A stretch of 64,000 nucleotides of DNA, taken from Xanthomonas sontii (GTDB taxonomy: Bacteria; Pseudomonadota; Gammaproteobacteria; Xanthomonadales; Xanthomonadaceae). Within the stretch, counting starts at the first letter, position 1. Every line of letters begins with the position of its first letter. The DNA lies in NCBI RefSeq assembly GCF_040529055.1, contig NZ_CP132342.1:4090001-4154000 (forward strand), given 5' to 3'. The notes under the pieces are model-generated. The model saw only the letters and a program-made list of their open reading frames with translations, made no database searches and was not told the DNA's origin. Positions 1 to 64,000 of the stretch are shown here, one piece after another. Made by a program: the position numbers and the translations under genes.

Positions 1-511
1 CCAGGCCGGCGCCGCCATCGTCGACGGTGGCGTAGCCGGAGTCCGCGTCGGCACGCGGCGAGGCGACGACGCCGACCTTGCCGAGCAACGACGTCTGCGC
101 CACCGGCCGCAGCCGCAGCAACAGCCGGCGCAGCGGCCGCAGCATCCAGGAGGTCAGCGGCAGCGCAGGCAACAGGGCCAACAGCGCCACGCCGCTGCCG
201 ATGCCCCAGCGCAGGCCGGCCGGCAGGGACTGCAGCAGGAAAAGATGGACGAAATAGGTGCCGAGCCAGCCCCAGAACGACAGCAGCGCCACCACCAGCA
301 TCACTGGCGCACCGCCCAGGCCCAGCCGCGCGAAGACGGCGGACACGCCGTGCAGGCCATGGTCGGCGCCGTCGACATGCAGATGTCCGTCCGGCGCGGC
401 ATGGTCGCCGATGCCGAAGGCGGCCAGCGCCCAGTAGAGCGCGGAAAATGCCAACAGGATGCTGTACGGCAACGTCGGAAATCCCAGTGCGACGTTCAGG
501 AACTCGGCCAT
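1..511 (-). CDS. YqiJ-like inner membrane protein (DUF1449/OB-fold), C-terminus outside window
   Basis: The reverse-strand frame opens at the ATG at 509-511 and runs off the left edge, so only about 170 N-terminal residues are visible. It begins MAEFLNVALGFPTLPYSI, followed by a first membrane segment, a His/Asp-rich loop (residues about 38-52), two more hydrophobic segments and a basic stretch. A region containing SLLGKVGVVAS follows and looks like the start of an OB-fold. This layout matches the YqiJ family, usually encoded next to a flotillin (YqiK) and linked to envelope integrity. The flotillin gene would lie left of the window. A GAGGGG ribosome site directly precedes the ATG. Family assignment rests on layout and remembered sequence only. 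Confidence 0.6.
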   Translation of the reverse strand, partial: MAEFLNVALGFPTLPYSILLAFSALYWALAAFGIGDHAAPDGHLHVDGADHGLHGVSAVFARLGLGGAPVMLVVALLSFWGWLGTYFVHLFLLQSLPAGLRWGIGSGVALLALLPALPLTSWMLRPLRRLLLRLRPVAQTSLLGKVGVVASPRADADSGYATVDDGGAGL

Positions 512-644
512 CCCCTCATCCTTGCTGTGCCGTGACGGCGCGTCCCATCATGGGCTCGCGTCATCCCGCCGGCCTGCGCGCACGGCGCGCGGCGGACCGC
601 CGGCAGGTTCTAGAGCCGGATGATACGTGAAAGTCGCGGCGGTT

Positions 645-661
645 GGCCCGCAGCGCGGGCC
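645..661. other. GC-rich perfect hairpin between trpF and the YqiJ-like gene
   Basis: GGCCCGC-AGC-GCGGGCC is a perfect 7-bp stem in the 230-bp gap downstream of trpF. No T-run follows, so it is at best a weak or Rho-type terminator for the truA-trpF transcript. Confidence 0.3.
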
Positions 662-744
662 GAAGCGGCGGCACCTGCGGCGGCCGGCGCCGGCCCGGAC
701 CCGGCAGCGGGCTGCTCCCGGCGGCGCGTGCCAGCCGGCAGCGC

Positions 745-1407
745 TCAGCAGTTGGTGTTCAACTCGTGGCAGTCGGCGCGGCGCACTTCCTCGACGAACT
801 TGCGCATCTTGTGGCCGTCCTTGATCCCGGGCTGGCTCTCGATGCCGCTGGACACGTCCACGCCCCACGGCAGGGTGCCGATGATCGCGTCGAACACGTT
901 GTCGCCGTTGATGCCGCCGGCGAGCAGGAACGGCCGGTGCAGGCCGGTCGGCAGCCGCGACCAGTCGAAGGTCTTGCCCGAACCGCCGCTTTCGCCGGGC
1001 GCATGGCTGTCGAACAGGAAGCCGGCCGCGTTCGGATACTGCAGCTGCAGGGTGCGCGCATTCACCTCGCCGCCGCCCATCGGCACCGCCTTCAGGTACG
1101 GCAGGTTGAAGCTGCGACAGAAGCCGTCGTCCTCGTCGCCATGGAACTGCAGCAGGGTCGGACGCACCGTGCGCAGCACCTCGCGCACCTCGTCCTTGGG
1201 GTTGTCGCGGAACAGCGCCACCACGTCCACCATCGGCGCGGCGGCCTGGCGCATGGCCCGCGCCTCGGCCGGCGCCACCCGCCGCGGGCTGCCATGGGCG
1301 AACACGAACCCGATCGAATCCACGCCCAACTCGCCTGCCAGGCGGATGTCGCCGGCGCGGGTCATGCCGCAGAACTTGATGCGGGTGCGATACAGCGTGC
1401 GATTCAT
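745..1407 (-). CDS. trpF: phosphoribosylanthranilate isomerase
   Basis: The 220-residue protein catalyses the Amadori rearrangement of N-(5-phosphoribosyl)anthranilate to CdRP, the third step of cytosolic tryptophan synthesis. It is a (beta/alpha)8 barrel. The N-terminal KFCGMTR motif (residues 11-17) carries the general base Cys13, and the catalytic Asp lies in the GVDVSSGIE segment near the C-terminus. LLQFHGDE and LLAGGIN are further family landmarks. The ATG at 1405-1407 overlaps the stop of truA by 4 bp (ATGA), so the two are almost certainly translationally coupled. Longer upstream frames exist but run through truA and are shadows. Length is normal for the family. Confidence 0.96.
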
Positions 1408-2177
1408 AGCGTGACCTCGTCCGGAAGCGTCCAGTGGGCGGGATAGAGGGGACCGACGAACACCAGGCCCTGCGGCGGTGCCGTCGGACCAGCGACGCGG
1501 CGGTCGCGTCCCGCGAGCAGTTCGCCAATCCAGGACACCGGCTTTTCGCCCGTTCCCACCATGACAAGGGAACCAACGATATTGCGCACCATGTGATGAA
1601 GGAATGCATTGGCCTGGACCTGGATCTCGACCAGCTCGCCGCTGCGGGTCACCGCGATCGACTGCAGCTCGCGGCGCGCGTGCAGGGCCTGGCACTGCAC
1701 GCTGCGGAAGGCACTGAAGTCCTGCTCGCCCAGCAGCGCCTGCGCCGCCGCGTGCATGGCGTCGGCCTGCAGCGGCCGCCGCTCCCAGCTCAGGGTCTGC
1801 CGGTACAGCGCCGGGCGCACCTGGCGGTTGAGCAGGCGGTAGCGGTAGCGGCGTGCGCGGGCGGAGAAGCGCGCGTGGAAGTCGTCGGCCACCGGCACGC
1901 ACCAGCGCACGCACACCGAGGGCGGCAGCCGCGCGGTGGCGCCCAGCATCCAGCCGCGCGCCGGGCGCGGCGCATCGCAATCGAAATGCACCACCTGGCA
2001 CTCGCCGTGCACGCCGGCATCGGTGCGGCCGGCGCAGACCACGCTCACCGGGGCGTCGGCCACCGACGACAGCGCCGCCTGCAGCGTGGCCTGCACGCTG
2101 GGGCCGCCACTCTCGCCGAGCTGCTGCCAGCCCTGGAACTCGCTGCCGTCGTACTCCACGCCTAGCGCGTAGCGCAT
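1404..2177 (-). CDS. truA: tRNA pseudouridine(38-40) synthase
   Basis: The 257-residue enzyme converts uridines 38-40 in the anticodon arm of many tRNAs to pseudouridine. The catalytic aspartate is Asp53 in GRTDAGVH. Other TruA landmarks are [13 protein letters not shown] at the N-terminus and a [11 protein letters not shown] segment in the C-terminal half. The start was placed at the ATG at 2175-2177, giving [11 protein letters not shown]; the open frame extends further upstream but that part is low-complexity and unlike the family. It is the first gene of a truA-trpF pair, an arrangement usual in Xanthomonas. Confidence 0.96.
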
Positions 2178-2397
2178 GCGGACCTCCGTCGCAGTGCGGC
2201 GTCTCCCTCGGCGCGCGCTGCGGCCGACGCGCGCAGGGACCAACACGGGGCGCCTGCAACGCCATCGCGGCAGTGCCCCTGCCCGGCCGGAAGCGCGCGC
2301 TCGGCGCGCGCCCGTCGCCGATGCGCAGAATGCCGCTGGGCCGTCCCGATCCAGGCCGGACGGCCGCGGCGAGCGCGCCGCGCGCCGCCTGCTGCCA

Positions 2398-4476
2398 TCA
2401 GTCCAGCCGTCCCAGCAATTGCAGCGCCTCGGCGCGTGCGGCCGGATCGCCACTGGCCGCGACCTCGGTCAGCAGGGTACGTGCCGTCTCGTTGTCGCCC
2501 AGATCCATATACGCCACCGCCAGTTCCAGACGCTCGCGGCCCGCCGGCGGATACGGCGACGGTGCTTCGACCGGGGCCGGGGCCGGCGCGGCAGGCTGAT
2601 GCCAGGTCGGCTCCTGCCGGCCGCCGCCGGCGTCCTTGTCGGCATGGGCGTCGCCGCCCGGCACTGCGACCACCGGCGACGGCTGCCGCCACGGCGCCTC
2701 GGCAGCCGGTGCGGCCTCCGAATGGGCATCGGACACGCCAGCGGAATGGTCGTCGTCGTTGTCCGCGGACAGCGGCGCATCGGCCGGCGCCTGCCGCAGC
2801 GACTGCTGCGCCAGCACGCGCTCGAAGGCGTCGTCGTCGAGCGCGGTGTGGTGATCGGCGTGATCGGCGTGATCGGCGGCAGCGTGGTCCAGATGGTCGG
2901 CGCGCGACCACTCTTCCAACGCCTCGTGGTCGCGGGCGACCGTCTCCTCCTCGGCCAGCGGCTCGGCCGGCTCCAGCGGCGGCAGTTCCGGCGCATCGAC
3001 ATCACGGTGCGCGACCACCGGCACCGCGGCGCTCGCCGCCAGCGCGGCGTCATCGTCGCGCGGCAACGGCGGCAGCGGCGAGGGCTTGCGCCGGCGCGAC
3101 AGCAGCCAGGCACCGAGGCCCAGCACCAGCAGGCTCAGCCCGCCCCACAGCCACAGCGGGAACCCGTCATTGGCCGGCGCCTGCGCGGGCGCGGCCGCTG
3201 GCGCCGCCTTCCCGGCCTGGGCCAGGCGCTTCTGCGCCGCAGCCAGGTCGCTGTCCTTCAACGCGATCAGTTGCTGCTGCTGGGACTTGAGCTTTTCGAG
3301 CTGCTCCACCCGCGAACGCAGTTCCTGGACCTCGGCATCGCGTGCCGCGAGGTCTTCGCGCACCTGCTGCAATTGTTGGGCTGCCACCATGTCTCCTTCG
3401 TCGCCGGCACCGGTGCCGGACTTGGTTCCCGCCTCGCGGCGCGTCGCCGGCACCGCCGGCGCGATTTCCAGGCGTGCGCCAGCGGCGGCGGCCGGCGCCG
3501 CGGCGGCCGGCTTGGGCGCAGTCTGCGCCGTCGCCGCGTCCTGCTGCGCCTGTGCCGGCTGCGGCACCGGCGCACGCGCCTGGCGCCATTGCACCGCCTG
3601 CTCGCGCACCACCGCCTCGGCGGCGGCGGCATCCAGGCTCGCCAGGTCCTCCTCGCGCGGGGTGCGCAACACCGCGCCCTGCTTGAGCAGGTTGAGATTG
3701 CCGCGGATGAAGGCGTCCGGATTGGCGCGCAGCAGCGCGACCATGGTCTGGTCCAGCGAATGGCCGTTGCCGCGCGCCAGTTGCCCAGCGATCTGCGACA
3801 GGGTCTGCCCGGCGCGCACCGGCGCCAGCGCATCGCCGGGCGCGGCCGCGGGGGCCGGCGCCGGACGCGGCGTCGCGGCCGGCCTGGCGCTCGGCGTCGC
3901 CGGCGTGGCGGCGGCGGCAGGCGCTGGCGCCGCGGTGGACGTTTCGCGGGCGATGCGGTCGGACGGCTGCGCCGCGGCCGGCGCATCGATCGCCGGTGCA
4001 TCGATCGCGGCGGCGGTGTTGGGCGCATCGATCAGCGCGGAGTATTCGCGGATCAGCCGCCCCTGGCCCCAATCGACCTCGATCAGGAAGCTCAGCGACG
4101 GCACGTCGACCGGCATGCGGCTGCTGACCTGGATCACCGCGCGGCCCTTGCGGGTCTGGGTGAAACGGAACTGCAGATCGCTGACCAGGCCCTGCGGGCG
4201 CTCCAGCCCGACCCGCGCGAAGGTCGCCGGCGAGGCGAGCGCCACCCGCGCCCGCTCCAGTTCGCCCGGCTCGTTGGAGATCACCGGGATCTCGGCCAGG
4301 AACGGCTCGCCCGGCTTGGACAGCACGCGGATATCGCCCAGGCCCAGGGCCAGCGCGGCCTGGCTGCAGGCCAGCAGCAACAGCGCCGTGGCAGCGCGAC
4401 AGACATGGCGCAGCCCGCGCACGGCGGACACCGCATCGCCGCGACGGCGACGGAACAAACGTGGTTGTAGGCGCAT
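2398..4476 (-). CDS. fimV: FimV-like peptidoglycan-binding (LysM) pilus assembly protein
   Basis: The 692-residue protein has a signal-type N-terminus (hydrophobic [13 protein letters not shown]), then a conserved periplasmic domain starting [16 protein letters not shown]. An Ala/Pro-rich linker leads to a LysM-like domain around [18 protein letters not shown], with a Leu/Gln-rich coiled coil ([16 protein letters not shown]). A single membrane span ([19 protein letters not shown]) precedes an acidic cytoplasmic region ending in a FimV C-terminal motif ([20 protein letters not shown]). FimV organises the pole for type IV pilus assembly and twitching in Pseudomonas and Xanthomonas. The ATG at 4474-4476 was chosen because it gives the signal sequence. 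The C-terminal region is shorter than in Pseudomonas. Confidence 0.9.
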
Positions 4477-4633
4477 CCCGCCCCTGCCCCTTGGAATCAT
4501 GCGTGCAATATATAGGAAGCCGGGACCGGGGACCCGGGGTCCGGAAAAGCCGAGACAGGGACCGCGTTGCTGGTGCACTGCTGAAATCCACGACGCAAGA
4601 ACACACTGCAGCAGGAAAGCCCAGGCACGCCAC

Positions 4634-4659
4634 TGTGGGAGGGACTTCAGTCCCGACGC
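4634..4659 (+). repeat. REP-like 26-bp repeat, copy 1
   Basis: The core GGGAGGGACTTCAGTCCC is an imperfect palindrome, flanked by TGT and GACGC. Identical 26-bp copies occur at 4787-4812 (inverted), 10788-10813 and 11019-11044, all in intergenic host DNA and none in the ICE. Confidence 0.8.
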
Positions 4660-4786
4660 GAGGTGCGGCCGCTGTCGGGACTGAAGTTCCCAAAAAATCC
4701 GGGCCCGGAAAAGCCCCCGTGGGGAGGCTGGAGACTCGGAAATCCGAGACAGGGACCGCGCTTCATAACGCGGTGTGCGGGATCTC

Positions 4787-4812
4787 GCGTCGGGACTGAA
4801 GTCCCTCCCACA
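4787..4812 (-). repeat. REP-like 26-bp repeat, copy 2 (inverted)
   Basis: This is the exact reverse complement of the copy at 4634-4659. A partial inverted copy (GTCGGGACTGAAGTTCCC) lies at 4674-4691. Head-to-head pairing is typical of REP doublets. Confidence 0.8.
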
Positions 4813-4976
4813 ACGGGGCGAGCGCGGATACCTGCGACTTCCATTTTCCAAACAAAAAGCCAGGGCTCGCGCCCCGGCCTTCGCTCCACTCCGCCGCACG
4901 ATCAGGCCGCGCGGCCAGCCACGCCGCCACGCCATGAAACCGCGGGACCCGGGTCCCCGGTCCCGGGTCCCGGCTT

Positions 4977-6002
4977 TCAGCCCTCCTGAGCCACCAGCTC
5001 GGCCAGCTGCACCGCATTGAGCGCGGCGCCCTTGCGGATGTTGTCGGCCACCACCCACAGGTTGAGGCCGCGCGGGTGCGAGAAGTCCTCGCGGATGCGG
5101 CCGACGAACACCGGGTCCTTGCCGGAGGCATGGGTCACCGGGGTCGGATAGCCGCCGGCCTTGTGCTCGTCGACCACTTCCACGCCCGGCGCCTGACCCA
5201 GCAGCGCGCGCGCCTGCTCGACGGTGATCTTGCGCTTGGTCTCGATGTTGACCGCTTCGGAATGGCCGAAGAACACCGGCACGCGCACCGCGGTGGGGTT
5301 CACCAGGATGCTGCTGTCCTCGAGGATCTTCTGCGTCTCCCACACCAGCTTCATCTCTTCCTTGGTGTAGCCGTTGGGCTGGAAGTCGTCGATGTGCGGG
5401 ATCAGGTTGAAGGCGATCTGCGCCTGGAACTTCTGCGGCTCGATGTCCTGGAACGCCAGCAACTGCGCGGTCTGCTTGCCCAGCTCCTCCATGCCCGAGC
5501 GGCCGGCGCCGGACACCGACTGGTAGGTGGCCACGTTGATGCGCTCGATGCCGTATTCCTTGTGGATCGGCGCCAGCACCGGCATCAGCTGCATGGTCGA
5601 GCAATTGGGGTTGGCGACGATACCGCGCGGACGCTGCTTCAGCGCGTGCGGATTGACCTCCGACACCACCAGCGGCACGTCGTCGTCGTAGCGGAAGGTC
5701 GAGGAGTTGTCGATCACCACCGCGCCGGCCGCGGCGAACTTCGGCGCGTACTCCTTGGAGATGCCGCCGCCGGCCGAGAACAGCGCGATATCCACGCCGC
5801 TCGGGTCGAACGTGGCCAGGTCGAGCACGGTGACCTTGTGGCCCTTGAACTCGACCTGGCCGCCGGCCGAGCGCTCGGAGGCCAGCGGGTACAGCGTGGC
5901 GACGGGGAAATCGCGCTCGGCGAGGATGCTCAGCATGGTCTCGCCGACGGCACCGGTGGCGCCGACGACGGCGACGTTGAAACGACGGGTTGCATTGCTC
6001 AT
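4977..6002 (-). CDS. asd: aspartate-semialdehyde dehydrogenase
   Basis: The 341-residue enzyme reduces beta-aspartyl phosphate to aspartate semialdehyde with NADPH, at the branch point to lysine/diaminopimelate, threonine and methionine. The Rossmann motif VVGATGAVG lies at residues 12-20. The catalytic Cys134 is in NPNCSTMQL, and SVSGAGRSG marks the substrate loop. Length is normal. The ATG at 6000-6002 gives MSNATRRFNVAVVGATG. It sits upstream of fimV on the same strand, as in other Xanthomonas genomes. Confidence 0.96.
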   Translation of the reverse strand: MSNATRRFNVAVVGATGAVGETMLSILAERDFPVATLYPLASERSAGGQVEFKGHKVTVLDLATFDPSGVDIALFSAGGGISKEYAPKFAAAGAVVIDNSSTFRYDDDVPLVVSEVNPHALKQRPRGIVANPNCSTMQLMPVLAPIHKEYGIERINVATYQSVSGAGRSGMEELGKQTAQLLAFQDIEPQKFQAQIAFNLIPHIDDFQPNGYTKEEMKLVWETQKILEDSSILVNPTAVRVPVFFGHSEAVNIETKRKITVEQARALLGQAPGVEVVDEHKAGGYPTPVTHASGKDPVFVGRIREDFSHPRGLNLWVVADNIRKGAALNAVQLAELVAQEG

Positions 6003-6102
6003 GGAAGATTCGATCCGCAGAAAAAGAAGGGGAGGAACAGCCGCACTGCCACGTGGATTCGGGGAACCTGCCGTGCGCGTCGCGCGCGGCGCCGCAGGCT
6101 CC

Positions 6103-7140
6103 CTATCGTTTTTTGTCCGCGATCGCCCGCGCGCCGCCGCCGGCCGCGGAGATCGCGTCCAGGTTCAGCGCGTTGGGCGGGCGCCCGGCGTCGGCGCCGA
6201 TGCCCAGCGCGGCGAGCAGGTTGTCCACCGCCAGCGACACCATCGCGCGGCGCGTGGCCACGCTGGCGCTGCCGATGTGCGGGGTCAGCACCACGTTGCG
6301 CAGCGCCAGCAGCTCCGGACGGATCGCCGGCTCGCCTTCGAACACGTCGAGTCCGGCTGCGGCCAGACGCCCGTTGGCCAGCGCGTCGGCCAGTGCGACT
6401 TCATCCACTAGGCCACCGCGGGCGATGTTCACCAGCGTCGCGGTCGGCCGCATCTTCGCCAGCGCGGCGGCGTCGACGATGTGATGCGACTGCGCGCTGT
6501 ACGGCAGCACCAGCAGCAGGTGGTCGGCGCGCGCCAGCAGGTCGTCGAAGCCGACGTACTCGGCGCGATGCGCGCGCTCCACCTCGGCCGGCAGGCGGCT
6601 GCGGTTGTGGTACAGCACGCGCATCGAGAAGCCGGCGGCGCGGCGCGCGATGGCCTGGCCGATGCGGCCCATGCCGAGGATGCCGAGGGTGCTGCCGTGG
6701 ACATCGGCGCCGAGCATGGTCTGGAACGACCACTGCTGCCACTGCCCCGCACGCAGCCAGCGCTCGGCCTCGCCGACGCGGCGCGCGGCGGCCATCAGCA
6801 GGGCGAAGCCGAGATCGGCGGTGGTCTCGGTGAGCACGTCGGGGGTGTTGGTGGCGACGATGCCGGCCGCGCTGAGCGCGTCCAGGTCCAGATTGTTGTA
6901 GCCGACGCCAACGTTGGCGATGGCGCGCAACCGCGGCGCGCCAGCGATTTCGGCGGCGCCGATGCGTTCGTTGAGAGTGACCAGGGCGCCGTCCAGCGGC
7001 GCCAGCGCCTGCGCCAGGTCCTGCGGCGAATACCTGGTCACGTCCGCGGTGGTGGTCAGCGCGCAATACTCGCCCAGCCGTGCGACGACATCGTCGAACA
7101 GCGGCTGGCTGACCCACACCCGCGGCCGCGACTCAGCCAT
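6103..7140 (-). CDS. D-2-hydroxyacid dehydrogenase (glyoxylate/hydroxypyruvate reductase-like)
   Basis: The 345-residue protein belongs to the NAD(P)-dependent D-isomer 2-hydroxyacid dehydrogenases. The nucleotide-binding GxGxxG is in [16 protein letters not shown] at mid-protein. The catalytic Arg, Glu and His lie in [18 protein letters not shown] and TPHIGSAS. It is closest in character to GhrB-type glyoxylate/hydroxypyruvate reductases, but substrate cannot be fixed from sequence. The start overlaps the 3' end of aroC by 8 bp; a GTG two codons upstream is an alternative. Tight packing suggests cotranscription with prmB and aroC. Confidence 0.88.
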
Positions 7141-8236
7141 CGCCACCGCCGGGGATGCGCGGGGTCACCGTGCCGACGTCGCCGCATTGCGCGCGGTGGC
7201 GCAGCGCCTGGTCCATCAGCACCAGCGCCATCATCGCCTCGGCGATCGGGGTGGCGCGGATGCCGACGCAGGGGTCGTGGCGGCCGGTGGTGATCACGTC
7301 CACCGCCTGCCCGTCCACATCCACCGTGGCGCCGGGCAGGCGCAGGCTGGAGGTGGGCTTGAACGCCACCGAGACGACGACCGGCTGGCCGGTGGCGATG
7401 CCGCCGAGCACGCCGCCGGCGTGGTTGGACTGGAAGCCGTCCGGCGCGATCAGGTCGCGGTGCTCGGTGCCCTTCTGGGTCACCGCGGCGAAGCCGTCGC
7501 CGACCTCCACGCCCTTGACCGCGTTGATGCTCATCATCGCCGCGGCCAGTTCGCCGTCGAGCTTGCCGTAGATCGGCTCGCCCCAGCCCGCCGGCACGCC
7601 GTCGGCGACCACGGTCACGCGCGCGCCGATCGAATCGCCGGACTTGCGCAGCGCATCCATGTACGCCTCCAGCTCCGGCACCTGCGGCGCGTGCGGCCAG
7701 AAGAACGCGTTGTCCTCCACCGCGTCCCAGGCGAAGCCCTGCGGCAGCAGCGGCCCGAGCTGCGACAGGTAACCGCGCACGCGCACGCCGTAGCGCTGCG
7801 CGAGCCACTTCTTGGCGATGACGCCGGCGGCCACGCGCATGGTGGTTTCGCGCGCGGAGGAGCGGCCGCCGCCGCGCGGATCGCGGATGCCGTACTTCTG
7901 CCAATAGCTGTAGTCGGCATGGCCCGGGCGGAACTGCCGGGCAATGTCGGTGTAGTCCTTGCTGCGCTGGTCGGTATTGCGGATCAGCAGGCCGATCGGA
8001 GTGCCGGTGGTGCGGCCCTCGTAGACCCCGGACAGGATCTCGATGGCATCGGCTTCGCGTCGCGCCGAGGTGTGCCGGCTCTTGCCGGTGGCGCGGCGCT
8101 GCAGGTCGTGGGCGAATTCGCTGGCGTCCAGTTCCAGCCCCGGGGGGCAGCCATCGACCACGCAGCCGATCGCCGGCCCGTGCGATTCGCCGAAGGTGGT
8201 GACGGTCAGCAGCTTGCCGAAACTGTTCGCGCTCAT
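7133..8236 (-). CDS. aroC: chorismate synthase
   Basis: The 367-residue enzyme removes phosphate from EPSP to give chorismate using reduced FMN, the last step of the shikimate pathway. Signature segments are [19 protein letters not shown] near the N-terminus, [10 protein letters not shown], and [17 protein letters not shown] near the C-terminus. Length is normal. The ATG at 8234-8236 lies 10 bp beyond the prmB stop. The set prmB-aroC-hydroxyacid dehydrogenase runs in one direction with gaps or overlaps of about 10 bp, so it is likely one operon. Confidence 0.96.
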
Positions 8237-8246
8237 GTCGCTTGCG

Positions 8247-9173
8247 TCACCGGTCCGCGGCCAGCGCGGCGATGCGCGCGTGATGCGCGATCAATTCGCT
8301 GCGCTCCACCGCGAAGATGCCCATCTGCCCGACCTTGAACTCGACCCAGGCGAAGTCCACTTCCGGCAGCAACTGCGCCAGTGCACGCTCGGACTCGCCG
8401 ACCTCGCAGATCAACAGGCCGTCCTCGCTCAGGTGCGCCGGCGCGTCGCGCAGGATCTTCAGCGCCAGGTCCAGGCCGTCGTCGCCCGCGCGCAGGCCCA
8501 GCTCCGGCTCGTGCGCGTATTCCGGCGGCAGCGCGTCGGTCTCGGCGTGGGTGACGTAGGGCGGATTGGTGACGATCAGTTCGTAGCGGCGCCCGCCCAG
8601 CCCGGCGAACAGGTCGGACTTGACCAGTTCGACGTTGTCGGCCAGCAGCCGCTCCTTGTTCTCGGCGGCCAGGCTCAGCGCGTCGTCGCTGATGTCGACC
8701 GCGTCCACCTGCCAGTTCGGATTGTAGTGGGCCATGGCGATGGCGATGCAGCCCGAGCCGGTGCACAGGTCCAGCGCGCGCTCCACCGGGCGACCGGCCA
8801 GCCACGGCTCGAAGCCGGCCTCGATCAGCTCGGCGATCGGCGAGCGCGGCACCAGCGCGCGCGCATCGCTCTTGAAGCTGAGCCCGGCGAACCAGGCCTC
8901 GCCGGTGAGGTAGGCGGCGGGGATGCGCTCGGCGATGCGGCGCTCGAACAGCGCCAGCACCTGCGCCTTCTCCGGCGTGGTGACCCGCGCGCTGCCGTAG
9001 GCCGGGCCGAGGTCGTGCGGCAGGTGCAGCGCGTGCAGCACCAGTTGCGTGGCCTCGTCCAGGGCGTTGTCGTAGCTGTGGCCGAAGCTCAGCCCGGCGG
9101 CGTTGAAACGGCTGGTGCCGTAGCGGATCAGGTCGATGATCGTGTGGAGTTCGGCGGCCGCGTCGGCAGTCAT
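8247..9173 (-). CDS. prmB: ribosomal protein uL3 glutamine N5-methyltransferase
   Basis: The 308-residue SAM-dependent enzyme methylates a glutamine of ribosomal protein L3. The SAM-binding motif is [14 protein letters not shown] and the catalytic signature is NPPYV (in [13 protein letters not shown]), typical of the PrmB/PrmC group. An N-terminal helical domain precedes the Rossmann-like core. The ATG at 9171-9173 was chosen; the longer open frame upstream runs antisense into the next gene. It is divergent from the SCO gene across a 79-bp promoter region. Confidence 0.93.
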
Positions 9174-9252
9174 GGCAACAGGCAAGGCAATTCGGCCCCC
9201 GATTATAGAGGCCCGGCCGCTATGATGAGCGTTCGTTGCATGGGAAATCAGT
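9174..9252. promoter_or_regulatory. divergent promoter region prmB / SCO gene
   Basis: This 79-bp gap carries a perfect -10 hexamer TATAAT on the minus strand (plus-strand ATTATA near 9202) for prmB. A TATGAT near 9219 on the plus strand could serve the SCO gene. No convincing -35 boxes were seen. Confidence 0.4.
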
Positions 9253-9903
9253 ATGTTCAACCGCACCTTCGGCATCGTCCTGGTGGTTGCCCTGGCCGCC
9301 GGCCTGGGGCTGCTGCTGGCCCAGAAGTATTTCGGCGGCAGCGCCGCCCCGGCCTGGCCGGAGACCCGCACGGTGCGCATGTACCCGCAGCCGCGGCCCC
9401 TGCCCGACTTCCACCTGCGCCAGACCGACGGCACGCCGCTGGTGCCAGGCGAGCTCAAGGGCCACTGGACCCTGGTGTTCCTGGGCTTCACCGCCTGCCC
9501 GGACGTGTGCCCGACCACCCTGGCCAACCTGGCGCGCGCGCAGAAGCAATGGGAGACCTTGCCGGACACGCTGCGCCCGCGCGTGCTGTTCGTCTCGGTC
9601 GACCCGCAGCGCGACACCCTGCCGCGGCTGGGCGAGTACGCCCACGCCTTCCACAAGGACACCATCGCCGCCACCGCCGACGTGCCCGAGCTGGAGCGCT
9701 TCGCCACCGCGCTGGGCTTCGTGTTCCAGAAGGTGCCCGGCAAGCATTACGCCGAGAACCCGAACGACTACAGCATGGACCACTCCGCCGCGATCGCGGT
9801 GCTCGACCCGCAGGGCCGCCAGGCCGGGCTGATCCGCCCGCCGTTCGATGCCGCGGCGATCGCCGCCGACCTGCAGGCCCTGACCAAGGCCACCGCCCCA
9901 TGA
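9253..9903 (+). CDS. SCO1/SenC family copper chaperone / thioredoxin-fold protein
   Basis: The 216-residue protein has an N-terminal membrane anchor (residues about 7-23) and a periplasmic thioredoxin fold. The copper-binding set is complete: Cys82 and Cys86 in [10 protein letters not shown], and His177 in SMDHSAA. SCO proteins deliver copper to the CuA site of cytochrome oxidase or act in periplasmic redox defence. No oxidase genes are adjacent. Its stop overlaps the psd start (ATGA at 9900-9903), so the two are likely cotranscribed. Confidence 0.9.
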
Positions 9904-10745
9904 GCCTGACCACCCGCCTGACCTACGTGCTGCCGCACCGGCTGCTGTCCTCGCTGGCGCGGCGCCTGGCCTATTCGTCGCGGCCCGGGCTCAAGCAGTG
10001 GCTGATCGACACGGTGGTGCGCCGCTTCGGCGTGGACCTGAGCGAGGCCGCGCAGCCGGATGCGACCGCTTACCCGACCTTCAATGCCTTCTTCACCCGC
10101 GCGCTGAAGCCGGGCGCGCGCGTCGCCGACCCCGACCCGCAGGCGCTGCTGATGCCGGCCGACGGCCGCATCAGCCAGCTCGGCCGGATCGAGGACGGAC
10201 GCATCTTCCAGGCCAAGGGGCAGTCGTTCACCGCCGCCGAACTGCTCGGCGACGACGCCGCCGCGGCGCCGTTCGCCAACGGCCTGTACGCCACCGTGTA
10301 CCTGTCGCCGCGCGACTACCACCGCGTGCACATGCCCTGGACCGGCACCCTGCGCGAAACCGTGCACGTGCCGGGGCGGCTGTTCAGCGTCGGCACCGAT
10401 GCGGTGCGCAGCGTGCCGCGCCTGTTCGCGCGCAACGAGCGCCTGGTCTGCCATTTCGACACCGACTTCGGCCCGATGGTCTCGGTGATGGTCGGCGCGC
10501 TGCTGGTGTCCGGCGTGGAAACCGTGTGGAGCGGCGTGGAGATCCCGCGCTACGCCGACCGCATCACCCGCAAGGACTGGCGCGGCAAGGGGATTACCCT
10601 GCAGCGGTTCGAGGAGATGGCGCGCTTCAACTACGGCTCCACGGTGATCGTGCTGCTGCCGCCCGGCGTGGCCGCGTTCGACCCGACGCTGAAGGCGGAA
10701 TCGCCGGTGCGGCTGGGACAGGCGCTGGCGCGGCTGGTGCGCTGA
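9900..10745 (+). CDS. psd: phosphatidylserine decarboxylase proenzyme
   Basis: The 281-residue proenzyme makes phosphatidylethanolamine at the inner membrane. It should self-cleave before the Ser of the GST motif to form the pyruvoyl group. Here the motif reads YGST (in [14 protein letters not shown]) instead of the commoner LGST, but the cleavage residues G-S-T are kept. The active-site residues of the family are recognisable in MPADGRISQ and [11 protein letters not shown]. The ATG at 9900 overlaps the upstream stop by 4 bp. A strong hairpin follows 8 bp after the stop. Confidence 0.95.
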
Positions 10746-10753
10746 GGTGCGCA

Positions 10754-10773
10754 GGGCCGCGGCGCGGCCCTTT
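10754..10773 (+). terminator. psd terminator
   Basis: GGGCCGC-GGC-GCGGCCC is followed by TTT, 8 bp after the psd stop. The stem is perfect and the T-run short. Confidence 0.6.
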
Positions 10774-10787
10774 GCGGGGCGTGTCTC

Positions 10788-10950
10788 TGTGGGAGGGACT
10801 TCAGTCCCGACGCATTGGCACAGAGAGACCGCGAGCTCGCGATGGATGTCTGAAAAAGCCGCACACCCAACACTGCGGCAGCCGCACCCTCATCCGGCGC
10901 TGCGCGCCACCTTCCCCCGAAAAGGGGGCCATGGTCCCAGGGGGAGAAGG
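10788..10950 (+). repeat. tandem intergenic unit, copy 1 (REP-like repeat plus about 95-bp block)
   Basis: The unit starts with a full REP-like 26-mer (10788-10813) and ends in a block rich in CCCTCATCCGGCGCTGCGCG and the hairpin-forming CCCCCGAAAAGGGGG. The same unit recurs about 231 bp downstream with scattered differences. Confidence 0.75.
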
Positions 10951-11018
10951 GATGGGCCGCGCTCGGGTCTCGCGGCCGGAGCTTCAGCTAGCGACCCGCG
11001 AGATACAACGGCACCCAC

Positions 11019-11181
11019 TGTGGGAGGGACTTCAGTCCCGACGCATGGACGGTGACAGACCGCCAACCCGCAATGGATGACCGAAAAGCCGCACGCCCAA
11101 CACTGCGGCAGCCGCACCCTCATCCGGCGCTGCGCGCCACCTTCCCCCGAAAAGGGGGCCATGGCCCCGGAGGGAGAACGG
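11019..11181 (+). repeat. tandem intergenic unit, copy 2
   Basis: This second copy has an identical REP-like 26-mer (11019-11044) and a block nearly identical to 10853-10950. The middle part is diverged, suggesting an old duplication. The 448-bp gap between psd and the transglycosylase gene consists almost entirely of these two units and has no gene. Confidence 0.75.
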
Positions 11182-11193
11182 AGCGACAGCGCC

Positions 11194-12792
11194 CTACTTC
11201 TCGCAGCCCACCAGCTTCAGCGACTGCCCCGGCTTCAGCGCATAACCCGGCGCACGCAAGCCATTCGCCTTGGCCAGCTCCTTCAGGTCGCAGTCGTGAC
11301 GGTCGGAAATCCGGCCCAGGGTGTCGCCCTTGGCCACGCGGTAGTTGCGCACCTGCTTCTGCTTGGGCTTGGCCGGCGCGGGACGGCCGGTGGCCACCGT
11401 GGTCGGGACGCCGGCGACCGGACTGACGTCGCCCACCGCGACATTGCCGGTAAGGTCGGCGGCCGGCGCCGGGCTGCCGCTGCGCACGGCGGAGGTGACG
11501 TCGGCGGTGATCAGCGCGCGCGCCAGGTCGGCGCGTGGGCCGCTGACGCAGTAGCGGTTGTACAGGCCGACGATCTTGGTGGTGGCGTTGATGGTCACCC
11601 CGGCCGGGATCCAGCCGTCCGGCTCGTAGCGCGGATTGAGGTTGCGCAGCGCGCGCATGTAGCCGTCGCGGGTACCGTCGCTGCCCAGGCAGATGGTCAG
11701 TTCGTAGATGGTGGTGGACTTGGCCAGACGCAGCGTGGCCGGCTGCGCATTGATCTTGGGGAAGGCCACGCCGTACTGCTGCGGGTGCAGGAAGATCCAC
11801 GCCGCGGCGATCACCATCGGCACGTAGTCCTTGGTCTCGGCCGGGAACTGGTTGTACACCGACGCGTCCCAGAAACTGCGGCCGGGCATCTGGTTGAACA
11901 CGCGCGCGGCGCGGCCTTCGCCGCCGTTGTAGCCGGCCAGCGCCAGTTCGACGCTGCGATTGAGCTCGGCCATGCGCTCGTTGATGTAGACCGCGCTGGC
12001 CTCGGCGGCGCTGCGCGCGTCGTAGCGGGTGTCGAAGCCGGTACCGTCCGGGCCAAGGCCGAAGCGGCGCCCGGTGGCCGGCATGAACTGCATCAGCCCG
12101 GCCGCACCCACCCGCGAATTGGCGTGCACGCGGCCGTTGGACTCCTTGGCGATGATGCCGAACAGCAGCGCTTCCGGCAGGCCGCGCTTCTCCCATTCCG
12201 GCCACATGATCGCGCGCAGGTTCTGGTAGTTCTCGTAGCTGCTCATCAGTGCCGGCCGCATGTCGGTGAGCCAGCGGCGGATGCCGGCCTGTACCGCCGG
12301 GTTGTACTCCACCATCGAATCGAAGGCGTGGCGCTTGTCGTTGAGCAGGCGCGCCGCACGCGCGGCTTCCGGCACATCGGCGGCGAGCGGACTGATGTGG
12401 TCGGGGTCGGCCTGCAGCGGCGCCGAGTCGTCGTCGGCGGCATCGGTGTCGCTGGCCTGGCCCTGCGCATCGGCCTTGGCTTTCAGCAGGCGCTTGTACG
12501 CGCCCAGATAGGTGCCCACCTCGCAGCCGCGCTGCTTGATGCAGGCCTGGATCACGTCCTCGATGTCCTCCAGCGCGGCGTCGCTTTCCTGGGTGCCCTT
12601 GGGGTCGCTGTTGCCGACCAGCACCAGGGCGTCGTTGTAGCGCTTCTCGGCGGCGGCCAGGCGCTGGTCGAGGACGGCGATGGCGGCCTGGTCGCGGGCG
12701 GACACGCGGGCTTGGGCGGCAGGAGCGGTGCAGGTCAGCGCCACGGCAGCCGCGACGGGCCACGCGTGGGTGAAGCGGAACGGAAGGGGCAT
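11194..12792 (-). CDS. LysM-containing lytic murein transglycosylase (MltD/SLT type)
   Basis: The 532-residue exported protein cleaves peptidoglycan glycan strands non-hydrolytically. It has a signal peptide (HAWPVAAAVALTCTAPAAQA, residues about 9-28) and a long helical N-terminal part. The SLT domain contains the catalytic Glu in FGIIAKESNGRV, GAAGLMQFMPATGRRFGL and ALAGYNGGEGR. A C-terminal LysM (NYRVAKGDTLGRISDRHDC) binds murein. The ATG at 12790-12792 was chosen for the signal peptide. It is convergent with psd and divergent from the HerA-like gene. Confidence 0.88.
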   Translation of the reverse strand: MPLPFRFTHAWPVAAAVALTCTAPAAQARVSARDQAAIAVLDQRLAAAEKRYNDALVLVGNSDPKGTQESDAALEDIEDVIQACIKQRGCEVGTYLGAYKRLLKAKADAQGQASDTDAADDDSAPLQADPDHISPLAADVPEAARAARLLNDKRHAFDSMVEYNPAVQAGIRRWLTDMRPALMSSYENYQNLRAIMWPEWEKRGLPEALLFGIIAKESNGRVHANSRVGAAGLMQFMPATGRRFGLGPDGTGFDTRYDARSAAEASAVYINERMAELNRSVELALAGYNGGEGRAARVFNQMPGRSFWDASVYNQFPAETKDYVPMVIAAAWIFLHPQQYGVAFPKINAQPATLRLAKSTTIYELTICLGSDGTRDGYMRALRNLNPRYEPDGWIPAGVTINATTKIVGLYNRYCVSGPRADLARALITADVTSAVRSGSPAPAADLTGNVAVGDVSPVAGVPTTVATGRPAPAKPKQKQVRNYRVAKGDTLGRISDRHDCDLKELAKANGLRAPGYALKPGQSLKLVGCEK

Positions 12793-13127
12793 GGTGGGAC
12801 GCGGCGACGGAAAGGCCGCAGGGTAGCCCCCGCCGTCGCATCGCGGCAAGGTCGCGGCGGCCAGGGTCCAGCCCGCGGCGGGGCCAGGGTTCATCGCCGG
12901 CGGCCATCCCGCACCGCAGCACAAGTACCGCGCGCGCTGGCTCCCGTGCCACCGATGTCGTCCACCATGCCGGTGCCGCACCCGCAAACGACCACACCTC
13001 GCAAAGACCGCGGCTGGCAGGGAGTGCCGGCAGTTGCAGGCAGGCGCAGCGCGCCCGCGGTGGCTCGCACGCGTTCGGCCATGCCGCGTACGTTCTAGAA
13101 TCCGGGCATCTCATTGCGGACCCCGAT
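12793..13127. other. divergent intergenic region
   Basis: This is a 335-bp gap between two divergent genes. I saw no gene, repeat or RNA. Promoters for both neighbours must lie here; TAGAAT near 13096 is a possible -10 for the downstream ATPase gene. Confidence 0.4.
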
Positions 13128-14633
13128 ATGGACCCGATCCTGCTAGGCAAAGGCGTGACCGACGACATCGCAGTGCTGCTGCAACCGCGCCTGGGCAACC
13201 GCCACGGCCTGGTCGCCGGCGCCACCGGCACCGGCAAGACCGTGACCCTGATGACGCTGGCCGAAGGCTTTTCGCGCATCGGCGTGCCGGTGTTCCTGGC
13301 CGACGTCAAGGGCGACGTGGCCGGCCTGGCGATGCCCGGCGACGGCAGCGAGAAGGTGCTGCAGCGCGCCCGGGAGATCGGCGTGGCCGACTACGCCCCG
13401 GCCGCCAACCCGGTGGTGTTCTGGGATCTGTACGGCCAGCTCGGTCATCCGGTGCGCACCACCGTCAGCGAGATGGGCCCCACCCTGCTGGCGCGCGTGC
13501 TGGAACTCAACGACACCCAGGCCGGCGTGCTCGACATCGTGTTCAAGCTGGCCGACGACCGCGGCCTGCTGCTGCTCGACCTGGACGACCTGCGCGCGCT
13601 GCTGGCGCTGGTGGTGGAAGAGCGCAAGGACATCTCCACCGAATACGGCCTGGTCAGCGCGCAATCGGTGGCGGCGATCCAGCGCGCGCTGCTGCGCCTG
13701 GCCCAGGACGGCGGCGAAGGTTTCTTCGGCGAACCGGCGCTGGACCTTGCCGAACTGATGCGCACCGCGCCCGACGGCCGCGGCACCATCAACATCCTCG
13801 CCGCCGCGCAACTGGTGCTCAAGCCGCGGCTGTACTCGACCTTCCTGCTGTGGCTGCTGTCGGAACTGTTCGAGCAACTGCCGGAAGTGGGCGACCTGGA
13901 CAAGCCCAAGCTGGTGTTCGTGTTCGACGAGGCGCACCTGCTGTTCGACGACGCGCCGCCGGCGCTGGTGCAACGCATCGAGCAGGTGGTGCGGCTGATC
14001 CGCTCCAAGGGCGTGGGCGTGTACTTCTGCTCGCAGTTCCCCGACGACGTGCCCGACAGCATCCTCGGCCAGCTCGGCAACCGCGTGCAGCACGCGCTGC
14101 GCGCCTACACGCCGCGCGACCAGAAGGCGGTGCGCACCGCCGCCGAAACCTTCGTGGCCAATCCCAAGCTGGACGTGGCCAAGGCCATCTCCCAGCTCGG
14201 CACCGGCGAGGCGCTGGTGTCCACGCTGCAGGACAAGGGCGTGCCGGCACCGGTGCAGCAGACCCTGATCGCCCCGCCGCGCTGCCGCATGGGCGCGATC
14301 ACCGACGCCGAGCGCGCGCAGGTGCGCGCCGGCAGCCCGGTCGGCACGCGCTACGACACGCCGGTCAATCGCGAATCGGCGGCGGAACTGCTGGCGCGCC
14401 GGGTCGAGCAGAGCGCCGACCACAGCGCCGCGCCGCCGGCACGCACCCGCGAACAGGACGAAGCGCAGGACAGCGGCTTCGGCCAGGCGGTCAAGGACGC
14501 GGTGTTCGGCACCAAGCGCCGCCAGGGCATGCTCGAGGCGATGGCCAAGCAGACCTCGCGCACCATCGGCAATCGCATCGGCCAGCAGATCGTGCGCGGC
14601 ATCTTCGGCAGTATCTTCGGCGGCAAGCGCTGA
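13128..14633 (+). CDS. HerA-like/DUF853 ATPase (YjgR family)
   Basis: The 501-residue cytoplasmic ATPase starts MDPILLGKG and has a Walker A GATGTGKTVTLM at residues about 30-41. A Walker B (LVFVFDEAHLLFDDAP) follows, then an arginine-finger-like region and a C-terminal tail (GRIFGSIFGGKR-like) typical of DUF853/YjgR proteins. These are FtsK/HerA-superfamily proteins with no settled role. It stands alone between divergent and codirectional unrelated genes. Length matches the family. Confidence 0.88.
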   Translation: MDPILLGKGVTDDIAVLLQPRLGNRHGLVAGATGTGKTVTLMTLAEGFSRIGVPVFLADVKGDVAGLAMPGDGSEKVLQRAREIGVADYAPAANPVVFWDLYGQLGHPVRTTVSEMGPTLLARVLELNDTQAGVLDIVFKLADDRGLLLLDLDDLRALLALVVEERKDISTEYGLVSAQSVAAIQRALLRLAQDGGEGFFGEPALDLAELMRTAPDGRGTINILAAAQLVLKPRLYSTFLLWLLSELFEQLPEVGDLDKPKLVFVFDEAHLLFDDAPPALVQRIEQVVRLIRSKGVGVYFCSQFPDDVPDSILGQLGNRVQHALRAYTPRDQKAVRTAAETFVANPKLDVAKAISQLGTGEALVSTLQDKGVPAPVQQTLIAPPRCRMGAITDAERAQVRAGSPVGTRYDTPVNRESAAELLARRVEQSADHSAAPPARTREQDEAQDSGFGQAVKDAVFGTKRRQGMLEAMAKQTSRTIGNRIGQQIVRGIFGSIFGGKR

Positions 14634-14691
14634 GCGCGGCCGACGCCAAAGGAAGCTCCAGCATGCACAGGAACGCGATGAGCGCCTTGCA

Positions 14692-15144
14692 ATGATGTCG
14701 CGGCAAGACAAGCCGACAACGCTCCAGGGAAGCTGCCACTGCGGCTGCCTGACCGTCGCGTTCTCGACGGATCAACCGGCCGAAGAAATCCGTCCGCGCG
14801 CCTGCGACTGCAGCTTCTGCCAGAAGCATGGTGCGGCATACGTTTCCGATCCCGCCGGCACGCTGCGACTGACGGCCACGCATGCCGAGGCCGTGCATCG
14901 TTATCGCCAGGGTGCGGAGGCCGCGCAATTCCAGCTGTGCCGCCAGTGCGGGGTGCTGGTCGCGGTCACGTTCGAGCATCAGGGGCGGCTTTACGGTGCC
15001 GTCAATGCCGGCTGTCTGAACAAGACGCCGGCGTTGGGGGCCGCAGCACCGGTGTCCCCGCAATGGCTGGACGCCGAGGCAAAAACGGCCCGATGGCGGC
15101 AGGCGTGGGTGCCGGACGTGCAATGGGTCATCGCTGACACCTGA
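14692..15144 (+). CDS. GFA-fold (glutathione-dependent formaldehyde-activating-like) zinc protein
   Basis: The 150-residue protein has the zinc-ligand pattern of the GFA family: GSCHCGCLTV at residues about 13-22, CDCSFCQKHGA, and LCRQCGVLVAV. Members range from formaldehyde-glutathione-related enzymes to uncharacterised zinc proteins; no formaldehyde genes are adjacent, so function is open. Two in-frame ATGs (14692, 14695) could start translation. It is convergent with the Nudix gene. Confidence 0.82.
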   Translation: MMSRQDKPTTLQGSCHCGCLTVAFSTDQPAEEIRPRACDCSFCQKHGAAYVSDPAGTLRLTATHAEAVHRYRQGAEAAQFQLCRQCGVLVAVTFEHQGRLYGAVNAGCLNKTPALGAAAPVSPQWLDAEAKTARWRQAWVPDVQWVIADT

Positions 15145-15273
15145 GCATGCCTGCCGCACACCGTCGTCACCGGCGATCGACAGGCGAAGCGTTCAGAACG
15201 CTGGATTCGCGGTTGGGCGCGGCCTTCGATCCTGGCGATACCACCCGCAGAGACAAAAACCGATAAAGCGACG

Positions 15274-15876
15274 CTAGGCCAGCAAACCGTGCAGCTTGGC
15301 GTACTGCAACAGCATGATGGTCTTGGCGTCGGCGATCTCGCCGGTGTCGATCATCGCCAGCGCCGCATCGAGCGCCAGCTCCAGCACCTCGATCTCCTCG
15401 CCCTCGGCGGCCACGCCACCGCCGGCGCCGACCTTGTCGCGATCGACATACTCGCCCACGAAGAAGTACAGCCGTTCGGTTACCGAACCCGGACTCATGA
15501 AAGCCTCGAACACCTTGCGCACGTTTTCGATCCGGTAGCCGGTCTCCTCTTCGGTCTCCTTGCGGATGCAGGTCTCCGCATCGTGGCGATCGAGCAGGCC
15601 GGCGCAGGCCTCGATCAGCATGCCGTCGGGGTTGCCGTTGAGCAGGGTCGGCAGACGGAACTGGCGGGTCAGCATCACCGTGCGCTTGGCGCGGCTGTAC
15701 AGCAGGATGGTCGCGCCGTTGCCGCGGTCGTAGGCCTCGCGCGTGAGCGCCTGCCAGCTGCCGTCGTGACGCTGGAAATCGAAGCTGACCTTGCGCAGCA
15801 CGTACCAGTTGTCCGACAGCACTTCGATGTTGGTGACGCGCACGCGCGGGTTGCCGGAAACGAAGGAAGGGTCCAA
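15274..15876 (-). CDS. Nudix hydrolase (NudK/GDP-mannose pyrophosphatase-like)
   Basis: About 200 residues. The Nudix box, beginning near [11 protein letters not shown] and continuing through ETEEETGY, carries the REEVEEE-type metal ligands as KETEEETGY. Flanking segments such as [26 protein letters not shown] and [16 protein letters not shown] match the NudK/ADP-sugar pyrophosphatase group. No ATG lies upstream in a sensible place. A TTG at 15874-15876, preceded by GGAG at 6-nt spacing, fits the family N-terminus, so I placed the start there. The frame stays open upstream into a triple GGGACAAG repeat, which is unlikely to be coding. Confidence 0.8.
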
Positions 15877-16138
15877 GCGAAGCTCCAAGGGACAAGGGAC
15901 AAGGGACAAGGGATCACGGCAGGCCGCAGGCGCGGCACCCGCCACACCTCTGCCGCCGTTCGACCGGGCAGTGTAGCCAGCACGCACCCCTGCGCGCTGG
16001 CACGGGGTGCGCTTTGCGCAACCGACCACACTCCCTCGGTGCCGCCGTCCGCATCGCGCCGCCGCCCCAGCCAGCCTCCCGATTGCGTGCGCCGCAGCCG
16101 ACCCGCACAATCGTCACACTTCGTAGACAGGGGGCGTC

Positions 16139-17419
16139 ATGGAAGACCGTCGTCGCGCGGGCGCGAGCCGCGTACACCGCAGCACACCCGAACCGTTCTG
16201 GGCGCGCACCCGCGCCATCGCGCTGTATCCGCTGCGCGGCGGCGCGCTGTACGCGCTGATCGCGCTGACCCTGTGCAGCCTGCTGGGCATGCTGCCCGGC
16301 ATCGGCTGGATCCTGGGCATCGTCACCACCCTGGCCATCTACAAATACGCCTTCGAGATCCTGCGGCACACCGCCGACGGCTACCTGGACGCGCCGGAAC
16401 GCGGCTTCGACATCGGCGACGGCGTGGTGCTGCGGCTGCTGGCGATGATGATCCTGCTCGGCGTGGCGGTGTTCGCCGCGCTGCTGCTGACCGGCCCGGT
16501 CGGCGGCCTGCTGATGCTGCTGGCGATGGTGCTGCTGCAGCCGGGCATCCTGATTTCCCTGGCGATGGACGGCAGCCTGCGCCGCGCGCTGAACCCGGCG
16601 GTGTCGATCGGCCTGGCGCTGCGCATCGGCTGGCCGTACCTGGCCGCGTTCGGCCTGCTGTTCGTGATCCAGGCCAGCGCGCTGGGCGCCGCCGCCTGGC
16701 TGCAGCGCGTCCTGCCGCCGCTGGTCGCCGACCTGGCGGTCACCGTGGTGACGATCTGGGGCCTGTTCGCCGCCTTCCACCTGATGGGCTATCTGGTCTA
16801 CCAGTATCACGCCGTGCTGGGCTACGAACCTGCCGCCGACGCCGCGAGCGGCTTCACCCGCCACGCCCCGGACCAGCGCGTACTCGACGAGGCCGAACAG
16901 CTGGTGCGCGACGGCCATACCGACGACGCGCTGCAGGTACTGCGCAGCGAAGTGCGCACCCGCGCGGTGAGCCTGGGCGTGCACGAGCTGTACCAGCGCC
17001 TGCTGCGCGGCAGTGCGCGCCAGGACGAACGCCGCGAGCACACCCGCCAGTACATCCACCGGCTGCTGCAGGAGAAGCAGGAACGGCGGGCACTGGCCCT
17101 GCAGCGCGAGGCGCTGGATGCCGATCCCGACTTCGTGCCGCTGCTCCCGGAACAGGCCACGCTGCTGGCCGAACGCGCGCAGCTGGCCGGCCAGTTCCGG
17201 CTCGCCGCCGACGGCCTGCAGGCCGCGCTGCGTGCCTGGCCGAAGGCACCGGAACACAGCACCTGGTCGCTGCAGGCCGCCCTGCTGCTGGCCGAACGCT
17301 TCGGCGAGGACGCGCAAGCGCGCGGCCTGCTGGAACACGCGCTGAGCCGCTGCGACGACGAGGTGCAACGCGGCAAGCTGCAGGCGGCGTTGCGCGCGGT
17401 GACGATCGCGCCGGTCTAG
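16139..17419 (+). CDS. membrane protein with C-terminal TPR-like repeats
   Basis: The 426-residue protein has a membrane domain of about 220 residues with five to six hydrophobic segments (for example LYALIALTLCSLLGMLPGIG). A soluble helical region of TPR character follows (HTDDALQVLRSEVRTRAVSLG, RRALALQREALDADPDF, ARGLLEHALSRCDD). The membrane part resembles DUF4013-type proteins of unknown role. A GGGGG ribosome site precedes the ATG. I cannot name a function. The neighbouring rhomboid gene, convergent with it, has a similar soluble helical extension. Confidence 0.7.
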   Translation: MEDRRRAGASRVHRSTPEPFWARTRAIALYPLRGGALYALIALTLCSLLGMLPGIGWILGIVTTLAIYKYAFEILRHTADGYLDAPERGFDIGDGVVLRLLAMMILLGVAVFAALLLTGPVGGLLMLLAMVLLQPGILISLAMDGSLRRALNPAVSIGLALRIGWPYLAAFGLLFVIQASALGAAAWLQRVLPPLVADLAVTVVTIWGLFAAFHLMGYLVYQYHAVLGYEPAADAASGFTRHAPDQRVLDEAEQLVRDGHTDDALQVLRSEVRTRAVSLGVHELYQRLLRGSARQDERREHTRQYIHRLLQEKQERRALALQREALDADPDFVPLLPEQATLLAERAQLAGQFRLAADGLQAALRAWPKAPEHSTWSLQAALLLAERFGEDAQARGLLEHALSRCDDEVQRGKLQAALRAVTIAPV

Positions 17420-17485
17420 CGCGTCCTGCGCGGCGTGCCGAACGAGGGGTGGCACTGCGCACCCCACGCGTGCCGAGCAGCGCCC

Positions 17486-18925
17486 TCAGGCATTGGCGAG
17501 CAGGAACCGCGCCTTGTCCGCCTGCGGCAGGTCCGGATACCGCACGATCACCCCCTCCAGCACGCGCCGCCACTCCGCCGTGGCCTGGCGTTCGCCATGG
17601 CCCAGCGCCAGCCGGAACCAGGCCTGCGCCTGCTGCTCGCGCGGCGAGAGCGTATCCTGCGCCAGCAGTGTCTCGGCCTCGGCCAGCATTCCCAGCGCCA
17701 TCCAACGCGCGAACAACGCCGCACGCATCGGTGCATCCAGATCGCCGGCCGCGTGCAGCACTCCCGCCTGCTGCCGCGCTTCCTGGGCTGATGCCGCCGA
17801 CAGGCGCAACAGCTCCAGCGCCCGTGCCCGCGCTGTCGCGGTCTGGCCGGCATTGGCGGCCACGCGATAGCGCGCCAGCGCCACATCGAAGCGCTGCGGC
17901 GCCTCCGCCGCCAGCGCGTCCAGCAATGCGCCGGCCTGGACGTGCTCCATCCGCCCCAGGTGCGCCTGCGCACGCTCCCAGCGGTCATCGGCCGGCGCCC
18001 CGCCATCGTCGCGCAGGAACGCCTCGCGCGTCTGCCCGGTCGCCACCAGCACGGCACCGAGCAGCGCGCCGACCATCAGTCCGCCGGCATGCGCGTCGAA
18101 GCCGATGCCGGCATCGCCGTTGCACAGCAGGTTGTACAGCTCCCAGCCCAGCCACAGCGGCAGCAGCACGATGGCCGGCGCGCGCACGTAGTCGAACAGC
18201 ACCGCCACCCAATAGAAGAAGCGCACCGGACGCCGTCCCCACACCACGCAGAACGCCCCCATCAGCGCGGCGATGGCACCGGACGCGCCAAGGCCCGCCC
18301 CTGCCTCGTCCCAGCGCCAGCACAGGCTGGCCGCGCTGGCGCCGAACGCACCGAGCAGGTACACCGCCAGGAACCGCCAGCCGCCGATCGCACCTTCCAG
18401 CAGCGTGCCCAGCGCCAGCAGGAACAGCATGTTGCCGAGCAGGTGCATGGCGTCGGCGTGCAGGAACGCCGCGCTGAGCATGCGCGCCGGTGCCCATTCC
18501 GAACTGCGCTGCACATGGCGCAGGGTGAACACGCGCTGCAGCAGCGCGTCGTAACGCGCGCGCAGCGGCGTCCACGCCTGCTGTGCATCGGCATCGGCGA
18601 AGGCGCTGCCGTCGCGCATGGCCTGCACGAAGCGCACGTCGTGCACGGTGGCGGCGCCGACGAAGGCCGACCGCTCCGCCGCCGGTACCTGCTGCAGTTG
18701 CGCCAGCGCCTCGCGCTGACCGCTGCGTTCCAGATGGCGCGCGTAGGCCGGCGCTTCCAGCGCACCGAGACCGGAGTCCAGGTAGTAGCGCTGCGCCTGC
18801 CGCAGCGGCGCCGCGTCGTGGCGCTGCCAGCCCGCGTACACCGCGATGTTGAGCAGGATCAGCAGCAGCGTGACCAACGGAAAATTGTCCCGCGACAGCG
18901 GCTTGTGCAGCGGCAGGATCAACAT
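17486..18925 (-). CDS. rhomboid family intramembrane serine protease with TPR-like extension
   Basis: The 479-residue protein has the rhomboid catalytic dyad Ser215 in [13 protein letters not shown] and His279 in [11 protein letters not shown], with [13 protein letters not shown] supplying the conserved His/Asn region. The six-helix protease core lies at residues about 15-300. A large periplasmic loop (about 40-145) sits between the first and second segments. The C-terminal 170 residues are helical and TPR-like. The ATG at 18923-18925 ([10 protein letters not shown]) was chosen. It is divergent from greB across 108 bp. Confidence 0.85.
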
Positions 18926-19033
18926 CGAACGACGTCCATGTGCGGGGCGGCGCCAGCTTCGGCCATCGTCCGCGGGTGCGCAAGCGGCAGGCACGCGCTA
19001 GCATCGCCACCCCGCTCCACCGCAGTCGCACCG

Positions 19034-19540
19034 ATGAGCCGCTGGCGTCCCCCTGCCGAAAAAAGCACCGCCCTGATCACCCCGGAAGGCCATGCCCGGC
19101 TCAAGGCCGAGCTGGAGGAACTGTGGCGGGTGCGCCGGCCCGAGGTGGTCAAGGCGCTGGCCGCGGCCGCGGCCGAGGGCGACCGCTCGGAGAACGCCGA
19201 ATACACCTACCGCAAGAAGCAACTGGGCGAGATCGACCGCCGCGTGCGCTACCTGAGCAAGCGCCTGGAAGCGCTGCGCGTGGTCGCCGAGGCGCCGTCC
19301 GACCCGCAGGCGGTGTTCTTCGGCGCGCACATCGAACTGGAGGATGCCGACAGCGGCGAACTGCGCCGCTACCGCATCGTCGGCCCGGACGAGACCGACG
19401 CGGCGCGCGGCTGGATCAGCATCGATTCGCCGCTGGCGCGTGCGCTGCTGAAGAAGCGCGTCGACGACGAAGTGGAAGCACAGCTGCCCGGCGGCCGCCA
19501 CAGCTTCGTGGTGGTGGCGGTGGACTACGCCGCGCCGTGA
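19034..19540 (+). CDS. greB: transcription elongation factor GreB
   Basis: The 168-residue protein rescues backtracked RNA polymerase by stimulating transcript cleavage. It has the N-terminal coiled coil with the acidic tip ([18 protein letters not shown], where the Asp and Glu act at the polymerase active centre). The C-terminal FKBP-like domain includes [11 protein letters not shown] and [14 protein letters not shown]. The N-terminal [16 protein letters not shown] and the [20 protein letters not shown] helix fit GreB better than GreA. The long open frame upstream is antisense to the rhomboid gene. Confidence 0.93.
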
Positions 19541-19582
19541 GCGCGCGGCGCCGTGGCGCCACGCATGCCGCCGCCTGCAGCG

Positions 19583-20989
19583 TCAGAGCACCCGCAGATC
19601 CAGCGGCGTTGCCGACGACGCCTGCGCCGGCAGCCCATCGCCGAACAGGTCATGCTCGTCGCTGTCGGTGATCTCCACCTGCACCAGATCGCCCGGCTTC
19701 AGCCCAAGCTCGCCGCCGTTCTGGATATGCACCAGGCCGTCGATCTCCGGCGCATCGGCCTTGGAGCGCGCCACTGCGATGCCGTCCTCCAGCAGGTCGA
19801 CTAGGCACTCCTGCACCGTGCCGATCTTGGCTTCCAGGCGCGCGGCGGAAATCGCCGCCTGCCGCTCCATGAAGCGCGCCAACCGCTCCTGCTTGAGTTC
19901 CTCCGGCACCGGATCCGGCAGCGCATTGGCGCTGGCGCCTTCCACCGGCGAATAGGCGAAGGCACCGACGCGGTCGAGCTGCGCGGCGTCCAGGAACTCC
20001 AGCAACTGCTCGAACTCGGCGTCGGTCTCGCCGGGGAAGCCGACGATGAAGGTCGAACGCAGGGTGATCTCCGGGCAAAGCGCGCGCCAGCGCTGCACGC
20101 GCTCCAGGGTGCGCTCGACCGCGCCCGGCCGCTTCATCAGCTTGAGGATGCGCGGGCTGGCGTGCTGGAACGGGATGTCCAGGTACGGCAGCAGCTTGCC
20201 CTCGGCCATCAGCGGGATCACGTCGTCCACGTGCGGGTACGGATACACGTAGTGCAGGCGCGCCCACGCGCCCAGTTCCGACAGCCCCTCGCACAGCGCC
20301 TTCATCCGCGTCTGGTAGCTGCGGCCGCGCCATTCGCGCTCGGCGTACTTCAGGTCCACGCCATAGGCCGAGGTGTCCTGCGACACCACCAGCAACTCGC
20401 GCACCCCACCCTTGACCAAACGCTCGGCCTCGCGCAGCACCTCGTCGACCGGGCGCGACACCAGGTCGCCGCGCATCGACGGAATGATGCAGAAGCTGCA
20501 GCGGTGATTGCAGCCTTCGGAGATCTTCAGGTAGGCGTAATGCCGCGGCGTCAGCTTGACCCCGATGTCGTCCTCGGCGCCCCGCGCGCGCGGCAGCAGG
20601 TCCACGAACGGGTCGTGGCGCGGCGGCAGCGCCGCATGCACCGCTTCCATCACGCTCTGGTAGTCCTGCGGACCGGAGACCGCCAGCACGTCCGGATAGG
20701 CCGCGCGGATCTGCTCCGACCGCTTGCCCAGGCAGCCGGTGACGATGACCTTGCCGTTCTCGGCCATGGCCTCGCCGATCGCTTCCATCGACTCGGCCAC
20801 CGCCGAATCGATGAAGCCGCAGGTATTGACCACCACCACGTCGGCCGCGTCGTAGCTGGGCACGATCGCATAGCCCTCCACGCGCAGTTGGGTGAGGATG
20901 CGTTCGGAATCGACAAGGGCCTTCGGGCACCCAAGGCTTACCATACCTATACGCGGCTGGCGGGCCGCCTGTGAAGTTGTTTCTGTCAT
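19583..20989 (-). CDS. rimO: ribosomal protein uS12 methylthiotransferase RimO, 5' end altered by ICE insertion
   Basis: The 468-residue radical-SAM enzyme adds a methylthio group to Asp of ribosomal protein S12. The UPF0004 cysteines are Cys21, Cys57 and Cys86, the radical-SAM cluster is Cys160/164/167 (CNHRCSFC), and a C-terminal TRAM domain is present, so it looks functional. The first 20 or so codons use ATA, GTA, ACA, ACT and CTT, unlike the GC-rich codons that follow from about 20,920 downward. The ATG lies 12 bp from the divergent recombinase start, and no good ribosome site precedes it. I infer that the ICE inserted in the 5' coding region and supplied a replacement N-terminus, start and promoter. 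Confidence 0.93.
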
Positions 20990-21001
20990 GTGGGGTGAAC
21001 T
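20915..21001. other. inferred attL: host-ICE junction in the rimO 5' end
   Basis: Codon usage of rimO changes abruptly around codons 20-28 (plus-strand about 20,905-20,930), in the conserved [12 protein letters not shown] segment. On the other side the serine recombinase starts at 21,002. Large serine recombinases act next to their own gene, so the crossover probably lies in this stretch. The core dinucleotide cannot be read without attR, which is outside the window. Confidence 0.55.
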
Positions 21002-22678
21002 GTGAGTGGTCTTGTCTATAGCTACATGCGCTTTTCCGACCCAAGCCAGGCAGCCGGCCATAGCCGCGAGCGCCAGGAGGCGTACGCGTCAAAATGGGCG
21101 GCAGAACACGGTCTGCAGCTGGACAATAAGCTCACGATGCTGGATGAAGGCTTGTCAGCCTATCACCAGCGGCACGTGACGTCAGGAGCGCTCGGGGCGT
21201 TTCTGGCGGCGGTACAGGCCGGGCGGATCGAGGCGGGATCGGTGCTGGTGGTCGAAGGGCTCGACCGGCTTTCGCGCGCCGAGCCGATCCAGGCCCAGGC
21301 GCAACTGGCCCAGATTGTAAATGCCGGCATCACGGTAGTCACCGCCAGCGACGGCAAGACTTACAGCAGGGAGCGACTGAAGGCGAACCCCATGGACCTC
21401 GTCTACAGCCTCTTGCTGATGATCCGCGCCCACGAAGAGAGCGACACCAAGAGCAAGCGGGTCAAGGCGAGCATACGCTGGTTGTGCGAGGGATGGCAGG
21501 CCGGGACGTATCGCGGCCGGATCCGCCAGGGGCACGATCCCGAATGGCTGCGCGAAGTGCCAGGCGGGCCTAACAACGGTTGGGAACTAGTCCCCGAGCG
21601 TGTCGCGGCCGTGCGCAGAGCCGTGGCGTTGTACGTCCAAGGGGCAGGTGGACTGCGCATCATGCAGGTCCTCGACGCTGAGGGTCTAGAGCTCTACACC
21701 ACCAGCAAAAACCACGCCCCACAGTTCTACCGACTGATAAAGATGCCCCAGTTGGTGGGCAACATGCCCGTGAGGGTCGACGGCGAGGAGTTCCTGTTGG
21801 AGGGGTACTACCCCGGAGTGCTCAGCCACCCGGAATGGGAGGAGCTGTGCCGGGTCCGCGCCCAGAGCGGACGACGGCGCGTCAAAGGCGACCTTCCTCA
21901 CGTCATCACCGGAATTGGGATCACCACTTGCGGCTACTGCGGCCGCGCCATGTGTGGACAGAACCTCGCATCCAAGAAGCGCCTGCCCGATGGACGCATC
22001 AGAGACGGGTACAGGAGGCTCCTGTGTGCTTCCAACGCATCATACGGCGACGGCTGTAGCGTCAAGGCCAGCACCAGCGTGGCGCCGATAGAGCGGGCGC
22101 TCATGAAGTACTGCAGTGACATCATCAATCTGCAGGCGCTTTTTGGAACCGAGGGCATCGACGCACCTCGTGCCCGGGCTGCTTCCGCGCGCGCGAAGGT
22201 GGCTGAGATCAACGCGCAACTGGAGAAGGTAACCGATGCCATGCTGGCAACGTCATCGGAAGGAACTCCGCAGGTATTCGCCCGTCGCGCGCGCGCCTTG
22301 GAAAAAGATCTGCACGATGCCGAGAGCGCCCTGAGGGATGCGGAACTCGAGCTTGGAAAGATCAGTCGCAGGGATCTGCGAGGGGCCGATCAGGCATGGC
22401 GCGACCTAGCCGCTGGCGTTGAAGCCCAGGATGTCGAGGCCCGACTGCGCGCAAGACAGTTGGTCGCAGATACCTTCGAGCGGATAGTGATCTATGCCCG
22501 TGGCATACGACCCGATCCAGAAGCCAGCGAACGCGACTACTGCATAGACATCGTACTGGTGGGACGCGGAGGCAACTCACGCCTGCTCCAGGTCGACCGG
22601 GAGGGCAATCTGCTCCAAGCCGAGGATGTCGCGAACCTGCAGGCTGTCGAAGTCGAACCCCCCAGGCATCCAACATAG
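21002..22678 (+). CDS. large serine recombinase (ICE integrase)
   Basis: The 558-residue site-specific recombinase starts with GTG preceded by a GGGG ribosome site. The resolvase-type catalytic domain (residues about 4-155) has Arg10 and the nucleophile Ser12 in YMRFSDPSQ, plus EGLDRLSR with further catalytic Arg residues. A recombinase domain, a zinc ribbon ([10 protein letters not shown], later Cys residues in [13 protein letters not shown]) and a coiled coil (about residues 395-450) follow, the usual large serine integrase order. It abuts rimO and most likely integrates and excises the element. GC content and codon use are lower than in the host genes. No excision factor was recognised nearby. 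Confidence 0.9.
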
Positions 22679-22838
22679 CGCGCCGCACCTGACGAAGGCC
22701 ATCGGCGTCTGCTACGCCACGCCACGCCGTATCGTTCGCCAACTGGTATGCGGTACCAGAGCCAAACCGATTCCCTCGGGCCGACCAAGTCGGCGACCGC
22801 CATCATGCCCGGCAGGTCATAAGTGACGCCGAGGCCCC

Positions 22839-24353
22839 ATGACGCTCTACACCACCGACTACCTGGAGTACTACCTCACGCTCGTGGGCTGGATCGTCCA
22901 GAACGGCATCTGGAACATCCTCGTCGCGAGCGGAGCGTTCGCCCTGCCCTTCGTCGCGATCGTCGTGCAGGAATGGCTTCGCGCCAGGGGTGAAGGGGCC
23001 GACGAGGGCAACAAAGGCGTGCTGTCGGCTGCCCGGATCGAGAACCGCGTCTGGGTGGCCGTGGTGGTCATCCTGTTCGCAGGCATCCCCTTCATCGACG
23101 TGGATCTCTCCACGATCCAGTTCGATGCCAGCCGCTCCAAGCAATGCAAGGTCGATGTGGCCGTCCCCCAGGACACGCGTTGGTCGAACGCGTTCACCAC
23201 CCTCAACAACCAGAGTGCGCGCGTGCCGGTCTGGTGGTTCTTCATGCACGCGATTTCCAAGGCGGTGACCGGGGCCGCAGTCGCCGCCATCCCCTGCGGA
23301 ACGGATCTACGGCAGATGCGGATGGAGATCGACAGTACCCGCATCAACGATCCGGTCCTGGCACAGGAGGTGGCCGACTTCACGCGGGACTGCTACGGGC
23401 CCGCGAGGGCGAAGCTCTTCATGGGCCGCCCCGAACTCTCGGACGCCCAGATGGACGACGTGACGTGGATCGGATCCGCCTACTTTTTGGGGACTAGCGG
23501 GTATTACGACAGCTACCACTCCCAGACAGCCCGCGCTTCCTGGCCGTACGACGCCACGCGCGACGCGGGGTTGGCACAGGTCACGAATGGGGGCGGATAC
23601 CCTACCTGCAGTCAGTGGTGGACCGATGGCGACCGCGGCCTGCGGGGCCGGCTGCTGGCCCAGGTGGATTCAGGTCTCCTGGCCCGTGTCGGGCGCTGGG
23701 CGAGCTTCGTCTCGCGCCAGCAGGCGGACGATGCCGTCATCCGGGCCATCGCGGCGCCGCGCCAGCAGACCATGAACCAGGGCCAGGCCTACGCCGACTA
23801 CGGCGGACAGGTCGATATGACCCTGCCCAACATCGTCACGCGGGGAGCGGCCGACGTGGGCCTTGCCGCCGGCTCAGTCGGCTTCTTCCCGGCCATGGAC
23901 GTGATGCGCCAGGCGCTGCCGATGGTGCTGTCGTTCCTCAAGATGGCGATGGTGATCTGCGTGCCGCTCGTGCTGCTGTTCGGCACGTACGACCTCAAGG
24001 CCGTGGTGACCGTGAGCTGCGTGCAGTTCGCCCTCTTCTTCGTGGACTTCTGGTTCCAGCTGGCCCGATGGATCGACAGCACCATCCTCGATGCTCTCTA
24101 CGGATGGAGCGGTCCGCACAGCAACCTCGACCCGCTGCTGGGGCTGAACAATGCGTTCGGAGACATGCTGCTGAACTTCGTCATGGCCAGCATGTTCATC
24201 GTCTTGCCCGGCGTGTGGGTTGCCGCGCTTGGATGGGTCGGGGTGCAGGCGGGAACGATGGCGCGCATGCTCGCCACAGGCACGGACGGCGCAAGATCGG
24301 CTGGAAGCAAGGGGAGCGACGCGGCACTCAATGCCGCGCTGCGGTCCAAGTGA
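22839..24353 (+). CDS. conjugal transfer protein, TraG N-terminal-like (G-type T4SS)
   Basis: This is a 504-residue inner-membrane protein. The N-terminus starts MTLYTTDYLEYYLTLVGWIVQNGIWN, followed by membrane spans near residues 28-45 and 65-85. A large periplasmic region comes next, then a C-terminal cluster of hydrophobic segments (LSFLKMAMVICVPLVLLFG, FALFFVDFWFQLARW, FIVLPGVWVAALGWVGV). This matches the TraG-N proteins that close the T4SS operon of PFGI-1/ICEclc/SPI-7 elements and act in mating-pair assembly. No other T4SS gene is in the window, so the rest must lie beyond the right edge or be lost. Confidence 0.82.
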   Translation: MTLYTTDYLEYYLTLVGWIVQNGIWNILVASGAFALPFVAIVVQEWLRARGEGADEGNKGVLSAARIENRVWVAVVVILFAGIPFIDVDLSTIQFDASRSKQCKVDVAVPQDTRWSNAFTTLNNQSARVPVWWFFMHAISKAVTGAAVAAIPCGTDLRQMRMEIDSTRINDPVLAQEVADFTRDCYGPARAKLFMGRPELSDAQMDDVTWIGSAYFLGTSGYYDSYHSQTARASWPYDATRDAGLAQVTNGGGYPTCSQWWTDGDRGLRGRLLAQVDSGLLARVGRWASFVSRQQADDAVIRAIAAPRQQTMNQGQAYADYGGQVDMTLPNIVTRGAADVGLAAGSVGFFPAMDVMRQALPMVLSFLKMAMVICVPLVLLFGTYDLKAVVTVSCVQFALFFVDFWFQLARWIDSTILDALYGWSGPHSNLDPLLGLNNAFGDMLLNFVMASMFIVLPGVWVAALGWVGVQAGTMARMLATGTDGARSAGSKGSDAALNAALRSK

Positions 24354-24366
24354 GCGATGCGATCGC

Positions 24367-24729
24367 TTAGCTGTCTTCCTGCTCGCCCGGGTCGATCCGC
24401 ATCTCGCCCCTGTAGAGCCCGTAACCCTCCCACCCGTCCTTCCACTCCGGTTCCGGCGTTGCATCGAAACCATCAATGCGGCCAATGAGCCACAGAGCGG
24501 CGATCACTGCGAGGACCATCGTGCCCAGCCAGAAAGCTCCATAGAGAAGCACACCCACCACCAGCAGCAAGGCACAGACACCCACCGCTTTCGCCACGCT
24601 GGCGGGAACCCCGGCCCCGATCAGCCAGCCAGTGAATTGCGCATTCCGAACCAGCAGCCAGCGCCAGGCGCCCGCAGCAGCGCGCCCTGCCCTACGGCTC
24701 AGCGGCGTTCCAGATTGCGAGGTAGCCAT
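24367..24729 (-). CDS. DUF3742-like small ICE membrane protein
   Basis: The 120-residue protein has two hydrophobic stretches (VGVCALLLVVGVLLYGAFWLG and TMVLAVIAALWLIG) and an acidic C-terminus (DGWEGYGLYRGEMRIDPGEQEDS). Proteins of this type are found on the opposite strand just after TraG-N in PFGI-1-class ICEs, exactly as here. The ATG at 24727-24729 is preceded by GAGGG; an upstream TTG is less likely. Function unknown. Confidence 0.72.
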   Translation of the reverse strand: MATSQSGTPLSRRAGRAAAGAWRWLLVRNAQFTGWLIGAGVPASVAKAVGVCALLLVVGVLLYGAFWLGTMVLAVIAALWLIGRIDGFDATPEPEWKDGWEGYGLYRGEMRIDPGEQEDS

Positions 24730-24749
24730 GGTGGTGCCCTCATGCTGCT

Positions 24750-25163
24750 TCAAACGTTGAACGGATTACGGATCGACAGGCTCTCTTCGATGATGAGGCC
24801 ATGGTGCATGTCCTCGGAGTAGAGCGTCTGGCAGCCTTCGGCTGCGGCCGCAGCCACGATGCAGGCGTCGTAGAACGACAGCTGGTGCCGCGCGGCCAAC
24901 TCGCGGGCCCGGTCGTGCACCTCGACCGTGAGCGGAACAATACTGCAGAACTCCCGCACCAGCGCCAGGAACTGGCCCACCTCGCTCCACCCCATCTTCA
25001 GCTTGCGCACGCAGACGTGGGTGACCTCGTTGAGCACCTGAACGCTGATCACCGGGCCACGCTTCAGCAGCGCCTCGGCGCTGTCCGCCTTGGCTGCATC
25101 CTCCGACAGCAGGTAGAGCACCACGTTGCTGTCGAGGAACACCTTGCTCCTACCCGCGGCCAT
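24750..25163 (-). CDS. vapC: PIN-domain toxin (VapC type)
   Basis: The 137-residue protein has PIN-fold acidic residues in KVFLDSNVVLYLLSED (first Asp), the conserved Glu in VLNEVTHVC, and Asp in LSFYDACIVAAA with a further acidic cluster at YSEDMHHG. VapC toxins are Mg-dependent ribonucleases, often cutting initiator tRNA or rRNA. It overlaps the upstream antitoxin gene by 14 bp, the usual coupled arrangement. Target unknown. Confidence 0.88.
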   Translation of the reverse strand: MAAGRSKVFLDSNVVLYLLSEDAAKADSAEALLKRGPVISVQVLNEVTHVCVRKLKMGWSEVGQFLALVREFCSIVPLTVEVHDRARELAARHQLSFYDACIVAAAAAEGCQTLYSEDMHHGLIIEESLSIRNPFNV

Positions 25164-25383
25164 TGGCCTCGTCCCGGTTGAACTTGAAGTCCGCAGGCAG
25201 CTTGCCACGGAAGGAGCGGAGCCGCTCCAACATGGCCTCGGGCCCAGGTTTTTTCCGCACCGCGAACGACCGCGGATCATCGACGAAGATTTCAATGTCA
25301 TCGCCTTCCCGCAGCTCCAGCGCCTCGACTACGTTCGCCGGCAGGCGAACCGCCAGGCTATTGCCCCACTTCGCGACTTGCAT
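25150..25383 (-). CDS. vapB: AbrB/MazE-type antitoxin (VapB)
   Basis: The 77-residue protein starts MQVAKWGNSLAVRLPANVVE, the classic SpoVT/AbrB swapped-hairpin DNA-binding motif. The C-terminal half (KLPADFKFNRDEANGRG) would wrap the toxin. It is the first gene of the pair and should autorepress with the toxin at the palindrome upstream. The ATG at 25381-25383 was chosen; the longer frame crosses the operator. Confidence 0.88.
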   Translation of the reverse strand: MQVAKWGNSLAVRLPANVVEALELREGDDIEIFVDDPRSFAVRKKPGPEAMLERLRSFRGKLPADFKFNRDEANGRG

Positions 25384-25397
25384 GACTTGATCCAAAT

Positions 25398-25421
25398 GAT
25401 ATACATGTGATGCTGTATATC
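25398..25421. promoter_or_regulatory. palindromic operator of the vapBC pair
   Basis: GATATAC and GTATATC form a perfect 7-bp inverted repeat with a 10-nt spacer, starting 15 bp upstream of the antitoxin ATG in AT-rich DNA. This is the expected position for an AbrB-type autorepressor site. Inference from position and symmetry. Confidence 0.6.
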
Positions 25422-25711
25422 CTAACCCCTTAGCGTCGCTTCGCAAGTCCCATCATCGGCTCCGGCAGCAAAGGGCGCGTGCGCGGCAAATGGGAAGGGG
25501 AATGGAAGGGGGATCAAGGGCAAAGGCCCTACCCGGAAAGACAAAAAGGCGGCTACTCGGAGCACCTTCTCATTGGCGCCAGCGGCGATGGCGTTCTGCT
25601 ACTACTGAAGAGGCGATGCCCACTGCACCTGACGCCTCCAGCCCGCTGCGGGCAACCGATCCGCGGTCGTCGAAAACCAATGCCCTCCCACACATCCCAG
25701 GAGACCTCCCC

Positions 25712-26175
25712 ATGCCGCTAGCACTTGGCCTTGCAACGCTTCTCGCGGTTACACCCGTTCAGGCCGAAAGTGCCACGCAGGCGGACGCCGCAGTCTGCAG
25801 CGAGGCGATGGGCATCTACTTGCCCGAGCGACGCACCACCCCAGCACCCAACATTCAGCTGACCCACTTCCAGTACATGAGCCCGGACGTGGCCTGTGCG
25901 AGCAACGTAGAACGCGACGTGCTTAAGACCGCATCAAGCCCATTGCCGCCTCCTCTTTCGCCCACAGCAAGGCGCGCTTCAGCGTCATGGTCCGCTACAC
26001 GCTCACGGCAAATAAGCCAGCGGTCTTCGAGATGCAGACCACCACGACGCCTTCAGCTGAAGAGGGGCGGCTGACCGCGTTCTACAACGGCGCCTCAGCC
26101 CTTACCGACGCACACAGTACCCACGGCACCGTCTACGTCGTGTTCAAGTATGAGATCTCGCCAGTGGGGCGATGA
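25712..26175 (+). pseudogene. frameshifted small exported protein
   Basis: A good ribosome site (AGGAG) and the ATG at 25712 open a signal peptide (MPLALGLATLLAVTPVQAES) and a mature part with two Cys residues (AAVCSEAMG, SPDVACASNV). Near 25,930 the frame fails. The next frame continues coherently as RIKPIAASSFAHSKARFSVM, then VRYTLTANKPAVFEM and a TAFYNGASALTDAHS segment to a stop at 26175. A single-base deletion after VLK explains this. I do not recognise the family. It could be a sequencing error; if restored it would be about 154 residues and periplasmic. Confidence 0.6.
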
Positions 26176-26810
26176 CAGCTTCAAGCCGCATTGGCTAAGG
26201 GAGGTCGGTTTTCGGCCCGTTGTAATCGTTCGTGCCTGGGTTGCATCGCCTGCTGCACTGGTGTTCGGAGTCGCTCGCGCGGACTGCGCGTGCCTCCTGA
26301 GAAACACTACCCAAACGTCAGCAAACGACTGACGAAATGCCTCGGGACGCTCACAAAGAAAAAGCGTCCTGAGGACGCTTTTTCAAAATTGGCGGGGGAT
26401 GGGGCACTCTTAGGGCCTAAGTCTTCCAAAACGAAGCCGTGACTTCCCTGCAGTGTCCAGTGCGCATACCCCCAGTAACCCCGCGCCCTTTCGATTGCTT
26501 TTCAGCTTGACCTTTAGCCTCATTTTTTCCCCTTTCGCTGAATCTCGAAATCCACAGAGATCTCGAACACCATGAAGAAGGAAGCAAACAACACCAGACA
26601 TCCGCTGAGGAAGTCTCCGAACAACGCCGTGGTAGACACAGCACCGAAGCCGGAAATCGGACGCTAGTGTACGACAGCCGCCCCGGTGTTGAAAGGACAC
26701 TGCGGCTGGAGCCTAGGAGTGACCTGCTGCTTCCATGAATCTCGTTCCCCACGAATGGGTCTTCCTCCGGGAGCATCTACCCAACCTCGGAGAAATCATC
26801 GGATCGGCGT
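26176..26810. other. non-coding stretch with one strong terminator
   Basis: No convincing gene in 635 bp. It contains a bidirectional hairpin at 26359-26383 and is less GC-rich than its surroundings. A 42-codon frame (26735-26863, MNLVPHEWVFL) overlaps the end of the helicase gene antisense and may be the remnant of an older gene. Confidence 0.5.
26359..26383. terminator. bidirectional terminator
   Basis: AAAAAGCGTCC-TGA-GGACGCTTTTT is a perfect 11-bp stem with T-runs on both strands. It could stop the exported-protein transcript from the left and the Gabija-like operon from the right. Confidence 0.8.
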
Positions 26811-28340
26811 TCAGCGAAGCCGGAACAAGGGACTGGGATTGGACGTTGAAACTACCAAGGTAAGCGACTTCTTCGCCCTACTGAGGGCGACGTACATCTT
26901 GGATTTCGCGTAAAGCGTCGACGTGAACTGTGTCTTGTCACAGGCCATCAGCATCACTTGCTCGCATTCCAGCCCCTTCGCCTTGTGGATGCTGCTGAGC
27001 ACTTTCTTAGGCGGAGATAGATGGGAATACGAACGCATGCGTGCCACTTCCGCAAAACCTTCGTCGGGACCTGCGAACTGACCGATGCGCACGGCATCCC
27101 GCAACTCGGAACTGTGGTCGATCTTCACCGTGTCGAAGCCCGCTGCAGCGTCCTTCACCAAGGCGGTGATTTTCGCGAGGGCCTCCGACACACCTCTATG
27201 CGACGGATCGTTCAGTAGGCATCGCGCGACCGCTTGTATGTTCGCCGGCTTTCCTCTGGTTGCGCGCACCGCCCCAGTGCGGATCTCCTGAAGAAGCTGA
27301 TTACCATGGCTGGATGGACTGAACCCTGCTGCGACGCTACCCATGAAGGTGATGACGCCGTAAGCAAGAGCCTCCGGGCTACCTTGATCGTTGCGCAGTG
27401 TTCGCACAAGCGCCCCTAACGCCTCGCGCGTATGCCCTTCCCAGATGGGAACTTTTCGACCCCAGAAAGCGCGAAGTGCAGTGACCAAGTCGTTCTGCGA
27501 CGCGAGGATCATCAGATTGGGGTTGTCTCTCAGCATCTTGTCGATAGGCTTTCTGTCTTCACCCGACAGCTGATAGATCGCTCGCATCTGGGACATGTTG
27601 TTCCCGACAAGAACCTTGACGGAAGGCGGTAGCCCAGCAGTCAGGTCGATCGGCGTTCCGCGCTCCAGGCTCTCCCGCGCCTCAATGACCCAGGCTCCCA
27701 ACAAAGGACAGCCGGTTTTCCAACGGTGAGGTGTAAGCAGTTTCTCTCCTGCTCCCTGCGCCTTCAGGGCATCCCAGCGAACACGGTCCTCACGTGCAGC
27801 CCTGTCGCTTCTGCCCCCGTAAAGCCGCTGCATGGGGTCACCAAAGATCCGGACCGTGGCTCCAGCAGATAGCAAGGACATGACAACGCTGTGCTGATCG
27901 ACACTGGAGTCCTGGTGCTCATCACATACGATGACCGGATAGCGTCGCACCAGCGCACGAGCCACCATGGGTTGATTGCGCAGGAATGTTGCAACCTTGC
28001 TCGCCATGATCTCGAAGCCTTGTCCGCCATCCTGCCAAGCCCAGGATGTCAAATCACGCGGCAATTCCAGTGGCTTGTGATACGCCAGCGCGATCTGCGC
28101 AATCAGGGCATCGATGGTCTTGATCTCCACACGTGACCCGGCCTTCTTCGTACGCTCCGCGAAAACGGAGCACGCGGCGTGCGTGTGCGTCAAAATGAGC
28201 AGGCGGCCATCACCGAGTCCACCGACTACGTCTTGCGCGTAAGCCGCCCCCTGATAGGTCTTTCCGCATCCTGCTGCAGCTTCGATGATCACCAGTGGCT
28301 CGGGCGAGCGGAGAAGCTTGGCAACGGCCTGGTCGCTCAT
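26811..28340 (-). CDS. gajB: UvrD-like helicase, Gabija protein GajB-like
   Basis: The 509-residue SF1 helicase has Walker A AAAGCGKTY at residues 21-29, motif II in VIVCDEHQDSS, and C-terminal motifs in SSIHKAKGLECEQVML and YVALSRAKKSLTLVVS. It is compact like GajB of the Gabija defence system (about 494 residues) and lacks the extra domains of housekeeping UvrD. Its ATG overlaps the stop of the OLD-type nuclease gene by 4 bp, so the two are translated together. In Gabija, GajB is thought to sense or amplify DNA ends and activate GajA during phage infection. Assignment rests on gene pairing and length. Confidence 0.8.
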   Translation of the reverse strand: MSDQAVAKLLRSPEPLVIIEAAAGCGKTYQGAAYAQDVVGGLGDGRLLILTHTHAACSVFAERTKKAGSRVEIKTIDALIAQIALAYHKPLELPRDLTSWAWQDGGQGFEIMASKVATFLRNQPMVARALVRRYPVIVCDEHQDSSVDQHSVVMSLLSAGATVRIFGDPMQRLYGGRSDRAAREDRVRWDALKAQGAGEKLLTPHRWKTGCPLLGAWVIEARESLERGTPIDLTAGLPPSVKVLVGNNMSQMRAIYQLSGEDRKPIDKMLRDNPNLMILASQNDLVTALRAFWGRKVPIWEGHTREALGALVRTLRNDQGSPEALAYGVITFMGSVAAGFSPSSHGNQLLQEIRTGAVRATRGKPANIQAVARCLLNDPSHRGVSEALAKITALVKDAAAGFDTVKIDHSSELRDAVRIGQFAGPDEGFAEVARMRSYSHLSPPKKVLSSIHKAKGLECEQVMLMACDKTQFTSTLYAKSKMYVALSRAKKSLTLVVSTSNPSPLFRLR

Positions 28341-30097
28341 AGATCGAGCTTCTGTAGGGGCGGACGTCCCACAGCTGCCAGTACCGCGTTGACCAACGGA
28401 AGCAACTGCGGTTGGACGTCCGCCCACGCACCCAGAGCTACCATCTTCTGGGCCAGTTCCTTGCCGCCGTCTGTGGACTTGAACCATTGCTGGGCATGCT
28501 TCTTCCAGGCTTTGTCCTGCCCTTCAGGGGCGCCAACCTTACTCCCGGTGGCGGCCGCAACGATCAGAGCGCGCCAGGTCTGGCCAGAGGCTTTCAGCGC
28601 CTCGTCTATCGCGTCGGTCGTCTTGTGTTGAATTCCAAGGCGATCCGCCAAAGTCCGGAGTCGGTAACCGTCGAGTTCACCTTCGGCGTCCTTCAGCAGC
28701 TCCAGTAGATTTGCTTCGGGAACCGCCCCGATCACATGATCCTCGGTGCAGCCCCTCGGCCATTGGTGCAGGCGCCCTGCAAGCTTATCTTTCAGTCTCC
28801 TCCACCGCTCCGGGGCAGTGCCTTCATCATCCGCCAGTCCGGCAAACAGCAAGCCGGAAGACGCGAGTGTCTCTAGCAACTCTAAGGTCGCCCCATTGCC
28901 CTGGCCATCGCAAACGCGCACCCCGTGGTCGAGCGGGTTGCCCTCGAAAGCCTTCTCCAACAGGTACTGCAGGAAGCCGACCTCGGTGGGGCCTTCAGCA
29001 ATGACGGCCACACGCGCCAGGAACGTTTCAGGATCGCGTTTCTGCTGTGGACCGATCTTGTCCCGAGGCAGCGCACCGATGGAGCCCTGGCTGTCCAGAT
29101 ACCAGAGGTGCGCGTCCTCTGCACACGAAATTGCGACGGGGCTGTGCGTCGTGAGGAAGATCTGCCCCTGCTGATTGGCTAGGGTGTTGATGAGTTTGCG
29201 CAGACGGTATGGTTCCAGCCCACGCTCGATTTCATCGATGAGCGTGACGCTTGCTTCCTTATCGGTGGCTGATGCGATCTCAAGCGCGGCCATTCGTCTT
29301 GTACCGGCACCCCAACTGCTCAGAGGCAAAGCCACACCGTTTTTGGTCGCCATCAAGCCGATCAGTGCTCCGATGGAGAGTCCCTGGCTGGTCGTGAGTC
29401 CGAGCTTCAAGTCGCTGGGAAGCGCGGCACCAGCCATTCGCCCGTCCAGCGACTCGATCGCTTGCTTGCCCTTGTCGTTGAGCGAGTCGTGCAAGTTGAG
29501 GCCTGCCACCTCCTTGCCGATACGAGCCCGCAACGCATTGTCGGCCAACAACCGATCCAGGGCGGAACCATAGACAAGGCGCAGATCACGATCATTGCGC
29601 TCATCAGCGCTCATTCGGACCAGTCCGATACGCCGACGAACGGCCGTCGAGAAATGGTCGTACTCGTCGTTGGGTTGAATGACCTCCCACGCAAGCTCTA
29701 ACTCCGTGGTCCCCCGTACGCGCACGCGATACACCGGCTCGCCAGGCGCCGGGAGGTCACCCTCCCCGTCGGCCGACGGGGCTACCGCATCTTTTCCATT
29801 CCACACCCATGGCCAGGCGAAGGTGTTCTGTGTGCCGATCCCGGTGGCGTCGGGTAGTGACATGACAGCCTCGATGACGAATTCCTGTGCGCTGTCGCGT
29901 GACCAATAGTCCGCCTCGGAGATGACCACAGTATTCGACGGAGATAGCAACAGCGCGATCGCATCAAGAACAGTCGTTTTCCCTACGTCACCACCTCCCA
30001 GGATGAAATTCATTCCCGCAGCAGGCATCCATTGAAAGGAGTGAACTCCCCTGAAGCGCTGAATGATGATCTTATAGATACGGGAAGATTTGCTCAT
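28337..30097 (-). CDS. gajA: OLD-family ATPase/TOPRIM nuclease, Gabija protein GajA-like
   Basis: The 586-residue protein has an ABC-type ATPase half: Walker A GGGDVGKTTV (34-43), signature SWGAGTRRMAAL (261-272), Walker B VTLIDEIERGLEP (284-296) and His switch TTHSP (316-320). A TOPRIM nuclease half follows, with Glu369 in VIAEGPTEVGF and an acidic LADDEG (421-426). This is the class 2 OLD layout of GajA (about 578 residues), a nucleotide-sensitive DNA nicking enzyme. GGAG precedes the ATG at 30095-30097 at good spacing. The operon has lower GC content than the flanking genes, in line with horizontal origin. A plain class 2 OLD-UvrD pair outside formal Gabija is the alternative. Confidence 0.82.
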   Translation of the reverse strand: MSKSSRIYKIIIQRFRGVHSFQWMPAAGMNFILGGGDVGKTTVLDAIALLLSPSNTVVISEADYWSRDSAQEFVIEAVMSLPDATGIGTQNTFAWPWVWNGKDAVAPSADGEGDLPAPGEPVYRVRVRGTTELELAWEVIQPNDEYDHFSTAVRRRIGLVRMSADERNDRDLRLVYGSALDRLLADNALRARIGKEVAGLNLHDSLNDKGKQAIESLDGRMAGAALPSDLKLGLTTSQGLSIGALIGLMATKNGVALPLSSWGAGTRRMAALEIASATDKEASVTLIDEIERGLEPYRLRKLINTLANQQGQIFLTTHSPVAISCAEDAHLWYLDSQGSIGALPRDKIGPQQKRDPETFLARVAVIAEGPTEVGFLQYLLEKAFEGNPLDHGVRVCDGQGNGATLELLETLASSGLLFAGLADDEGTAPERWRRLKDKLAGRLHQWPRGCTEDHVIGAVPEANLLELLKDAEGELDGYRLRTLADRLGIQHKTTDAIDEALKASGQTWRALIVAAATGSKVGAPEGQDKAWKKHAQQWFKSTDGGKELAQKMVALGAWADVQPQLLPLVNAVLAAVGRPPLQKLDL

Positions 30098-30487
30098 TTC
30101 ATTCTCCGTAACAGGGAGTGAGCACCTAGTCAAACCGTTCTCCATTGACGCACATGGGAAGCAAGATTTGACTACCCTCTCTGGTTCACTAATCCCTGTT
30201 GTTCTGCAATCAAAACTAGGTACAAGTCGTCGCCTAGCTTAGCAGCACCCAAACCAAGCGGCAGATCACCCATTGATGCGAGAAACAAAGCGGAAAATCG
30301 CCTTCAAACAAAAGCGGCCGCTCTAAACCTCGGCCCGGCTGGCCACCCCTGACTAAGCGCGGTCGCGGGCGCCTGCGGCAGTATGCGATGGCGTCGATAG
30401 CCAAAGCACGCCCCGCGTTCAAGCAACGTCAAGTCCCATTCCTGAGAAATGGCATACCGCTACGGGCGATCGCACCGGGGTGCCGGC
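30098..30487. other. gene-free region between defence operon and metabolic cargo
   Basis: In 390 bp I saw no gene or strong hairpin. The right part is GC-rich like the opine-type cluster and the left part AT-richer like the Gabija-like operon, so a cargo junction probably lies near 30,300. The promoter of the gajAB-like operon should be in the left part. Confidence 0.45.
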
Positions 30488-31489
30488 TCAATCCACCGAA
30501 GCACCGGAATCCTTGACGACCTGCCCCCACTTCGCCCGCTCTTCCTTGAGGAGGCTGGCAAACACGGGCACGGTGCCGCCCAGGGATTCAGGGATCGCCC
30601 CTTGGTCAATCAGCGACTGCCGCAACTGCGGCTGCTTGAGCGCACGGTTGATCTCCAGGTTAAGCCTGGAAACCACGGGTTCGGGCGTGCCCGCGGGCGC
30701 CACCACGCCGAAGATCACGGCCGCCTCGATGCCCTGGAAGCCCGATTCGGCCATGGTCCGGATGTTCGGGAGCGCCGCCACCCGCATGGGGGAGGCGACC
30801 GCCAACGGTCGCAGCAGGCCGGCCTGGATCATGGGCAGCGCTGCGGTGATCGACGCGGCGAACATGTCCACCTGCCCGCTCGCCAGATCGGTCATGGCTG
30901 GTGCGGCGCCGCGGTACGGCACATGCACCAAGTCGAGACCGGCCTTGCCCTTCCAGAGCTCCCCGCAGAGATGCGCCAGAGTTCCGTTCCCGGACGACGC
31001 GAAGGTCACCGCCTTGCGCTTGGCCGTGCCCGCCAGGTCCGCCACGCTACGGTAGGGCCCCTTGGCGGAGACCACGAGCACCAGCGGGACCTTGGCCATG
31101 AGCGCGACCGGTGCGAGGTCGCGGGCGACGTCGAACGGCATCTTCTTGTAGAGCGCCTGATTCACGGTCAGGTTGCTCGACTCGCCCATCGCCAGGGTGT
31201 AGCCGTCAGGCGCGGCCTTGGCTGCCTTGTCCAGGCCGATGTTTCCCCCTGCGCCGGGCACGTTGTCCACCACCACCGTCCAGCCCAGCGTGGAGTTCAG
31301 TGCGTTCGAGAGCAGCCGCGACATCATGTCGGTACCGCCACCGGGCGGGGCCGGCACGACCAGGCGAATTGGCTTGGAAGGGTAGTCGGCCGCATGGACG
31401 CCACCAGCGAGCCATGCCATGCCCGCGCCGGCAGACCAGCGCAGCCATGCGCGCCGGGGGATGGGTGTGTTGTGGGAAATCTCGGTCAT
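30488..31489 (-). CDS. Bug-type (TctC) periplasmic substrate-binding protein
   Basis: The 333-residue protein has an Arg-Arg signal peptide (PRRAWLRWSAGAGMAWLAGGVHA; twin-arginine-like). The Bug family start is ADYPSKPIRLVVP, followed by the ligand-loop signatures APPGGGTDMMSR and VDNVPGAGGNIG. Bug proteins bind carboxylic acids and amino acids, sometimes with a TctAB membrane pair that is absent here. It is the last gene of the six-gene operon, 20 bp after ridA-like. It may share a TctAB elsewhere or act as a sensor. A carboxylated amino-acid ligand would fit the operon. Confidence 0.87.
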   Translation of the reverse strand: MTEISHNTPIPRRAWLRWSAGAGMAWLAGGVHAADYPSKPIRLVVPAPPGGGTDMMSRLLSNALNSTLGWTVVVDNVPGAGGNIGLDKAAKAAPDGYTLAMGESSNLTVNQALYKKMPFDVARDLAPVALMAKVPLVLVVSAKGPYRSVADLAGTAKRKAVTFASSGNGTLAHLCGELWKGKAGLDLVHVPYRGAAPAMTDLASGQVDMFAASITAALPMIQAGLLRPLAVASPMRVAALPNIRTMAESGFQGIEAAVIFGVVAPAGTPEPVVSRLNLEINRALKQPQLRQSLIDQGAIPESLGGTVPVFASLLKEERAKWGQVVKDSGASVD

Positions 31490-31509
31490 GGGGATGCCTC
31501 GTTTCAATC

Positions 31510-31887
31510 TTAGGGGTGGATGGACGCCGACACGGCGGCGATGGCGGAGATCTCGATCAGCAGGTGTGGGGAGGCCATGCGCGCTTCCACGGCGCAGCGC
31601 GCTGGTGCCGGCCCTGGGGAAATCCACTGCTCCCAGGCGGCGTTCATTGCGGCGAAGTCGTCCATGTTTCGCAGATATACCGTCGCAGACAGGAGCGATC
31701 CCTTGTCCGAGCCGGCCTCGGCCAGCCGTACATCGATGCGATCCAGAACTTCCCGGACCTGCTCATCGAACGATGTGGCAGGCGAGCCGCTGGCGGTCTG
31801 TCCGCTCAGGAACACGAGGGGGCCAAACGCCACCACCTTGCTCATGCGAGGATTGGTGTGGAAGCGATGCAGTGCGAAAGCAGTCAT
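31510..31887 (-). CDS. RidA/YjgF family enamine/imine deaminase
   Basis: The 125-residue protein shows the RidA core GPLVFLSGQTASG, FDEQVREVLDRIDVRLAEAGSD and VYLRNMDDFAAMNAAWEQW. The conserved arginine of the active site is in PARCAVEARMASP, followed by an acidic site in LLIEISAIAA. RidA proteins hydrolyse reactive imine/enamine intermediates from PLP or flavin enzymes. Downstream of three oxidoreductase subunits that should generate imines from secondary amines, this is a sensible partner. It lies 27 bp after the FAD/Fe-S subunit gene. Confidence 0.88.
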   Translation of the reverse strand: MTAFALHRFHTNPRMSKVVAFGPLVFLSGQTASGSPATSFDEQVREVLDRIDVRLAEAGSDKGSLLSATVYLRNMDDFAAMNAAWEQWISPGPAPARCAVEARMASPHLLIEISAIAAVSASIHP

Positions 31888-31914
31888 GTGGTGAGGACGA
31901 GGTAGCGTCCTGGC

Positions 31915-33303
31915 TCAAGGCCGGCCGCCGTTGTTGAAGTTGGCGATCACGGAGAGGGGAAGCGGTTTCAGGGGCGGCCGTACCCGGTAGGCCCCCACTT
32001 CGTCGGGGGGTAGACCCAGGCGCTGCGCCATCAACTGCGTCACGGGCGTGCCGCACGTGCGTCCCTGGCAAGGCCCCATGCCGCAGCGGCTCATGAACTT
32101 GGTCTGGTTCGGCCCTGCACAGCCCAGGTCCGCCATGTCCCGTACTCTGCCCGCGCTGACGCGCTCGCAGCGGCAGACGATGGTGTCGTCGGCCGGCTCC
32201 AGCAGCCACCCGGGAGGCGGATAGAGGGTGTCCAGCAACGGGCGGATGCCGGTATGGCGCCGGAGCTTGGCGACATGCGCGGCCGCGGCCCGGTGCAGTT
32301 CTTCCGGCCCGATGCGCCCGAGCGCTCGTGCGGCACCCAGCGCGGCCAGGGCACCCCGGTCCGCCGCCGCCAGCGCACCGGCGATGCTGGCGCCATCGCC
32401 GGCGACGAAGACGCCCGGCACGGATGTCTGTCCGTAGAGATCGCACTCGACCTGCCAGGCCGACTGTTCGTTGCTCCAGCGGTGCGCGAGGCCCAGCAGC
32501 CGCGACAACTGGTGGTTCGGAACTACGCCGTGATGCACCAGCAGGGTATCGACCGCCATTTCCGTCGGCTTGCCGCGGTGCCGGAAGTGGACTGCACGTA
32601 CCCGCTCGTCGCCGATCGCCTGTACTGCATCGCAGCCCCTGAACCACGGCGCACGCGCCCACCAGAGGCCGCCCATCATGGAGAGGCCCTTGAGCAGGTC
32701 GCGATGTGACCGTAGCGCGGAAGGCAGATGGGACAGCGCGCGGCACGCATTGCCCGGCTCCCCGGTCTCGATCATGGCCACCACGTCGGCACCTGCGCGA
32801 AGCAGCTGCTGCGATACGAGAAGGAACAAAGGTCCGCACCCGGCGACGGCCACGCGTCCGGAGGGGATGACAGCATCGGCCTTCAGCGCGATCTGCGCGG
32901 CCCCCGCAGGCATCACACCGGGCAAGGTCCATCCCGGGAACGGCGATGCACGCTCCATTGCGCCAGTGGCCACGACCAGTTGCCGCGCTCGCGCCTGGCG
33001 GATGCCTCCGTCGATCTGGAAGGACACCTCCAACTGACGCGACACGTCGACCACGAGCGCGCCGAAGCACGTTTCGGCTCCGCTCGCCTGCAACCGGTCC
33101 ACCAGTACGCGACCAGCTGCATAGTCGTCACCGAGCACGCGTAAGGCCTGCGGCCCCGCTTCCTTCACGCGCCGATAGATCTGACCTCCGGCCTGGGCCT
33201 GCTCGTCGAGCAGCAGCGCTTTGAGGCCGAGCCCTGCCGCCTGCGTCGCAGCGGTCATGCCGGCAGGCCCGGCACCGATCACCACCAAGTCGTAGTCCAT
33301 CAC
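31915..33303 (-). CDS. FAD-dependent oxidoreductase with BFD-like [2Fe-2S] domain (opine oxidase A / HcnB-like)
   Basis: The 462-residue protein has an N-terminal FAD Rossmann motif VVIGAGPAGMTAATQAAG and a second nucleotide fold (VAVAGCGPLFLLVSQQLL). The C-terminal region carries a Cys cluster: VCRCERVS, CGMGPCQGRTCG. This is the layout of the alpha subunit of opine/nopaline oxidases and of HcnB. In these complexes it works with a small [2Fe-2S] subunit and a DadA-like subunit, both encoded just upstream with 4- to 8-bp overlaps. Substrate cannot be read, but an N-carboxyalkyl amino acid or other secondary amine is the leading idea. Confidence 0.87.
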   Translation of the reverse strand: MMDYDLVVIGAGPAGMTAATQAAGLGLKALLLDEQAQAGGQIYRRVKEAGPQALRVLGDDYAAGRVLVDRLQASGAETCFGALVVDVSRQLEVSFQIDGGIRQARARQLVVATGAMERASPFPGWTLPGVMPAGAAQIALKADAVIPSGRVAVAGCGPLFLLVSQQLLRAGADVVAMIETGEPGNACRALSHLPSALRSHRDLLKGLSMMGGLWWARAPWFRGCDAVQAIGDERVRAVHFRHRGKPTEMAVDTLLVHHGVVPNHQLSRLLGLAHRWSNEQSAWQVECDLYGQTSVPGVFVAGDGASIAGALAAADRGALAALGAARALGRIGPEELHRAAAAHVAKLRRHTGIRPLLDTLYPPPGWLLEPADDTIVCRCERVSAGRVRDMADLGCAGPNQTKFMSRCGMGPCQGRTCGTPVTQLMAQRLGLPPDEVGAYRVRPPLKPLPLSVIANFNNGGRP

Positions 33304-33602
33304 GCGTCTCCGATGGGAGCGGCACCCCCTTGCGGCAGGCGCACGCGCATACCGGCCTCAGCCCTGACCAGGCAGGCTTGCACGTTGCTCTGCCCATCCA
33401 GATGCACCAGGCACTCGAAGCACACGCCCATGAGGCAGAAGGGAGCACAGGGCTCAGCGCGGTGGTTGCTGCGGGTGATGGAATGGCCTGCTTCCAGCAG
33501 CGCAATCGCGAGCGTCCTGCCTTTCGCGACACGCACGGTGGCGCCGTCCACCTGGATGTCCACGAGGTCAGCCGGCGGAGAGCCATCCAATGGCTTAAAC
33601 AT
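33300..33602 (-). CDS. small [2Fe-2S] subunit (opine oxidase / HcnA-like)
   Basis: The 100-residue ferredoxin-like protein has the cluster ligands in CAPFCLMGVCFECLV and a final Cys in VQACLVRA. It is the small electron-transfer subunit of HcnABC/opine-oxidase-type complexes. It overlaps the genes on both sides (8 bp with the DadA-like gene, 4 bp with the FAD/Fe-S gene), implying equal-ratio synthesis of a three-subunit enzyme. Confidence 0.88.
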   Translation of the reverse strand: MFKPLDGSPPADLVDIQVDGATVRVAKGRTLAIALLEAGHSITRSNHRAEPCAPFCLMGVCFECLVHLDGQSNVQACLVRAEAGMRVRLPQGGAAPIGDA

Positions 33603-34770
33603 GGAACCTCCTTGCGGTGAAACCGCCTATGCCGTCCGGCCTCGCACCGGAGGCGATCCACTCGGCTATCGGCCCAGCGTGCTGCGGGGCCAGGGTGATT
33701 CCGCTGTGGCACGTCACCAGGAACGCGCCCGGGTGCTGCAGCGACTCGTCATAGATGGGGAGGCCGTCCGGACTCATCACGCGAAGCGCTCCCCACCCGC
33801 GAACCATGCGCAGCCCGGCCAGCGCCGGGAAGCAAAGCAGCGCACGTTGCGCGATCCGTGCGAGCACTTCCCACGTCGTGCCCGTATCGAGGCCCACGTC
33901 CTCCTTGGAATCGCCGATCTGGATCGTTCCATCGGCGGTCTGCCGGACATGCAACGTCGGATAGCGCAGGAACGGCTCCGTTCGCTCGGTGATGAGCAAC
34001 TGCCCGCGAATGGGGTGCAACGGCGCATCCAGGCCCAGGCCGGCGGCCAACGCTGCACTGCCCAGCCCGGCCGCCAGGACCACCTTGTCCGCGTCGATCG
34101 TCCCGGTCGCGGTGCGCGCAGTGAAGCCTCCCTGTGGCCGCGCGGTCAACGAGCGCACGGCCGTGTGGGGACACAGAACACCACGGTGTCCGCTGAACGC
34201 GGTGAACAGTGCCCTAAGCAGTTTCAACGGGCTGACGTGCCCGTCCAATGGGCAATAGGTCGAGCCGGCGATCTGCGCACTCGCCTGCGGCAGACGGGCC
34301 TGCGTCGCCGGCCCGGACAGTGCCTCGAACGCGAACTTGCCTGCCAGCCTGTGCTGCATGCCCGTGAGCATCTGGACGCGCGCCTCGTACTCCTGCGCGC
34401 TGGTGCAGATCGTGAAGCCGCCAGGCTGGGACAGCTCGACATCGACCCGCGATGCCTGCTGCAGCTCGACAGCGAAGGCCGGCCACATGCCGGCCGCGTC
34501 GATAGACCAGTGGGCGTAGTCGTCGCACTTCGCCCCCTTGCCCTGGACCCAGGCCAGGCCGAAGTTGCCGCGGGACGCCTTGAACGCAATGTCACCTTCA
34601 TCGGCCACGCAGACCGAGAGGCCGCGCCGCGCCAGCCCATAGGCCACGCTCATGCCGACGGCACCTGCGCCGACTACCAGTACATTGAAGCGGTGCTTGA
34701 CCGGACGTTGCGCACGCGAGTGCTCGCCGCCCGCCGGCAGCTTGATGGGGTATTGCACAGCCGACATCAC
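33595..34770 (-). CDS. DadA-like FAD-dependent amine oxidoreductase (opine oxidase B / HcnC-like)
   Basis: The 391-residue protein has the FAD-binding motif VLVVGAGAVGMSVAYGLARRG (read in two parts) at residues about 29-50 and GxG-rich DAO-type C-terminal signature MRVMSPDGLPIYDE. This is the catalytic subunit that oxidises the C-N bond in D-amino-acid or opine substrates. Two adjacent ATGs start the frame. It overlaps the PrpD-like stop by 4 bp. Together with the next two genes it forms an HcnABC/opine-oxidase-like trio; hydrogen cyanide synthase is less likely given the neighbours. Confidence 0.86.
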   Translation of the reverse strand: MMSAVQYPIKLPAGGEHSRAQRPVKHRFNVLVVGAGAVGMSVAYGLARRGLSVCVADEGDIAFKASRGNFGLAWVQGKGAKCDDYAHWSIDAAGMWPAFAVELQQASRVDVELSQPGGFTICTSAQEYEARVQMLTGMQHRLAGKFAFEALSGPATQARLPQASAQIAGSTYCPLDGHVSPLKLLRALFTAFSGHRGVLCPHTAVRSLTARPQGGFTARTATGTIDADKVVLAAGLGSAALAAGLGLDAPLHPIRGQLLITERTEPFLRYPTLHVRQTADGTIQIGDSKEDVGLDTGTTWEVLARIAQRALLCFPALAGLRMVRGWGALRVMSPDGLPIYDESLQHPGAFLVTCHSGITLAPQHAGPIAEWIASGARPDGIGGFTARRFHV

Positions 34771-36140
34771 TTCGTCCAGTCGAGTCCGAGTGCTCGCACC
34801 AACGGCGCCGTCTCGCCCTGCTCGAATTGCTGCGTGCCCTGCAGGACCTCTTCCTGCTGCGGGCCCAACGTATGCGCGGTCACCTGCCTGAACTTCGCCA
34901 CCAGTTCAGGCCTGTGCATCGGGCGCGCCGGATCTCCACGCGGGTCCACCACGGGCGAGACGAGGCGTTCGCCGGTCTGCAGCGTGACCGTGAGCCGCGA
35001 TGGCGAACGTTCCGGAAACAGCGATTCGAGTTCCGGGTCAGGCCGCACGACGACGGTATGTGCGAGCCGCACGATCCTGGGGTCGCTCAACATCGGCTGC
35101 TTCAACGGAAGCAGCGCGCTCTCGCCACCCATCGCCGCAGCCGCGAGACAGAACGGGACGCTGTACTGCGCATCGGTGAGCGAGATGGGCTCGGGCCGGT
35201 TCGCGAGGTTGAACGTGGCCCGGTAGGTCGCGACCTCCATGCCGTCGATGTCCTCGACGGAGAAGCCATGTTCGCGCTGCAACAGGAGCAGCGCATCGAG
35301 AGCTCCATGGATGTGGCGGCAGCAGCCGAAAGGTTTGAAGTAGGTGCCTTCGATCAGTGGTGCCGGGCCGAAGTCGGCCAACGCCACATCCGCGTCGAAC
35401 AGCGTCGGGATGTCGAATATGTCGGTGGGGCCGGTCGCTCCGGCCGCAGCCATCTCCAGCGCCGCCAGCCCCGCGAGGCATCCGTACGGGATGCCCTCTT
35501 TCACGTCGGAACCGGCAAGGCCCGCAAGGGCCGGCAGCGCGGGCGAGGCCTGCGCGCCGATGGCGAGTGCGTGGGCCAGACATTCCAGCGACGTGCCCTG
35601 CAGGTACCCGAGCGTCGCGATGACGCCATATGCCGACCATGCGCCGGAGGGGGCGTACGACAGCCGCGACATGGCGACGCGCAGCGCGACCTCGTAGCCC
35701 GCGACGACCGCGCCGAGGACCTCGTCGGCAGAAAGGGACGGCCGCAACGTGAGCATCGCCAAGGCGGCCGGAATGACTGCGGCACCCGGATGGCCACGGG
35801 CGCGCCGGTAGCCGTCGTCTAGGTCCAGCGCGGCGGTGGCCGCGCTGTTGGCCAGCAGCGCGGCGCCCATTGCTCCACTGCCACCCGAGAACCAGATAGG
35901 CACCGCGCCACGCCCGAGCAGGCGTTTGGCGCCGTCGCAGGTGGCGACCACACCGGGGACATCCATGGCAGCGCCGGCAGACCCCAGCGCGTCCAGCACG
36001 CAATTCAACGCGACCTCTCGGGTCGCAGGCAGCAGTTGCCGATCCCGTGCGTTGACGATGAATGAAGCCAGCGCATGCGCAGCGCCGCCGGCCGATCCGT
36101 CCGGCGCCTCAGTTCTCCTGAACATATAACTCTCTGGCAT
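34767..36140 (-). CDS. MmgE/PrpD family protein
   Basis: The 457-residue protein has family segments such as RQLLPATREVALNCVLDALGSAGAA, ALDLDDGYRRARGHPGAAVIPAALA (with the conserved Asp/His cluster) and KPFGCCRHIHGALDALL. PrpD is 2-methylcitrate dehydratase, but many relatives act as isomerases or dehydratases on other carboxylates. It is the first gene of the six-gene operon and is divergent from the LysR regulator. The usual prp partners are absent, so a role on the carboxylate released from an opine-like substrate is more likely than propionate use. Confidence 0.85.
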   Translation of the reverse strand: MPESYMFRRTEAPDGSAGGAAHALASFIVNARDRQLLPATREVALNCVLDALGSAGAAMDVPGVVATCDGAKRLLGRGAVPIWFSGGSGAMGAALLANSAATAALDLDDGYRRARGHPGAAVIPAALAMLTLRPSLSADEVLGAVVAGYEVALRVAMSRLSYAPSGAWSAYGVIATLGYLQGTSLECLAHALAIGAQASPALPALAGLAGSDVKEGIPYGCLAGLAALEMAAAGATGPTDIFDIPTLFDADVALADFGPAPLIEGTYFKPFGCCRHIHGALDALLLLQREHGFSVEDIDGMEVATYRATFNLANRPEPISLTDAQYSVPFCLAAAAMGGESALLPLKQPMLSDPRIVRLAHTVVVRPDPELESLFPERSPSRLTVTLQTGERLVSPVVDPRGDPARPMHRPELVAKFRQVTAHTLGPQQEEVLQGTQQFEQGETAPLVRALGLDWTK

Positions 36141-36275
36141 ATTCCGTTCCTCTGTAGTAACGCAGCGCCGCTCCTGCTGCGGCGAAGGAATTTCTGCTCG
36201 TTGCTTTGATCGTATGGAGAGCGCTCTCGATCGACTATTGCCATCTCGGGGGCTGCAAATGCCGAAAGGTTATGC
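36141..36275. promoter_or_regulatory. divergent control region with perfect palindrome
   Basis: This 135-bp gap separates the six-gene operon from the LysR gene. It holds the perfect 12-bp palindrome GAGAGCGCTCTC at 36217-36228, a plausible regulator site, though it lacks a textbook LysR T-N11-A box. Confidence 0.5.
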
Positions 36276-37172
36276 ATGAAGACCGACCTCAACTTGAGGC
36301 ACATAGAAGCCTTCCGCGCAGTGATGCTCGCGGGCAGCGTCGTCGGCGCGGCGGAACTGTTGAACATCACCCAGCCCGCGGTGAGCCGCACGATCGCCCA
36401 GATGGAACTGCGACTGGGCTATTCGCTGTACCAGCGCAAGGGCCGCAGGCTCGTGCCGACAGCGGCAGCGCAGGCACTCTTCCGCGAAGTCGAACAGGTC
36501 TACGGCGGCATCGAGCGCATCGCGCAGGTGGCGCAAGACCTGCGCTACCACCGTGCGGGTGCGCTGCGGGTCGCGGTGTTGCCGGCCCTCGCGCAATGGC
36601 TGGTACCGCATGCACTTGCGCAGTTCATGCAGGACCGGCCGCAGGTCAGAACCTTCGCGCAATCGATCCCTTCGCGACAGATCGCCGAACTGGTCTCGAC
36701 GCGCCAGTTCGACGCCGGGGTAATCGAGCTGCCGCTCTCGCATGCGGGCATCGAAGTGCGTGCCTTGCCCTCGGCGTCGTTGGTGGCCATCGTTCCCAGA
36801 GGACATCGACGGGCGGCCGCCCAGGAGATCTCCCTTCACGAGCTGGCCGAGGAGCGCCTGATCCTTCCTTCGCAGCACAGCTACATCCGCTACCAGATCG
36901 ATGACGTCTTTAACCGGAGGGGCGTCGCCGCCCAGGTGGTCGCTGAAACACCGACATCTTCCATCGCGTGCGCGCTCGCCGCTGCCGGGGCCGGGATTGC
37001 GCTGGTGTCGCGGTGGGTGCCTTCCCCGATGGACGATCCGCGCTACGTGACCATCGCTCTGCGCGAGCCGATCCGGTCCCAATACGGGCTCATCACGCCT
37101 TCGGGCGCGCCGGAGAACGCCCTGGTGGACGAATTCGCGGACCTGCTGAGCGGGCGCATGGAACAAGACTGA
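36276..37172 (+). CDS. LysR family transcriptional regulator
   Basis: The 298-residue protein has an N-terminal winged HTH (residues about 5-62; RHIEAFRAVMLAGSVVGAAE, LLNITQPAVSRTIAQMELRL). An effector-binding domain with a periplasmic-binding-protein fold follows. It most resembles OccR/NocR-like regulators in its first 60 residues, which would fit opine control, but this is an impression only. It is divergent from the six-gene operon and convergent with the EamA/opine dehydrogenase pair, so it probably controls one or both. Confidence 0.88.
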   Translation: MKTDLNLRHIEAFRAVMLAGSVVGAAELLNITQPAVSRTIAQMELRLGYSLYQRKGRRLVPTAAAQALFREVEQVYGGIERIAQVAQDLRYHRAGALRVAVLPALAQWLVPHALAQFMQDRPQVRTFAQSIPSRQIAELVSTRQFDAGVIELPLSHAGIEVRALPSASLVAIVPRGHRRAAAQEISLHELAEERLILPSQHSYIRYQIDDVFNRRGVAAQVVAETPTSSIACALAAAGAGIALVSRWVPSPMDDPRYVTIALREPIRSQYGLITPSGAPENALVDEFADLLSGRMEQD

Positions 37173-37219
37173 TGGTGCGCAACGGCGAAGCTGCGCCGAA
37201 GCTTGGAGCGCCCGTTCGT

Positions 37220-38155
37220 TCACTTGGTCGCCTCACCAGATATTGAATCGCTCTGCGTCCGCGACCGCTCATGCACTGTCATGGCGACGTTCGCACCGAC
37301 GATGACGGCGATGCCGAACCATTCGAGGGGTCCTGGCATCTCACGCCAGGCGACGAATCCAACGACGATGGCGCCCACCAGCGTGGCGTATTCGTAAGGC
37401 GCGAGCACGGAGGCAGGTGCCAGCCTGTAGGCCATCGTGAGAAGCAGTTGCGCCGACCCTCCTAGCACCCCCACGGATACCAGTCGCACCGCATCGGGGG
37501 TGTCGGGTACTACCGCTTGCAGCGGCAGCGTGGCGACGCCCACCAACGTGCCAAAGAGCGTGAAGTAGAACGCGATCCCGAGCGCCGACTCCGATTCGGC
37601 CATCTGCCGGATAGCCACCAATGCCACTGCGGTCGCGACGGCGGCCATCACCCCGAAGACCTTGCCCAAAGGCAGTCCGGCGCGCAGGTCGGGCTGGATG
37701 ACCATCAGCATTCCAGCGAAGCCAACCAGGACGGCGGCCCACCTCCCGGGGGATACCTGCTCACCGAGCAAGGCCACCGACAGCAGGGTGATGAACAGCG
37801 GCGCGGAGTACGTGAGCGCAGTGGCGGTGGACAACGGCAGCAGCGAGACCGCGCCGAAGCTCAGGAACAGGGATGCTACGCCCGCGACCGATCGACGGAG
37901 ATGGGCAAGCGGGCGCGAGGTTCGCAGTGCGCTCCATTGGCGCCGGGCATGGACGACAGCGATGATCGGCAGCAGGGCGAATGCGCTTCGTGCGAAGACG
38001 ATTTCCCCGATGGGATAGCGGCTGCCCAGAGACTTGATGAGCGCGAACATGCACGCCAGCACCAGCGCGGAGGCGAGCTTGTACGCGATCGCGCGCAACG
38101 GCGTCCGCCGCGGGCCGCCCCGGCGGGGTTCAGGCGCTGAGGATCGTGGAGACAC
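37220..38155 (-). CDS. EamA/DMT family transporter
   Basis: The 311-residue protein has about ten membrane segments in two EamA repeats (for example LASALVLACMFALIKSLG and VFGVMAAVATAVALVAIRQ). DMT proteins mostly export amino acids, metabolites or metallophores. A GTG at 38153-38155 with GGAAG upstream gives the start; the frame is open further but unlike a transporter. It lies 14 bp after the opine dehydrogenase gene, so the two form an operon. The pseudopaline system of Pseudomonas also pairs an EamA exporter (CntI) with an opine dehydrogenase (CntM). Confidence 0.85.
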   Translation of the reverse strand: MSPRSSAPEPRRGGPRRTPLRAIAYKLASALVLACMFALIKSLGSRYPIGEIVFARSAFALLPIIAVVHARRQWSALRTSRPLAHLRRSVAGVASLFLSFGAVSLLPLSTATALTYSAPLFITLLSVALLGEQVSPGRWAAVLVGFAGMLMVIQPDLRAGLPLGKVFGVMAAVATAVALVAIRQMAESESALGIAFYFTLFGTLVGVATLPLQAVVPDTPDAVRLVSVGVLGGSAQLLLTMAYRLAPASVLAPYEYATLVGAIVVGFVAWREMPGPLEWFGIAVIVGANVAMTVHERSRTQSDSISGEATK

Positions 38156-38169
38156 GGCGCTTCCCGCGC

Positions 38170-39252
38170 TCAAGCAGCGGCTACCGCGGCAAGGATGCCT
38201 CGCCGGTCGAGCCCGGACAATCCGAGCCGCCGCAGCGCATAACCCTCGGCCGGCGGAGGCTGGCGGCGCACGATGGATGCGATCTGGATTATCGCGCGCA
38301 TCGTCAGCGCATCGACGCCGGCTTTCAGGCCCAGTTCGTGCCACGGAACCAGCACCAGCGGCACGTCCTGCTCGACGAAGCGGTGCCGCATACTGGAAGG
38401 AGCCATCTTCTCCTGGTTGTGCTCCACGCTCTCTCGCGCGAAGTCGCGCAGATTGGCGAATCGTCCCCCGTAGTACGCGTTCATCATTTCGACCGCGGAA
38501 CGCACGGAGAGTCCGTACCGACTGGCGATGCGCATGCGCTCCTGATCGATCGCCTGCATCACCCGGACGACCGATGCGCTCATGCCCTGGCGGTAGAAAT
38601 GGAAGTCGCCGGCCGTGGACTCGATCCACCCCGTGTTGAGCAGCGCAGGCACCGGATGCAGCACGGCGTTGATGCAGGACAGCCCTGCCTCCAGCACATT
38701 CCGGTACCACCGCAGCGGCATAGGGAACAGACGCGCCAGCGCCTGCAGCGTACCCTGATCGCCGATGGGCGCGAGGGAAGCAATGTGCAGCTGGGATTTG
38801 ACGCCCATCACCTTCACGTTGGCGCCGACCAAGCGAGACGCATAGGGCGCCGAGCTGGTCTCCAATATCGCGTGGGCCCTGAGCGATCGCCGGGCCGCGA
38901 GGCAGAAGAAATTTCCGGCAATGCACACGACGACGTGCCGAGCCAGGTCATGCGCGGAGAGCGCCGCGATCATGTCGTCGTGCGCAAAGGATGGCAGGGC
39001 CAGCACCAGGTAGTCCGAGAACTGGAGTGCTTCGCCCAAGTCGTTGCTGAGCACCGGCATGAAGCGACCGCGCATCTTTCCCGACACGCCGAGATAGCCC
39101 CGGCGCAGGATGGCGTGCAACGCCGCGCTGTGGTCCGGGTGCGCGTACAGCAGCACCTTGCCGCCGCGGCCGAGAACTTCCGCCGCAATGGCGCAGCCGC
39201 AGTGGCCCGCCCCGATGATCGAAACAGATATTTCGTTAGCCATGACGCGCAT
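38170..39252 (-). CDS. octopine/nopaline dehydrogenase family protein
   Basis: The 360-residue protein has an N-terminal NAD(P) Rossmann motif GAGHCG (residues 14-19) and a C-terminal all-helical domain. The helical domain holds ESVEHNQEKMAPSSMRHRFVEQDVPLVLVPW, whose first half (EHNQEKMAP) has the conserved His-Asn catalytic-type signature of opine dehydrogenases. The family reduces the imine formed between an amino acid and a 2-oxo acid, giving opines, or runs in reverse. MRVMANEIS has two possible starts; the first is preceded by AAGAG. It is transcribed with the EamA gene. No nicotianamine synthase-like gene is present, so a simple opine rather than a metallophore is likelier. Confidence 0.85.
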   Translation of the reverse strand: MRVMANEISVSIIGAGHCGCAIAAEVLGRGGKVLLYAHPDHSAALHAILRRGYLGVSGKMRGRFMPVLSNDLGEALQFSDYLVLALPSFAHDDMIAALSAHDLARHVVVCIAGNFFCLAARRSLRAHAILETSSAPYASRLVGANVKVMGVKSQLHIASLAPIGDQGTLQALARLFPMPLRWYRNVLEAGLSCINAVLHPVPALLNTGWIESTAGDFHFYRQGMSASVVRVMQAIDQERMRIASRYGLSVRSAVEMMNAYYGGRFANLRDFARESVEHNQEKMAPSSMRHRFVEQDVPLVLVPWHELGLKAGVDALTMRAIIQIASIVRRQPPPAEGYALRRLGLSGLDRRGILAAVAAA

Positions 39253-39600
39253 CTGTGAGCTCTTGGACGGGCCACATCAAAAGCGCCAGCCAACGCAGTT
39301 TCCGTGAGCGCGATTCCATAGACCCAGATCGGTCTAGCAAATGCACCAAGTGCTGCAAGGTAGGGGGGGCAACGGCGATCCCGTTCGTCATTCACTGGAT
39401 ACCACCAGCGATTCGCTCGCGCGCTCATGTTGCAGTGCATGCACTGCCGGCTGACCGAGGCGACAGCGCAATACCGGCAAGGCCACGACCCTATTGCGGC
39501 ATGACGTTCTGATTGGCATGCCGCACCCTGCGATTCCCCTCTTCCACGGGTGCGGCGCAGGCAGGGCCGCCTGTTCCCGCCCCAAGACATCCAGCACTCC
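39253..39600. promoter_or_regulatory. intergenic region with dyad upstream of the opine dehydrogenase operon
   Basis: The 348-bp gap between divergent genes contains TAGACC-N6-GGTCTA (39319-39336), a perfect 6-bp dyad 67 bp upstream of the dehydrogenase start and in position for a regulator site. A run of seven G lies near 39363. No gene was seen. Confidence 0.5.
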
Positions 39601-41472
39601 ATGTTCAGTCTATTTCGGCGCGCAGGTGACGCCGCATCGACAACGCATCGCACACCGCTGGCTGCGCCACAGGCTGCCGCCACAGCGACCTCGCCCCAGG
39701 GCTGGACCGCGCATCAGTCGGCCCCCGAATTGCTTGCACCGCCACGCCGCCAGCGGCTTCTGGAGCACATCTGGCAACGCACTTCGCTGTCGCGTGCCCA
39801 GTTCGAGCAGTTGTATCTCGCACCCATCCGGCGCTACGCCGAGTTCGTGCAGTTGTTCCCCGCGTCGGAGAGCCACCACCACGCCTATCCTGGAGGGTTG
39901 CTGGACCATGGATTGGAGATCGTGGCCTACGCGCTCAAGCTGCGGCAGTCCCATCTGCTTCCCGCTGGCGCCACGCCTGAGGCGCAGGCGGCCCAGGCGG
40001 AAGCCTGGACCGCGGGCGTGGCCTATGCGGCGCTGCTGCACGACATTGGCAAGATCGCGGTGGACCTCGAAGTGGAGCTGGACGACGGCTCGCGCTGGCA
40101 CGCATGGCACGGGGTGCTGCGGCGACCCTACCGCTTCCGCTATCGACGTGGCCGCGAGTACCGCCTGCACGGGGCGGCGAGTGGCCTGCTGTACCTGCAC
40201 ATTCTCGACCGAGTCATCCTGGACTGGCTGAGCGGCTACCCCGACCTGTGGCCGCCCCTGCTGTACGTGCTCGCTGGTCAGCACGAACACGCAGGCGTCC
40301 TCGGGGAACTGGTGGTCCAGGCAGACCAGGCATCGGTGGCGCAGGCGATGGGAGGGGACCCGGCACGGGCGCTGGCCGCGCCGAGGCATGCGCTGCAGCG
40401 CAAGCTGCTGGACGGCCTGCGCTTCCTGCTGCGCGAGCAGTTGCAACTCAACCAGCCCCAGGCATCGGATGGATGGCTGACGCACGATGCCCTGTGGCTC
40501 GTGAGCAAGACCGTCTCGGACAAGCTGCGTGCGCATTTGCTCTCCCAGGGAATGGAGGGCATCCCCTCAAGCAACACCGCCGTCTTCGATGTGTTGCAGG
40601 AACACGGCATCGCCCTGCCGGCGCCGGACGGCAAGGCCATCTGGAGGGCCTGCGTAACGAGCGAGAGCGGCTGGTCCAACACCTTCACGTTCCTGCGCGT
40701 GCCGCCCGGCCTGATCTGGGACGCTGGCGACCGCCCTGCCCCCTTCGCCGGGACGGTCAAGGAGGTGGCGTCAAACGCCGAGGCCGAGCCCGAAGTGTCC
40801 CCCGCGCCACGGTCCGCCGCCGCTCCGCCGCTGGAAGCGCCGGCTCAAGCACCCAGTCACGTAGCGACACCGCCGCAGCAGGATGGCACCGCAGCGCTGC
40901 TGGACCTACTGCAGCTGGACAATTCCGCCGGCCAAGAGGCTTTCCCCGATGCGGCCATCCCTCCACAACCCGTGCAGCCAGGCGACGGCGCTGGCGGCGA
41001 GGCCGACGCGACGGCTCCGCATGAAGCAGATGCGCCTGCGAATGCTGTGTCTGGGCATGGTTTCATGGCTTGGCTAAGGCTGGGCCTGCAGCAGCGCCGG
41101 TTGGTCCTCAACGATGCCAAAGCCCTGGTGCATACCGTGGCTGACACGGCCTACCTCGTGAGCCCGGGAGTGTTCCAGCGCTATGCGCAGGAGCATCCCG
41201 AAGTCCGGGCGCTCGCGAAAGGCGAGCAACTTGCGGACTGGCAGTGGGTGCAAAAGCAGTTCGAGCGACTGCGGCTGCACCGCAAGCAGGCGAACGGTCT
41301 GAACATCTGGACGTGCGAAGTGACCGGACCCCGCAAGACACGCCGTCTGCACGGCTACCTGCTGCGCGATCCGATGGCGGCGTTGCCCGAGACACTGCCG
41401 AACAACCCATATCTGCACCTGCTTGAATTGAACGAGCCACAGCCGTCCCCAAAGTCGAAGCCTGCGAACTGA
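39601..41472 (+). CDS. MobH family relaxase (TraI domain)
   Basis: The 623-residue protein has an N-terminal HD-type relaxase domain. Metal-ligand motifs are HHAYPGGLLDHGLEIV and YAALLHDIGKIAVDLEVELD, followed by LYVLAGQHEHAG. A Pro/Ala-rich linker (about 390-480) leads to a C-terminal TraI_2-type domain starting GHGFMAWLRLGLQQRRLVLNDA. MobH relaxases nick oriT of PFGI-1/ICEclc/SXT-type elements without the usual Tyr chemistry. The ATG at 39601 was preferred; an upstream ATG at 39550 is possible. In related ICEs this gene sits beside the tyrosine integrase, which is missing here. Confidence 0.87.
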   Translation: MFSLFRRAGDAASTTHRTPLAAPQAAATATSPQGWTAHQSAPELLAPPRRQRLLEHIWQRTSLSRAQFEQLYLAPIRRYAEFVQLFPASESHHHAYPGGLLDHGLEIVAYALKLRQSHLLPAGATPEAQAAQAEAWTAGVAYAALLHDIGKIAVDLEVELDDGSRWHAWHGVLRRPYRFRYRRGREYRLHGAASGLLYLHILDRVILDWLSGYPDLWPPLLYVLAGQHEHAGVLGELVVQADQASVAQAMGGDPARALAAPRHALQRKLLDGLRFLLREQLQLNQPQASDGWLTHDALWLVSKTVSDKLRAHLLSQGMEGIPSSNTAVFDVLQEHGIALPAPDGKAIWRACVTSESGWSNTFTFLRVPPGLIWDAGDRPAPFAGTVKEVASNAEAEPEVSPAPRSAAAPPLEAPAQAPSHVATPPQQDGTAALLDLLQLDNSAGQEAFPDAAIPPQPVQPGDGAGGEADATAPHEADAPANAVSGHGFMAWLRLGLQQRRLVLNDAKALVHTVADTAYLVSPGVFQRYAQEHPEVRALAKGEQLADWQWVQKQFERLRLHRKQANGLNIWTCEVTGPRKTRRLHGYLLRDPMAALPETLPNNPYLHLLELNEPQPSPKSKPAN

Positions 41473-42359
41473 TTGCCGAGGGCCACACGAAGGAGCAGAT
41501 ATTCCTGGATCACCGCTTGGCGTGAACGAAGACATCCGAGTCCCTACCCGCCATATTTGACCGATTCCTCACGGAGTCGCTTGAATCGATCTCAAAAATG
41601 CACATCCATATTCGGAGGACGGAGGGAAGGAGCCTCCATTTTCGTCCTTGAACAGGAGGGCATAGACGGCCCAGCTACTTTCGAGCAATCGGCAACGCGA
41701 CCCATGCAACCTTTCTCAACGCGGGCAGCACGCGCAGGACCACACGACAGACCAGTGCGACAGCACACGGTTACAAGGTTCCCACCGGCGTGGGGTGGTC
41801 AATACATCCGCGTTTCACAATTCTACAGGGCGGAAAGAAAAATCCTATTTTGGCAGAACTCAGCGATTCCCCTGCCAGCCGCCAATCACAATGTTCAATT
41901 AATGAAGTAAACAAGAAGCTCGACGCTCATGCCGCGGCTTCAAGGAACTGGACACGCACCTATTCGTTGATTATCGGGCCAATCATGTCGGCCCGGCGGT
42001 GCGTCATGGGGGGGAAGAGGCTTGAGTTCGCAAAGGAGTTGCGAAGGATGCTGCTTCCGGAAATGCGCGTAATACAAAAATTAGAATGCCAATCCCAAGA
42101 AATCGCCCCCGTACTGGTCCACCTCCAAGCAGCGCCGCATAGCGTAGCGCCGCCGGCCACGGCGTTTCTGCCCGTCCGAAGTGTCCGCGTCCATCCCCTA
42201 CGCGATGGACCGCGAGCACGCCTGGCGTCCGTTGGCGATGCCTGCTGCACCAGCAACTATGCGCTGTCGCGCATACCGCATTTGCGGTGCGCGCCCCGAG
42301 CGAACCGCGATCAACTGCTGGCTTCCACACAACGCCAGCGAGCGTCAGGAACGACCACC
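41473..42359. other. 887-bp gene-free stretch where a tyrosine integrase and att site would be expected
   Basis: No open frame here looks like a gene; the frames that exist are short and have no family features. Base composition is uneven, with an AT-richer core around 41,800-42,100. In PFGI-1/ICEclc elements the integrase gene and the tRNA-derived att site lie between MobH and the AlpA/ParA end. I found no tRNA fragment by eye. The stretch may hold oriT or a scar of the old junction. Confidence 0.5.
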
Positions 42360-42587
42360 ATGTCGTCAGCAACCAGCCAGACCACCAGCCAGGTGGACGA
42401 TGCGCCGACCAGCCGACGCGTCCTGCGGCGGCCCTTGGTCGAGCAGCGTACCGGCTTCAAGCGCGCGCACATCTACAGCCTCATGAAGGAGAAGAAGTTC
42501 CCGCAGCGTGTGCGGCTGGGCGTGCGCGCGGTCGGCTGGTACGAGGACGAGATCGATGAGTGGCTGGCCCAGCGGGAGCGTGCATGA
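42360..42587 (+). CDS. AlpA family DNA-binding regulator
   Basis: The 75-residue protein has a MerR-like winged helix in LVEQRTGFKRAHIYSLMKEK, followed by FPQRVRLGVRAVGWYEDEIDEWLAQR, the AlpA signature. AlpA proteins activate excision or maintenance genes of phages and ICEs. Its stop overlaps the parA start (ATGA at 42584-42587), as usual at this end of PFGI-1-class ICEs. The ATG at 42360 was chosen; upstream frame extension is unsupported. Confidence 0.88.
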   Translation: MSSATSQTTSQVDDAPTSRRVLRRPLVEQRTGFKRAHIYSLMKEKKFPQRVRLGVRAVGWYEDEIDEWLAQRERA

Positions 42588-43381
42588 GCGCGCCCACCGC
42601 CCGCGACACGCCAGCACCACTGGTGGTCTCCATCGTTTCCACCAAGGGCGGTGTCGGCAAGACGACCACGGCCGCCAACCTCGGGGGCTTCCTTGCGGAC
42701 GCCGGCATGCGCGTGCTGCTGCTCGATCTGGACATACAGCCCACGCTGTCGAGCTACTTCCCCCTCGACCGTCGCGCACCTGGCGGAATCTACGAACTGC
42801 TCGCCTTCAACGAGCAGGATCCCGGGCAACTGATTTCCTCCACCGCGATAAGCGGACTTGATCTTCTGCTGTCCAACGATGGGAAAGGCCAGTTGGGTAC
42901 CCTGCTGCTGCATGCCGCGGACGGCAGGCTGCGGCTGCGCAACCTGCTGGGCATGTTCCAGAGCCGGTATGACGTGGTGCTGATCGATACACAGGGAGCG
43001 CGCTGCGTCACGTTGGAGATGGCTATCCTGGCGTCGGACTTCTCGCTGTCGCCGGTCACCCCGGAGATTCTGGCCGCGCGGGAGTTGCGCCGCGGCACCC
43101 TCAGCCTGATGGACGACATCGCGCCCTATCGCCACCTCGGCATCGAGCCACCTCCGCTGCGCCTGCTCATCAACCGGGCACGCACAATGTCGGTCAACGG
43201 GCGGCAGATACAGCATGCGCTGCGCGGGATGTCGCAGCAGGCGTCCGGGATACACGTCCTGGAGACGACGATCCCGGCCATCGAGGCCTATCCCTCGGCG
43301 GCCCTGCGCCGGCTGCCCGTCCACCGCGTGGAGCCACGCCGCCCGCGCGGCCGGCTAGCTCCGGCGGCGCTAGATGTGTAA
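42584..43381 (+). pseudogene. parA: ParA/Soj-type partition ATPase, 3' end disrupted by IS481-family insertion
   Basis: The 265-residue product has the deviant Walker A STKGGVGKTTTAANLGG near residue 19 and DLDIQPTLSSYF and VLIDTQGA as later ParA motifs. The frame enters the IS after APAAL and stops two codons inside it. Joining the flanks across the 6-bp duplication continues the frame as ESQRALAGELFPMWRDRF to a stop at 44491-44493, restoring a protein of 293 residues. The insertion therefore removes the last 28 residues, part of the C-terminal helix. Whether the short form still works is unknown. ParA maintains the excised ICE. Confidence 0.88.
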
Positions 43382-44402
43382 ACCCACCACGTTGTTCAGT
43401 GGAATTCGGGAGATGGGCGGTTTGTAGCCGAGGCTGGCGTGTGGTCGATGCCAGTTGTAATGATGCAGCCAGCCCGAGAAGGCGTTGGCGCGTTGCGTGG
43501 AGTCGATATAGGAGCGCGCATAAGCCCATTCTCGCAGGCTGGTCTGCACCAGCCGCTCGGCCTTGCCATTGGTGCGTGGCGTGTAGGGTCGGGTTCGCAG
43601 ATGGCGCAGGCCGAGCCGTCGGACAAGGCGTCGAAAGCGGCGTGATTTGTAGCAGGCGCCGTTGTCGGTCAACACGCGCTCCAAGCGCACGCCCAGGCTG
43701 CGGTAGTAGCGAACCGCCTGCATCAGGGCCCTGCAGGCACTGAAACCGCGCTCATCGGGCTCGATGGTGCCGAAGGCCACGCGCGAGTGATCGTCGATGG
43801 CTAGGTGGACGTACTCCCAGCCAATGCCACGGGAGGTGACCGTCCGATCATCGGTCACGCGGTGGCCGGGCTGGCGGAAACGGGCCAGCTTCTTGATGTC
43901 CAGATGCAGCAGTTGGCCGGGTTGGGCGTATTCATAGCGATTGTCCGGCAGCGCCGGTTCCAGCTCGGCCAGCCGGTGCAGGCCGGCGCGGCGCAGCAAC
44001 CGGGCGATGGTGCTCGGCGCCACAGGCAGCTGCTCGGCGATCTGCCGATACGTGTGGCGTGAACGGCGCAGCGCGATGACCTGATCCACCACGCCCCGAG
44101 GCGTGGCATGGGGGCAGTCGTGAGGCCGGGAGGTGCGGTCGCTCAGCCCTTGCGCCCCCTCTTCCTTGAAGCGCTTGAGCCATTTGTAGGCCGTTCGGAC
44201 GCTCACACCGGCCGCATGCGCCGCTTCTTCCACGCGCAGCCCATGAACAAGGATGCGATCCACCAGCAGGGCTCGACCGCGAGGGCTCAAACGGGCATGT
44301 TTATGCAGGTTCATCCGGGGCTCCTGGGGCTGGGTTGGCTTGGTAACCCCCATCTTCCAGAGATGCCCCGGATGAACAACCTACTGAGAGATCACAGCTA
44401 GA
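43369..44402 (-). mobile_element. IS481-family insertion sequence with 6-bp target duplication
   Basis: The element spans 43375-44396 (1,022 bp). The flanking duplication GCTAGA lies at 43369-43374 and 44397-44402. Both ends begin TGTG and carry GTTGTTCA after a 12-nt interval, giving interrupted terminal inverted repeats with TGT...ACA ends as in IS481. One transposase gene is on the minus strand. The clean duplication indicates a fairly recent insertion. Confidence 0.9.
43370..44314 (-). CDS. IS481 family transposase
   Basis: The 314-residue protein has an N-terminal HTH (VEEAAHAAGVSVRTAYKWLKRF) and an integrase-type DDE core. The acidic residues are in LLHLDIKKLARF, VLTDNGACYKS and TNGKAERLVQTSLREWAY. 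The start ATG is at 44312-44314. Its stop codon TAG (43370-43372) lies in the target duplication just outside the element, so the transposase borrows its stop from the insertion site. Confidence 0.93.
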   Translation of the reverse strand: MNLHKHARLSPRGRALLVDRILVHGLRVEEAAHAAGVSVRTAYKWLKRFKEEGAQGLSDRTSRPHDCPHATPRGVVDQVIALRRSRHTYRQIAEQLPVAPSTIARLLRRAGLHRLAELEPALPDNRYEYAQPGQLLHLDIKKLARFRQPGHRVTDDRTVTSRGIGWEYVHLAIDDHSRVAFGTIEPDERGFSACRALMQAVRYYRSLGVRLERVLTDNGACYKSRRFRRLVRRLGLRHLRTRPYTPRTNGKAERLVQTSLREWAYARSYIDSTQRANAFSGWLHHYNWHRPHASLGYKPPISRIPLNNVVGLHI

Positions 44403-44458
44403 GAGCCAGCGCGCGCTCGCGGGAGAGCTGTTCCCGATGTGGCGCGACCGGTTCGATC

Positions 44459-44716
44459 ATGTCACGGGACGAAGCCATGCCAGCGCCACGTGACCGCCGG
44501 CTTGCGAGTGCGGCGTTGCTGCGCCTGATCGCGTTCGCGCGGGCGGACGGCTGGGTGCCGGTCTTCTCGAACGGCCGCCTGAAGCGACTGTGCAAACCGA
44601 GCCTGCCTCCGATCCACCTGGGTGCGCCCAAAGCGCTCCGCAGTGGGAGCACTCCAACGGGACATGCCGGGGCCGATGATGGGCGTCGCACCAAGGTCGG
44701 ACAGGTGCGGCGATGA
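44459..44716 (+). CDS. small basic protein between parA and parB
   Basis: The 85-residue frame is rich in Arg and Leu (MSRDEAMPAPRDRRLASAAL). It overlaps the displaced parA tail by 35 bp and the ParB-like start by 4 bp (ATGA). Overlap on both sides supports a real gene in the par operon, but I do not recognise the family. After the IS insertion it is cut off from the parA promoter and may depend on readthrough from the IS. Confidence 0.5.
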   Translation: MSRDEAMPAPRDRRLASAALLRLIAFARADGWVPVFSNGRLKRLCKPSLPPIHLGAPKALRSGSTPTGHAGADDGRRTKVGQVRR

Positions 44717-46332
44717 CACAGGCAGGCCCACACGACATCGCGAGCCAGCTGCTCTCGGAGACCTTCGAGCGCAGCGGCCCCTCCGCACAAGCCCTTACCG
44801 ACCCGATCGCGGACACGCCGATGGTGGTCACACTGGACCAGTTGCGACCCTACGACCTCAATCCTCGGGTGACCGTCAACCCGCTGTACCCAGAGATCAA
44901 GGCGTCGATCCGCGAGCGTGGCCTGGACGCCGCGCCCGCCATCACGCGGCGGCCGGGTGCGGCCCACTACATGATCCGCAACGGCGGCAACACGCGCCTC
45001 GCAATCCTTCGCGAACTGTGGGCAGAAACGAAGGACGAGCGGTTCTTCCGCATTCCCTGCCTGTTCCGCCCGTGGCCCCAGCGGGGGGAAATCATCGCGC
45101 TGACAGGGCACTTGGCGGAGGGGGAGCTCCATGGGAAGCTGACATTCATCGAACGAGCCCTGGGCGTGGAGAAGGCCCGGGAACTGTACGAGAGCGAGAA
45201 CGGCGGCAAACCCATCAGCCAGATGGAGCTGGCACGTCGGCTGGCAGCGGACGGCTACCCCGTGCCGCAACCCCACATCAGCCGCATGCGCGACGCCGTG
45301 CAGTACCTGCTGCCCGCGATCCCGTCGGTGCTCTACGCGGGAATGGGCCGGCACCAGGTAGAGCGACTGTCGCTACTGCGGCGCGGTGCCGAGCAGGTCT
45401 GGGCGCAGCGAACATCCGCCGATGCGATCGCGTTCGCCGATCTCTTTCAGGACGTCCTTTCAGGATTCGATGGCGCGCCGGATGAGTTCTCTTTCGACCG
45501 GGTACGTGACGAACTGATCGGGCAGATGTCGCAGGTGCTGGGTGCTGACTACGATGTGCTCGCGCTGGACATCGCCGGGCTAGAGGGCCGGCAGCGGGTG
45601 CTGCTCAGTGCCCCGTCCGCGCCACCGGTGGCCTCGTCGCCTCGGGACGCAACGCACGAGCCACTGCCTCGGCCGCGATCCTCTGGGACCGCGACCGGCG
45701 GCGCCCCTGCCCTGCCTGCCGACCCGATCAGCGTTCCACGCGAAACGACCGCAACGGCCGCAGACGAATCGACGCGGCCCGCATCGAACCCCACGGACGA
45801 GCGCACGGCATCGCCCGCTCCCACGACGGAGCGCCTACAGTCGATCCAGAAGCTGGTCGCGGACCACCACGGCGAGCCTGCGCGCTCTTTCGCCGACAAC
45901 GTTGTGCATGCCATCCCGGTGCAGGCGGGAGGCCTCTACCCCATCACCGACCTGTGGCACATCGACCCGGGCCTTGATACGCCGGACCGGTTGCGCGTGC
46001 ATATCGCCCAATTCGCGCGGGAAATTGCCGCCGAAGGCGGCGTGGCCGACAGTGTGGAGGGTTCGGAGCGGGGCATTGGCTATACGTGCGCAGCGCCAAC
46101 CACCCACTCGCCAGCCGACAACCCGTTCGCCAGGGCCATGCTTGCGATTCTGCAAGCGCTGTCCGGCGTGCCGTCAGCGCCGGAGCCGCTATCCGATGCG
46201 CTGGGCCTGCTATTGCGCGGCAACGAAGCCATCGCCCGCCTCAGCGACAGCGGGCTCGTGAAACTGTTCCGGCTGATCCGCCTCGCCCGACGGCTATCGG
46301 ACCTCCAGCCTGGCGCCGGGGCGATGCCATGA
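44713..46332 (+). CDS. ParB-like ICE maintenance protein (PFGI-1 class)
   Basis: The 539-residue protein has an N-terminal ParB/Srx-type domain (LDQLRPYDLNPRV, GRPGAAHYMIRNGGNTRLAILREL read as RRPGAAHYMIRNGGNTRL). An HTH region follows (ISQMELARRLAADGYPVPQP, HISRMRDAVQYLLPAI). The second half is a Pro/Thr-rich linker and a helical tail. This length and layout are those of the ParB-family proteins next to parA in PFGI-1-type ICEs. It starts in a 4-bp overlap with the small gene upstream and ends in a 4-bp overlap with the DUF2857-like gene. Confidence 0.85.
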   Translation: MTQAGPHDIASQLLSETFERSGPSAQALTDPIADTPMVVTLDQLRPYDLNPRVTVNPLYPEIKASIRERGLDAAPAITRRPGAAHYMIRNGGNTRLAILRELWAETKDERFFRIPCLFRPWPQRGEIIALTGHLAEGELHGKLTFIERALGVEKARELYESENGGKPISQMELARRLAADGYPVPQPHISRMRDAVQYLLPAIPSVLYAGMGRHQVERLSLLRRGAEQVWAQRTSADAIAFADLFQDVLSGFDGAPDEFSFDRVRDELIGQMSQVLGADYDVLALDIAGLEGRQRVLLSAPSAPPVASSPRDATHEPLPRPRSSGTATGGAPALPADPISVPRETTATAADESTRPASNPTDERTASPAPTTERLQSIQKLVADHHGEPARSFADNVVHAIPVQAGGLYPITDLWHIDPGLDTPDRLRVHIAQFAREIAAEGGVADSVEGSERGIGYTCAAPTTHSPADNPFARAMLAILQALSGVPSAPEPLSDALGLLLRGNEAIARLSDSGLVKLFRLIRLARRLSDLQPGAGAMP

Positions 46333-46889
46333 CCGCGCCCCACCCGCTGAACCAGGCCGTGATCGCGCAAGCGCTGCATGACCTGCGCAACGGGCAATTG
46401 CGCCGCGCCCGGTCGATGGGCTTCGGCGATGCGGAGCTCGCGGCCCTCAAGCGCCCCGATCTGGTGAGCGTGTTACTCAACGCCTCGGTGTCCTGGTGTT
46501 CGGTGACGGTGAACCCCGAGGTTGTGCGCCGGCTGCTCGGACAGACCCAGGATGTGGAGCGCGAGATTTCTACCGTGGACCGCATGTTGCGCCTGGGCGC
46601 CAGCACGGAGATGGTCAGCACGTTCTTCGGCCTTTCGCACCAGGAAGTGGCGCTGCGGCGCGAGATCCTGGCGCTGCCCAAGCGCAAGGGGCGACACCCC
46701 GTGCTGAGCGAAGCACAGGATGCGGAGCTGTGGGGCAAGTGGAAGCCTGCGATCCGTGAGCGGGGCATCGATCTGCACGACGACCTCGCGATGCTGGACG
46801 TCGCGATGGACCTGGCCGAGGAAATGAGCATCCCGCTGTCCGTGGTGTGGGCCGCGATACAGGGCTGGATCGCGCAAGGTCTGGTCTAA
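46329..46889 (+). CDS. DUF2857-like ICE protein
   Basis: The 186-residue, all-helical protein starts MTAPHPLNQAVIAQALHDLR. It has an HTH-like central part (STEMVSTFFGLSHQEVALRR) and a C-terminal helix EEMSIPLSVVWAAIQGW. Proteins of this kind (DUF2857, related to FlhC-like/STY4526-type ICE proteins) lie between parB and the replication gene in PFGI-1/SPI-7 ICEs. The central region suggests DNA binding or a regulatory role. The ATGA overlap with the previous gene shows coupling. Confidence 0.78.
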   Translation: MTAPHPLNQAVIAQALHDLRNGQLRRARSMGFGDAELAALKRPDLVSVLLNASVSWCSVTVNPEVVRRLLGQTQDVEREISTVDRMLRLGASTEMVSTFFGLSHQEVALRREILALPKRKGRHPVLSEAQDAELWGKWKPAIRERGIDLHDDLAMLDVAMDLAEEMSIPLSVVWAAIQGWIAQGLV

Positions 46890-46893
46890 GCCC

Positions 46894-48135
46894 ATGGCAG
46901 CGCCCGGGAAGCCGCGGCCGCCCGGCCCCCGTTCGCTGTCGGACGTGCTCGACGCGGCCTGCGAACAGGCGCAGCCGGCCTACTCACCCACGGCGACACC
47001 GGCGGGCAAACCCGGGACGCAGGATGGCTTTCTGTTCAGCGGCAATCGCCACGAGACCGTGCCGCGGGCGTTGTTCCTGGACCGGCGGCTGACGCCGCTC
47101 GAACGCAATGCATGGCAGGTCATCCGGATGCAGTTGAACGTGGACGGCCTGACGGCACTGCCCACCTACGATCAGTTGCGCCCCCTGCTCGCTGTCATGC
47201 CCTGCGGTCCCGTGGCGTCCACGGAGACCGTCGCGCGCGCCCTCACGCTGCTGAGGCTGACGCGCTGGCTCAGCCTCGTGCGCCGGCGCCGCGACCCGCG
47301 CAGCGGCCGGATCATGGGCAACCTCTACGTTCTGCACGACGCACCGCTCACCCCTTTTGAAGCGATGCAACTGGATGCCGATTACCTCGGGCTGGTCAGC
47401 CAGGCGCTGACCCATGCGAGCAAAGCCGTGCAATCCGTGGGACAGCATGTGCTGCAGGAGGTTGCTGACGACCCCATGTTGCGCGGCGGCGTTCTGCCCA
47501 CTCGCCTGCAGGTGCTCACGGCGCAGTTGGCCGATGGTGCGCAGAAGCCGCAGACGCAGGGAGAAATTTACCCACAGGATGCGCACACTGGCGATTCCGA
47601 AGGAGGTCCGGCGAGCCTGCTTCGGATTCCCGTGCCTCCATCTTCGGAATCCGAATCAGGCCGGAAACCCGCGCCGGACCGCTCCCTTCGGAATCCGAAG
47701 GAGGCCCGTACTGGTAGTTTTCGTATAGGAGAACGTACTGTACTGCGCGGGCGCGAGCGCGCGATGGACGGCCTGCTGCTGCCGGCGGAGTTCCTCAGCT
47801 TGAAGGACGAGCAGCAATCGGGCGCGCTGGTCGCCCTGCGACAGGTGGCCCAGGAGCAGCGCCAAGCCGTGGTGGACGAATGGGCCGCGCGGTGCCGCGA
47901 CAGTGCAGTGCGCAACCCTGCGGGCTACCTCTTCGGGCTCATCCAGCGCGCGATGCGCGGCGAGTTCAAAGCCTGGGCCGGAGCCGGCGTCGCCAAGTCT
48001 CCCGCGCCTGACATTCCACCGCCACCGCCGCCCCGTCCGCCCGCACGACCGCCCCCCCCGGCACCGAAGCCGGCGAGCCCGGAGGTGGCACGGGCACACC
48101 TGGAGCGGCTGCGCGCCATCCTGCGCGGTGGCTGA
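46894..48135 (+). CDS. STY4528-type ICE replication initiator-like protein
   Basis: The 413-residue protein has a central winged-helix region (RRLTPLERNAWQVIRMQLN, STETVARALTLLRLTRWLSLV, RRRDPRSGRIMGNLYVLHD) of the STY4528 pathogenicity-island replication family. A low-complexity stretch (about 225-270) and a C-terminal Pro-rich segment (IPPPPPPRPPARP) follow. The low-complexity stretch is encoded by a set of TTCGGAATCCGAA repeats that look like iterons. It lies 4 bp after the DUF2857-like gene. It probably supports replication of the excised circle. Confidence 0.82.
   Translation: MAAPGKPRPPGPRSLSDVLDAACEQAQPAYSPTATPAGKPGTQDGFLFSGNRHETVPRALFLDRRLTPLERNAWQVIRMQLNVDGLTALPTYDQLRPLLAVMPCGPVASTETVARALTLLRLTRWLSLVRRRRDPRSGRIMGNLYVLHDAPLTPFEAMQLDADYLGLVSQALTHASKAVQSVGQHVLQEVADDPMLRGGVLPTRLQVLTAQLADGAQKPQTQGEIYPQDAHTGDSEGGPASLLRIPVPPSSESESGRKPAPDRSLRNPKEARTGSFRIGERTVLRGRERAMDGLLLPAEFLSLKDEQQSGALVALRQVAQEQRQAVVDEWAARCRDSAVRNPAGYLFGLIQRAMRGEFKAWAGAGVAKSPAPDIPPPPPPRPPARPPPPAPKPASPEVARAHLERLRAILRGG
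47593..47699. repeat. iteron-like palindromic repeats inside the replication gene
   Basis: The perfect palindrome TTCGGAATCCGAA occurs at 47643-47655 and 47687-47699 (44 bp apart). Half or variant copies lie at 47593-47604 (GATTCCGAAGGA) and 47621-47630 (TTCGGATTCC). An AT-rich patch (about 47713-47745) follows. This arrangement resembles a replication origin within a rep gene. Confidence 0.55.
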
Positions 48136-48457
48136 GCCGATGGAGGGCGATGGGCAACTGCAGCGCTATACCCTGGGTATAGAAGCAGCACAGTGACGAC
48201 CGCACAGCCGATGCGCCACAACAGGCGCGCGTTCTTCTAAAGCGGGAACAGGGTTGATCGCTCCGGGCTATACCCCGGGTATAGCGGCGGTGACAAGGTC
48301 TGCGCACCGCGGTCCTCGCTGGATCGCGTAACCCTCTCCGTCTATCCACCACACCGGCCGAGATCGAATCAGGCGGCTCCGGGCTGCGGGTTGTTGACGG
48401 ACAGCCTTCCCGGCCCGCGGCGACGCTAGCGGCTCGTACATCCATCGCGAGTCATCC
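48136..48457. promoter_or_regulatory. control region with twin CTATACCC-N-GGGTATAG palindromes
   Basis: Two palindromes lie in this 322-bp gap: CTATACCC-T-GGGTATAG at 48166-48182 and GCTATACCC-C-GGGTATAGC at 48267-48285. Their centres are 102 bp apart, close to ten helical turns. They precede the TIGR03761-type, DUF3158, SSB and topoisomerase genes and are strong operator candidates. Confidence 0.7.
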
Positions 48458-49300
48458 ATGGCTGAAACTCCCAACACCCCTGCCCTGCAGCTCAACCTCG
48501 GGTCGCTGCGCAGCGCGATGTCGCTGACGCTGCACACCCACCACGCATCCCGGATTTGGCATGGCCGCGCACCGGCGGAGGGCCGGGCCGGCATCGTCGG
48601 GCTCAATGGCTATATCGCCGTGATGAACAAGATGAAGCGCGGCGCAGAGCAGGACGATCCGTACTCGGACTGGTGGATGCTGCGCATCGAGGAGAAGCTG
48701 TCGCAGACCGACATCGCCCTGCGGCAGTTGCGCGAGCAGGTGGACCGCGCACTCACCGGCGTACCGGCCGCGCTGTCGCTGGGCGAGAACCTCAACGTGC
48801 AGCCGATCCGTCTGCCTCTGTTCGTCAATGCGCAGCTGGGCTTCATGGCCGTGTACCTGCTGGCCGACTACGACGAACTGGCGCGCAAGCTCATCCTTGC
48901 CCACCACACCGCGCTCATCGATCGCTCCACGCTGGAGCGCTGGCTCAACGAAGGAGCCCATGCGCTGCGAAGCCTGTTCTCCCTGGCGCAGCAGTACCGT
49001 TATTCCGGCTGCACCCGGGACGACTTCGCCGCCAAGAACGCCGCAGCCCGGGCTGCCGTGGAGAAGTACGGCGAACTGCCGCAGGATGTGCTCGAAGGAA
49101 CCCGCCGCTCCCGCTACGCGCCGCCCATCGTCCGACGTTCCGGCTTGGCCCGCACGACCATTGCGGCGGCCGACGACATCGCATCTGCCGAGCCGGGTGA
49201 TGCCGCAGGGCCGGAGAGCAAGGACGCCACGAGCCATGACAGCTCGGCCGGGGAACCCGACGGCGACGAGGGTCACGAAGGCGAAGGCACTGCGCCATGA
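48458..49300 (+). CDS. TIGR03761-type (PFL_4669) integrating conjugative element protein
   Basis: The 280-residue protein starts MAETPNTPALQLNLGSLRS. It has the segments LHTHHASRIWHGRAPAEGRAGIVGLNG (first part LHTHHASRIWHGR), DDPYSDWWMLRIEEKL and LPLFVNAQLGFMAVYLLADYDELARK typical of the PFL_4669 family. An acidic disordered tail begins around residue 225. The family is found only in ICEs and islands and its role is unknown. Its stop overlaps the DUF3158-like gene by 4 bp. Confidence 0.82.
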   Translation: MAETPNTPALQLNLGSLRSAMSLTLHTHHASRIWHGRAPAEGRAGIVGLNGYIAVMNKMKRGAEQDDPYSDWWMLRIEEKLSQTDIALRQLREQVDRALTGVPAALSLGENLNVQPIRLPLFVNAQLGFMAVYLLADYDELARKLILAHHTALIDRSTLERWLNEGAHALRSLFSLAQQYRYSGCTRDDFAAKNAAARAAVEKYGELPQDVLEGTRRSRYAPPIVRRSGLARTTIAAADDIASAEPGDAAGPESKDATSHDSSAGEPDGDEGHEGEGTAP

Positions 49301-49851
49301 CGGAGCCGACTTCCTGCGCCAGTGGCGGCTCGCGGCGCTTCGCACCGCTGGAACAGGCGGACTTTCGCGGACTACGACAGGCGGCCTCTCTAAAAGGCCT
49401 TTTACAGCCTTTTAAAGGTAAGGGGCCTCTGGAGGCCTGGGCCAGCGAATGCCATGCGCTGCGTGACGCGCTCACGGCCATGGCGCAGCGGCGCGTGCTG
49501 GCGCAGGCGAACCAGTACCCCTATCTGCTGCTGCCCGTCCATCTGGCCCAGCAGGCCACTGGCGCAGGGACGAACTTCCTGCGCTGGCGCAGGCACGACC
49601 GCTCCGCGATGGGTGTGGCGCTGTGGGAACAGATGATGGCCAGCACCGCGACGCCGGAAGGCTTGATCGACGATCTGCACGCCATGGAGGTGCAGCGGGT
49701 GGTGCTCAACATGCAAGTGAGCCTGCTGCACACCCTGGGGCGGCAGGCAATGGACTGCGCCAGCAAGATTGCCAGCGCCGAGGCCGTCTACCTGCGCCGG
49801 AGCACACCGAGATCTGAGGGCTGCCAGCGCGGCGGCCACCCGACGCCGTGA
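49297..49851 (+). CDS. DUF3158-like ICE protein
   Basis: The 184-residue protein contains FAPLEQADFRGLRQAASLKG, LLQPFKGKGPLEAWASECHA and LPVHLAQQATGAGTNFLRWR, matching the DUF3158 proteins that precede SSB in PFGI-1 ICEs. It is helical, with no membrane segment. The early part is encoded by a cluster of small palindromes (49392-49437). Function unknown; the position suggests DNA processing or replication. Confidence 0.8.
   Translation: MTEPTSCASGGSRRFAPLEQADFRGLRQAASLKGLLQPFKGKGPLEAWASECHALRDALTAMAQRRVLAQANQYPYLLLPVHLAQQATGAGTNFLRWRRHDRSAMGVALWEQMMASTATPEGLIDDLHAMEVQRVVLNMQVSLLHTLGRQAMDCASKIASAEAVYLRRSTPRSEGCQRGGHPTP
49392..49437. other. cluster of palindromes within the DUF3158-like gene
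   Basis: AAAAGGCCTTTT (49392-49403), CCTTTTAAAGG (49408-49418) and GGCCTC-TG-GAGGCC (49424-49437) follow one another within 46 bp of coding DNA. They share AAGGCC/GGCCT units and could be protein-binding sites. Confidence 0.4.
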
Positions 49852-49939
49852 CGCGGCAACGGGCATCCCTCTGGCTCGATCCAACCCACCTGCGCTGACG
49901 TTCGCTGGCGCATTTCCCACCACCACGACGGAGAAGACC

Positions 49940-50326
49940 ATGAGCACCCATTTCCATGGCGAAGGCAACATCGGCTCACCCCCGAAATTCGACGAGTATC
50001 CGAACGGCAACGATGAGCCGCGGCGCGTGCTGCGGCTCAATGTGTACTTCGACAATCCTACGCCCGGCAAGGATGGCGCCTACGAAGATCGCGGAGGCTT
50101 CTGGGCGCCTGTGGACTGGTGGCACCGCGACGCGGAGCACTGGGCAAGGCTGTTCGCCAAAGGAATGCGGGTCGTCGTGCGTGGACGCATGATTCGCGAC
50201 GCATGGACGGACGAGGAAGGCCAGCCGCGCACGACATACAAGGTGGACGCCCGCAGCGTCGCCATCCTGCCGTACCGGCTGGATTCGATTGAGCTCAGCC
50301 CCAAGCCCGGTGCCGGTGACGAATAG
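49940..50326 (+). CDS. ssb: single-stranded DNA-binding protein (ICE type)
   Basis: The 128-residue protein has an OB-fold pattern: RVLRLNVYFDNPTPG, GGFWAPVDWWHRDAEHWARLF, AKGMRVVVRGRMIRDAWTDE and YKVDARSVAILPYRL. The acidic C-terminal tip of chromosomal SSB is replaced by a short GAGDE end. It lies between DUF3158 and topoisomerase III, as in PFGI-1 ICEs. It likely coats the transferred strand or the replicating circle. Confidence 0.85.
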   Translation: MSTHFHGEGNIGSPPKFDEYPNGNDEPRRVLRLNVYFDNPTPGKDGAYEDRGGFWAPVDWWHRDAEHWARLFAKGMRVVVRGRMIRDAWTDEEGQPRTTYKVDARSVAILPYRLDSIELSPKPGAGDE

Positions 50327-50490
50327 CCATCGCTGGGCGCCTTCACCCGCGATGGCGCCACAGGCGGCGCTCCGGCACCCAGCAACCCGGAGCGTGCGGC
50401 GCGCGCCTTGTTCGCTGCGCCAGCCCAGCGGGCCCGCGATGCTGACGGCCATTCGATGACCGTCATGCATTTTCCCGGAGGGCCTCTCTC

Positions 50491-52533
50491 ATGCGCGTGG
50501 TTCTGTGCGAGAAGCCGTCCCAAGGCAAGGACATCGCCAGGGTCCTGGGCGCACACCAGCGCGAAGCGGGCTGCCTGGCCGGGCCGGGCATCAAGGTCAC
50601 CTGGGGCATCGGCCACCTGATCGAGGCTGCGCCTCCGGAGGCCTACGGCGAGCACTATCAGCGCTGGTCGCTGGAGACGCTGCCGATCGTTCCACAGCAG
50701 TGGCGGTGGGTGGTCAAAGCCGACACCGCTTCGCAATTTAAGGTCGTCCAGCGCCTGCTGGCACAGGCGTCCGAACTCATCATTGCCACGGACGCCGATC
50801 GCGAGGGCGAGATGATCGCCCGCGAGTTGGTCGAGTACTGCGGATACCGCGGCCCCATACAACGGCTATGGCTCTCCGCGCTCAACGATGCGTCGATCCG
50901 CAAAGCGCTGGGCTCCCTGCGGGCATCGCACGAGACGTTTCCGCTGTACCACTGCGCTCTCGCGCGCTCCCATGCGGACTGGCTCGTCGGCATCAATCTC
51001 ACGCGCCTTTTCACGCTGCTGGGGCGCAAGGCCGGCTTCGACGGGGTGCTTTCGGTGGGCCGCGTGCAGACGCCCACCCTCAAGCTGGTCATTGACCGCG
51101 ATCGGGAGATCGCAGCATTCGTTCCGGTCCCGTTCTGGTCCATCGAAGTCTCGCTCTCGGCGGGTGAACAGGCATTCTCCGCGCACTGGGCTCCACCTGC
51201 AGCCGTCGCGGACGATGCAGGCCGGTGCGTGCAGCAGAGTGCGGCTCAACATGCGGCCGCTGCCATCCGCACGGCCGGGCACGCGCAGGTCACGGGCATC
51301 GATACCGAGCGTGTGCAGGAAGGCCCTCCGCTTCCCTTCGACCTGAGCACGCTGCAGGAAGTATGTTCACGGCGTCTCTGCCTCGACGTGCAGGAGACGC
51401 TCGACATCGCCCAGGCCTTGTACGAGACACACAAGGCGACGACGTATCCGCGTACCGACGCGGGCTATCTGCCAGAGAACATGCTCGCCGAGGTTCCCAC
51501 GGTCATCCAGAGCCTGTTGAAGACGGACCCGGCGCTGCAGCCGCTCATCCAACACCTCGACGTGGGCCAGCGTTCCCGCGCCTGGAACGACGCCAAGATC
51601 GCGGCCCACCACGCCATCATCCCGACGCTGGAGCCCGCCAACCTGTCGGCGATGTCCGAGAAGGAGATGGCCGTGTACCGGCTCATCCGCGCCCACTACC
51701 TGGCCCAGTTCCTTCCCCATCACGCGTACGACCGGACGACGGTGCGCCTTGCATGCGGCGGACAAGCGCTTCAGGCGTCCGGAAAGCAGGTCATCGACGC
51801 GGGCTGGAAGCTGGCGTTCTCGGCCCCATCACTCCCCGGTGCAGTGACGGAGGCTCCCGAAGCCGAGACGGACAGCGAAGCTCCGCGCGACCAGGCGCTT
51901 CCGGCGCTGCGGGAAGGCATGGCCTGCCAGGTCAGGTCGCTCGATCTGAAGTCGCTGCACACCAAGGCTCCGCCCCCCTACACCCAGGGCGAGCTCGTCA
52001 AGGCGATGAAGACCGTCGCCAAGCTCGTCACCGATCCGCGCCTGAAGCAAACGCTCAGGGAGACGACCGGCATCGGAACGGAGGCGACGCGCGCGAACAT
52101 CATCAGCGGGCTGCTCGCGCGCGGGTTCCTCGTGCGCAAGGGCCGCGCGGTCCGCGCATCTGAGACCGCGATGACGCTCATCGACGCAGTTCCCTCTGCG
52201 ATCGCGGACCCCGGCACCACGGCAATCTGGGAGCAGGCGCTGCACATGATCGAGGCGCGCAAGATGGACCTCGAATCGTTCGTCTCGAAGCAGGCCGCAT
52301 GGGTTTCGCAGTTGGTCGAACAACATCGGGAGGCCACTCTCGCGATCCGCATTCCCGCGGGTCCGCCATGCCCGCTGTGCGGTGCCGTAACGCGTCAGCG
52401 CACCGGCAAAACCGGAGCCTTCTGGTCCTGCTCCCGCTATCCTGACTGCAAGGGCACCGTCGCGATCGACTCTGCCAAATCAGGCCCCCGCAACGGGCTG
52501 CGCAAGCCGCGCCCCGCGCGCAAGCACGGCTAG
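50491..52533 (+). CDS. topB: DNA topoisomerase III (ICE-encoded)
   Basis: The 680-residue type IA topoisomerase has the Toprim domain (LCEKPSQGKDIARVLG at the N-terminus; IIATDADREGEM with DxDxE), catalytic Tyr319 in TTYPRTDAGYLP, and a C-terminal zinc finger (CPLCGAVTRQ, SCSRYPDC). ICE-borne TopB resolves replication or transfer intermediates. A CGGAGGG ribosome site precedes the ATG. Length is normal for the family. Confidence 0.95.
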   Translation: MRVVLCEKPSQGKDIARVLGAHQREAGCLAGPGIKVTWGIGHLIEAAPPEAYGEHYQRWSLETLPIVPQQWRWVVKADTASQFKVVQRLLAQASELIIATDADREGEMIARELVEYCGYRGPIQRLWLSALNDASIRKALGSLRASHETFPLYHCALARSHADWLVGINLTRLFTLLGRKAGFDGVLSVGRVQTPTLKLVIDRDREIAAFVPVPFWSIEVSLSAGEQAFSAHWAPPAAVADDAGRCVQQSAAQHAAAAIRTAGHAQVTGIDTERVQEGPPLPFDLSTLQEVCSRRLCLDVQETLDIAQALYETHKATTYPRTDAGYLPENMLAEVPTVIQSLLKTDPALQPLIQHLDVGQRSRAWNDAKIAAHHAIIPTLEPANLSAMSEKEMAVYRLIRAHYLAQFLPHHAYDRTTVRLACGGQALQASGKQVIDAGWKLAFSAPSLPGAVTEAPEAETDSEAPRDQALPALREGMACQVRSLDLKSLHTKAPPPYTQGELVKAMKTVAKLVTDPRLKQTLRETTGIGTEATRANIISGLLARGFLVRKGRAVRASETAMTLIDAVPSAIADPGTTAIWEQALHMIEARKMDLESFVSKQAAWVSQLVEQHREATLAIRIPAGPPCPLCGAVTRQRTGKTGAFWSCSRYPDCKGTVAIDSAKSGPRNGLRKPRPARKHG

Positions 52534-53014
52534 TCTCGGCGCCCCTTTCCCCATCACCCGACCGCACCGCAGGTGCGGCCGCCTCGCGCCCCGCGAGGCC
52601 CCCAGCATGCACCGCCTTCTGCGATGCGTGCCCGCCGGCAGGGCCATGCCCGCCGGCGGAAGGCCCATTCGTCCGCACGCCGCTGCCGCGGCCCCGTACT
52701 GATCGCGTGTTTCCGTTGCCGACGGGTCTCCCGGCGCCCTGCGCACCGCGCGGGCCGCCCGGAGACCCGTCGGGTCAACGGCAGTCCTTGCCGGCGCCCA
52801 CCGGCGCAACAACGGGCTCCCTTTGTGCGCGGATGCGTGCCAAGGAATTTCGGCTCCAGCCACGACACGGGCCGGGTGATCTGCGCTGCACGGGGTTCTT
52901 ACGCCGACCTGCGTGCGATGCGTTCCACGGGTGGCCACTTCCTCGCCAGCCGGAGACCCCCGCGGTCTTCGGCGCCTTCCTCCTGCCGCCCCCCCCAACG
53001 CACAGGAGAACCCC
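52534..53014. ncRNA. 481-bp non-coding, highly structured region upstream of the methyltransferase
   Basis: No gene fits. The region folds strongly on paper. The main hairpin pairs 52713-52731 with 52761-52781, a 19-bp stem (CCGTTG plus CCGACGGGTCTCC against the complement) broken only by a 2-nt bulge. Smaller stems include CCTCGCG-CCC-CGCGAGG type (about 52577-52596) and GCCGGC...GCCGGC pairs near 52785-52805. It could be a structured leader RNA of the methyltransferase gene, a separate RNA, or a DNA site such as oriT. Confidence 0.45.
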
Positions 53015-54475
53015 ATGAAACCCACACACCCCGACACCGAGGCCATCGATTACGGCAGCGTCTGCAGCGGCATCGAAGCCGTCAGCCTCGCGTGGGAGCC
53101 GCTCGGCCTCAGACCGGCATGGTTTGCCGAGACGGATGCCTTCGCGAGCGCCGTTCTCGCGCATCGCTTCCCGCATGTACCCAACCTCGGCGACATGACA
53201 TTGCTGGCGCGCCGCATCCGCGTGCGCGAGGTCGCCGCACCCGCCGTCCTGGTCGGCGGCACGCCGTGCCAGTCGTTCAGCACTGCGGGAGCCCGCCAGG
53301 GGCTTGCCGATCCGCGCGGTGCGCTCACCCTTGCCTATGTGGAGATCGCCAATGCCATCGACCAAGTCCGTTCCCGCGCCCACCTTCCGCCCGCGACGGT
53401 CGTCTGGGAGAACGTTCCCGGCGTGCTCAGCGACCGGGGCAATGCCTTCGGCTGCCTGCTGGGCGCACTGGCCGGCGAAGGCCGTGCTCTCCAACCGCCA
53501 GGGAAGCGGTGGACGCACGCTGGTTGTGTGTCTGGCCCCCGGCGCCGCATCGCCTGGCGCGTGCTCGACGCCCAATACTTCGGCCTCGCCCAGCGCCGCA
53601 AGCGCGTGTTTCTTGTGGCAAGTGGTCGAAGCGACCTCGATCCCGCCGAGGTACTTTTTGAGCGAGAAGGCCTGCCGCGGCATCCTGCGACGGGCAGCGC
53701 GCCGCGGGAAAGCGATTCCTCCGCTGCTGGAACTTGCGCTGCAACAGCAGGCGGGAGATCAGGGCTGAAATCGCCGTACGGCCCAGTCCGCTTCTCGGTA
53801 GGGTTCGGCAACGGCCTGGAGCCGACCGAGCTCGCGGCATGCCTGATGGGTGCGCCGCCACGGTTCGATCTCTCTACCGAAACCGTACTGGTCCAGTCGG
53901 TGGCCGGCGCGATCAGCCACACCTTGGACACCGCGAACGGGGGCAAAGGATGCGGCGAGGACGGCACGGGCAAGGGCGTGCCCATCATCGCCTTCACTGC
54001 ACAGGGGTGCGGCGCCGACGCGCTCAGCGGGCGGTGCCCGACCTTGCGGGCCGGAGGCCACCGCTCCGCCCATGCGAACGGCGGTGTCGTCCCGGCGATC
54101 GTGTTCGCGCAGAACTCCCGCAATGAGCTGCGTTGGGAGGGCGGCCAAGGCCGGATCGCGGGCACGCTCTCCACTGGCGGCGGGAAGCCCGGCCAGGGCC
54201 ACCCCATGGTGCTGCAGGCGGCGGCCCACGAAGACCACTTCGTATGCGAGCCTTCAGTCGACGGCAGCTGGGGCTCGCGCTGGCGCGTGCGGCGGCTCAT
54301 GCCGCGCGAGTGTGAGCGACTGCAGGGCATGCCGGACGATCACACGCTGGTGCCCTACCGCGGCAAGCCTGCGTCGGATGGGCCGCGCTACAAGGCCATC
54401 GGCAACTCGATGGCCGTGCCGTGCGTCGCGTGGATCGGCGCGCGGCTGCAGCGCGCCCTGTCGGGAGCACCCTGA
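53015..54475 (+). CDS. DNA (cytosine-5) methyltransferase, orphan
   Basis: The 486-residue protein starts MKPTHPDTEAIDYGSVCSGI. It has SAM motif I (GSVCSGIEAVSLAWE), the catalytic Cys85 in GGTPCQSFSTAG, the ENV motif at Glu132 (VVWENVPGV), RRRIAWR, and C-terminal motifs IX/X (RRLMPRECERLQGMPDDHT and YKAIGNSMAVP). The target-recognition region (about 200-430) is long. AGGAG precedes the ATG at 53015. No restriction enzyme gene is near, so it is probably a protective or regulatory methylase, common after topB in these ICEs. Confidence 0.92.
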   Translation: MKPTHPDTEAIDYGSVCSGIEAVSLAWEPLGLRPAWFAETDAFASAVLAHRFPHVPNLGDMTLLARRIRVREVAAPAVLVGGTPCQSFSTAGARQGLADPRGALTLAYVEIANAIDQVRSRAHLPPATVVWENVPGVLSDRGNAFGCLLGALAGEGRALQPPGKRWTHAGCVSGPRRRIAWRVLDAQYFGLAQRRKRVFLVASGRSDLDPAEVLFEREGLPRHPATGSAPRESDSSAAGTCAATAGGRSGLKSPYGPVRFSVGFGNGLEPTELAACLMGAPPRFDLSTETVLVQSVAGAISHTLDTANGGKGCGEDGTGKGVPIIAFTAQGCGADALSGRCPTLRAGGHRSAHANGGVVPAIVFAQNSRNELRWEGGQGRIAGTLSTGGGKPGQGHPMVLQAAAHEDHFVCEPSVDGSWGSRWRVRRLMPRECERLQGMPDDHTLVPYRGKPASDGPRYKAIGNSMAVPCVAWIGARLQRALSGAP

Positions 54476-54628
54476 CCCATCGTCAGAAAACCCCGACCCG
54501 TCGCAGGGCGGGTTCCCGATGGCCGGAGCCCGGGCCGGTGCGCGATGATGGCGCTGCCGACCCGGGGCCTTTGGCCGCTCGACCCGAGGGGCGCCCGAGC
54601 AGCGCCGATCCGGCCAAACGGTTCATGC

Positions 54629-54651
54629 GGCGTCTCAGCCGATGAGACGCC
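54629..54651. other. perfect hairpin upstream of a small gene
   Basis: GGCGTCTCA-GCCGA-TGAGACGCC is a perfect 9-bp stem, 10 bp before the ATG at 54662. Without a T-run it is more likely a regulatory structure than a terminator. Confidence 0.45.
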
Positions 54652-54661
54652 ACCGGATAGC

Positions 54662-55000
54662 ATGGCCCGCATGCCGCTACCAGAACACTTCGCGTGGGAA
54701 ACGGACCGGTGGGGCAAGACTTGGCTGCTGTGTCATCGCTCCATTGTCGCGAGCGTTAGCAGTACTTTGTTCCCCGACGGCCGGTGGATCGCGCACGTGA
54801 ACCGGCACGATGAAAGAACAGCCAGTTACCCACACGCCTACTTCCGCTCGCAGGGATCAGCGATGCGGTCGGTGGAGCGGTGGGCGTGCGCGCACGCCGG
54901 GCGCCTTCTACACGAATTGGCGACCAACGCGCGGCGAAGGATTCCGGGACCGGCGCCGAGCCGCGAGGAAAAGCGGTTGGCGCGGAAGATGCGGGGGTGA
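54662..55000 (+). CDS. uncharacterised small protein
   Basis: The 112-residue protein starts MARMPLPEHFAWETDRWGKT. It has an aromatic and basic composition and an ordered core (WLLCHRSIVASVSSTLFPDG, RWIAHVNRHDERTASYPHAY) with a basic C-terminal helix (APSREEKRLARKMRG). It resembles small ICE accessory proteins but I do not recognise the family. A second in-frame ATG at 54671 is possible. It follows the methyltransferase gene in the same direction. Confidence 0.6.
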   Translation: MARMPLPEHFAWETDRWGKTWLLCHRSIVASVSSTLFPDGRWIAHVNRHDERTASYPHAYFRSQGSAMRSVERWACAHAGRLLHELATNARRRIPGPAPSREEKRLARKMRG

Positions 55001-55058
55001 GAACAGGCGGCTACGGAATCTCAACATCGCTGCTTCACCGCACATGACGCATGCGCCC

Positions 55059-56045
55059 TTACTTTCCGCGGGCGAGATCGATTTGCTCTTGAATGTAGCC
55101 GTCAAGCTGCGAGACGCCTTCGTCCAGTGCAGCACGAAACGACACGGTCTGATTCATGAAGTCGCAGTATTTTTTCAGCGCCGCATCCGCGTCCCGCTCC
55201 TTCTTCAGCGAGGCGTGCCGCCTTTTCCAACTGGCAATCGGATCAGTCTTCACCTGCCAGTTGTAGTTGTGCCCTAACCATTCGACGACTTCGCCCATGT
55301 TCGAGGCCTTGAATCCTTTGCTTTTCACAAAGGCCTTGGCCTGATCGGTCCATGCGAACGGCCAAGCTTGGCAATGCCGAACTGCTTCGTCCCTGCTTGG
55401 ACGGTTGGGCGCGTTGTCGGCGATGAAGTTGAGCCCGTCATCGACCTGATCGATTGTCGCGAGCATATCTGCCTGGAGATCGTCGATAAGGCTCTCGCCA
55501 AGCGCTTCGGCGACCTCAGCGAGCCGGTCAAATGCTCGTGCGAAAGCATCCTTCTGGTCAAAAATTCCGGGCCTGCCGAGGTACTTCACGGCGCGATGCG
55601 ATATCTGGTCGCCGGAGTAGATACCGTAGAAGGCGGGCTTGTAGGCCTTGAGCACGGCACACGCCGCTCGGAAGTAGAACACAGCGAGGGAATGCAGAAT
55701 GCCCTCATGACGACTGCCCTGATGATAGGCAGAATTTCTGAAGGAATGCAGGTACTGAATGCTATCTGCCGTGGCCGCAGCGATCATTTGTGTCTCGCGC
55801 GCGTAGGCCACTTTGGCGTCGAAAGCGCGACCAGTCGCAGCCACTGCCGTCTTCAGTTCCGGCTCCAACTCTCCTGCGAGAGTCCTCCTCCGCATGAGAC
55901 TGTCCTTCGCATACTGGTGCAGAACCAGTTCCACGACGTTGTCGACAAGCATGAGAGCGAATCGGTCAAAGTTCCTTTCGCGAACCGCCAGTTGATCGAT
56001 GGCCAAGTCAAGTTGGTCAATTTGGTCTGCCATGAATTGATTCAT
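55059..56045 (-). CDS. HEPN-like protein of unknown function
   Basis: The 328-residue, largely helical protein has the segment SFRNSAYHQGSRHEG, in which Arg103, Asn104 and His108 form an RN-x3-H motif of the kind used by HEPN ribonucleases (R-x4-6-H). The N-terminal half has several Asp/Leu-rich helices; the C-terminal half (from about 215) is basic with a coiled-coil-like helix (WKRRHASLKKERDADAALKKY). It is the only minus-strand gene in the right part of the ICE and has lower GC content than its neighbours, so it looks like an inserted defence or toxin cassette. The HEPN call rests on one motif and helical context. Confidence 0.65.
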   Translation of the reverse strand: MNQFMADQIDQLDLAIDQLAVRERNFDRFALMLVDNVVELVLHQYAKDSLMRRRTLAGELEPELKTAVAATGRAFDAKVAYARETQMIAAATADSIQYLHSFRNSAYHQGSRHEGILHSLAVFYFRAACAVLKAYKPAFYGIYSGDQISHRAVKYLGRPGIFDQKDAFARAFDRLAEVAEALGESLIDDLQADMLATIDQVDDGLNFIADNAPNRPSRDEAVRHCQAWPFAWTDQAKAFVKSKGFKASNMGEVVEWLGHNYNWQVKTDPIASWKRRHASLKKERDADAALKKYCDFMNQTVSFRAALDEGVSQLDGYIQEQIDLARGK

Positions 56046-56503
56046 GAAGCACTACTCCCATTGTTCTGGGGCAAGTCTAGTCTTCGGCCAGAGCTTGGTA
56101 CTCCTCGCCCATCGCATCCGCGGTGCAGAAGTGACTGCGTCGACCCTTGCTACTCCGTTCTGGAGCGGTCCCCTTTAAGGTGGGCTGCGATATCGAATTG
56201 ATTGCCTCCAGGGCCTAGCAGTCGGCCGGATGCTGGCCGCTTGCGCTGCTGACGACCTCGTCAGTGCCATGCCAGCAGCCAGGATCCTAGGGCTGCGACG
56301 AGAGCCATCTCTCGCGCTATCCGCCAGTCCGCTTCGCATCACGCCAACGGACGCCGCCCCCTCCCGGGGCGTTGATGCCATCCCTTCCACGGGCCACTCT
56401 GCCCACTTCTTTTCCACCGGCCAACGTCCTGTTCGCCCGCTAATGCGAGCGGACCGGCTCGCGCCCGCGTGCGCCACGGCGCACTCCCTCCAAGGAGCCA
56501 ACC
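56046..56503. other. intergenic leader region with structured RNA copy A
   Basis: The 458-bp gap is divergent between the HEPN-like and GHKL genes. It contains structured element A at 56246-56340, 163 nt before the GHKL start. Promoters for both genes must lie here. Confidence 0.5.
56246..56340 (+). ncRNA. three-hairpin structured RNA element, copy A
   Basis: Stem 1 is CTGACG-ACCT-CGTCAG (56249-56264), stem 2 GCAGCC-N10-GGCTGC (56275-56296) and stem 3 CGAGAG-CCAT-CTCTCG (56299-56314). The conserved tail CCAGTCCGCTTCGCATC follows. ATGCC joins stems 1 and 2. The stem bases differ from copies B-D but pairing is kept. Confidence 0.7.
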
Positions 56504-58075
56504 ATGACGACCATTCGACTTCAGACCAATCAGCACCGCCTGATCGCCAACCTGCGGCATGCCTTCAACCAGCGCTCGATGCTGGGAGAACTGCTCCAGA
56601 ACGCCCGCCGCGCCCAGGCGAGCGAGATCCGTGTCTACGTCACCGACGACTGCATTGCCGTCCACGACAATGGCAGCGGCATCGAAGACCTCCAATCGCT
56701 CATCCACATCGCCGAATCAGGCTGGAAGGCATCCATCCGAGAGCGTGAGAACGCCTTCGGCATGGGAGCGCTCGCCACGCTGTACTTCGGCGAACGGCTG
56801 ATGGTGCGGTCACGCGACAAGACCTTTTCCGCACGAACCGCCGATATCCTTGCCGGAGAGCCGATCGAGGTTCTCCCGGCAGATGGCGCCTGGCAGGGCA
56901 CGCAGATCCAGCTCGACGGCGTACGCTCACCAGATCGCCACGTCTTTCTGCCGGACTGGGTGCGCTCGGAAATGCGGCGACTGTGCGAGGCATTCCCGGT
57001 CAGCGTGTACGTCAATGATGTCGAAGTCCCCAGGCCCCTGGCAAAGCCCAATCTTCGATGGCGTGAAACGTCCATGGGCAAGGTATTGATCGACCTGCAT
57101 GGCGCCACGAACCAGTGGCGATGCTTCCTTCAGGGGCTGCCTATCCAAGCAGGAAGTTCGCATGCGCCGAAGCAGGTGGTCCTGCTTCCCGACGACATGG
57201 TCGCCAAGCTCCCTGATCGCCAGCATCTGCTCAACGAAACCAGCGATATTCCTCGTATCCAGGCGGCTGTGAATCAAGCCTACCGCCAAGCCTTGATGGA
57301 CGCGAAGGCCGAACTCGCCGGTCACGAGTTCGCCGAGTGGTATGCCGACGCATGCGTCATTTCCTCCAACGCCGACCTCCTCAACGATGTTCCCTTCGTG
57401 CCGCGTGCCTGGTTTCGCAACTGGAAAGATCAGCCAGCCGGGGTTTGCCGGTATTGGGAACATTACGGTGACGATGGGGTGACTTCCGCAGAGGCCATGT
57501 CGGAAGCCGGGGTCTGGCGGATCGAAGACGATGATGGCGATGTGCTTTTGTCTGAGGTGTACCTGCAGGCGGCGGACGCCTATTTGCTGGAACAACTCAA
57601 CCTGGATGCAGGTCACTGGCTTCTTCGTCTGGCACGTCCGCTCAGCGCGGAACAGATCGCGGTCAACGTCGGTGCATCACGGCATCGGGTTGAGCATCCA
57701 GGCTTGGCCGACTGGGAGGTCGCGCTGGAGCTCGTCAACTCGCTGCAGGTCGGGCTTCTCGAAGGCAGCAAGCTCTACGATGTCCCAGCCCTCCGCAAGG
57801 ATGGCACGCTGTACGTCACCACGGAGGCAGGCAGCGTCACGCGCCTGGTCAGCGACTACACCGTGGACGATCGTTACGACGAGGAGCTCGAAGACGACGA
57901 TGAAGAGACCATCCGGACCTTCATCGCCGTGGGCAGTTCCTCGTCGCCGCACCATGTGGTCGAAGCCTTGCTTCCTGACGCGCTGCGCTTCAAAGCCCAG
58001 GCCAAACTGGCAGGTGCCAGCGTGAGGCTCGCCTTCGATGCGGAAGGCAAGTTGGCATCGGTCACCTCCTCCTAG
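56504..58075 (+). CDS. GHKL (HSP90-like) ATPase of an ICE
   Basis: The 523-residue protein has an N-terminal Bergerat ATP-binding fold: N-box GELLQNARRA with Glu29 and Asn33, G1 box VHDNGSGI with Asp55, and G2 box FGMGAL (85-90). A transducer-like domain follows (to about 260), then a C-terminal part rich in acidic residues (YDEELEDDDEETIRTF). GHKL proteins include HSP90, MutL, gyrase and MORC-type proteins. This ICE family member has no known role; DNA remodelling or stress protection are options. AAGGAG precedes the ATG. Confidence 0.8.
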   Translation: MTTIRLQTNQHRLIANLRHAFNQRSMLGELLQNARRAQASEIRVYVTDDCIAVHDNGSGIEDLQSLIHIAESGWKASIRERENAFGMGALATLYFGERLMVRSRDKTFSARTADILAGEPIEVLPADGAWQGTQIQLDGVRSPDRHVFLPDWVRSEMRRLCEAFPVSVYVNDVEVPRPLAKPNLRWRETSMGKVLIDLHGATNQWRCFLQGLPIQAGSSHAPKQVVLLPDDMVAKLPDRQHLLNETSDIPRIQAAVNQAYRQALMDAKAELAGHEFAEWYADACVISSNADLLNDVPFVPRAWFRNWKDQPAGVCRYWEHYGDDGVTSAEAMSEAGVWRIEDDDGDVLLSEVYLQAADAYLLEQLNLDAGHWLLRLARPLSAEQIAVNVGASRHRVEHPGLADWEVALELVNSLQVGLLEGSKLYDVPALRKDGTLYVTTEAGSVTRLVSDYTVDDRYDEELEDDDEETIRTFIAVGSSSSPHHVVEALLPDALRFKAQAKLAGASVRLAFDAEGKLASVTSS

Positions 58076-58100
58076 CTGTCGATCCATAACCACGCCACGC

Positions 58101-58131
58101 AGGCCCCGCACTCCGATGCGGGGCCTTTTTT
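58101..58131 (+). terminator. terminator after the GHKL gene
   Basis: AGGCCCCGCA-CTCCGA-TGCGGGGCCT is a perfect 10-bp stem followed by TTTTT. It is nearly identical to the terminator after higA (59083-59112), part of a shared module boundary. Confidence 0.9.
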
Positions 58132-58209
58132 TGCCCGGAATGCGGTACAGGGCCGCATCGGATTGGACGACCACTGCCCGGCATCAGGGCGGGATGCTGG
58201 ACGCCTGTG

Positions 58210-58308
58210 TAGCTGACGCCGTCAGCGCCATGCCAGCAGCCTGGATCTCAGGGCTGCAGCGGGATTCGTCCCGCGCGATCCACCAGTCCGCCTCGCATCG
58301 GTCCGCGG
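58210..58308 (+). ncRNA. three-hairpin structured RNA element, copy B
   Basis: Stem 1 is GCTGAC-GCC-GTCAGC (58212-58226), stem 2 GCAGCC-N10-GGCTGC (58236-58257) and stem 3 GCGGGA-TTCG-TCCCGC (58259-58274). The conserved tail ends in CTCGCATC. It lies 107 nt upstream of a short leader frame and 166 nt upstream of higB. Confidence 0.75.
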
Positions 58309-58415
58309 ACAGGCGCTCTGGCAGCGTCGATGCCACATCTCAGCCGGGCCAATCGACCCGATCCGTCCATTCCGCAAGTGTTCACAGGAAAGCCTTCTTC
58401 ACAGGAGAACCACCC

Positions 58416-58478
58416 ATGCCCCTCCAACTGCAACCCTTGCAGGGTGTAAGGCATCACCTTACACTTCGTCCGTCGTGA
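58416..58478 (+). CDS. 20-codon leader frame overlapping higB
   Basis: A strong ribosome site (CAGGAGAACC) leads to ATG at 58416, encoding MPLQLQPLQGVRHHLTLRPS. The stop TGA overlaps the higB GTG (GTGA at 58475-58478). The frame also spans the operator palindrome. It may couple translation into higB, or be the 5' remnant of an ICE gene replaced by higBA. Confidence 0.5.
   Translation: MPLQLQPLQGVRHHLTLRPS
58444..58464. promoter_or_regulatory. higBA operator palindrome
   Basis: GTGTAAGG-CATCA-CCTTACAC is a perfect 8-bp dyad with a 5-nt spacer, 10 bp before the higB start. HigA-type antitoxins repress their own operon at such sites, so this is the likely operator. Confidence 0.75.
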
Positions 58479-58753
58479 TCCGGTCCTTCCGGCACAAGGG
58501 ACTTCGGGCACTGCACCAGCGAGGAGATGCGTCCGGCGTTCGCGCCGATCACGTCGCCCGCCTGCGGCGCCTCCTAGCATCCCTAGACGTCGCCAGAATC
58601 CCGTCCGACATGGATCGTCCCGGCAACCGGCTGCATCCCTTGAAGGGGAAGCTCGCCGGCCACTGGTCGGTCAGCGTCTCCGGTAACTGGCGCGTGATTT
58701 TTCGCTTCGACAGCTCCGACGTGGAGTTGGTCGATTACCTTGACTATCACTGA
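58475..58753 (+). CDS. higB: HigB-type toxin (RelE/ParE superfamily)
   Basis: The 92-residue protein starts MIRSFRHKGLRALHQRGD with GTG as start codon. DRPGNRLHPLKGKLAGHWSV and SVSGNWRVIFRF carry the basic and aromatic residues of HigB ribosome-dependent mRNA endonucleases. The toxin precedes the antitoxin, as is usual for higBA. It is translated just downstream of the leader frame. Confidence 0.92.
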   Translation: MIRSFRHKGLRALHQRGDASGVRADHVARLRRLLASLDVARIPSDMDRPGNRLHPLKGKLAGHWSVSVSGNWRVIFRFDSSDVELVDYLDYH

Positions 58754-58766
58754 GCAGGAGGCCTTC

Positions 58767-59051
58767 GTGGCTATGCACAATCCTCCCCATCCGGGTGAAG
58801 CGTTGCGCGAAGACGTGCTTCCCGCAGCCCGTCTGTCGGTGTCGGCCCTGGCCCGGCACATCTGCTATTCCCGCGGGCAGCTCTCCACGGTGCTGAACGG
58901 CCGGGCGGCCATCAGCGCGGACCTCGCCCACCGGCTCGAACTGGCGGGCCTGGGCAGCGCCCGTCAATACCTGGCCGAACAGGCGGCCTACGACCTATGG
59001 CAGGCCGAACACCGCGAGCACCCCCACATCACGCGGTTGCAACCGGCCTAG
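58767..59051 (+). CDS. higA: HigA-type antitoxin (XRE HTH)
   Basis: About 94 residues. MHNPPHPGEALREDVLPAAR is followed by an HTH (SVSALARHICYSRGQLSTVL) and NGRAAISADLAHRLE, the HigA signature. AGGAGG lies 5 nt before a GTG at 58767; the ATG at 58773 and a TTG at 58740 are alternatives. It neutralises HigB and should repress from the palindrome upstream. A strong terminator follows. Confidence 0.92.
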   Translation: MAMHNPPHPGEALREDVLPAARLSVSALARHICYSRGQLSTVLNGRAAISADLAHRLELAGLGSARQYLAEQAAYDLWQAEHREHPHITRLQPA

Positions 59052-59082
59052 TTTCTCTCCGCAAGTTCTACCCGCCCACCCC

Positions 59083-59112
59083 AAGCCCCGCATTCCGATG
59101 CGGGGCTTTTTT
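59083..59112 (+). terminator. terminator after higA
   Basis: AAGCCCCGCA-TTCCGA-TGCGGGGCTT has a perfect 10-bp stem followed by TTTTTT. It is a close copy of the one at 58101-58131. Confidence 0.9.
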
Positions 59113-59191
59113 TTGCCCGCAATACGGTCTGCGGCCGCATCGGATTGGCGGACCACCGCCGGGCATCGGGGCGGGATGCTGGACGCATGTG

Positions 59192-59290
59192 TAGCTGACG
59201 CCGTCAGCGCCATGCCAGCAGCCTGGATCTCAGGGCTGCCGCGGGACACATCCCGCGCGATCCACCAGTCCGCTTCGCATCGGTCCGCGG
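59192..59290 (+). ncRNA. three-hairpin structured RNA element, copy C
   Basis: Stem 1 is GCTGAC-GCC-GTCAGC (59194-59208), stem 2 GCAGCC-N10-GGCTGC (59218-59239) and stem 3 GCGGGA-CACA-TCCCGC (59241-59256), followed by the same tail. It is about 90% identical to copy B over roughly 150 bp, with the stem 3 loop changed. It lies 100 nt before the gene at 59391. Confidence 0.75.
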
Positions 59291-59390
59291 ACGAGCGCCC
59301 TCGTGGCGTCGATGCACTTTCATCCACGTCCTGCGGGAGCCTCTGCCCGCACTGGGCCGTGGCGCCTCGCGCATCCATAAGGATCTGCCC

Positions 59391-59603
59391 ATGCCAACGC
59401 CATCTGTCGTCGGCCACCTGGCCCTGCACTACGCCGGCAAGTTGCTGCCCCTGGAGGTGCTGCACAGCGCCGCCGGCCATTACATCGGCACGCGCGACCT
59501 CGACGGTCCCGTATCCCGTGAATCGAGCGAGTACTTCCGCAGCGAAAAAGCAGCCCAGCGCGCCCTGGAGCGCGGTGGATGGTCCCAGTTGCCCAACCCC
59601 TGA
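59391..59603 (+). CDS. small ICE protein of unknown function
   Basis: The 70-residue protein starts MPTPSVVGHLALHYAGKLLP and ends RSEKAAQRALERGGWSQLPN. AAGGA lies upstream of the ATG. The length, charge pattern and position 20 bp before the next gene suggest a real small protein of the ICE accessory module. I do not recognise the family. Confidence 0.65.
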   Translation: MPTPSVVGHLALHYAGKLLPLEVLHSAAGHYIGTRDLDGPVSRESSEYFRSEKAAQRALERGGWSQLPNP

Positions 59604-59622
59604 TCCCGTGAAGGATTCCATC

Positions 59623-60015
59623 ATGAACCTGACTCTTCCCCCGGAGGTGGCCGATCTGTTCGTGCGCGAACAGATCCACTTCGCTGCTGCACCTGAAGCG
59701 TTCTTCCAAGCCTGGAAGCGCGGTGTCGAGATTGCCGGTCCCGAGTGGTTCGGCGACGGCACGATGGAAGGGATGCGCAAGGCCACGAGCAAGTGGGACC
59801 TGCGGCCCAACCTGCTTGCCATCGGCGAAGCACTGCGCGTGCTGAGCAGCGGCCAGCGGATGTTTCTTTCCGCCATGGTGAGCTTCTACAACGCTCGCGA
59901 AGGTGCAGCCATGCTGCGCCAATGCCGGTTCGAGGGCCTCGCCGATTTCGGGGGACTCGATCTGCAAAGCAGACAGGTCATCGCCGATCTGCTGCTGAAC
60001 TACGTGGGCTGGTAA
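59623..60015 (+). CDS. ICE accessory protein of unknown function
   Basis: The 130-residue helical protein contains PPEVADLFVREQIHFAAAPE, WFGDGTMEGMRKATSKWDLR and ISLRVL-type segments such as LLAIGEALRVLSSGQRMFLS. AAGGA precedes the ATG. The motif LRPNLLAIGEALRVLSSG, repeated in style by SLALIPSPDTLTPIGEVLQV in the gene at 61770, and the shared RFEG..F (QCRFEGLADFGGL; IRFEGSCRFDKL) suggest the two are distant relatives. Function unknown. It shares a transcript with the gene at 59391. Confidence 0.72.
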   Translation: MNLTLPPEVADLFVREQIHFAAAPEAFFQAWKRGVEIAGPEWFGDGTMEGMRKATSKWDLRPNLLAIGEALRVLSSGQRMFLSAMVSFYNAREGAAMLRQCRFEGLADFGGLDLQSRQVIADLLLNYVGW

Positions 60016-60085
60016 GTCCACGCCGGCCAGGGTCCTGGCCACGAGGAACCTCCACGGCTCGCCGTGCGGTCCTCGCCTTCCTCAC

Positions 60086-60109
60086 CGGGCGCCCTGTGCG
60101 CCCGTTTTT
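60086..60109 (+). terminator. terminator after the gene at 59623
   Basis: CGGGCGC-CCTGT-GCGCCCG is followed by TTTTT, a clean intrinsic terminator. Confidence 0.88.
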
Positions 60110-60174
60110 CTGTCCACCCACAAGGGAGCCTTTCCCTTGAGGGAAGCCCCTTGTGCTTCATCAAGGAGCTTTCC

Positions 60175-60972
60175 ATGGATCCCACCATTCTTCGCGCCCA
60201 GATGCCCGCCCTGGTGCGGTCACATATCCCCTCGAACGTGCGCAGGTTCACCTACTGCATCCTCGACGGCGTGCCGAGGCCCTCTTCCCTCGGCATCACC
60301 TTCGATCCCACACCATTCGAAGGCAAGGTCGTCGCCAAGACGGCCGAGGCCATCGTCGTTAAGACGGGCCGCGCCGAGTTCGCCGTACTGGACCGGTCGC
60401 TGGTCACCAAGGACCCCGACGAGGGCGCCAATGTGCTGGTCGAGCCGTACGCAAGGCGCCGGTTCGACGGCCTGCGTGCGGATACACCGGAGCGGCGGAC
60501 GGAACGGACGGCGGACGGCACCGAGTTCGTCTCGGAAACGATGGTGCTCGGCATCGCCCACGCCAGGCTGCCCATCCCGAAACCACAATGCCCCGAGCTC
60601 GCCGCACTGATCGAACAACTGGAGGAGCTTCCGGCGCCTGACGGCTTCCGCCGCATCACGCACATGCTCGTCGATGCAGGTGCCAAGGTTTTCAGTTGGG
60701 TGGACCCGAAGCCGTCGGACATCTGCAAGACGCCTCCGACCATCACCTTCACGGTCTCGGCGGCGAAGTTCGATGGCGGCCTGCGCATCCTGTACGACCG
60801 CGGCGCAGACGCCTACGTGATCGAGTTTCTTCCCGTGGGCCAGCCCATTGACCGTGTCGAAGACGTGTACTTCGAAGAGCTCGGAAGCGTACTGGAATCG
60901 CGCCTCGACGATGGCAGTTGGCGTCGCATCCGCGTCACACCGCTGCCAGCGAGGACGTGCTCATCGGCGTGA
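60175..60972 (+). CDS. ICE protein of unknown function (265 residues)
   Basis: The protein starts MDPTILRAQMPALVRSHIPS. The first half is beta-rich (GITFDPTPFEGKVVAKTAEA, IVVKTGRAEFAVLDRSLV) and the second has PKPSDICKTPPTITFTVSAA and LEELPAPDGFRRITHMLVDA. There is no nucleotide-binding motif or membrane segment. AAGGAG precedes the ATG. It is downstream of a terminator, so it has its own promoter. In similar ICEs this kind of gene sits in the same accessory block. Family not recognised. Confidence 0.72.
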   Translation: MDPTILRAQMPALVRSHIPSNVRRFTYCILDGVPRPSSLGITFDPTPFEGKVVAKTAEAIVVKTGRAEFAVLDRSLVTKDPDEGANVLVEPYARRRFDGLRADTPERRTERTADGTEFVSETMVLGIAHARLPIPKPQCPELAALIEQLEELPAPDGFRRITHMLVDAGAKVFSWVDPKPSDICKTPPTITFTVSAAKFDGGLRILYDRGADAYVIEFLPVGQPIDRVEDVYFEELGSVLESRLDDGSWRRIRVTPLPARTCSSA

Positions 60973-61021
60973 AGCATCGGATCAACGTTAGCTTTTCAAA
61001 TTCGCTTTTCAGAAGAACATC

Positions 61022-61384
61022 ATGTCTCTTCGTTTCAAGGGCGCCGATCTGCGCCTCGTGCTCGCGGAAGCCGCCGCTCAACGCTGCAAGATCGTCTTGG
61101 TGAAGGACCACGGCGTGTACTGGCTCGCCGCGCGCGGTGCTCGCACCAGCGATGGCCGCCAGAAGCTGATCGCGTACGCGGTGGGCTGCAATCCGAACAC
61201 CGACCCGTTCGATGACTGGTGGCACACGGCGAATGTTGAACTAGGCGGCGACGACTTCGCTGAGCACATCGACCCGGACGATGGTGTGTTCGCAAAGGTT
61301 CTGGCCGGCGGGTATGACCTCGAACTGTCTGCCACACCCGAGCAGCTCACGATGCTGGCCGTTCTCTCCGAAGGCACGCACTGA
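61022..61384 (+). CDS. DUF3085-like protein, paralogue 1
   Basis: The 120-residue protein begins MSLRFKGADLRLVLAEAAAQ and contains KDHGVYWLAARGARTSDGRQ, LIAYAVGCNPNTDPFDDWW and VFAKVLAGGYDLELSATPEQ. It is clearly related to the gene at 62458 (MPLRFRGVELRPVLAEAIRE; YALGCDPRVNAFEHWW). I believe this is the DUF3085 family, known mainly from ICEs and plasmids. Role unknown. The ribosome site is weak (GAAGAA). A strong terminator follows. Confidence 0.75.
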   Translation: MSLRFKGADLRLVLAEAAAQRCKIVLVKDHGVYWLAARGARTSDGRQKLIAYAVGCNPNTDPFDDWWHTANVELGGDDFAEHIDPDDGVFAKVLAGGYDLELSATPEQLTMLAVLSEGTH

Positions 61385-61400
61385 GTTCGCTCTGCCTCCC

Positions 61401-61425
61401 AGCCCCCGCCAAGCGGGGGCTTTTT
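61401..61425 (+). terminator. terminator after DUF3085-like paralogue 1
   Basis: AGCCCCCGC-CAA-GCGGGGGCT is followed by TTTT. It is near-identical to the one at 62843-62870. Confidence 0.9.
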
Positions 61426-61503
61426 CTTTGCGGCAATGCGGCTGCCGGTCGATCGCGTTGAGGCTGGCTCGCCGACGCGATCCGCAGGACGCTCCGTGCA
61501 TGC

Positions 61504-61605
61504 CTGCCGACAGATGTCGGCGACATGCCCGGCAACCCCCGGTCTTCGAGGTTGCGCGTAGCGCCCGCTGCGTGGCCGGACCAGTTCGCTTCGCATCACT
61601 TCGCG
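61504..61605 (+). ncRNA. three-hairpin structured RNA element, copy D (divergent)
   Basis: Stem 1 is GCCGAC-AGAT-GTCGGC (61506-61521), stem 2 GCAACC-N12-GGTTGC (61532-61555) and stem 3 GCGTAGC-GCCC-GCTGCGT (61556-61573, with two G-T pairs). The tail CCAGTTCGCTTCGCATC follows. Compared with copies A-C, stems 1 and 2 change on both sides (GCTGAC to GCCGAC; GCAGCC to GCAACC) with pairing kept. It lies 164 nt before the gene at 61770. Confidence 0.72.
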
Positions 61606-61769
61606 AACGGCCTCCGATTCCTCGGGGGCGCATGCATCTTTCCACTCAACCCAGCGCGGGGCTTTGCACCTTTTCCCGCTCGACGGGCCGGTGTGCCCCG
61701 ATTCCAGTCCACCTCGCGGATAGCCATGTCCGCAGGGGCTGGCTCCGCGATCCTTCCAGGAGCCACGCT

Positions 61770-62456
61770 ATGGCGAACAACTACTACGAGGCCACCGGTG
61801 TCCTCGTTCTCAACCAAGTTACTCCGGTCATCCGTGCGCTGTTCAGCGAGTTCCGGCTGGATGCCGATTATCCCGGCAACGGCGAGGCGTACATCGCCCT
61901 CCGGTCCGACAGTTCCCCCAACTGGGACGATCTGCGCGAGACGCTGACCGACCTGGCAAGGTCGCTCGCCCTCATCCCATCACCGGACACCCTCACGCCG
62001 ATCGGTGAGGTGCTGCAGGTGCTCAGCGACCACTTCTGCGCCGACGGCAACACGGCGCTGGATTCCATGATCCAGCGGGACGACTTCGGGGACGCCGCCG
62101 ATCTGAAGGACCTGTTCCTGCTCGCCACGTGCTTCGATGACGGGCACCACCTTCGTGAGATCCGCTTCGAAGGCAGCTGCCGGTTCGACAAGCTTCGTCT
62201 GTTCGAGTTCGGTGGCGCGGGCCACTACATGAGCCGCGAGTTCGCATTGGACAGTGCGTCCAGCGACGCACTGCAACTAGGCCCTCTGATCCGCAGCGCC
62301 CTGTCGAGCAAAGACTTCGCCAGCGCAGGGATCATCGTTGCGCGCGAAGCGCTGCGGCTACTTGCCGGCATCCGAGACGCGGTCCAGCGCGATCAGGTGC
62401 AGCGCGCCGCCATCTGGAAGTTGCTGGAAGACCTCGTTGACCGGGGAGAGGAATGA
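61770..62456 (+). CDS. ICE accessory protein of unknown function (228 residues)
   Basis: The protein starts MANNYYEATGVLVLNQVTPV and contains ALFSEFRLDADYPGNGEAYI, DLARSLALIPSPDTLTPIGE and LFEFGGAGHYMSREFALDSA, with a helical C-terminus (RDAVQRDQVQRAAIWKLLED). CCAGGAGCC precedes the ATG. The layout hints at a relationship with the shorter gene at 59623. It is followed 1 bp after its stop by DUF3085-like paralogue 2, so they are cotranscribed. Function unknown. Confidence 0.75.
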   Translation: MANNYYEATGVLVLNQVTPVIRALFSEFRLDADYPGNGEAYIALRSDSSPNWDDLRETLTDLARSLALIPSPDTLTPIGEVLQVLSDHFCADGNTALDSMIQRDDFGDAADLKDLFLLATCFDDGHHLREIRFEGSCRFDKLRLFEFGGAGHYMSREFALDSASSDALQLGPLIRSALSSKDFASAGIIVAREALRLLAGIRDAVQRDQVQRAAIWKLLEDLVDRGEE

Positions 62457-62457
62457 C

Positions 62458-62826
62458 ATGCCTCTTCGCTTCCGAGGCGTCGAGCTGCGCCCAGTCCTCG
62501 CCGAAGCCATCCGGGAGCGCTGCCCGGTCGTCCTGCAGCGGGGTGACGGCGTGTACTGGCATGCCGCATGCAGTCCGCCGCACTCTCGCGGATACCTCAC
62601 TCCGATCGCGTACGCGCTTGGCTGCGACCCGCGGGTGAATGCTTTCGAGCACTGGTGGGGGCGGGCCTGCGACACACTGGGCGCCGCCCCCGTCTGCAGG
62701 GCGTTCGCCCCCCGAAATGCCGTATTTGCATGCATCCTGTACGGCAATTTCGATCTGGAGTTGTCGGCGGAGCCCAGCCCGCTGACGGTACGACCTGTCC
62801 CGGCAGGCACGCTGTTTCACCACTGA
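62458..62826 (+). CDS. DUF3085-like protein, paralogue 2
   Basis: The 122-residue protein starts MPLRFRGVELRPVLAEAIRE and contains RGDGVYWHAACSPPHSRGYL, PIAYALGCDPRVNAFEHWWG and VFACILYGNFDLELSAEPSP. It aligns with the gene at 61022 over its full length at perhaps 45-50% identity. The acidic GDDF region of paralogue 1 is replaced by AAPVCRAF, so the two have diverged in the middle. A strong terminator follows. Confidence 0.75.
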   Translation: MPLRFRGVELRPVLAEAIRERCPVVLQRGDGVYWHAACSPPHSRGYLTPIAYALGCDPRVNAFEHWWGRACDTLGAAPVCRAFAPRNAVFACILYGNFDLELSAEPSPLTVRPVPAGTLFHH

Positions 62827-62842
62827 GCCTCATCTGGTCCCC

Positions 62843-62870
62843 AGCCCCCGCCATACGGGGGCTTTTTTTT
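62843..62870 (+). terminator. terminator after DUF3085-like paralogue 2
   Basis: AGCCCCCG-CCATA-CGGGGGCT is followed by eight T. It marks the end of the accessory module before the ISL3 element. Confidence 0.9.
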
Positions 62871-62871
62871 G

Positions 62872-64000
62872 GTTCTTCGGATATTTCCGTGGACTTGGAG
62901 AAGGTCCCCCTATGCTGGCACCCTTGTCATGAAGGTTGCCGGGAGGGGAGATGCTGGATCGCAAGACACTTCAGTCACTGGGGTGCTGGAAAGGGTATGA
63001 GCTAGACCGGGTGGAGTGGCCAGAGGCTGATGGTCGGACGCTGTCGCTGTATCTCAGGCCAGTGGGCAATGTCATGCATTGCGAGCAGTGCGGTGCGCTG
63101 TGCCGGCAGGTTCACGAGACGACAGTGCGCCGGGTTCGCGATCTGCCTCTGTTCGAGTACCGGGTGGTTTTGCACGTCCCTCGTCGACGGGTGCTGTGCG
63201 AGCACTGCGGGGGGCCTCGGCTGGAGAGGCTGGACTGGCTGGGGCGCTACCAGCGAGTGACGCAGCGATTCGCAGACGCATGCGAGAAGCTCTTGAGAGC
63301 CAGCAGCGTGCAGGCAGTGGCCGCCTTCTACGATTTGGGCTGGCATACGGTCAAGTCCATCGACAAGATGCGTTTGCAGGCCCGCGTGCTCGAGCCCGAC
63401 TGGTCAGGTATCCGCTATCTGGCGATGGACGAATTCGCGCTGCACAAGGGCCACCGCTACGCCACGGTCGTGGTCGATCCGATAGCCCGGCAAGTGCTAT
63501 GGATCGGCCCAGGCCGCTCACGCGAGACCGCCAGAGCCTTCTTCGAGCAAATGCCTCCGGGGGCGGCCGAACGCATCCAAGCCGTTGCCATCGACATGAC
63601 GACGGCCTACGAGTTGGAGATCAAGGCGCACTGCCCTCAGGCCGAGGTGGTCTACGACTTGTTCCACGTAGTGGCCAAGTACGGGCGGGAGGTGATTGAT
63701 CGTGTTCGAGTAGATCAAGCCAACCAGCTTCGCCATGACCGGCCGGCAAGGCGAGTCTTGAAATCCAGCCGCTGGCTGCTCTTGCGCAACCGCAGCAATC
63801 TCGCGCCCGAGCAATCGCTTCGACTCAAGGAGCTGTTGGCAGCCAACGAGCCACTGTTGTGCGTGTACCTGCTGCGCGATCAGCTCAAGCAACTCTGGTT
63901 CTATCGCAAGCCCGCGTGGGCCATTCGCGCTTGGGAACAGTGGTGCGGGCACGCCCAGGAAAGCGGGATTGCTGCGCTGCAGCTCTTTGCCAAGCGGCTG
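62872..64000 (+). mobile_element. ISL3-family insertion sequence (right part outside window)
   Basis: A transposase gene of the ISL3 family starts at 62951. The left end probably lies just after the terminator, near GGTTCTTCGGATATTTCCGT (62872-62891), but the other inverted repeat and any target duplication are outside the window, so the exact end is not fixed. Confidence 0.7.
62951..64000 (+). CDS. ISL3 family transposase (partial, C-terminus outside window)
   Basis: At least 350 residues are visible. The N-terminal zinc-binding part has HCEQCGALCRQ and RVLCEHCGGPR. A DDE domain follows (RYLAMDEFALHKGHRYATVV, AVAIDMTTAYELEIKAHCPQ, VVYDLFHVVAKYGREVIDRV), typical of ISL3. GAGGGGAG precedes the ATG. 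It appears intact as far as the window edge. Confidence 0.92.
   Translation, partial: MLDRKTLQSLGCWKGYELDRVEWPEADGRTLSLYLRPVGNVMHCEQCGALCRQVHETTVRRVRDLPLFEYRVVLHVPRRRVLCEHCGGPRLERLDWLGRYQRVTQRFADACEKLLRASSVQAVAAFYDLGWHTVKSIDKMRLQARVLEPDWSGIRYLAMDEFALHKGHRYATVVVDPIARQVLWIGPGRSRETARAFFEQMPPGAAERIQAVAIDMTTAYELEIKAHCPQAEVVYDLFHVVAKYGREVIDRVRVDQANQLRHDRPARRVLKSSRWLLLRNRSNLAPEQSLRLKELLAANEPLLCVYLLRDQLKQLWFYRKPAWAIRAWEQWCGHAQESGIAALQLFAKRL

Follow-up and report, generated by a model that had tools for sequence, protein, structure and literature searches.

Four similar sets of hairpins are situated in front of genes of an ICE, a mobile element that transfers itself, in 64,000 nt of Xanthomonas sontii DNA (the window), and they raise the question of what the repeated element is and what it does at these genes. 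The elements were found to belong to a known RNA family, and their structure, their placement and the published transcripts of ICEclc bear on its possible role.

Identity and distribution of the element

The initial annotation placed four covarying copies at 56246, 58210, 59192 and 61504. All four are present, and the Rfam search that it proposed identifies each (4/4) as RF01754, radC RNA, with scores of 61.3, 82.7, 91.9 and 100.3 bits against a gathering cut-off of 40. The Rfam boundaries are 56230–56378, 58194–58333, 59176–59315 and 61489–61635, all on the + strand. The four sites are thus real, but the first stem opens earlier than had been given, near 56240, 58204, 59186 and 61499. Counted from a predicted +1 at this stem (P1), copy 1 extends from 56240 to the GATGC ending at 56378, and copies 2, 3 and 4 occupy positions 58204–58333, 59186–59315 and 61499–61635. 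An attribution to a computational 'DUF3085 RNA motif' was also offered. The module does contain two DUF3085 genes, the score of one falling slightly short of the Pfam cut-off, but each of the four elements exceeds the RF01754 threshold by a wide margin and no DUF3085 gene comes directly after any of the genome's six RNAs. No family named for DUF3085 is among the Rfam matches at E <= 5, although Rfam 15 may hold no such family. This identity was rejected since only RF01754 reaches threshold, and we give it practically no chance of being correct.

A genome-wide search shows six copies of radC RNA, 6/6 at or above 40 bits, the two beyond the window being at genome positions 4154242–4154389 and 4192686–4192828. 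All six are on a single strand of one ICEclc-type ICE. Copies 2 and 3 form a 234-bp repeat of 88.9% identity, so neither counts as separate support for the other.

A pattern scan listed at least 119 stretches, of which four (L034, L038, L130, L137) were judged by eye to be chance and were dropped. The first alignment holds 43 of 58 non-redundant copies. A model search over 100 loci gives 190 matches, and the best 150 of these (132 distinct) were aligned, a selection that gives short-class and divergent copies too little weight in the counts. The RNA is present in many different hosts. Copies are co-oriented in 56/56 loci that bear two or more of them, and for 136 of 150 copies the script found a following first gene that is on the same strand and has a Shine-Dalgarno-like site; for the other 14 it found none. 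radC RNA has been an orphan candidate family since 2010 (accessible text of Weinberg 2010, PMC2864571). A literature search found no experiments on any radC RNA.

Fold and coding strand

Standard pairs fill 93.8% of 5859 pair cells in the 150 aligned copies (132 distinct). Two-sided change is seen at 32/46 pairs, the shuffled alignments giving 21.9 ± 1.5, and 0/500 shuffles are as high; the paired changes across radC RNA copies exceed chance. The initial annotation had staked a functional RNA on covariation in a larger alignment, and the changes it read in the window are also in the sequence: stem 2 from GCAGCC/GGCTGC to GCAACC/GGTTGC, stem 1 from GCTGAC/GTCAGC to GCCGAC/GTCGGC, and stem 3 in three forms.

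The aligned copies support two pseudoknots and one stem beyond the structure printed by Rfam. The CCAGTCCGCTTCGCATC-like tail described earlier is present but is not free, being paired in stem P4 and in pseudoknot B. Its GTYCGC pairs with a downstream GCGRAC (1 of 6 pairs broken in copy 1), and its GCATC with the 3′-terminal GATGC (1 of 5 pairs broken in copy 4). In copy 4, P4 (61584–61608, +) joins GTTCGC at 61584–61589 with GCGAAC at 61603–61608, and pseudoknot B (61593–61635, +) joins GCATC at 61593–61597 with CATGC at 61631–61635, where the broken pair is located. Pseudoknot A (61539–61579, +) joins CCGGTC of the P2 loop, 61539–61544, with GGCCGG at 61574–61579. Pseudoknot A is supported by covariation, and an alignment-free test of it with 64 representatives shows that 0/500 permutations attain the observed sum. 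Pseudoknot B is nearly invariant (100% paired, with two-sided change once, in 1 of 5 pairs) and therefore rests on conservation, not covariation. The minimum-free-energy fold of one leader gives z = −1.76, which is uninformative.

Wobble pairs favor the sense strand, with 75 G.T against 18 C.A in 65 representatives over 38/46 pairs; the other eight pairs, which align poorly or vary too much, were excluded, and the count has a mild bias because an RNA model of the nested stems guided the alignment. The asymmetry places the radC fold on the transcribed strand.

Promoter-like motif, led genes and ICEclc transcripts

A promoter-like motif ends 39–40 nt before P1 in 66/78 non-redundant copies (66/68 of the scoring copies), and a −10-like CcAtgCT is found at −12 to −6 relative to P1. 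The same 78 upstream regions served both to train the motif (EM/PWM) and to count it. A few of them come from ICEclc (L170, L171), and the matches at PinrR, P67231 and UR73676 are in sequence not used for training. The window matches, all +, are weak at copy 1 (score 11.0, 56173–56199), with scores of 22.3 at copy 2 (58138–58164), 23.6 at copy 3 (59120–59146) and 12.5 at copy 4 (61434–61460). In ICEclc, the mapped inrR start (start site as published in Gaillard 2010, PMC2892462) is 40 nt past the same motif. As the spacing is the same, stem P1 probably begins at +1 of the message. The copy before ORF58432 of ICEclc is without the motif at the usual place, the best score being 8.3 at −40. For the 27-bp motif of Sulser 2022 (PMC9286271), the paper names alpA, int and traI as sites that have it and 84835 and 89247 as sites that lack it. 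The matrix used here scores >11 at 84835 and 89247, and no match was seen at alpA, int and traI; judged by its description in the accessible text, the 27-bp motif seems to be distinct. The '152 bp to the inrR start' given in the same paper is not accounted for here.

Copy 1 leads a gene for a 523 aa HATPase-fold protein (56504–58075, PF13589). An intrinsic-terminator-like stem-loop followed by a T run is situated between this unit and copy 2 (58101–58126), and similar stem-loops precede copy 3 (59083–59108) and copy 4 (61401–61421). The gene behind copy 2 had been placed 166 nt away with a start at 58475, but the earliest start codon that has a good Shine-Dalgarno is at 58416 and opens a 20-codon reading frame that ends at 58478 and overlaps higB. 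higB and a higA-like gene extend over 58475–59051 (PF05015 and PF13560; the second is an HTH match too weak to reach the Pfam cut-off). Copy 3 leads a 70 aa gene (59391–59603) whose relatives are among the commonest first genes behind radC RNAs, and copy 4 a 228 aa gene (61770–62456) with no Pfam or NCBIfam match. All of these features are on the + strand. Terminator-like sites occur 20–220 nt upstream of 50/98 copies and in 57/490 random stretches of the same loci, coding DNA included. Within the leaders they occur in 15/86 (155-nt stretches, 17%) compared with 57/490 random 200-nt stretches (12%), and a transcription attenuator was rejected as there is no clear excess.

The genome with the ICEclc copies is identified as that of P. 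knackmussii B13. ICEclc carries five radC RNAs, of which four precede ORF88400, 84835, 81655 and 58432. Each of these is the first ORF of a transcript mapped by Northern blot, and the 14.5-kb T4SS message is one of these transcripts (Gaillard 2010, PMC2892462). The fifth is inside the mapped unit 89247–89746, between the methylase ORF89746 and ORF89247, and not at a transcript start. The strongly induced ICEclc units 66625–67231 and 91884–95213 show no radC RNA at the Rfam cut-off. For ORF81655 no 5′-RACE product was obtained, a weak primer extension signal was seen about 250 bp upstream, and the transcript is among the most abundant (Gaillard 2010, PMC2892462); P1 is situated 225 nt upstream of its ATG. 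Sulser 2022 (PMC9286271) reports the highest coverage of all upstream of ORF81655 and suggests post-transcriptional control. In the same paper the UR84835 and UR89247 reporters are without bimodal expression despite raised RNA-seq coverage, UR89247 is above background in all cells, and P58432 is weak with no read step. A promoter of its own is therefore not needed for every copy. The accessible text of these two papers names neither a structured leader nor an Rfam family.

A second hairpin domain lies between the RNA and the gene. The Shine-Dalgarno accessibility is 0.108 in 62 leaders and 0.244 in 97 control ORFs, which were mechanically called (p = 3e-6), and is below 0.2 in 69% of leaders versus 44% of controls. 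Of 62 leaders, 49 are less accessible than their own upstream shuffles. Covariation of the masking stem is modest, the observed sum being attained by 3/500 permutations, and the best masking stem has only four pairs in many copies. In the window (+ strand), a short hairpin, CTTCT/AGGAG at 58394–58407, could mask the Shine-Dalgarno of copy 2, and predicted folds mask that of copy 3 by ATCC/GGAT (59373–59384) and that of copy 4 by TGGCTCC, 61740–61746, paired with GGAGCCA, 61759–61765 (61740–61765). The low signal of the published P81655 reporter is uninformative on masking because the reporters carried their own ribosome site.

A proposed cis-acting leader and the alternatives

The earlier proposal of a functional RNA leader before ICE genes is strongly supported by the covariation, the wobble bias to the sense strand, the fixed promoter spacing and the fit with published ICEclc transcripts. 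radC RNA appears to form the first ~140 nt of several ICE messages, and the results suggest that its control is post-initiation. The predicted layout of a unit is a terminator, the shared promoter motif, +1 at P1, the RNA as compact stems P1–P5 with two pseudoknots, a second hairpin domain that would mask the Shine-Dalgarno, and the gene. A base-paired 5′ end is expected to slow 5′-end-dependent decay, and the paired end at P1 may do so here, with accumulation of leader or message. Translation would begin only once the Shine-Dalgarno hairpin opens, perhaps aided by a factor that recognizes the double-pseudoknot domain. We put at about even odds that radC RNA is a shared 5′-terminal leader that acts in cis on the stability and translation of ICE operons.

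A larger reading, which we hold as conjecture with perhaps one chance in a few, makes radC RNA the common receptor of a post-transcriptional regulon across the whole ICE class. One ICE- or host-encoded factor would recognize the 5′ double pseudoknot that four to six messages have in common and unmask all their ribosome sites at once. Expression of transfer genes would then be confined to transfer-competent cells, or to the time of entry into a new host. The toxin-antitoxin cassette of the window would have joined behind a duplicated leader.

Other roles were weighed against a cis-acting leader. Elements such as ops/JUMPstart and put are each repeated at several operons, as radC RNA is, and its promoter-proximal place at long operons, the 14.5-kb T4SS transcript of ICEclc among them, would fit processive antitermination: the RNA itself (put-like), or a NusG-like factor that it brings in, would alter polymerase and carry transcription to the end of long ICE operons. 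However, several radC-led units of the window are short and are followed by a terminator-like hairpin, a new promoter motif and another RNA, and the upstream terminator-like sites (50/98 copies) point the same way. A search for NusG, CsrA and ProQ genes in this genome and in G432 found none inside the ICEs. The anti-terminator offered by the initial annotation is thus disfavored, and antitermination is unlikely. Slightly less probable still is a riboswitch or attenuator that would control transcription or translation through a metabolite bound by its double-pseudoknot domain. The compact pseudoknotted fold, the highly conserved single-stranded segments and the masking hairpin, which resembles an expression platform, agree with it, as does the requirement of 3-chlorobenzoate metabolism for ICEclc activation, for which published accounts leave a further regulatory layer unexplained; but few leaders have a terminator-like site (15/86), the first-gene clusters share no metabolic theme and the hosts are many and different.

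We rate as low as the ligand-binding leader a processed, stable leader that works in trans or titrates an RNA-binding protein as a decoy, its cis position merely supplying it. The peak of coverage upstream of ORF81655 (PMC9286271), the failure of 5′-RACE there (PMC2892462) and the transcript processing suspected by the ICEclc authors agree with such an RNA, but it needs no five to six copies each before a gene, and 136/150 copies do have a same-strand first gene with a Shine-Dalgarno and the leaders share the masking trend. A Frpo-type promoter is expected to fold on the template strand. That leading-region genes are transcribed from the incoming T-strand by such a single-stranded DNA promoter is very improbable: the hairpins that precede ICE genes, the proximity of ssb-like and methylase genes and the strict co-orientation of copies are in keeping with it, but the wobble bias (75 to 18) is the opposite of a template-strand fold, the helices are downstream of a conserved conventional promoter-like motif, and the start that the weak primer extension signal of ICEclc indicates, about 250 bp before ORF81655 (PMC2892462), is near or above the element.

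The radC RNA family is known already; its architecture and the link to ICEclc are new here, no paper on either having been found among searchable literature. The link to cloned ICEclc transcripts with Northern, array and RNA-seq data makes the function of radC RNA directly testable in a laboratory strain that is harmless. If the cis-acting leader is true, a widespread ICE family would have a second, RNA-level control of conjugation beyond the transcriptional control by BisDC and InrR, and the leader could account for the failed 5′-RACE, the very high leader coverage and the RNA signal without reporter activity.

Compared with known systems, the element is like Rfam RF01754 in sequence, most of the nested structure, position before genes and occurrence in Proteobacteria. 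To the structure line as printed by the search are added the GTYCGC/GCGRAC stem, the GCATC/GATGC pairing of pseudoknot B, and pseudoknot A, in which the P2 loop pairs with the stretch that follows P3. The new helices take the place of a helix of three pairs for which Rfam uses that same 3′ UGC, and Rfam positions 1–10 are reassigned to the promoter −10 region. radC is already among the families whose covarying pairs are missing from the database structure (Rivas 2020, PMC7657543, accessible text). The transfer competence regulon of ICEclc (PMC2892462, PMC9286271) belongs to the same ICE family, with four radC RNAs at mapped starts and one internal. Frpo/ssi single-stranded DNA promoters, as treated in PMC11541004, also present structured DNA beside genes of conjugative elements, but the expected strand bias is opposite and radC RNA has a conventional promoter-like motif upstream. 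Among RNA leaders, the predicted paired 5′ end at +1 resembles that of the ompA type. The ompA type is a 5′-terminal stem-loop that stabilizes mRNA; radC RNA, for which a stability effect is a prediction, is much larger, has two pseudoknots and is common to several operons of one mobile element.

Copies of the radC RNA and their ICE

The Rfam covariance model RF01754 (radC RNA, class Cis-reg, cut-off 40 bits) matches four elements on the + strand: copy 1 at 56230–56378 (61.3 bits), copy 2 at 58194–58333 (82.7 bits), copy 3 at 59176–59315 (91.9 bits) and copy 4 at 61489–61635 (100.3 bits). The four repeated hairpin RNAs of the initial annotation, which had proposed an Rfam search, are thus real and all belong to this family. 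The whole genome carries six copies, two of them outside the window at genome positions 4154242 and 4192686, both +. The neighbouring genes, which all fall within genome positions 4129700–4196329, are those of an ICEclc/PFGI-type ICE: TraI_2 relaxase, ParB TIGR03764, STY4528, AcaB, SSB, topoisomerase, STY4534, TraD TIGR03754, TraC TIGR03744, TIGR03755 and RadC. The radC gene itself is behind the sixth copy. Copies 1 to 4 are followed by a HATPase-fold gene, a higB/higA-like pair, a 70 aa gene and a 228 aa gene with no family match, respectively.

Copies 2 and 3 form a 234-bp direct repeat (88.9%; 58100–58333 and 59082–59315), each unit consisting of a terminator, the promoter motif described below and the radC RNA, and the pair flanks the higB/higA-like cassette. 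The terminator-like hairpins of these units (58101–58126 and 59083–59108) contain GATGC, the letters of the 3′ strand of pseudoknot B, probably by chance. A 20-codon open reading frame from 58416 overlaps the higB GTG at its end (GTGA), which suggests translational coupling. An ISL3-family transposase (62936–64000 and beyond) separates the second DUF3085-like gene from the fifth copy. Two genes close to the right part of the ICE (genome 4200511–4206407, locus L010) may be cargo: one encodes a VgrG-like spike, the other a PoNi-type immunity protein.

A search pattern combining one P1 strand with the conserved tail matched at least 119 stretches of GTDB genomes, judging by title mostly Beta- and Gammaproteobacteria; four matches were judged chance. 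RF01754 is present in 5 of 299 genomes sampled from the phylum and in 145 of 398 from the family of genome G127, and in none of 14 control genomes in either sampling. One copy used as a BLASTN query found matches in 4 of 72,556 plasmid records and in 0 of 50,697 phage records; the four plasmids are all predicted to be conjugative, and just one of the matches covers 80% or more of the query. Open-licence PMC full text yielded no paper on the motif by name; the identifier RF01754 occurs there in two papers, and work elsewhere may exist.

Covariation and strand of the fold

A covariance model of our own, built from 43 non-redundant copies with nested stems only, gave 190 matches in 100 sources, and pairs were counted in the best 150 of the 190 for a structure with two pseudoknots added. 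Of 5859 pair cells, 93.8% are paired. Two-sided change is seen in 32 of 46 pairs, compared with 21.9 ± 1.5 in shuffles (0 of 500 as high), and the covariation score is 0.301, against 0.143 in shuffles and at most 0.074 in slid controls. The paired stem changes first read as the mark of a functional RNA exceed what chance would give. Stem P4 (GTYCGC with GCGRAC) is 99.7% paired, with one pair alternating between C-G (76) and U-A (52). Pairing reaches 100% in pseudoknot B (GCATC with GATGC), which is nearly invariant. In pseudoknot A the P2 loop pairs with the segment preceding CCAGT; its columns are 73% paired but partly misaligned, and it was therefore tested free of the alignment. Among 64 representatives, a loop pairs better with the segment of its own copy than with that of another (the observed sum is reached in 0 of 500 permutations); examples of the pairing types are TCGGTC/GACCGA, GGGTT/AACCC, GGATC/GATCC and GCGATC/GATCGT.

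If the strand were irrelevant, single mutations of pairs would yield G.T and C.A equally. On the sense strand there are 75 G.T and 18 C.A (65 representatives under 85% identity, 38 of 46 pairs), and 50 and 11 at 75% identity (45 representatives); the individual counts cannot be treated as independent, and the alignment, being fitted to the model, is slightly biased towards wobbles. The excess is as predicted for an RNA of the gene strand, and is the reverse of that expected if the element were a single-stranded DNA promoter folded from the template strand.

Promoter spacing and ICEclc transcripts

An EM search upstream of 78 non-redundant copies gave the motif cAAtnnGG-N4-ggccgGnTgCcGATT, whose position relative to the model start is −34 to −36 in 69 of the 78. 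From motif end to the first P1 nucleotide is 39 or 40 nt in 66 of 68 copies scoring above 11, and positions −12 to −6 relative to P1 hold a −10-like CcAtgCT. In all six copies of our genome the best matrix match falls near this position, with scores from 11.0 to 23.6. At the ICEclc inrR promoter, whose start was mapped by 5′-RACE (Gaillard 2010, PMC2892462), the matrix scores 13.0; the published −35, −10 and start are all downstream of the motif, the start 40 nt past its end. Matches above 11 number 21 in the ICEclc region and 11 by chance in a Markov control; single weak matches thus mean little and the evidence is the fixed spacing. From this spacing P1 most likely starts at +1, in which case the first ten RF01754 model positions would be promoter DNA.

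Genome G432, taken as P. knackmussii B13, has radC triplets with identical scores at two places and a 19-nt direct repeat whose copies are separated by 102,775 bp; its ORF stops fit the ICEclc ORF names, 12 at one offset and 11 at an offset 16 nt away. At the Rfam cut-off its ICEclc has five radC RNAs. Four precede ORF88400, 84835, 81655 and 58432 (ORF stops checked), which are the first ORFs of four Northern/array-mapped transcripts, with stationary-to-exponential log2 ratios of 6.5, 6.3, 5.7/4.0 and 4.2. The fifth, within transcript 89247–89746 (ratio 2.2), has the methylase ORF89746 on one side and ORF89247 on the other. Among units with no radC RNA some are weakly induced and two strongly (66625–67231, 5.8; 91884–95213, 5.6). 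ORF81655 heads the 14.5-kb transcript. Although this is abundant, Gaillard 2010 obtained no 5′-RACE product for it and only a weak primer-extension signal, some 250 bp upstream of the ORF. P1 precedes the ATG of ORF81655 by 225 nt, and reverse transcription would be impeded by a tightly folded 5′ end. In Sulser 2022 (PMC9286271) coverage is highest upstream of ORF81655, and at 73676, 84835 and 89247 it is reported to rise with no matching reporter activity. A radC RNA is present at two of the three, and the missing activity also argues against every copy carrying a full promoter.

Proposed leader function and relation to known structures

Between GATGC and the start codon is a further hairpin region, in which the Shine-Dalgarno is often paired, e.g. 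CGTGCTCC/GGAGCACG in locus L027, TGGCTCC/GGAGCCA in copy 4 and ATCC/GGAT in copy 3. Mean Shine-Dalgarno accessibility is 0.108 in 62 non-redundant leaders and 0.244 in 97 ORFs called mechanically from the same loci (p 3e-6), and is below 0.2 in 69% and 44%, respectively; in 49 of the 62 leaders it is lower than the mean of that leader's upstream shuffles (0.228 overall). The masking stems show only modest specificity in cross-pairing (3 of 500 permutations).

A shorter class keeps P1–P3 and pseudoknot A, and P4 and pseudoknot B are absent. Most of 24 short-class or similar copies precede KfrB-like genes, 22 by a loose word test that can be passed by chance, one of these being another gene by eye, and the remaining two run off their loci. 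The ICEclc copy of this class sits before ORF84835 and shows a T run after the pseudoknot-A strand; L170:8665–8816 belongs to the class. Upstream of the KfrB-like gene at 60175 (Pfam match below cut-off), 60020–60180 holds no radC RNA at threshold. Its masking hairpin and Shine-Dalgarno region resemble those of the short class (79.7% to ICEclc over 69 nt), and the RNA itself may be a decayed remnant. Xanthomonas sp. F10 (L133) shares the 201-bp stretch here at 95% identity.

At loci with at least two copies, all are co-oriented (56 of 56). A terminator-like hairpin lies 20–220 nt upstream of 50 of 98 copies, compared with 57 of 490 random stretches (coding DNA included), and inside the leader in just 15 of 86. 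Most copies thus appear each to head a separate unit, and attenuation or processive antitermination, the latter an early suggestion for these elements, is not the natural reading. NusG, CsrA and ProQ paralogues were found within neither ICE (that of our genome or of G432), so a protein partner, if any, would be a host protein or of another kind. Computation shows the position, structure, strand, spacing and masking; the effects on stability and translation, and the trigger, we infer. The copies would be a shared 5′-terminal leader acting in cis, whose base-paired 5′ end would give the message stability, whose masked Shine-Dalgarno would control translation and whose double-pseudoknot domain would be the recognition part. 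RF01754 as drawn in Rfam has a 3-pair helix at the 3′ end, whereas here P4 and pseudoknot B take its place. Rivas 2020 (PMC7657543) lists radC among families with covarying pairs absent from the database structure, thus part of the added structure may already be known in its supplement.
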